From positions 4,468,183 through 4,505,624 of the forward strand of contig FN649743.1 in assembly GCA_000310025.1 (NCBI GenBank): a DNA stretch of 37,442 nt. The letters run 5' to 3'. The position numbers and the translations under genes were made by a program. The notes beneath the pieces were generated by a model that saw nothing but the letters and a program-made list of their open reading frames with translations, did not search any database and was not told the DNA's origin. Source of the stretch: Ectocarpus siliculosus. Lineage: Eukaryota > Sar > Phaeophyceae > Ectocarpales > Ectocarpaceae. The stretch's first letter is position 1. Each line of letters begins with the position of its first letter. Of the stretch, positions 1-37,442 are shown in pieces.

Positions 1-1025
1 GGAGGAGGAGAAGGTAGCCGACGCGCCCGCGCTCCCTTACGTGCGTCTGGGACAGCGGGCAGGCCGAGCTCTCCTTCTTGCTGAACAACGTGCGTATACC
101 TTCCCCTTGTTCGACGACGTACGTAGCCTGACCCTCAACCCCACCCACTTCACAGAATTGCGTAGAAATCGGAAGCAACACTGCACAGCGTTCTTGCAAA
201 GCAATCACTTCTTCCAGAAGAGACGCATTCATCAACCCTGCGGGCCTGTGCTGGAGGGGGGCAGAACGTCCTGAAACCTTCGAAAATGGTGCCCGGGTGA
301 AGTGCACCGATGTTTTTGTCACAGGGGACTTACTAGCATAGACCAGGGTTGCTTTTCGCGGGAAACATGTTCGGTACCCCAAGCGGATGTGCCCGTCCAT
401 CATGGTCGGTGTGTGATAGAATCTGAGAATACTACCGAAAGAAAATTCGGAGCAATAATACGCAAAGATGACAGGCAAGACGGGCTACATGATACTTCGA
501 CGAAACAAGTCACCTGCACCATTTCCGCGATTGTCGTGCGCATGACCTGCGTTCCTTTCGTGCTTGGCACGTGCTATCTGTCTTCCCCAGATCGAGGACT
601 GGGAACGTTGCGCGAGCCACGCCTCCCCAGGGTATTATCCTACAGAGGTCGGTGACACCGCGGCCTTCCCTGAGTTTCGTTCGTTTCTCCTTGGCGGTAG
701 AGTGAAAGTAGAGAGCTTCCTCATGTGTCCTATGTAGGATTGTTGGTAGATGGCCGATCTATTGGTTGTATGAACATCGAAGGTCTCCCTCATCGTTTCG
801 CGTACTTCCAAGACCCACCTTCCTAGGCTTTCTGCAATCGCTACACACCCTGAGGATCCTTATGTTGGGGGTGTCTCATGGTACGCCAACGAAGTCTGTT
901 GCGATGAGAGACGTTTGACACTCGGTGCGCGAGACTTGATCTCATATCTTGTAGGTGTAACGCACTCCTTAACATTCGCACATCTTGCATACCACAGGAG
1001 AAGAAGACGCTCCAGCTCGGGACTT
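1..1025. other. No supportable gene; left-edge sequence
   Basis: Short open frames occur on both strands, but none has recognisable protein character. On the minus strand a 40-nt stretch (about 40-79) lies between a possible acceptor (TTCAG) and a possible donor (GTAAGG), so a small exon of a gene running off the left edge cannot be excluded. Nothing else identifies it. Confidence 0.4.
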
Positions 1026-2088
1026 CGCGAGTCAGCCAAGGGGCATCACCCAATATTTGCAAGCCTTCTTTCGTGAACTCTAAACCAGTCTGCATCACTA
1101 CGACGCTTGCCTCGAAGATCCTGCGTATTAGTGAAAATGGATGCACGGAATGCCAAGATGGCATTCACCCCTCGCGACAAACTCAATTTTGGGGTTGTCC
1201 GGCGCGCAGCATCAGCGATGGTGCGGAAGAATGCATGGAGACACACTAGATGAAGCATCACCACAGCAACACAACCCGGAGTATCTCAAGCTCCATCACG
1301 GTTAGGGCTGAAGCCAGGCTATTCGAATAAATTTCCGGCAAGCTCGTGGCTAGGTGGCTGATACGTTTGTTGTCAATGTTCTTGAAATCCAACCATTGGA
1401 ACCTTTCTTTTGAGGCGAAGTTCATCCAAACATGTTGGTGCAGGTGTGGTTGGTGGAAAGATTGTGCAACGAACTATGTACATTTTGTCGTGCACAGCAT
1501 GGGAGGTTGAAGTCCCACCCAGTTACGTTCCGAAATATCGGGACGAAGAACCATTTCAGCGAAGAAGCGCTGCAGTCGCTCTTGGTCCCGATCTTTCGGA
1601 ACTTTACTGGGTGACACCTCAACCTCCCAGGCTGTGAACGACATCGTGTTCACAATCTTTCCCCGCCCACACCTGCACCAACATGTTTGGATGAACTTCG
1701 CCTCAATAGAAAGATTCCAATGGTTGGATTTCAAGAACATTGACAACAAACGTATCAGCCACCTAGCCGCGAGCTTGCAGGAAGTTCATCGAATAGCCGA
1801 GCTTCAGCCCGACTACCGTGATAGAGCTTGAGATACTCAGGGTTTTCTAAAGTGATGCTTCAGCTAGTGTACCTGCATGCTTTCTTCTGCACCCTCGCTG
1901 ATGCTGCGCGCCGGACAACCCCAAATTAGATATCGTCGCGAGGAGTGACTGTCCATCTTGTCATACCGTGTACCCATTCTCTTTAACACGCAGGGTCTTC
2001 GAGGCAAGCGCCGTAGTGATGCAGATTGGTTTGGAGTTCACGAAAGAAGTCTTGCATTTATTGGGTGATGCCCCTTGGCTGACTCGCG
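1026..2088. repeat. Foldback element: ~1.06 kb near-complete palindrome
   Basis: The left half is the diverged reverse complement of the right half, with the centre near 1557. Matching pairs include 1371-1390 with 1726-1745, and 1026-1040 with 2074-2088. The arms meet with almost no spacer and differ by scattered substitutions and small indels, so it is not a recent artefactual join. Both arms can be read as similar peptides: the minus strand near 1050-1150 and the plus strand near 1985-2085 share LEFTKE and LGDAPWLTR, and both arms share FQWLDFKNIDNKRISHLA. The unit that was inverted may therefore once have been coding. I do not recognise the peptide family. No target-site duplication could be fixed. 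Confidence 0.85.
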
Positions 2089-3850
2089 GCTGGTCTTGTA
2101 TGTTACCCTCTGGTTGGCGTTCCTCAAGTACGCAAATAGTAAGTTTGCTCATTGAGGTTATCGTTGTTGTTGTTGACCGGTCCACATCTCGCTACTGCTG
2201 CTGTAGGAGTAAACTTTCCCCAGGGGTGGACGCGACCGACCAGCGCTACACGTAGCGCTCCCCGATTTTCCAGCTCTTCCCGAAGTCGAAGCCTGCTGGT
2301 TTAAGCCTCGTCCTGCAGCGTGAACTGACGACTATTCCCCTTTCCCTTCGCCGTGTTCTCTGTATTTTGCTTGAACCGCAACAACAACTCGCCAGCAACA
2401 ACGACGCACTACATGGCGGTCGCCGTCATGCAGCACTGGGGTTCCCACTGCACCAGCGGCCACAACGTGACCCTCGTGCGGAAGGACTCGAATGCAGGGT
2501 CCGAGCGGTGACTGTGTAACGACAAAGATATCCTCTCGGTCTCGACCGCTTGCGTCACTCGCAGCGCCGTGGCGGTCTTGTACCACCGGGTGCCGGATTC
2601 CTAGATTCCACTTCGATAACGTCAGACTTGATATCTTTCGTCTAGGACGGTAGTCGTGGTGCAGCGGGAACTTCGGTCCCACTTCCATGAAACGTTGTAA
2701 CTACTGTCTATGGGAGTCTGGAAAGATAGTTAAGGTACCGCGGGAGGTTGTGCAGGGTTCGAAGAGCACCTAACCTGCAGAATGGTGCTGATGTCGAAGT
2801 TTGGCATTGAGCGTGGCGAGTCTTCATTGCGGGGAAGAGAATCGTTCATTCGTGACGGGGGACTGCATCTAGTTAGACAGAAACACGAGATGTGGTAGAG
2901 GAACCCGGTTGTGTTATCTGACAAACTCTTCACACCTGGTGCACGAGGGTAATTTGTTTTACGCCGAAACCTCCCGGCAAAGAAGATCTCTCCTCGGCAC
3001 CGGGTAGTGGTGCTTGGAGATGTACGGTTTTTTGGGCAGAGGAAACCTTTAAACTTCACACGTGTGGCACGTACAGTTGGTGCGTTTTTGATGGGGGGAG
3101 TCACTCGTACGCCGTCCCCCCGTGGTCGTACTTGCTCCGTCGTGTTGTTTTGTTTTTGTACTTGCGCTTGTGTAGTTCGCCGATGATAACGACAACTCCA
3201 CAGTTCGTGTCAAATCTATCTAGATAGCGCGTTGGGATCAACATCTCTTCGCTTTCAATTCAAGCGGTTTTTGCTAGGGGGAGGGGGGACCCATCATGTT
3301 CTCTGGCTTCTTCATGTTGTTTGTTGTTTGTTCGATCATGAACAAACGTATTCAGACGCCGGACCCGACGGGCAACCGTGATGCGTAAGGGCCTCAGAGA
3401 GAGTATTGCCTCGGCGGGGCGAGTCGTAGCCTCAATGGGCCACGCCCCTCTTGCAGTCGCCCAAGGTCGCGGTGCAGTGCTTACAATTGAGGATTCAAGT
3501 CACGTCTGGCAGAGATGAGGCTGGATTGTCGGGAATTGTTGAAGTTGTGCTCAGTGCAGTTCCCCTGGTGACGAGGTACATGGAATTCTGGGGGTTGTGA
3601 AAAGTTTTTTCGGACAACCGTTTCATAGCTTAGGTTGTTGTGTGGGCACCATGATGTGCCGCCGCAGTGTGATGCGGAGCTGGGAGTCTTGGAACGGTTC
3701 CCGGATCACTCTTAACTGCCCGCGGGAACTGTTGAGCACCTTAGCGCTGATTTCCGTGTTGGGTGCAGGCGTACAAAACCTCCCCCAGACGGGTGTACCA
3801 TCCGTCCGGTGCTACCTGTGGTGGTGATTGACTTGTTCGTCTAGAACGGC
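2089..3850. other. Gene-free stretch
   Basis: I see no supportable gene. Minus-strand open frames at 2332-2688 and 2730-3104 have no recognisable domain and no convincing exon structure. Short homopurine and homopyrimidine runs are present. Confidence 0.4.
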
Positions 3851-4340
3851 TGTGTTGTACCAAGCTTGCCGTGTGCATCTCGAGTATGCTTAGTGTTGAA
3901 CCGAAGGGCATCGGGGATGGGTGGATGGATGCAGAGCAGTCTCCCTTGCAAAGCACGCGTTGCCTCTTTCCCCTCTTGTTGCTTGTGTCCGTCTTGTGTC
4001 CCAGTTTATTCTGGCGCCAGTCGTACCACACCGAGACAAGTAGAAGTACCATGTTTTTCTTTTCGGATGTACCAGCCGGGATCACATTGGTGTTGATCTT
4101 GATTTGCTCCCCGCCTTTCCTCCTGCGATGCTTGCCCGTTTTTGGTGCTTGCAAATTGCTTGACTTTTTACTTTTTACCGTGAGAAAGGCAGAGCTCTAC
4201 GTGGGAACGCAGTCGCCCGGTTGGGGGTGGGGTGATAACGGCAAGGACATGTTGTATCAAAGGCACTGTTTTCATCTCGAGTGTGGTTGGTATTGTACCC
4301 GAGGGCATCGATGATGGATGGATGCAGAGCACGTTCGCTC
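3851..4340 (+). repeat. Imperfect direct duplication, ~100 bp, spaced ~395 bp
   Basis: The block at about 3851-3955 is repeated with substitutions at about 4246-4340. Shared landmarks in the same order are GTTGTA, CATCTCGAGT, a GAGGGCATCG-like string and GATGGATGCAGAGCA. The intervening sequence is not obviously repeated. No function is apparent. Confidence 0.6.
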
Positions 4341-4839
4341 GATTCCTCATAATGTGGTCGCCCCAGTATTTTACCTACTGTAAATTGCGGTCAACCTCGC
4401 AAACCTACTAAGATAGCAGGTCGTGGGTTCGACTCTCTCTCCCAAGGGTTCCCTTCCGCGCGCAGCAGCAGACCCATAAAGCGTGCGACTATTCATTCCT
4501 CGTCTTCACCACTTGGCCGTCTTCCTGTGTCGCTCTTCTATTGCGTCTGGAACCATTTCGGAAAAAAACTGAATCTCTGGCCTTCTCCCCAAGTAAGTCC
4601 GGAAACAATGAATTATCTCCTCTCCTATTATTGTAGAAGTGTATGGGATATTTTTGAACGAATATCAAGTCGGTCGGTGGGGCTTCCCGGCCCCCTCGCT
4701 CGATGAATTTCAAAGAAATGAAGCTCACTTATCGAATATCACTCCTCCTAATACTCATTCTCTCCGACTAAATTCATTTCTGTCGCCCTCTTACTCCGAT
4801 TGCACCATCCTTGACCAACCGTTTCTCAGCGGTCGATCT

Positions 4840-5520
4840 TGACCTATGGCGCACGTCTCGCGGCATGTTGCGCCAGAAGTGTGCGATGATGCGCCTGTTT
4901 CGGCCCTCTTCTTGACCGGTTTGCCTTCAATCTTCCTGCCTTGATCGTCGCTCATTTTGGCTTCTCGAACAACAACGGCGTCAAAAATCAAATCCAAAAG
5001 TCCGCTTGGCAGCAACCAACGGCAAAGTATTCATTTGAGGCGGTGGCTTAGTAAATGAAACTGTGTGTGGGCCGAGTGAGGTTCCAACGCGACATGGCGC
5101 CAATATCCAAAGTATGACGAAAGTGCACATGGTGAGTCGACGAGCAAGCACGTTGCACACGTTGCGCCAGACGTGTGCGGACATGCGCGCTGTTTTGGTC
5201 GTCTTGACCTGTTCACTTTCTATCTTGCTGTCTTGATCGATCGCTCTTTTTTTGCTTCTCGAACAATGTCAGAAACGATCGAATCTCAGGGTCGGCGTGG
5301 CACCAGCCAGGGCATCATGCTCATTTCGGAGGCGGAATAGTAGTGAAAATGTGTGTAGAGGCTGAATGAGTTACCTGCGACCTAGAGCGAATCTGTCATG
5401 ACACGACGAAGAAACGCATACGGTACGCCGATGCGCCACCATGCAATAATACATACGCCAGAAGTGTGCGACCATGTGCGACCATGCGTCCTCTTCGTTC
5501 TATCGCTCAGGTGTTGTCAT
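4840..5520 (+). repeat. Degenerate tandem array, ~292 bp period, about 2.3 copies
   Basis: The landmark CGCCAGAAGTGTGCG recurs in diverged form near 4871, 5165 and 5456, giving spacings of 294 and 291 bp. Between landmarks the copies also share a CTTCTCGAACAA string (near 4960 and 5256), a GAGGCGG string before an AGTGAAA/AGTAAATGAAA string, and a short GTGTGTGG/GTGTGTAG string. The copies are too diverged for a young satellite. No open frame spans the period. Confidence 0.6.
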
Positions 5521-8500
5521 CTTCTCCAACATGTTTTGACAAAGTCGAATAATCTCATGTAGGGATTCAGATTAATTAATTCGTGACAGCCTGTGTCAAC
5601 CCAAATAAATGTAGACAATGTGCTTCATCAAAACCATACGACATCATCATCATCAGCACAGGTAGTGTTCTTTGTTTGAAAAAAATTGTGCCTTTTGGGG
5701 GTGTTTTGCTTTCTTGCTACCAAGTGTGTGTATTTTTGTGCAATATACTCTTCCATTGGGTACGTACTTGGCCGAGGCCACGGCTAGAAGGTAGTAGTGT
5801 GACTGACTGAGCAGCGACCGGCACGACTGTTCAAATTTTGACCACAACAACGAACGTTGATCGGCGTAGTTCTCTACACAGCACCACACCCTTTTTCATC
5901 ATTAGTCTATATAGAAAAGAGTTCGCGGCAGATTTCCAACGGGTTAAACGCGATGTACTGTGACCAACATATTAAACTCGAAGTATACTATTCGTTTGTT
6001 TCCGAGCAGCTCTTGTTTCATTTTTCGTTTCCATCCGCCATCGGGTCAAACTCAGCCACCAGTCACCAGAAAACGGCGTCATGCGGCTGTAGAATCCGTA
6101 CCTCGTTTAGTGTTGAAGTGAAAATTGTTTTGGGTCATGGTTGACGAAGCAACGTTGTTTTCATTGCATGGACAAATGATCGAGACAATTGATACCCACA
6201 CGCAACGCTTGTTGGTACTACCAGATAGTAGAGGCCTGGCGGTCATGCACGCACCAATGGCGAGACCTGGTATTCGCGTCGAACAAACCTACCAAAAGTG
6301 GACCCTTCGTCCTGTCTCTGCACTTAGTCTTGTATTTCTAGCGTGCTACATACAGCAGTAGTCTACACAAAGAGAGCAGACAGGGTAAACGGTTTTCCCG
6401 TGCCACGTACATGAGAGCACCGATTCGAGTCCCTCGAGGCGCCACTGCTAACGGATTCCGAGCACATGGTATGAATAGGATTATTGCCCGGGGCCGAAAT
6501 AGCCTTAGCTTCAAATCGTTGAATAGTACCATGGTATAGTCTATTGCGTGGTGCACAAAGTCTACACGTAGATACAGTTTGAAAGCCGTTCACAACGCCA
6601 TTTTCGCCGGCCGCGCGGCTGTCTCTCGAAGTTGAGGTGCTGCAACGGCCAAACCTTCCCGCTATACTGAGTGACTGGTTATCTGCACTCGATTTCTTTC
6701 GCAACTTTGTGTTTCTTGAAATGGCGTCGACGGCGCTAACAGGTGACCAATGCAAAGAAATCAGTGTTAGTGCCGTTGAAACAGAGATTACACAATAAAC
6801 CCATCATCTATCTGGAAACCCGTCAGGGGGAGACTAAGTTGACCTCCGTACGTAAGTACTTCAGCAGTTCAAAGTGTTCGTCCGATGTATTCTGTCGCCA
6901 GTCGTCATACGCTGTGAGCATGTATGACGGGGGGGGGGGTCACACAGACAGGACGAAAGTCACAACGAAGTAGATCAGTTTTCGTCCGATCTTACGCTTG
7001 CCGTTCTTGCCTGTCGAGTTTTGTCCCGAGAAGGTTCAGCAGCCCCTTTCCCTCGTCGACCGTCAAGCCCAAGTGGTTGCGTAGGCACGGGATTTTGATC
7101 GTTTTCAACTGCACACTTTTCCTCTCCATTTCCCATGTTTTTCCTACAGTTAATTGAGGATATTCACTCGGTGGGTACTTGAAGCTTGCTTGTTCAATCA
7201 CTGTGAAGTCAGCAACGGAAGTTAGTTGAACGCCGCATAAGCATGCGTACACCAAGAACAGAACGGGCGAACCTATGCATCCGCTAAAAAATAAAAACAC
7301 TACTGGCATGCAGCTGCAGTGTACCCGGAAACTACGCACTCCAATGGAGAACTTCGTCACACGACAAACCAAGACAAACAAGGGAAGCAAAGAGGACAGC
7401 AGAAGGGAAACTGATCGAACCGCACTGAACAACCGCACCCGACTGACAAAAAAGAGACAGTAGTAGTAAAGAAAAAACAGCTCGGCCTACTGCACGTAAC
7501 AAACACGAATACCTGACGGCATGCACAAATAAATCAAGTTCACAACGACACTCTACCAACAATGAATAAATGTTCCATCACATCTAGCGCACTGGGCAGA
7601 CCATCTCAATCCCCTCACGTACACGGACCAAATAGAACCGAGCACTCTCCAAGCAAACCACGCCAACCGCTAGATAGGAAAAAAATACAACCAGGTCATG
7701 TCTTATCGCGACAGCATTCAGAGACATGTCGAGCAAGCACACTGATCTCACAAAATCCAATACATGCCGGTGTACACGTTCAGTCCAACGCATAGAACTG
7801 CTACGAAGCAGCGAACCGCGTTGTGCCACCCCAGGTGTTACGGCGCCACTGCTGTCCGAAAGCAAGACAGCTAAATAGTGCTCTGGTGTATAGCAATCGG
7901 CAGGTACCCAACCGTTCGCGCAAGTTATCGGCCGAACATTTTTCCATTGGGCACTTGCATTTGAAATGAACCATGCAGTCGAAACCATTCTCCATATCGA
8001 CCTCGCCAAGAACGGAAATGCATTTCTCAAAAAGACCCTGCTACAAGTATGCCAGTCCGAACAACAACAAGACATAAGGGCTTGGCTGCGTGGGCAAGGT
8101 CTCGACACCGCCTCCAACCGTGTCAACCAATCTCAATACAAACTTGGTGACAACGAATAGAAAAAACATGAACGGATATTTTCCACGCATCGTGCGGGTC
8201 TCCATACAAGGCACAACCCCCAAAAGAGGCTCTATGACAGCACTGCACTGCGATCAAGGGTGACTGAGGGCCAGTATCTGGGGTTCGACGGGAAGACCGC
8301 CCCCTGACCGAACAAAAAAGAAGGTCAGAGGCGCGTCCGACGACACCATAGGAAGCGGCGGAATGCGGCCCGCATGGCGGAGGCGATGATATCCGGCGGA
8401 CCTTGCTTGTCAATCCAGATGCCCCCCCCCCCCCCCCCCACATGGAAAAAATTTCAAAGTATTCAAGTATACCTCCCAAAGCCCCTGGAGCGCGAATCTT

Positions 8501-8734
8501 GCTCTGCCCTCCCGGTTTCCAAGTCAAAATCATGACAAATCCCCCCTCCTATGGGTATTCCTTGTCCCTGCTGGGAAATAAGGGACACAATACTTTGCCT
8601 GGGGATAGAGACTAAAATGCAAAAATAGCAAAACAAACGCTGTGCCTGCTTTCTGTGAAAAATTCGACAGCCCAGAGCTAGCGGACTCGTGTAGCGACCC
8701 AAACATGCTGGCGATGCCGCGAGCATCTGTCCGT
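5521..8734. other. Gene-free stretch downstream of the tyrosinase gene
   Basis: I see no gene here. Several open frames of 70-180 codons exist, the longest being 7584-8126 on the minus strand, but their composition is not protein-like and no family is recognisable. The stretch includes a G10 run near 6930 and a C-rich run at 8423-8440. It may contain the 3' untranslated region of the minus-strand tyrosinase gene. Confidence 0.4.
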
Positions 8735-15193
<6,459 letters not shown>

Positions 15194-15202
15194 CTGTAGG
15201 GC

Positions 15203-15236
15203 ATGTCATGTCATGTCATGTCATGTCATGTCATGT
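15203..15236. repeat. (TCATG)n pentanucleotide microsatellite
   Basis: Six or more copies of the 5 bp unit lie just upstream, on the minus strand, of the acceptor of the exon at 15193. They occupy the place where a pyrimidine tract would normally be. Confidence 0.95.
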
Positions 15237-18200
15237 TTTTTTTCATCATAAAAGTCGTCACGTGCAACAAAAAAGAAAAAGGAAACGACAAGGAAGAGAA
15301 AAAATAAAATAAAAAATGAAACGAAATGGTTACGTTCTTCCCGAAAGTCGTCAACGAACATGGCCTTCGAAAGCAGGGTTAAATCGTGACAAAAAACGGA
15401 GGGAGGCGGTGTCAACTTGCCATCACGCTCCTTCGGGGGACTGGCACGGCGGGTGTCACGGAACCACGTTTTGTCACGGAAATACGGGAAAACCCATGGA
15501 TACATGGTTAAAGTTTTTTTTGCACGTGTTGGAGGACGTACTTCGACAAATGCTGCAAATGTTGCAGTTGCAGCCATACTTGCGTGGAGGAGGCGCGCCA
15601 ATGCAGGGGAACGGCACCTCCGTGGCTACCAATACTCGAGAAGAAACACTACTGAATGTTTCCTTCTCTTACAATTCCCGCCACCCTTATCCCTTTCGCA
15701 CGCACCCCGGTAACTTGCCTGATATGCCCCTGGTTTCTTGAACATCGTGTCGGTCACAGCACCGGTGCCGACATCCTCACCATTCACAGACCACCTGCAC
15801 CGATCGACGTTGTCGTCGTTGAAAGCGATGAAAAAAAAAAAAACAAGCACCAGATGATCGAAAACAAAAAACGGGCAGCTTTTTGAGACGGGTTTGAATT
15901 TTTATCGGTTCGAGTGGAACACCCCGAAAGGGCAAGCAAGAACAAAAACAACAGAAAAACGGAAAAACGGACAAACAAAAAAATAATAAAGTACCAGAAA
16001 AGAACGAGAGATTTGTTGCACCACGTTGGAATAACCACCACAGCAGAGGGACATGGTCATCAGCAGCCGCGCCTGTAAAATTGAATAGCGGGGCGGCCGC
16101 ACTGCCGAGCACCTTCCGCAATCAACCAACAATACACGCCCATGTCAATTTTTGCAACGCCCGTTTTCGAAACAACTGAATAGCGATAACACAAAACGAC
16201 ACGCCCCATGAATTTGGGCGAAACGACTTAGTCCGAGAACGTCATCGTGTATCGTGTACCGGGGGCGGCATCGTTGTGCAAAATCGCACCAAGATTTTCC
16301 AAATGCAACCAACGGTGGTCGTCCATGTTTGAAGTCAATATTCACACCACCACAAGACATTCCGATCGCTGTCTTTATTCACACCACAACAAGGCGTTCC
16401 GATCGCCGTCCATGCTCATCCAATTGGTGTACGATGCCCACGCTTACGCACTGAGCGGGTACAGGGTAAAAGAAATCAAAACACGGCGAGGAAATAGGTA
16501 AACTAAACGGCGGCAAACACACAACATGAAACGCTTTGATACCAGTGGGACACAACCGGCCAACGAGCCTATCCTTCACACCACCGTCGCTCTCCTTGCA
16601 CAACTGCCGCTGCAGTACACCAGCACGGACGCGAGCGGGGGTACCAATGCTCTGTGGAAGCAGACTTGCAACACAAGTTTTGTCGGAAACACCCAAATCT
16701 TAAAAGAAAACAAATCGCATAGGAACGTCGAAATGGAAGGGCGTTGTATATACATACTGCACTTTATTACACCCATCGAACTGGGGGCTGCAAGCAAAGC
16801 GCGAGCACTCACACGGGAAGGTGCAAGAACTGCCCCATCTGGGCATGAAACTCGTATCTACTCCGCCAAAAAAAATAACGTTCTTTCTCGGGGTTCTGTG
16901 TGCCAGGGAAACACAACGCTCCAGCTGCACATGCTTGCGTAACAGGTGTGAGCGGGATCGGTTGAAGCGCATGTAGGTGGCGGTCACCACCGAGAGCATG
17001 TAGGTGGCGGTCACCACCGAGAGCTTCGTACGCGTGCACGCACTAGTCTACGCAGCAAAATTGACTAAGCAAGCATATGTGACAAAAGTATTAAATCCGT
17101 GCTTTGGGGTTAGGGTTACGGTTAGCGATAGGGTCTGCGCGCCCGTGCACGAGGCTGGCTTCAGAGCTCCGCCAGCAGCTACAATTTCGCTGGCTGCGCC
17201 GCTACTCAGCACGAAGCAACACTGCTACTGCCGCTGCCGCTGCCGCTGCTGCTGCCGTTCTCGACGACCAAATCCTCACTGCTGTGGGGGGACGCGGACG
17301 GACCTACCGCTGTAGTCCTTGCATCATCGGGTGACAGCGTGACAGAAGGTTGTACCGCTTGCGTACGGGCGCTGTTCTTCATACCGCTATGTATGTACTA
17401 CCGTAAAGCGAGCCACGATATACCGAGCTATGTGTGCAAGTATGGATAAGGTCGCGGTGCACGCTTGTTCGTCCAATGAATTCCGGACGCACATGTCAGT
17501 GCGAAAAACTTCCTGAACACTACTGCTGCTCGTATCTCTGTCTGGGGGTTTCAGCCGCGGTCAACCTCACGAGGAAGGGCACGCTACGTAACACGACCAT
17601 ATGGTGCCTGATGTTGCTTTCCAAAAAAAAAAAGGAATTCCTGCGGGCCACCATGTAAATAGTTGCAAGAACTTAGTCCCCCTACAGCCTCTTTCGCCGG
17701 CAACGTCAAGACTGCACTATTTCCCCTCTGTTTTCCTACTGCCTGCTGCGCAAAATGCAGAGCTGTGTCCGCCAGTGCGGCGATTGATATGAGAACCCGA
17801 CGCCCACGTGCGTGCGCGTGAGTGTTGCATGATGAATGCTGTACGAACTTACGAAGGGACAACCATTTCGCCGTGTTCTGAAGTCTCCAAGTGGGGGACG
17901 GAGATAATCAAGTCTCCAATTGCGGGACGGAGATAAAACACACGAACTATCACACCGAATAAATACAGCGCGCGCAGCGTAGGTAGACGATGGTTACCAC
18001 AGCAGTCAGTAATGTGCACGATGTGCAATCGCCCGTGAGGTTTTGCGGCGCCCTCTGCCTGTCTGTTTGTTGCCATGTCTGGGGCCCATGAGAAAAATTG
18101 CAGAAGATTGGAACAACACCGAACAGCAATTCCTCGTGTTCGTGGAGCTGTGTTCGTGAGCCCCGCCGTGCGCGACAAAGAGTCAGCCCACAGCTACTGC

Positions 18201-18870
18201 TTGCGCGGCACCACAACATATAAGATAGTACACAGAAGAAAGATACAAGAGCAAGAGCTCAACAGCCGGTGTGCGTGCGTGCAACACACACCGAATATCG
18301 TGCTTTGGAGATACAACGTACCGCCGCCAAACTAGTCGTGAGAGCTCGCATGGGGTGCACTACGTAGGTGCAGAAGACAGTGTCACTCCGCAATCCGCTC
18401 AGCTGAGCAAAAGTGGGTAGCAACAAACAGCACTCGTCGCGTGAGCTGGGTCGGTGGCAACGAACAGGACTCGCAATGGTGGAATCCCGCCCCTCCTGGC
18501 TAACTTGTTTCATGGTATGCGCTGCACGGGGGTCGGGTCAGTCTTGGAATCGTCACACACGAGCACCGAGTCCGGCGCCCCCATCACAGAACCACACTGA
18601 CTGGTACCTGGTACCAGGTTGTTGGCAATCGCATTTATGTATTAAAAGTCCGTATTCACGTCCTATTATCCAACACACCTTCCCCCGGCCTGCCGCCCTC
18701 CCTGCTGGGGTGGGCCGAGGTCCGTAAGTGGACTTAGACCTCGAAACACCTCGAAACACCACCCAACAAAGACGGATACACATAGTCCACAGCACTAATC
18801 AGAAGGGGATCCTGAGTTTGGCGGCCGGGAACTACATACCGCTGTCGTAAGATCGGGGTAGCTCGCGACC
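15237..18870. other. Gene-free stretch, probably part of a very long tyrosinase intron
   Basis: No recognisable coding sequence was found on either strand. It contains an exact 27 bp tandem duplication (16969-17022), a short GGGTTAGGGTTACGGTTAG string near 17105 and several A-runs. An unidentified small tyrosinase exon could lie here, because the reading phase demands one somewhere between 15193 and 23103. Confidence 0.5.
16969..17022 (+). repeat. Exact 27 bp tandem duplication
   Basis: Two identical adjacent 27 bp units run from 16969-16995 and 16996-17022. Each contains GGTGGCGGTCACCACC, which is itself partly palindromic. Confidence 0.95.
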
Positions 18871-19267
18871 TACTATAGCCGACTTGGGTAGCTGCAAATG
18901 AGACTGAATCCAGACGCCCCGGCTTGGACACCGGGGCCATGCAGCAGCAGAGAACACGGTGACCACCGTGGGGGTATGCACCAGAGAAGGGAAAGGAGAG
19001 GGCCCAGAGCTGGACGGCCGCACCGCTCCGGGACAAGACAACTCGCCGGGACAAAAGACAAGCACCGGGGTAACTTGTACGTTAGCCCGAGAGCACGCAA
19101 AAAAATTAAACAACGACAAAAAAAGAGGGCACGAAGGAGGAAACGGAGGGGACGGGCGAAGCGTAGGCTGGCTAAGAGAGCAGAACGCACCGCCCGAGAG
19201 AGACAGCAGGGTCCACTTCTTAGGGTAGCAACCTGGAATGTGCGGACTTTCGCTGTAAACGGGAAGA

Positions 19268-20450
19268 ATGGGTACGGGCGAGCCTTCAGCATCCTACGTG
19301 GAGGAGGAGACGGGAGCGGGGGCGAGGGCACCACTTGACCTAGTGCGGAGGGCGGTATGGGGGATGCTGTATGCCGATGACGCCGGCGTCATATCGAGGT
19401 CTGCCGAAGGACTGGCGAGAATGATGACCGTCATCGTGGAGGTGTTCGGGAAGTTCGGGCTGACGGTATCGGAGAAGAAGACGGAGACGCTCCTGATGCG
19501 CGCAAAGGAGAAGCGCACAACAACACCACCGCCCCCCCCCGCCGCCACCGCTGATCATCAAGGCAGCAGGGCAGAGGTATGCCCAGACGCCTGAATTCCG
19601 GTACCTAGGTGGCCTCGTCAACGAACATGGCGACCTCACCCGGGAGATCAATTACCGGAGCAGAACAGCGTGGGCGTGCGTCAGGAGATATGGCCAGGAG
19701 CTCTTCGACAGGCCGAAAGCACCGTTCCGACTGAAGACTCGCCTGCTCCAGGCCGAGGCGATGGAGGCATTGCTGTACGGCTGCATGACATGGGCCCCAC
19801 GTCAAGACCAATACCGGACGTTGCGGACGATACACCACCGACTGCTCCTTCGAGTTATCGCTTACCAACGCAAGGAGGGCACCTACCGGCAGCTTTCCTA
19901 CGCCCAGACCCTGAAGAGGGTAGGGTGCCAGAGCGTGGAAACCACATTCCGGCAACGGCGCCTGCTGTTCGTGGGAACACTGGTAAGGCAGCCAGACGGA
20001 CGACTCCCGAAACGGGTGATGCTTGGCGAATTGGTGAGGGGGGAGGGTCCAGCCAGGGGGAAACCGGAGCAAAACTGGCAGATGTGCCTGAAGGACGACC
20101 TCAAGATGTTCGAAGCAGAACACGGATCTACGGACGCCAAGCCATGCTTCTTCGGAGTCCCGGAAACAACTTGGATGGAAGCAGCGAAGGTGGACCGGAG
20201 GGTACCGTGGCATACAAGGGTACTGCAGGGAGCTAAGAGGTTCATGGCCTCCTGGCACAAGAAGGAAGAGGAGGCTAGCCGACAACGAGCGCTCAAACGA
20301 AACAAGAAGCCCGACAACACGGACACGGCAACAACCACGGGGGGGTGGGAGGGGTACAGCAGGCGGACGAGACGGCGAGGAAAGGAAGGAAACGAGAAGA
20401 GGCGGACCGAGTGGCGCGAAACACCGTGCCGAAATGAACCTTTTGCTTGA
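19268..20450 (+). pseudogene. LINE reverse transcriptase C-terminal half, frameshifted
   Basis: The family copies element RNA into DNA at the target site. Up to about 19540 one frame carries MLYADDAGVISRSAEGLARM and a FGLTVSEKKTETLLM stretch. Past a C-rich run at 19531-19541 the sense continues in a different frame as LIIKAAGQRYAQTPEFRYLG, then MEALLYGCMTW and LRTIHHRLLLRVIAYQRKEG, to the stop at 20448-20450. The frame change at the C run, together with the missing front half of the RT, makes it non-autonomous. The tail is Lys/Glu/Arg-rich. Confidence 0.85.
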
Positions 20451-20594
20451 CTTATCCCCCCCCACCCCCCACCCCGGCACTGCACCATTGCACCAACCCC
20501 CCGCGAGCGATGACGTGCATGGGCTGGCTCGAGTGGCCCGCTTTGTCTTGTGTTGTTTTGTGTTGTTCTGTTTGTTTGTTGTTTGTCGCTAAGG

Positions 20595-20745
20595 CGTGTG
20601 TCTTTCTCTGTCCATGTCTTTCTCTTTCCCTCTGCTTCTCTCCATCTGCTCAATTCATTTCTTTCTTTTTCTTTCTCTTTTTCTCTTTCTCTTTCTCTTT
20701 CTCTCTTTCTTTCTTCTTTTTACTTTTTCTATCTTTTTCCAATCT
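20595..20745 (+). repeat. CT-rich polypyrimidine tract 3' of LINE copy A
   Basis: About 150 bp of TTTCTCTTTC-type sequence follows the LINE ORF. A similar but shorter T-rich tract follows LINE copy B (about 30985-31102), which suggests it belongs to the element's 3' untranslated region. Confidence 0.7.
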
Positions 20746-20749
20746 AGGG

Positions 20750-20838
20750 TTACCTCGCACAGAGTGCAGAGAGGCGAGCGGAGTGGCCTAGACTATCTGT
20801 CGTTGACTTTTTTTGGCTTGCGGACCCTTCGGGTCCAT
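20750..20838 (+). repeat. Dispersed repeat module R3, copy A
   Basis: It contains GTTACCTCGCA, CTATCTGTCGTTGA and TTGCGGACCCTTCGGGTCC. The same landmarks occur in the same order at 33393-33478. The GGACCCTTCGGGTCC string is a short perfect hairpin. Function unknown. Confidence 0.75.
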
Positions 20839-21168
20839 TTCATTTTCGTTCCAGTCGGTCCGGTCATATAGTTCCGATTTGGGCCAAACGGAATTAGAGT
20901 GCCGGTTTCTAGTTATCCGTGTGGAATCGGTATCAGCTCGCAAAACTTCGCGGTAATACCCCTACAGCCTACGTATGATTGATGAACGTAACTTACAACA
21001 CCGAAAATCGTGGATGGGACGTGATCATCCCTCCCCGGCCCTGTTGACCTGTCGATTTAAATGCCAACAATGGACAGCCATGGTGTATTTGGTGTTTGTT
21101 TTCTGAGTCTATATTTCGAGCATGTACTATTTTCTCTTATGTATTTTGTGTTTTGTGTTTTTTTTTTT

Positions 21169-21600
21169 TCTTAATATGACACAACGAAACCATCTCTATC
21201 ATAGAAAAGAGTCTGAGACAGATTAGCAATGGATTCATAGCGTCAGAAAGTACCTGTATGTCTACGATTTCCCAGACAGCATATAGGGACATCTCCCCTG
21301 CGGGTAACAGGCTCAACAAGACAGTTTGGTAGCTATCTTGTGTGTCTCATACATGTTATGTTAGGAAGGTGCAGATGATATGTGTTAGGTACTGGTCGGG
21401 CGTTTTGTGTGTGGCACCCTTTTAGCCGTAGGGAATGCAATCTCCCTCAGTTTTCAAACGTATTTTCAATGTGGTACGCGTATGTACCAGGTATTTGGGT
21501 AGTATATGTGTGGATACATTTCGGAGTATGTGCGGACACACGGGCGTGGTCTCACCATTTTCTTACCTTTTCGTGTAATTTCGTGTAATTTCGTGTGTTT
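21169..21600 (+). repeat. Dispersed repeat module R1, copy A (~430 bp)
   Basis: It begins CTTAATATGACACAACGAAA and is repeated at about 32366-32775 in the same orientation with high similarity over its full length. It contains no credible ORF. In this copy the TTA at 21171-21173 is uninterrupted and marks the empty target site of the foldback element found at 31106-32365. Confidence 0.9.
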
Positions 21601-21609
21601 TTTTTATTT

Positions 21610-21655
21610 TTCTTAATATGACACCACGAAACCATCTCCATGATAGAAAATAAAA
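21610..21655 (+). repeat. R1 leader motif, extra short copy
   Basis: A CTTAATATGACACCACGAAA string continues through CCATCTCC and ATAGAAA. Only the first ~40 bp of module R1 is present, after a T-rich run. Another short copy lies at 22256-22296. Confidence 0.8.
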
Positions 21656-21819
21656 AAAGAGTCTGTTTTGTGTTTTGTTTTTCTCTCTTTTTTTTTCCCC
21701 CGGTGTATGGCTGGCATTGCTTGCGGTCAGGCTGTTTGTTTTTTTTTGAAAATGAGAAGATTATCACCATGCTGGTTGGTATGTTGTTCAGGTACGCCCA
21801 AACTACGGGCATGTCGCGT

Positions 21820-22200
21820 TACCGCGCTGTACATCTCACCGTCATACTGCGTCATCGCTGGAGAATTACCGCCAAAAACTGATGAGCTACCAGAATTTTA
21901 CCGTCATGTCGCATTTCCGTCGAAAAAATACCGGTTTATATATGTTTCCCGTTTACCGCCAGAACTTTACCGTCATGTCGCATTTCCGCCCAAACATTAC
22001 CGGCAAATATGTATTTTCCCGTTTACCGCCGAGATATTACCGTCATGTGGTGTCACCGCCGACAAAAATACCGGCATTTTGGGGGCTTACCGTTTACCGT
22101 CCAGTCGTTACCGTCAAAAACTGAGCAACCGTCTACCGTCCAAAAATTACCGGCATGTTGAACTTTCCGTCCAAAACGTGTCCGACATAAAAAGCGTTAC
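21820..22200 (+). repeat. Degenerate ~70 bp tandem array of TTACCG-rich units
   Basis: TTACCGTCATG or close variants begin near 21898, 21967, 22037 and 22107 (spacing 69-70 bp). Within units TTACCG, TTTCCG and ATACCGG recur at sub-unit spacing. An open frame runs across it (with YRHVAFP repeated), but this is a consequence of the repeat. The array is flanked on both sides by R1 leader motifs (21612 and 22256). Confidence 0.75.
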
Positions 22201-22255
22201 CGAGTATACCCCTGGAAAATTGCAGGAAATTTGACCTTTTTTTATTATTACTTTT

Positions 22256-22296
22256 CTTAATATGACAGAACGAATCCATCTCTTTATCATAGAAAT
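22256..22296 (+). repeat. R1 leader motif, extra short copy
   Basis: A CTTAATATGACAGAACGAAT string followed by CCATCTCT and ATCATAGAAA matches the first ~40 bp of module R1. It follows a T-rich run and closes the TTACCG array on its right side. Confidence 0.8.
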
Positions 22297-22519
22297 GCTC
22301 ATGCGCGGCGAGAAGTTTGTCTTTTCTGGTAATGTTTTGTTTGGCAGCCCTCTGACTTTCTTTTCCGACCTATTTTGGTCATGTTAGCAATTTTTTTAAC
22401 CCTCTGAACCGGCGAAACTAGACTGATGTAAGAATACGGTGCCACTTTGGACCAGGAGACAGGAGACAAGTGGGGAAAATGATGAAAAATATTCTTTTTT
22501 AGTTGAACGGAAAAAAAAG

Positions 22520-22660
22520 ACGGTGGTGCCGAGGCTCGAACCCGCCACCTCTTTAGATGACTCAGGGTGTTGGCCTTATTTTCAATATATCCACAAACGG
22601 GAACTGTATGACCGGACAGATTGACCACGGGAATCGACCCCGTCAAATGTTGGACTAGTA
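22520..22660 (-). other. tRNA-like (Pol III-type) sequence remnants
   Basis: On the minus strand GGCGGGTTCGAGCCTCGG resembles a tRNA T-arm and B box, and is followed within about ten bases by a T8 run that could act as a Pol III terminator. A second T-arm-like hairpin, ACGGG-GTCGATT-CCCGT, lies about 90 bases upstream within repeat module R2. No complete cloverleaf with an acceptor stem is visible, so this is at most a decayed tRNA or tRNA-derived SINE. Confidence 0.3.
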
Positions 22661-22736
22661 CGGACAGATGAAGGTACTGGGCAGAGAGAACGGAAGGGTG
22701 TTTAATGTGAAGACAACAACAACAACAACAACAACA
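22622..22736 (+). repeat. Dispersed repeat module R2, copy A
   Basis: It contains GACCACGGGAATCGAC, ATGAAGGTAC and AATGTGAAGACAACAACAAC, ending in an (AAC)n run. The same order of landmarks occurs at 33519-33635. Confidence 0.85.
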
Positions 22737-23102
22737 AAGTCCTATTAATAGGAGAGACACGAGAGATGAAAAAAAACACGAAGAAAAAGAAAATCTTGAC
22801 AACAACGGACCGAAAGGGGGGCATGTGGCTCCTCCAGCAAGCTGTCTGCTATGCGGCCGGGGTTAGACCTTATCCTTTGGTACTGACGAACCCCGTCTTG
22901 ATTCCACTACACGAATTGATTGGGGGTTGCACGGGGATACAGCAATAATGTAGTCGCCGCCGGACTTCTATGTATTGAGGTGGCGAAAAACACGGACAGT
23001 TCGCTCGGTTTTGTGGGGATGAAAAACACAAGGTTGTAATACGCAAACCACAGTAGTACCAAGGTCATGTTCTCTGACTTGACTTGATTCTTGTTGCCTC
23101 AC

Positions 23103-23578
23103 ATGTACTCGAGCCCGATCCCTCCGTCCTTGCCCGGCCAGGTGAGTATCTCCATGCGGGTCTGCCTCGCCGGCTCGGCCACGTGCTCCCACGGGTACAT
23201 CAGCGCCATGTTCCTCTGGTACGGGTTCGTCACGAGCACCTGCATCAGGGTATCGCTGTCTTCGGCGGCCACCTCGGCGTCGGTTCTCCCCGCTGACCTA
23301 CGCTCCCCGAGCTCCTGCAACGACGACGCGGCCGCGCCGACGTCTCCTCGAGGCGGCTCGAGGTAGCTCTTTGCCCCCACCCAGAGCGCGACCATAGAGA
23401 GCGCCGCTCCGCACCGCAGCACCCCGCCCATGAGCCCTCGTCTCCTGCTTGTGTTGGGTCCCCGTCCGGTGGTGCTGCCGCTGCTGCAGCTACACCCAGC
23501 GGTCTCGCCTTCATCGATCGGAGCATAGCTGTGATGACTGCCGCCGCGTCGACTCTGTTCCCAGAAGTCAACCCCCAT
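23103..23578 (-). CDS. Probable first exon of the tyrosinase gene, with membrane anchor
   Basis: The start at 23578 has a favourable context (A at -3, G at +4). The 158 residues begin MGVDFWEQSRRGGSHHSY. A basic stretch (SRRR) precedes a hydrophobic segment at about residues 48-68, which suggests a signal-anchor with the catalytic part on the lumenal or outer side. The second half reads NPYQRNMALMYPWEHVAEPA and RQTRMEILTWPG, a segment I associate with the N-terminal beta region before the copper domains in this family. The proposed donor (GTGAGG) leaves phase 2, while the next recognised exon starts in phase 0, so at least one intermediate exon is unidentified. The open frame continues upstream into the neighbouring transposon repeat; that extension is coincidental. 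Confidence 0.7.
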
Positions 23579-23766
23579 ACTTTTGTACCGATGCACGGGA
23601 AGAGCAGCAACACTTCTTTTATCCCCCGGCGCTCTCTGCGGCTTCCCCTCTGCCTCTTTGGCTGGTGGAGCGAGGGTTTTGCGCCTCAAAAAATAAACGC
23701 AATACGTTCCCTGTGTGCCTGGCCGGCTCTGCTCTGCGCGGAGCTGGTGCACGCTTTTATTATTAG

Positions 23767-23775
23767 ATTTGTGTT
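23767..23775 (+). repeat. Left 9 bp flanking repeat of the MULE (putative target duplication)
   Basis: The 9-mer ATTTGTGTT lies six bases outside the left terminal inverted repeat. The identical 9-mer directly abuts the right terminus at 29842-29850. Mutator-like elements typically duplicate 8-11 bp, most often 9. Confidence 0.65.
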
Positions 23776-23781
23776 CGTGTT

Positions 23782-23900
23782 GGGCGCGAATATTTGCAAT
23801 CCATGGATTATAGAAGAGAACCACAGTCCAAACATCCAGACGGATCGAAACCCCGGGAAACCGCCCGGAGTGTCCCCGAAGAGGTTCTTCTCCCTCTCCT
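23782..23900 (+). repeat. MULE left terminal inverted repeat
   Basis: It starts GGGCGCGAATATTTGC and includes CCATGGATTATA and AAACCCCGGGAAACCG. It is complementary, with few mismatches, to 29721-29841. The inner end leads directly into a TATA-like box. Confidence 0.92.
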
Positions 23901-23908
23901 ATAAAAGC
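23898..23908 (+). promoter_or_regulatory. TATA-like box at the inner edge of the left MULE TIR
   Basis: The string CCTATAAAAGC reads toward the transposase and away from the tyrosinase gene. MULE TIRs commonly carry the element's promoter; its use here is inference from the motif and its position. Confidence 0.45.
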
Positions 23909-24457
23909 AGCGATAATCACGGCGGCGGAGAGCCGTCTGAAGGCGGCGACACGCACCCGCACGCTGGGGGAAGACGAGGAGACAACACACAACGATAACT
24001 GGTGAGATCCCGTCCCGACAGGCGTCCGTGCATCCTCTGTGTCTGTGCCTCACCCTCACCCTCTCTGTGATGTTTTTTTTGGAAAATAAAATAGCAACGG
24101 CCGCACCCGCACCAGCGCCATGTGTGTGTTGGTCTGTCTCCTGTGTTGCAGCCTCCCTCATGCTGTCCCACGTGTCGATGCTGCTCTGTACCTGTTGTTG
24201 CCGTCGTACGTACGTTGGTGATCATGTGCCTGCACTGGTGTGGTCAGGCCAGGCCAGGCCCTGCCTGTTGTCCTTGCCGTATAGTCCGGAGTCTTTTCTT
24301 CTGGCTGCTCGGCTGTATGGTGGTGCTACAGCAGTGCTGGGCTGGTAGAGGTGCAGGCATTGTGCACGCACTTGCCCAACCCCTTAACTTCATGTGTCTA
24401 CCCTCCATGTTCGCGTCGTGGGACCCGTGGCCTGCCGTGCGGTAGTGTCATTGCTAG

Positions 24458-24618
24458 GAATGCTTCCATCCAGTGCTGCTCTGTCGGCCTCTTACGGTGC
24501 TCGTCATGCTGGCGCTGCGGGAGCCTTTGCGGGCTACCCTGTACAAGCCCACCCCGTACAGCAACAACAGCAGCAGATATTGACCACCAGCCCTCCGCCG
24601 GAAACGCAGGCGAGACGG
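24458..24618 (+). repeat. MULE internal duplication, copy 1 (exon-like block)
   Basis: The block and its downstream sequence (to about 24805) are repeated at about 24862-25337. Both copies read GFAGYPVQAHPVQQQQQQ-like peptides (here GAFAGYPVQ) followed by SPPPETQARR. Copy 1 lacks the donor that would keep phase with the next exon, and its acceptor-side phase differs, so copy 2 is the better exon. Confidence 0.75.
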
Positions 24619-24861
24619 GTTGATGTTTGACAAGTGCGGTTCGACGTGACACCGGCAATGTTTGTTCCGTGGGTGTAGCACGCCAGTGGATTGTCGCTGC
24701 TGTGCTGTACCTCGTGCCTTTCAACGCGTGCACGTACGGTTCGCTGTTTTCGTGTACTCAGCGGTGGACGGCGAAACGTTTCATTTGTCTTGTCTTGTGA
24801 TCAAACGTTGACATGGTGTCCTTCCATTCCGCCGCGTGGTGGGTTTCGCGTGCGGTTGCAG

Positions 24862-25337
24862 GCCATGCTTTCACCTCGCACTGGTCTGCCGTTGGGAACT
24901 CCGGCCCCTGTGGGTGCTCCCGATGCTGGGGCCGCCGGAGGTTTTGCGGGCTACCCTGTACAAGCCCACCCCGTACAGCAACAACAGCAGCAGACATTGA
25001 CCACCAGCCCCCCGCCGGAAACGCAGGCGAGACGGGTTGGTGCTTGACACGTGCCGTTCGGCGTGACACCCACAATGTTTTTTTGTGTGCTTTACTTGAT
25101 GTTGCTGCTGCTGTTCCCCTTGGCCCCATGAAAAGAGCACCGGTATCTGGCATTCCCCCGGTCCACATCAAGGCTCCCTGTAGAGGCCCTGCCATTGTTT
25201 CCGTGGGTGTAGCACGCCAATTGATTGTCCCTGCTGTGCTGCACCTCGTGCCTTTCAACGCGTGCACGTTCGGTTCGCTGTTTTCGTGTACTCAGCGGTG
25301 GACGGCGAAACGTTTCATTTGTCTTGTCTTGTGAATC
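24862..25337 (+). repeat. MULE internal duplication, copy 2
   Basis: It contains the modelled first transposase exon (24862-25039) and downstream sequence shared with copy 1. The shared tail includes GGTGTAGCACGCCA, CCTTTCAACGCGTGCACGT and GCGGTGGACGGCGAAACG. About 80 bp near 25085-25190 is absent from copy 1. Confidence 0.8.
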
Positions 25338-28300
25338 AAATATGGGGCAAGGAAGATTGAACTCGTTGGAGTAGGTCTACAGTGGCTCCCGTCGTATCCC
25401 ACGGTTTGTCATGGTTGGTAGTCATGATGCCGCATGACGAACGGCCCTTGAAGCGTGGTACTGCTGTCGCCTCCACATTGTTACCCTGTTTGTCTGTGAC
25501 ACGCCACTTATTTTTGTGCTCCCGGCTCTCCCATACGGCGCAGGTCATGGGATGAAGCCAAAAGAGGTGACGAAAGCAATGAAGGCGTTGCACGAGGACA
25601 GCGACATCGACATCAACAAGCGCGCGGTGCAGAACGCAGCTGCCATTGTGCACGGGGCGGAGAAGCCGAGAGATGCTGCCGATGCGTACGAAGAGGTGTG
25701 TCCATGTGTCCGTTGAGACTGTTGCCTCTCTTGTTTGTGTGTGGGATGTTGGGTTTTGCTCAAGGCGGTATCCGGGCGACAAGACACATACGATCGCAGG
25801 TGACAACCGGGAGAATATATGCCCCATGACACCAAACCAAGAAATGTTGGAGGTAAAAAATGTGTGCCGTGCCGTCGTCGTGGTTTTGCGCTGATGCCCT
25901 CGATGTTTCCGGGCGCTTAACATGTTGCAATTTCAGGTCATGGCCGCGACGGCCGACGGCGGAGTGTGCGAGATCAAGATGGATGACAGCGGCCGCCTGA
26001 CGCACATCTGGTGGCAAACGAGAGAGCAGGTAGGTCGCCGGTCGTTGTGCCCCATACGAATATTCCCCAGCCGGAAGGTTTGCTTTCATTTTAGCATCTC
26101 GCACGTACCGCTTCGCCGTCCGCAAATGTAGGACGTCTGACCGAAAGCACGCCGTAGGCAAGGGTGGGGGTGCGTTGTGACGCGTCCAACACACGTCACA
26201 CCCACAATTAAGTGCTCTCGATCCCCTTCGACGTCATGCTCCGAATACGCAGGTGGCGCTTTGGAATCGGTACGGTCACGTTGCGCTCTACGACGACACC
26301 GCTGTCAAGAACAGATACCGTATGCCTCTCGGTGTGCTCGCTGTCGTCGATTCGGAGTATCGGACGCGGATCGTCGGCCAAAGCATAACGGCCGACACCA
26401 CAACGGACACTTTCCTGTGGATGTTGAAGAGTGCGTTGGAGTCTCGCGGGAAGCAGCCGGATACCTTCATCCAGGACGCGGACGCGGCGATGACGGCGGC
26501 GGTGCGAGAGGTGTTCCCGGACGCGCTGGCGAGGCGCAATTTATGGCACCTCAACCAGAACGTTATCAAGGCCCTCGCTAAAGTCCTTGGTGGGTACATG
26601 AAGGTGCGCTCTACTGTGTGTGTTGGCGTGGTTAGTCTGGCCTCTCGTATTGTCCTGGTCGCGCGACGTACGCTGCCCACTCTAGCCCCCCTCCCACCAC
26701 TCCCGCTTGTATCCCCTGTGCGAGTTGGTGCGTTGTCATGGATCAGTGTCGCCTACTTGGAAGAGTGATATCCAGCGTCTCTGCGTAGACCGTGATGCGG
26801 AGACGACCTCGGCTTCGACGGAAACATACCTCACGACGTCCAGTGCACACAGAAAAAGCAGCAGCAGCAGCAAGCAGGTTGTAAGCACCAATGGTATGTC
26901 GCTGAGTTTTTTCAACCCTCTCCTCGTCTCGCCTTAGCGCTAACGAAGTGTACGGGGTTGTTGGTGGCAGTCAATCGTACAGACCGGTAGCCCATATCGC
27001 AAAGGCCCCAACTCACGCAACACCCACCCGGCCCACGTCGTTTGTGTTTTCCGCAGCCTTTCATGGACGAGTTCAGGTGTGTGCGTCAGCAGCTGTCATT
27101 GGCGAAGTTCGAACGGAAGTTCAACGCCCTCATCGAAAAGTACCCGAAGGCGGAGAAGTACATGCAAGTAGTATATGACGACCGTGCACGGTGGGCGGAA
27201 TATGTGTCGCCCCTGGTGTTCTCCGTGGGTTCGTGGACGACATCAAGAGTTGAAGGTGCGTGTATGCGTCATCTGCCATCATGAGCGTTTTGTTCGAGAA
27301 CGACAGCGCATATAGCGTTGTCGTTGTTTTTGGGAGTTTTTCTACGTCTGCTAGGGGGTTGGGGGCGGCTATTCTTCCCTTGCCCCCATATTTACTATGC
27401 CCATTGGTGGAGTGCTTCTGGACGAATTTATCGTACGCCGTCAGTGGGATGACCAGTAAACAACTCCCTACATGACGCTAATGTTTACGACCTCTTCGAA
27501 ACATGTGGCTGTTGTCCGGCCCCTGTTGTTCGGGATTGATGTACTTGGTCGGTGCACTGCGATCGTCCGGCTCACGTGTACATACATCTGTGGCGATGGG
27601 TGCGTCAAGTCATAGGCTTCTCTTTCAGTCGTTTGGCGTACTGCGACTTCAACGATGTCTGATGACACCAATCACTAACCTACGGTTTGGTTTGTGTGTC
27701 GCTTCTTGCGTGTTTGTCCGCCGCACACACAACAGGCCAAAACGCCCTCATCAGGGATAGGTGCAACTCGCGCTCCTCGCTTTTGGACGTGGCGAAGTAC
27801 TTTTCGGGCATCATCTGTTCCCAGAAGGATGCCGCCATGCTGCGTGACGCAATCGACCATCTGCCGCCTAATCGGATGGCGGCTCCACCAGCGACCGCTT
27901 TCAAGAGTGTGCTCGAGTCCTGCGAGTTCTCCATCGCGGGCTGGCCGCGGCGGTTCATGGAGCAAGAGATGACCGCGGCCATCACGTTTTGCCAGATGGG
28001 TGGTGGGGAGGTGGATGGACCAGAACGCGCGGCAGCTTCGGGGCGCACGTTCGAGTACATCGAGGACAAGCTTTGCGACGCCATTTACGTCTTCGGGATT
28101 CACGAGCAGCGTGATGACAAGGCCTTCGACTACCTCGTCTTGCTCTTTTCCGACGGTAGCCATCTCTGCCAGTGCCGCACACTCCAAACTCTCAGGCTAT
28201 TTTGTCGCCATGTGTGGGCGGCGATGATGTACAGCCCCCGATTCAGATTCCACGTAGGCCTCCTGCACGAGCACTGGCTGACGGAAAAGGCGAGGGGAAC

Positions 28301-28808
28301 ACCGCAGCAGGACTGGCCGGATGTCGCCCGCCCTCGGTGGGTGGTATCCAACCGCCACGCTGCGAGAGAAGTGGACGGGGCGGCGGGAGAGGGAGAGGGA
28401 GAGGGGGTGGGGGGATGCAGCGGGAGGTGGAAGTCTTTCGTTGGGAGCAGCCAGACGGTGCAGACGGTCCTGTTGGACTTGAAGGAGAAGGGGCCCACGG
28501 ACCAGGATAGACAAGTGTTGTACGCCGACGTAACGAAGAAGCTCGGGCAAGCCGCGAGTATTTTGTCTGATCGCTTTTCACCGACAGTCGCCGTAGCCCT
28601 CGTGGACCAATTTCTGACGATGGTCAATGTGCAAGCAGGCGGGGTAGGAACTACAACGACGGGAGGGCGGGGGGCGGCTCTCTTCATGGCCAACCCTGGA
28701 ACTGTTCGCCTGCCCGCTAGGACAAGTAATAAAAGACGACCTGGCGCTGCAGAAAGATACACAAGAGGGGGTAGCAAGAGAGCCGCGACTTCGGGGTCCC
28801 AACTCTAG
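24862..28808 (+). CDS. MULE transposase with DDE-type core and SWIM zinc finger
   Basis: The enzyme cuts and inserts the element at its terminal repeats. Modelled exons are 24862-25039, 25544-25705, 25800-25852, 25937-26029, 26253-26603, 27057-27255 and 27736-28808. All phases agree and give about 702 aa without a stop; a still earlier 5' exon is likely. Order: a Gln-rich segment; a HGMKPKEVTKAM-like DNA-binding region; the MULE core with YDDT, IQDADAAM and LWHLNQNV motifs (the first two carry the expected catalytic aspartates); RVEGQNALI; then a SWIM finger, CQCRTLQTLRLFCRHVWA (C-x-C...C-x-H). The third catalytic acidic residue is not assigned. Exon three and the first donor sites are the weakest parts. 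The Gly/Arg-rich C terminus ends SQL. The intact frame suggests the copy could be active. Confidence 0.85.
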
Positions 28809-29720
28809 TTTCGGTGTTGCATACTTTGGGGTACGTGAGTAGCGGTACGCGGCCCTAGGTTTACGACGTCACCGGGGCATATGCCTGAACGATGTTTTGT
28901 CCCCCCCCGGCGGCAGGTCAAGGCTCGGTGTGTTGTTTATTTTTCGCTTCGGCGTTTTTGCGCCGATCGCCGTCTGTGATGTTGTCGATTTTGTGTTTGT
29001 ATGTCTATTTGGTTGTTGCGGTGTAGCGTTCGATGGGGCCATCTGGTTCCTGTCCTGTTTTTATTTCTTTTGTTCCATTTCCTTTTCTTTTCTTTCTTCC
29101 GCCCCCTTTTTTGCCGTGTTGGGGTCATATCCAGGTCCTTTCTTTTTTTGGTGGGGGTCAGTCTATCATCAAATCGCTGTTGGATATTGATTGTTCTGTT
29201 TTGTTTTTTTCTGCGTCTATCTGTGCTTGTCGACCTGTGTGCTCTGCGAAGAAAACCGTGTGAGCCGCGTCTCGAGTTTGTTGAGCGGGCCTGCGGTGTG
29301 CGAACTAAACGATGCCTACAGATTTTGACGGCCCCATGATGACTGACATCCATCACGGCAGCACCGTGCAGCAGGTTATATCTACCAAAAAAAGAATACT
29401 GCTGTATGTAGTTCACAAAATCTACAGCAACAATTGCTTGCAGCAGCAGAAACGCACAACAACAGCAGCACCACACGCGGATAGACACACACACAGAGAG
29501 AGACGAGCACTCCTCTAAGTACGGGGCGTTGTGTGTCGTCGTGTCCTCCTGTTCCTCTGAGGCCTAGCGTCTCCTGGGCATCCCGGGTGCGAAGGGTGGC
29601 CTTGGCGTGAAATATGTGCCAGTATGGCAGTATGGACTGTTGAGGCTGTTGCTGCAGACGAGAGCTCTGCTTCCGAAGACAACGGGCGTTAGATCCAGGC
29701 TCCGAGATAATATTGAATTT
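28809..29720. other. MULE 3' internal region without a gene
   Basis: The stretch lies between the transposase stop and the right TIR. It is T-rich on the plus strand at 29040-29220 (TTTTCTTTTCTTTC) and holds no recognisable ORF. Confidence 0.5.
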
Positions 29721-29841
29721 GAGAGGGAGAGAGGAGAACCTCTTCGGGGACACTCCGGGCGGTTTCCCGGGGTTTCGATCCGTCCGGATGTTTGGACTGT
29801 GGTTCTCTTTTATAATCCATGGATTGCAAATATTCGCGCCC
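29721..29841 (-). repeat. MULE right terminal inverted repeat
   Basis: This is the reverse complement of 23782-23900 apart from a few substitutions and a short insertion in the CT-rich inner end. It ends ...AAATATTCGCGCCC. Confidence 0.92.
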
Positions 29842-29850
29842 ATTTGTGTT
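29842..29850 (+). repeat. Right 9 bp flanking repeat of the MULE (putative target duplication)
   Basis: ATTTGTGTT directly abuts the right TIR and is identical to 23767-23775. Confidence 0.65.
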
Positions 29851-29964
29851 GGGGTTTTTTTGCGTGATGGTGAGATGGTGAGGCACCGGCCGCCCACGTT
29901 CATTGGCTGGGAGTTGACATTCCCGAAGGTAATCTACCATAACTCCACCCGGGAGAAGCCGCGG

Positions 29965-30836
29965 GACAGAAATACGCCCAGACGACCGAGTTCCGGTACC
30001 TCGGTGGCTTCGTCAGCGAACATGGCGACCTCACCCGGGAGATCAACTACAGGAGCAGAGGAGCGTGGCCGTGCCTCGATATGGCCGGGAGCTCTTCGAC
30101 AGACCGAAGGTGCCATTCCGACTCAAGATCCGCCTCCTCCAGGCGGAGGCGATGGAGGCACTGCTGCGGCTGCATGACATGGTCACCACTCAGCGGCCAC
30201 TACCAGACGCTGCGGTCGATACACCACCGACTGCTCCTTCGAGTTATCGGGTACAAGCGCAAGAAAGACACCTACCGCCAGCTTTCCTACGCTCAGACGC
30301 TGAAGAGGGTCGGATGCCAGAGCGTTGAAGCCACGATCCGACAACGACGCCTACTACTGTTCGCGGGAGCATTGGCAAGGCAGCCGGACGGGCGACTCCC
30401 GAAACGATTGATGCTCGGCGAACTGGCGGGGGGGGAGAAGCGGCGTAGGGGGGACAGGAACAGAACTGGCCGAAGTGTGTGCTCGACGACCTGAAGGCAT
30501 TCGGGGCTGACCACGGATCTACGAAAACCGATCCATGGTGTCTCGGAGTCCCGGTATGTACCGAAAGACACGGCACCGAAGTTAAAGTGGACGAAAGCCG
30601 CGAAGGTGGAGGGGGGAGTACCCTGGCATGCGGCGGTGCTGCAGGGAGCTGAGAGGTTCATGACCTCCTGGCACAAGAAGGAAGAAGAGGCCAGCCGACA
30701 ACGAGCGCCCAAACGAGACCACACAAGCCAACAACCAATGGGGCGGGAGGGGGGCAGGAGACGGACGAGACGGCGAGGGAAGAAAGTAAACGAGAAGAGA
30801 CGGACCGAGTGGCGTGATACGTACGTGCCGGATTGA
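29965..30836 (+). pseudogene. LINE copy B, 5'-truncated and frameshifted
   Basis: The sequence matches the RT thumb and C-terminal part of copy A from about position 19570 onward: YAQTTEFRYLGGFVSEHG, then LRSIHHRLLLRVIGYKRKKD, VGCQSVEATIRQRR and TSWHKKEEEASRQR. Frame changes are needed near 30080, 30160, 30350 and 30470. Nothing upstream of the thumb region is present. It is a dead fragment. Confidence 0.88.
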
Positions 30837-31102
30837 ATTTATTTTAGCCAATCCCCCCCCCCCCAACGCTGCACCATTGCACCAACCCCCCAGTAGTAAT
30901 GACGTACCATTACCATGTATCGCTGGTTGGTGGCCATGTTTGCATGTTTGCTTGTTCGTTCGTTAGTGGTCTCTCCACCGTGTGCCTTTTTCTGTCTCTT
31001 GTTTCTTGTTATTTTCGGCGTGGTCTCTTTTTGTCCTTGCTCTTTTTCGTTTTCGTTTTCTTTTCTCTTTTTTTTCTTTCTGTTTCCTTTTTTTTTTTTT
31101 TC

Positions 31103-32368
31103 TTAGACCCATGTTTATGGTCGCCAAATCTTTGCGAAAATGTTTATATTTTCAAACATTTGCGGTCAAAGATTTTGTTTCACTGTTTATGGGAGAAAAT
31201 CTTCGCCAAAATATTCTCAAACATTTTGAAATGGGGCAAAAGTCGCTCGTTTGACAAAATATTCTCAAACATTTTGAAATGGGGCAGGTCGCGAAAATGT
31301 TTCCCAAGAGCGGCGAGATTAGTAGCCGACCGCCCCTTCCGTCCTAAACACCAACCACTGCGCAGCGCACACTCAACGTAGCAAGCTCATAGAGGGATCC
31401 GGGCAACCCTAGAGTCACCGTGTCAATGTTTTGCCGGCTGATACATGGCGGGAGCTCGTCAAGCGTGCACAAAAAAACAAACAGACAGGGGTGGTTTGGA
31501 GGGCACGGAGAAAGCGTGGTCTGTGTCTCCGAACGGCAAAAAGTCGGCTGCTTGAGAGGAGAGGTGAGCACAAAACTATCCAGCTCTCGTCCTCTAGACC
31601 ATCGGTTCATGTTTTGTTTTCTTGGGTGTCTTCTCCATCAACGGCTCTCATCCGGGTGTGCGTGGTTCAGCAGTGGACGTACTCAACAGGCAGGGAGGCG
31701 CGTCGCTGTGAACTCGATGTATTGAAAAAGTCTTTTTTGGGACGGAGGAACAAGACCTCTATATTCAAGTGAAAAAATAGTCCGAAAAAAACGTTGTGTC
31801 CACAACGTTGCGCGCACAACGATGTGCCTCCCTGCCGGCTGAGCGCGGCCACTGCTAACCCACGCACAACCGGATGAGAGTCGTTGATGGACAAGACACC
31901 CAAGAAGATAAAACATGAATCGATGGTCTAGAGGACGAGAGCTGGATAGTTTTGTACTCACATGTCCTCTCAAGCGGCCGACTTTTTGCCGTTGGGAAGC
32001 GCTGACGCACGTTTTGGTCTCTTTTTGACACCGAGAACATTTTTTCTCGCACGCACGGAGCGCTATCGCCACATATTTGCGGGCACAGCATCAGCTCAGT
32101 GCATCAAGGGTTGTGGGGAGCCCTTTGCGAGCTCGTTACATTCAGTTTCCATGACGCATTTGTGGTTTGTCTGTCACAAATCATTTGGTAGCAGTAGACC
32201 ACGATTCCCGCCGCACGTGCGATGCATTTCGAGAAAACCACACGATAAAGATTTGTTTGCCCATAAAAACGGTACTCAAATGTTCCTCTGGCAGATATTC
32301 GCGCGCAAATGTTTGATAACATTTGAAGATTTTTTTCAAAGATTTGGCGACCATAAACATGGGTCTTA
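31103..32368. mobile_element. Foldback DNA element with 30 bp termini and TTA target duplication
   Basis: The element proper is 31106-32365 (1,260 bp), starting GACCCATGTTTATGG and ending in its reverse complement. The outer 30 bp (31105-31134 with 32337-32366) pair perfectly. A long inner pair (about 31525-31690 with 31850-31995) makes most of the element palindromic around 31760. TTA lies at both borders (31103-31105 and 32366-32368). Copy A of module R1 keeps a single TTA at the same point (21171-21173), so the insertion is directly visible. A 3 bp TTA/TAA duplication is characteristic of PIF/Harbinger elements. No transposase is encoded, so it would be a non-autonomous derivative. Confidence 0.85.
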
Positions 32369-32775
32369 ATATGACACAACGAATCCATCTCTATCATAGA
32401 GTCTGAGACAGATTAGCAATGAATTCATAGCGTCAGAAAGTACCTGTATGTCTACGATTTCCCAGACAGCATATAGGGACATCTCCCCTGCGGGTAACAG
32501 GCTCAACAAGACAGTTTGGTAGCTGTCTTGTGTGTCTCATATATGTTATGTTGGGAAGGTCCAGAAGAAATGTGTTAGGTACTGGTCTAGCGTTTTGTGT
32601 GTGGCACCCTTTTAGCCGTAGGGAATGCAATCTCCCTCAGTTTACAAACGTATTTTCAGTTTGGTACGCGTATGTACCGCGTGTACATGTTGTGCGGACG
32701 CATTTCGGAGTATGTGCGGACACACGGGAGTGGTCTCACCATTTCTTACCGTTTTGTGTAATTTCGTGTCGTTAG
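32366..32775 (+). repeat. Dispersed repeat module R1, copy B
   Basis: This is a direct, highly similar copy of 21169-21600. Small differences include a missing AAAA after ATAG, and changes around 32560-32590 and 32680-32700. Its 5' edge is interrupted by the foldback element. Confidence 0.9.
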
Positions 32776-33392
32776 ATGTGCAAATGGCACGGGAGAACAT
32801 TCTTTCATCATTGCCTCCTGACGTGGTCGCCGATAGAGGCGTGTGGTTGAGGTTTCATCACCGACATGTGGGTGTGTGTTAAATGCAGTGGGTATGGTTA
32901 CCTATCTATCTCGCCCTTGTGTAGGCAGAAGGTATGGCTACCTCTCCCATTAGTAGGCAGCGCGGACCACAAGTAAAGACAGGGTCTATCATTTCATGTA
33001 TGTTACATCCTTTGTATTTGGCATGAGAGGAATAAGAGGTTGTTCTAATTTGTAAGTAATTTTGACGGTGTATGGGCAGGGGGAGTACTCCCTGTGTCCG
33101 TGTTGTACCCAGGTGTTGTCGCATCAGTTGGCAGCATGTATCATGGACAGGTAGACGTGGAAAGGCGGCGACAGGTGAAGGCAGCAGCAGTATGTTGTGC
33201 ATGGTGGTATGTTGGGCTTTTACATAGCGCAGTCCATCCTTCGACTACACTCTTTTTCTCTTTTTTCTCCTTGTCGCACATTTCTCTCTCTTTTTCTGTG
33301 TCAAATGGCCTTGCTTGTCGCTTCTTGCGTGTGAAGCACCAAGATTGAACCAAGGGGATGTACCTCTTTCTCTCTGGCTGACTCCTAGTCTA

Positions 33393-33478
33393 TGTTACCT
33401 CGCATAGCGCGCAGAGGGAGCGGAGGACTCAAGAATATCTGTCGTTGATTTCTATTGACTTGCGGACCCCTCGGGGCC
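33393..33478 (+). repeat. Dispersed repeat module R3, copy B
   Basis: It shares GTTACCTCGCA, ATATCTGTCGTTGA and TTGCGGACCCCTCGGGGCC with 20750-20838. The terminal hairpin arms carry compensating changes (CCCTTCGGG versus CCCCTCGGGG). Confidence 0.7.
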
Positions 33479-33518
33479 AGTTTGTTTTACCGTACCTTTT
33501 TAGGGTAAGTTAGGCGGT

Positions 33519-33635
33519 GACCACGGGAATCGACCGCGTCAAGTGTTGGATCAGTACAGACATATGAAGGTACACTACTGGGTAGAGAGAGATCAGAACG
33601 GTTTTCAATGTGAAGACAACAACAACAACAAACAA
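33519..33635 (+). repeat. Dispersed repeat module R2, copy B
   Basis: It shares GACCACGGGAATCGAC, ATGAAGGTAC and AATGTGAAGACAACAACAAC with 22622-22736. Confidence 0.85.
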
Positions 33636-33639
33636 CCCA

Positions 33640-35610
33640 GGATCAATCACACAATATACCCTGCTGTGCTATGTCCGAGATACCGTGAATGATGAGGGCG
33701 GAGATGAAAACTGCATAACATGTACCTGTGCGCTCTGGCAAGCCACGGTTTCACTACATTGAGTAGTCTTTTTCTAGCACTTTGTAGACGAAAAATTAGC
33801 AGGGCTGTCAACGGCAAAAATGGCTGTAGCGTACCCAGGTTTGCGGGTCTGAGTCTTGAAGGCCCGTAGTGCACAACCATGCTGGCAACAACAAGGTTGG
33901 CAGTTCTTGTGTCCTCAGTCCTCAGTTCTTAGAAGACCAAGCTACGCACGTGGTGCAACCAGGTATGCAAACCACTCCCAACTTTTTGTTTTCCTCCGGT
34001 GGACGCAACATACCGCAACAAACTGCAGATTCCTCTCCCCCGCGCACCAAACAGTCCAGCATCGCTTGATTTACAACTGCTAAACTCATTATTCCTCTGT
34101 GTGAGTGGGCACAGCACGCCTACCGGCGGAAGAAGAACCAGTTGAGCCAGCCCTACACTCCTCAACCCGTCCGGCTGCCTCTGGACAATGCCACATGTTC
34201 TCACTCCTCTCTCTTCTCCCTGGTGCTTTGCAAACCTGCAAGAAGAGCTTTGTCTGGTACAGTATAGTGCCATGCCGAGCTTCTTCTCCGAAACATACCA
34301 ACGAACAGAAACGTGTGGAACGCAGAGCGCGGTAGGAACACGGTACACTCATCATACACGCCGACCACGGCTCATTTTCCTCGCGAACACACAACATGGC
34401 ATACAATATATCCATCATCGTGGAAGTTTTGTCTTTCCTTCAGCACACACCAATACTACCATTGAGTCTTCCATACACGAAACACTGCTGTGTGATCGCC
34501 GTTTACATGAATCTTGGGATCATCGCTCGTTTCGTTTGGCGTGGCGGCGAAGCCCCTCTCGTACGCATACGTATTATCTCGAAACCTCCAAAACTGCAGT
34601 CATCATCATGGCGATGGATCTCGCGTGGAGGTTCTGGGCTGGCTTACCACTACATACAGCACAGCCAGAATGCGTAACACCGCTCACTGCTCACATATAA
34701 TACGCATCCTTCACTCACAACAAACGAGCAACTCATCCTCCATGAATACACAAATCGAGCGGGAGCGCAACCCTAACATAGTACCCCAAACTTGGGGTTC
34801 CGACCCGATCGACAGCAGCCAGCCATTGTTCCACAAATTCCCACCCTTTCCGCGAACAAAAAGCAGCGCCACAGACCTTTGTCACTCTAAACTCTCTCCC
34901 GACTAATTTTTCGCGAACTTTACCCGTAGCTTCACACCAAATTTTGCTACAAAATAGTCCTTCTGGCATCGAAATGCTGGTGTTGTTGCGGTCGCGACGG
35001 CCAGCGCCAAGAAACAAGTCTCACCGCCAACTACAGCGCCAAGAAACAAGTCTCACCGCCAACTACGCACAACAAACGTTTCGATTCTGTCCTGTGATAA
35101 CGATATGAGGTACAGTTACCGACGCGTCACCCCCCCCCCCCCTCTCACCAGCTGGGACCTTGGTCATTTGCAACACAACCCTTCGATTCCGAAAAAACTG
35201 GTTGTGCTCCTCTTCACACTATCATCTAATGGTACGAAGTAGTTGATTCTCACGCACGTCGCCCCGCCCCGGATGCGCGACGGCCGCCTCTCTCGTGCCA
35301 CCGCCCCTGCTAACCATTGCTATGCCACCCACTAATGAGTGCCGCCTGCCCGCTGCTCACGCAAAAACGTCCACAATGCCTGTGGTCATTTCGGCAGCCG
35401 CGCCGTGCCATGGTGCTAAGATGTTTGGGGCCAACCCGACCTGGGTTCCAAGGCCACTGAGTATCTACACATCTCACCCCGTAGGGTACGGCTTGTGTTT
35501 GGTGTCTTACCCCCCGACCCCCTTCCCTCTCCAACCCCCTTCCAAACTAAACTACGGAGAACGTCACCATGCCCCCGAACACATCGTTGCCTAATCAAAG
35601 AATACAAAAC
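33640..35610. other. Gene-free stretch
   Basis: I see no supportable gene. It contains an exact 32 bp tandem duplication at 35003-35066 and a C-run at 35131-35141. Open frames of up to 170 codons (34188-34700) have no recognisable protein character. Confidence 0.4.
35003..35066 (+). repeat. Exact 32 bp tandem duplication
   Basis: Two adjacent identical units, each starting AGCGCCAAGAAACAAGTC, run from 35003-35034 and 35035-35066. Confidence 0.95.
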
Positions 35611-35621
35611 TTTAGTTTTTT

Positions 35622-36180
35622 TTACACTTCGTCGTCGTTCGCTATTTCTTCCGCGAGCTTAGCCGCCGCGGCCGCCGCGTCCACCGCTGAGGTTGGCAAA
35701 ATCTGAACACCACCGCCTCTTTTTCTCCGCGCCGTCCCAACCGGCCGGAGGAGCTCCCGCCCCGCCCCGCCCGCCGATGGTGCTACCCCTCGACCATCGG
35801 CTGCGCCGTAACCGTTGCTTCTTCTGCCGCCAGCGCCAGCTCTCCCGGACGCGGACGAACCCGCCCCAGCGGCACCAAAGAGCCGCTCACCGTCGTAGAA
35901 ATCGCCGGAGGCGCCGCCGCTGCCGCTGCTATCGCTGCGGGCGCGCGGCCTTGAAGCCTCCTCGTCCTCGTAGAACGTGCTTGCCGTGCGGCGCGTCGGG
36001 GAAGAAGAGCGAGGGCCTCCGCCATCACCACCGCCGCCACCACCACGGCTGGTGCCGCGGCTGCGCCCCCTCCTCCCTCGCCGTGTCTCTTCCGCGTCGC
36101 CCCTGGTGGGAAAGATAAGGCGGCGCCCCTCCCCGGCCGCGCTTGTGTACCCGTACAGCTTTCTCTCTGAGAAGTCCGGC
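35622..36180 (-). CDS. Candidate C-terminal exon of an unrecognised protein
   Basis: An open frame ends at a TAA (35622-35624) and runs back to at least 36180, where CGCCCAG could be an acceptor; the frame itself continues to 36212. The peptide starts PDFSERKLYGYTSAAGEG, passes through Gly/Arg/Ser-rich low complexity with STFYEDEEASR and GDFYDGERLFG, and ends DAAAAAAKLAEEIANDDEV. Repeated acidic-aromatic FYxxE/FYDGE patches and an acidic C terminus look protein-like, but the opposite strand is also open and GC-rich. It may belong with the transmembrane exon at the right edge. Family unknown. Confidence 0.45.
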
Positions 36181-36212
36181 CTGGGCGGTGGACGTTGCGA
36201 GGTAACATGCAT

Positions 36213-37274
36213 ACGTAGGATTAATTAGGGAAACGAGTATGCGCGAGGACCGCCTTCGCGCAAAAATTAAGCGTATGAGGAACAGAACAGGGATGGGGGT
36301 TACGCAGACCCTACCCCCCACCCCAACCCTAACCAAACTCCCACGATTGCATACTTTATCCAACATGTTTACATAACCGAAAATATCCTGAGAAGGCTAC
36401 AGTACCCATGCGCGAGGGCCAAGAGAAGAAGCGTGTCACAATTTCGAGAGGCAGGAAAGGCAGCAAATCACAAGCGCGTCGTGGGGCCTTTCAGGTCTAT
36501 CAGGCCTCCGGAGGGGGTCCCGCGTCCCGACATCGGCGGGCATGATCACAGCGGACAATTATGGCCAAGCATGAACCAAGCGCATGTGAACTTCAACCCA
36601 AAACAAGACGTACGGGGGGACGGCGCGCCACGAAAGGGCCGTCAAAGCGTCCAAAAATACTGTACATGCGGCCCCTGTCAACTTGAAGACGAGCACCTTT
36701 GACCATCTCCGGGTGAACCATCGTCCCCACGGAAGCAGCAGGAGCAACAGCAGCAGCACCGGCGGCGGAAGCCACGCCAGCACTGTGCCGCCCCCTCGCA
36801 CAGCGCTTCGAAGACGCCCCCGCCGAATGGCAACCTCCACAGACCTTCCACCTTCCGAACGATCAGGGTCGCTGCGCGAGGGACGAAGAGGCGGCGGCGG
36901 TGGCAACGCGCACGGGGTGCAAGTAGGCACGAAGAACGACCGTCACAGCCATGAACGAGCGAGAAGTGGCACTGGAACACGGGAGCAATGCTGGCATTCC
37001 TCGCTCGCTGTGTAGGCCAGGCACCACCGTTGCGTTTTTTTGGAGGCAGTACCTCTGCCGCAGGCCGTGGGTATCTTCTGGCCATCCATGTCACAGAAGA
37101 ACAAATGAACACACGACACTACAGCAGTATCTCGGCAACACAGATACTGCACCGCCAACCCAAAGCCAAAAAACGTGCCGCAGCGGACCGCAGATATACA
37201 CTAAAAACGAGACAAAGGAGAAGACGGAGCAACTTAGGGCAACGTTTCCCATCGTGTCCCTTCTTCTCACTCAC
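36213..37274. other. Stretch without an assignable exon
   Basis: It probably contains an intron of the minus-strand gene suggested by the flanking exon candidates. The minus strand near 36600-36930 has several overlapping open frames, including one with a Leu-rich run, but I could not choose a frame or splice sites. Confidence 0.35.
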
Positions 37275-37442
37275 CCGAAGTCACGTACGACACCAAGATG
37301 CCAACGAGCGCAGCCATGATGTACACGATCACGGTCCACTTCCTGCTGCCACCTCCGCTAAGCGAGGGTCCCGGATCTTCTGTAGTCGGATCGTCACCAA
37401 AATAAGATCCCTTCGAGATCACCGCCGGTGGAGGGGGGGGGG
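37275..37442 (-). CDS. Partial exon with a transmembrane segment, runs off the right edge
   Basis: On the minus strand one frame reads PAVISKGSYFGDDPTTEDPG, then a Gly/Ser stretch, then RKWTVIVYIMAALVGILVSY and VTSG, where a strong donor (GTGAGT) ends the exon in phase 1. The hydrophobic run preceded by Arg-Lys is a convincing single membrane span. The next recognisable candidate exon (35622-36180) would need phase 2, so another exon would lie between them. Family unknown. Confidence 0.5.

Follow-up and report, generated by a model that had tools for sequence, protein, structure and literature searches.

Transposon biology has been little studied in brown algae. The stretch of DNA analysed here (the window; 37,442 bp, C18:4468183-4505624 within the 189-Mb, 492-contig genome of Ectocarpus siliculosus) contains a Mutator-like element (MULE) that a first-pass annotation, made from the sequence, had described as complete and as having an intact transposase. 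The question that this locus raises is whether the element can be regarded as an autonomous MULE, i.e., one in which the DNA-binding and the catalytic domains are both present, and, if not, how it may have been mobilized.

The element, its ends and its copies

The identity of the element as a MULE was borne out by its DDE transposase of the MULE type (the spliced protein scores 48.1 bits against PF10551 (MULE), with a cut-off of 27.6, and 26.1 bits against PF00872 (Transposase_mut), with a cut-off of 21), by its long terminal inverted repeats (TIRs), and by the 9-bp target-site duplications (TSDs) of its family, which are within the 8-11 bp of the superfamily. The inverted arms (23781-23896 and 29727-29842), previously given as ~120 bp at 23782 and 29841, measure ~115 bp and are 97% complementary; the left and right TIRs of the window copy are identical in 111 of 116 aligned columns. 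Since all 20 copies that we fetched start with GGGCGCG at the equivalent of 23782, the outermost base of the arms (23781, 29842) is, judging from these copies, fortuitous. The features of the element are compiled in Table 1.

Table 1. Features of the MULE copy and its flanks (window coordinates).
Feature	Position	Strand	Basis or remark
Left copy of exact 9-mer ATTTGTGTT, read as displaced target-site duplication	23767..23775	+	Seen in sequence, and resampling
CGTGTT between left 9-mer and TIR, read as outside the element; probably junction filler	23776..23781	+	Shared terminus
MULE copy, 6,060 bp	23782..29841	+	Termini common to other copies
Left terminal inverted repeat	23782..23896	+	Begins GGGCGCG
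Array unit D1a	24485..24666	+	88% identical to 24902-25083
Candidate replacement first exon, in frame; end differs from that of exon 1 of the FAR1-bearing gene	24865..25039	+	GT donor in D1b
Array unit D1b; a related unit holds exon 1 in FAR1-bearing copies	24902..25083	+	
Array unit D2b	25199..25334	+	96% identical to 24665-24800
Deletion junction, 11 bp versus 1,381 bp (exon 1 and FAR1 exons) in the C30 copy	25341..25351	+	
Transposase exon, common to FAR1-bearing copies	25544..25695	+	Exon comparison
Transposase exon	25937..26029	+	Exon comparison
Transposase exon with first two catalytic Asp (26295-26297, 26475-26477)	26253..26603	+	Residues by motif
AAT (Asn) at the Cys of CxxH	26538..26540	+	TGT (Cys) in L049, L050 and L051
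Transposase exon with conserved Trp (27192-27194) and likely catalytic Glu (27252-27254)	27057..27255	+	Residues by motif
Last transposase exon with SWIM-like CxCx9CxH (28167-28211) and stop (28806-28808)	27736..28808	+	
Right terminal inverted repeat	29727..29841	-	Inverted-repeat comparison
Right copy of 9-mer ATTTGTGTT, adjoining the TIR flush	29842..29850	+	Seen in sequence

Searching the genome with the TIR, a check proposed in the first-pass annotation, retrieved further copies with the common terminus and 9-bp duplications. A 29-base terminal pattern is present in 67 genomic places (63 exact and four with one mismatch), the last exon has 34 genomic matches (34 of 34 candidates scored), and the internal structure, as defined by the deletion junction described below, occurs in at least 32 places; the copy counts obtained from the TIR searches (best 40 of 74 and best 40 of 73 candidates) are lower bounds. 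Departures from the common form are degraded or absent ends at C30:1488788 and on the left of C6:1025364, and one extra terminal base at each of C19:2953278 and C23:2278970. Seventeen of the 20 fetched copies, which together with the window copy make up our set of 21, can be aligned to the full length of the element without a break, at 99.375% or more, and the alignments of the other three (L009, L011 and L018) are interrupted by N or deletions. The mean substitution difference within the set is 0.17% (maximum 0.49%, N left out); one of the 210 pairs has no substitution, and 83 columns are variable, some of them due to misaligned indels. Such near identity argues that the family has spread very recently, which, together with the 9-bp TSDs and the number of places reached, agrees with the earlier description of the element as young and recently mobile.

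The near-identical copies (the window copy and L010-L028) bear many private single-base insertions, which do not avoid the exons. In the alignment of 20 copies (L009 left out), 23 of the 87 rare insertion columns lie in exons, which make up 31% of the length, and 51 of 80 singleton insertion columns lengthen a run of the same base; the same alignment has 675 rare gap columns, two large deletions among them. The exons between 25544 and 28808 are free of indels in four of the 21 copies, including the window copy (L009 has N there). The private insertions are as suggestive of assembly error as of decay, and are probably errors made in assembling near-identical repeats.

An exact 9-bp duplication flush with the TIRs is present in 23 of the 26 other copies of which both ends were read; one more has it with an extra G, and two do not have it. 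The 20 fetched copies contribute 19 of the exact cases and the one with the extra G (L017). Among six further full-size copies, the duplication is present in C16:7153553, C23:2272916 and C24:2108121, and absent from C8:2998545 and C6:223013; C6:1025364, which has no left end, was left out of the 26-copy count. Both termini are intact in C8:2998545-3004594 (L031, L032), and a matching 9-bp duplication is missing. The C6:223013-229146 copy (within C6:222953-229206; L033, L034) carries a second, partial TIR at one end, a piece of the TIR being duplicated, and at its other end the exact 9-mer, CATGGGCAG, stands 13 bp away from the flush position (by eye), reflecting a complex insertion or a later rearrangement. 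A mini-element of 199 bp at C5:1994279-1994477 (L048) contains little beyond the two ends and has an exact 9-bp TSD, CACTTGGAG (by eye).

In the window copy, the 9-mer that had been reported in both flanks is indeed there (Table 1), with the left copy sitting 6 bp out, and the 9-mers that are flush with the TIRs match in 7/9 positions. When the 60-bp flanks were resampled 100,000 times under a first-order Markov model, 0.042% of the resamplings gave an exact 9-mer that was flush on one side and no more than 15 bp away on the other, and 0.35% gave 7/9 or better for the flush pair. The displaced exact 9-mer is thus unlikely to be due to chance, and CGTGTT would therefore lie outside the element. 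These six bases had been attributed to either filler DNA or an asymmetric end. An asymmetric end is ruled out by the terminus, which is identical to that of the 20 fetched copies, and so is a 15-bp target duplication (13/15 match), because the family makes 9 bp. Filler is plausible, also in view of the 9-mer that is displaced in C6:223013, and we favour a true duplication plus six filler bases, which may stem from repair of the ends upon insertion or from a minor alteration afterwards. Alternatively, the flush GTTCGTGTT could be the target duplication, the right copy of which became ATTTGTGTT by two transitions, both at would-be CpG positions, the outer exact 9-mer then being a by-product of locally repeated sequence. 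The 7/9 flush match is itself rare by chance; however, the displaced exact 9-mer is rarer, and two changes within 9 bp fit poorly with whole copies that differ by ~0.2%, so that we consider this alternative unlikely. Using both flanks as queries, we found no paralogous empty site in the same genome: the left flank (23560-23790) matches itself alone, and the right flank matches elsewhere only from about 29955 on, as a common repeat.

This repeat (29955-30120), located to the right of the element, has 94-95% identity to at least 39 other places (best 40 of 256 candidates), and the reading frame at 19497-20447 is similar to that of the repeat. In the left half of the window, the minus strand encodes a Tyrosinase central domain at 14125-14622 (PF00264; 26.2 bits, cut-off 22.6), and a tetranucleotide tandem repeat at about 10720-10990 has frames that read as runs of DRQT or CLSV.

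The transposase gene and the FAR1 region

The first-pass annotation had proposed an open transposase gene of seven exons. Five downstream exons can indeed be joined without a break in the frame, with splice sites that are conserved in all three diverged copies that were read, named L049 (C24:2108121-2115000), L050 (on C489) and L051 (on C30), of which L049 and L050 have nearly the same sequence; the seven-exon model itself was not reproduced, and the region upstream of 25544 is a duplicated array. The SWIM-like CxCx9CxH pattern of the last exon was recognized by eye, the score against SWIM (PF04434) being 13.5 bits with a cut-off of 19.6.

A stretch of ~1.2 kb that is absent from the window class is present in four diverged places of the genome (4/4 candidates), i.e., C489:1273646 and C24:2112596 (100%), C24:3820108 (99%) and C30:1482622 (97%). 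In L049, L050 and L051, this stretch lies between parts that can be aligned to the window copy. The exons of the extra stretch of L049, joined to exon 1, give an N-terminus of 205 residues in which a FAR1 domain is recognized (31.9 bits, cut-off 28.1, E 2.3e-7); the Pfam test was made on L049, and the frames of the other copies read alike. The spliced protein of the window copy gave no hit to FAR1 at E<=1, so that the N-terminal FAR1 that characterizes FAR1/Jittery-type MULEs is present in L049 and missing from the window class. A whole-genome search for the FAR1 family gave no match, not even at the L049 locus, and its controls were silent too; a PDB sequence search with the L049 N-terminus gave one weak match, to a ribosomal protein.

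The anatomy of the upstream array indicates how the two classes are related. In the FAR1-bearing relatives, one unit of the array contains exon 1, and behind it come three further exons that the window copy lacks. The upstream array of the C30 copy matches that of the window copy except for one additional unit. Relative to the C30 copy, 1,381 bp are deleted from the window copy, a loss that includes exon 1, the exons encoding FAR1 and the splice donor of the intron after them. Duplicated filler in place of the lost stretch was also considered and is ruled out, since the C30 copy reveals a simple deletion. A 32-base pattern across the junction is exact in 32 genomic places and in all 21 copies compared, including the window copy. 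Based on this anatomy and on the N-terminal position of FAR1 in known MULEs, we infer a loss of FAR1 rather than a gain, with the FAR1-bearing form as the older of the two. The terms complete and intact transposase can therefore not be maintained: the stretch holding the N-terminal exons that include FAR1 has been deleted, and the window class does not combine a DNA-binding with a catalytic domain. It is possible that 24865-25039 serves as a substitute first exon of the window class.

The classes also differ in the CxxH motif between the second Asp and the Glu. Positions 26538-26549 encode Asn-Leu-Trp-His in 21/21 copies of the window class versus Cys-Leu-Trp-His in the three FAR1-bearing copies read; the window class thus has NxxH. 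It has been shown that the CH motif is present in most MULE transposases, and that replacing the His of CxxH by Ala in Muta1 cut transposition by 99.5% (PMC5225508). The residue altered in the window class is the Cys, not the His. Because most, not all, MULEs have the motif (PMC5225508), the assignment to the MULEs stands despite NxxH. The three presumed catalytic acids (26295, 26475 and 27252) are the same in both classes. The MULE domain scores mostly 52.4 bits in the window class versus 57.9-60.5 in the four FAR1-bearing copies.

On the branch leading to the window class, the exons acquired 12 nonsynonymous and 16 synonymous changes (dN/dS 0.23; computed without gapped codons and a single ambiguous one), which indicates that they evolved as coding sequence. 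The probability of 12 or fewer nonsynonymous changes among 28 is 0.0001 if sites are hit evenly, transition bias not being allowed for. The protein was thus useful for much of this branch, which speaks against an early loss of function. The L049 branch has six synonymous and four nonsynonymous changes, and the L051 branch has 10 and 16. A separate observation is that synonymous changes on the window-class branch (16/431) exceed intron changes (7/1516) about eightfold (p=1.3e-6; regions 25352-28805 and 23797-24476 compared), with the 5' noncoding sequence (10/664) in between. This excess is absent on the L049 and L051 branches; exon-limited conversion is one idea as to its source.

The TIRs of both classes are nearly the same (left, 112/116 in L049 and 113/116 in L053; right outer part, 80/81 in the C24:2108121 copy). 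The FAR1-bearing class has also moved recently, as follows from the different right flanks of the C24:2108121-2115000 and C489 copies, the 1,165-bp FAR1 regions of which are 100% identical, and from the exact 9-bp TSD of the C24:2108121 copy. The last exon has the same 4-bp insertion in L049 and L050, and one more base is inserted in L049; the product of the last exon of L050 has 329 residues versus 357. The C30 copy has degraded termini, and the C24:3820108 copy appears to be cut short. Among the viral contigs, 16 stretches matched a pattern and none was confirmed as a relative.

Spread of the FAR1-less class

The explanation that we prefer, and consider fairly probable, is that the window class is a decapitated, probably non-autonomous derivative that was moved in trans by its rarer FAR1-bearing relatives in a very recent burst. 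A FAR1-bearing element would have lost exon 1, the exons for FAR1 and the splice donor after them in a single internal deletion of 1.38 kb. In the derivative, both termini and the DDE core are preserved, and CxxH has Asn in place of Cys; it is now found in at least 32 places, where 9-bp target duplications were made. It was most likely the FAR1-bearing transposase that bound this derivative and mobilized it in trans. Movement in trans is suggested because a product without FAR1 should not recognise the TIRs, in line with the statement that TIR binding is the task of the N-terminal DNA-binding domain, in that case an HTH (PMC3903597). Consistent with this view, the FAR1 region is present in four places versus 32 for the junction, and the TIRs of the two classes are near-identical. 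The 199-bp mini-element with its exact TSD also points to a transposase acting in trans in the family. It should be noted that the constraint on the window-class exons, which implies a functional protein for much of the branch, counts against this explanation, as do the SWIM-like tail, which could bind DNA, and the condition of the FAR1-bearing copies, since each one examined has an insertion, degraded ends or an apparent truncation.

The same constraint would be expected if the FAR1-less protein were itself a working transposase that recognises the TIRs via the SWIM-like tail or another part, the loss of FAR1 having been harmless or having favoured the burst. The FAR1-less class is indeed the abundant one, a first exon can be joined in frame through a GT donor in D1b, and the two classes agree in the three presumed catalytic residues. 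However, the domain held to bind the TIRs in MULEs has been lost, the Cys of CxxH has become Asn, the MULE domain scores lower than in the FAR1-bearing four, and the rare insertions, many of which are perhaps assembly errors, do not avoid the exons; we therefore regard a working FAR1-less transposase as unlikely. Somewhat less likely again is the stronger form of the same idea, i.e., a self-sufficient class that shed FAR1, altered CxxH, located its TIRs through a different region of the transposase and owed its spread to the change. The long, constrained reading frame might instead have been retained because the truncated product acts with or against the full-length transposase, in mixed multimers or as a dominant-negative repressor. 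The DDE core that the two products share could multimerise, as in transposases in general, and we consider this role improbable. The original view of a complete, autonomous MULE with an intact transposase can draw on the open frame of five exons, the TIRs and the young copies; it is contradicted by the deletion of the stretch that encodes FAR1 in the relatives, unless the ancestral form of the family lacked FAR1, and is in our opinion very improbable.

If the preferred reading of mobilization in trans is correct, an element with an open frame and well-preserved ends is not necessarily autonomous. With a fuller form and a truncated one side by side in the same genome, this family is suited to testing which part of the transposase reads the ends of a MULE.

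Comparison with known systems

In the genome of Ectocarpus sp. 7 Ec32, one DNA/MuDR family has been catalogued, with 56 copies (42 intact) that make up 0.13% of 200.2 Mb (PMC12477816, Table 1). The family described here, with at least 36 internal copies of ~6 kb, makes up roughly 0.1% of 189 Mb; based on this comparison, which is limited to size, copy number and genome share, it is probably the same family. The main text of that paper mentions MuDR once, in the table, MULE three times, one of them as Pack-MULE, and does not mention FAR1, and mobilisation in trans is inferred in it for giant families with broken transposase genes (PMC12477816). It also reports that EsV-1-7 domains proliferated in brown algae (PMC12477816); these cysteine domains are very numerous in the present genome as well (at least 150, the best 150 of 880 candidates all being over the cut-off), and were not found in 14 control genomes, in agreement with a brown-algal host. 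A burst of a FAR1-less MULE in a brown alga is not reported among the literature matches listed.

The Jittery/FAR1-type MULEs have an N-terminal FAR1, a C-terminal SWIM or CCHC and TIRs of 39-292 bp (PMC6446971). The FAR1-bearing relatives share this layout, whereas the window class lacks FAR1, and the TSD is 9 bp here versus 8 bp, or not indicated, there (PMC6446971). Deletions of DNA-binding, catalytic or other parts of the transposase are common in the coding MULEs of maize and rice placed in Group VI (PMC3903597). The family described here differs from these in that one deletion copy founded most of a young family: an internally deleted relative that has kept nearly the whole catalytic gene outnumbers the FAR1-bearing form about eight to one (32 versus four places). 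Movement of non-autonomous derivatives is known from Muta1 of Aedes aegypti, which moves them in a yeast assay (PMC5225508). Muta1 is likewise a MULE with 8- or 9-bp TSDs and has the DDE residues, CxxH and the Trp; unlike the family described here, it has FLYWCH in place of the FAR1 finger, and it has been shown to be active (PMC5225508).
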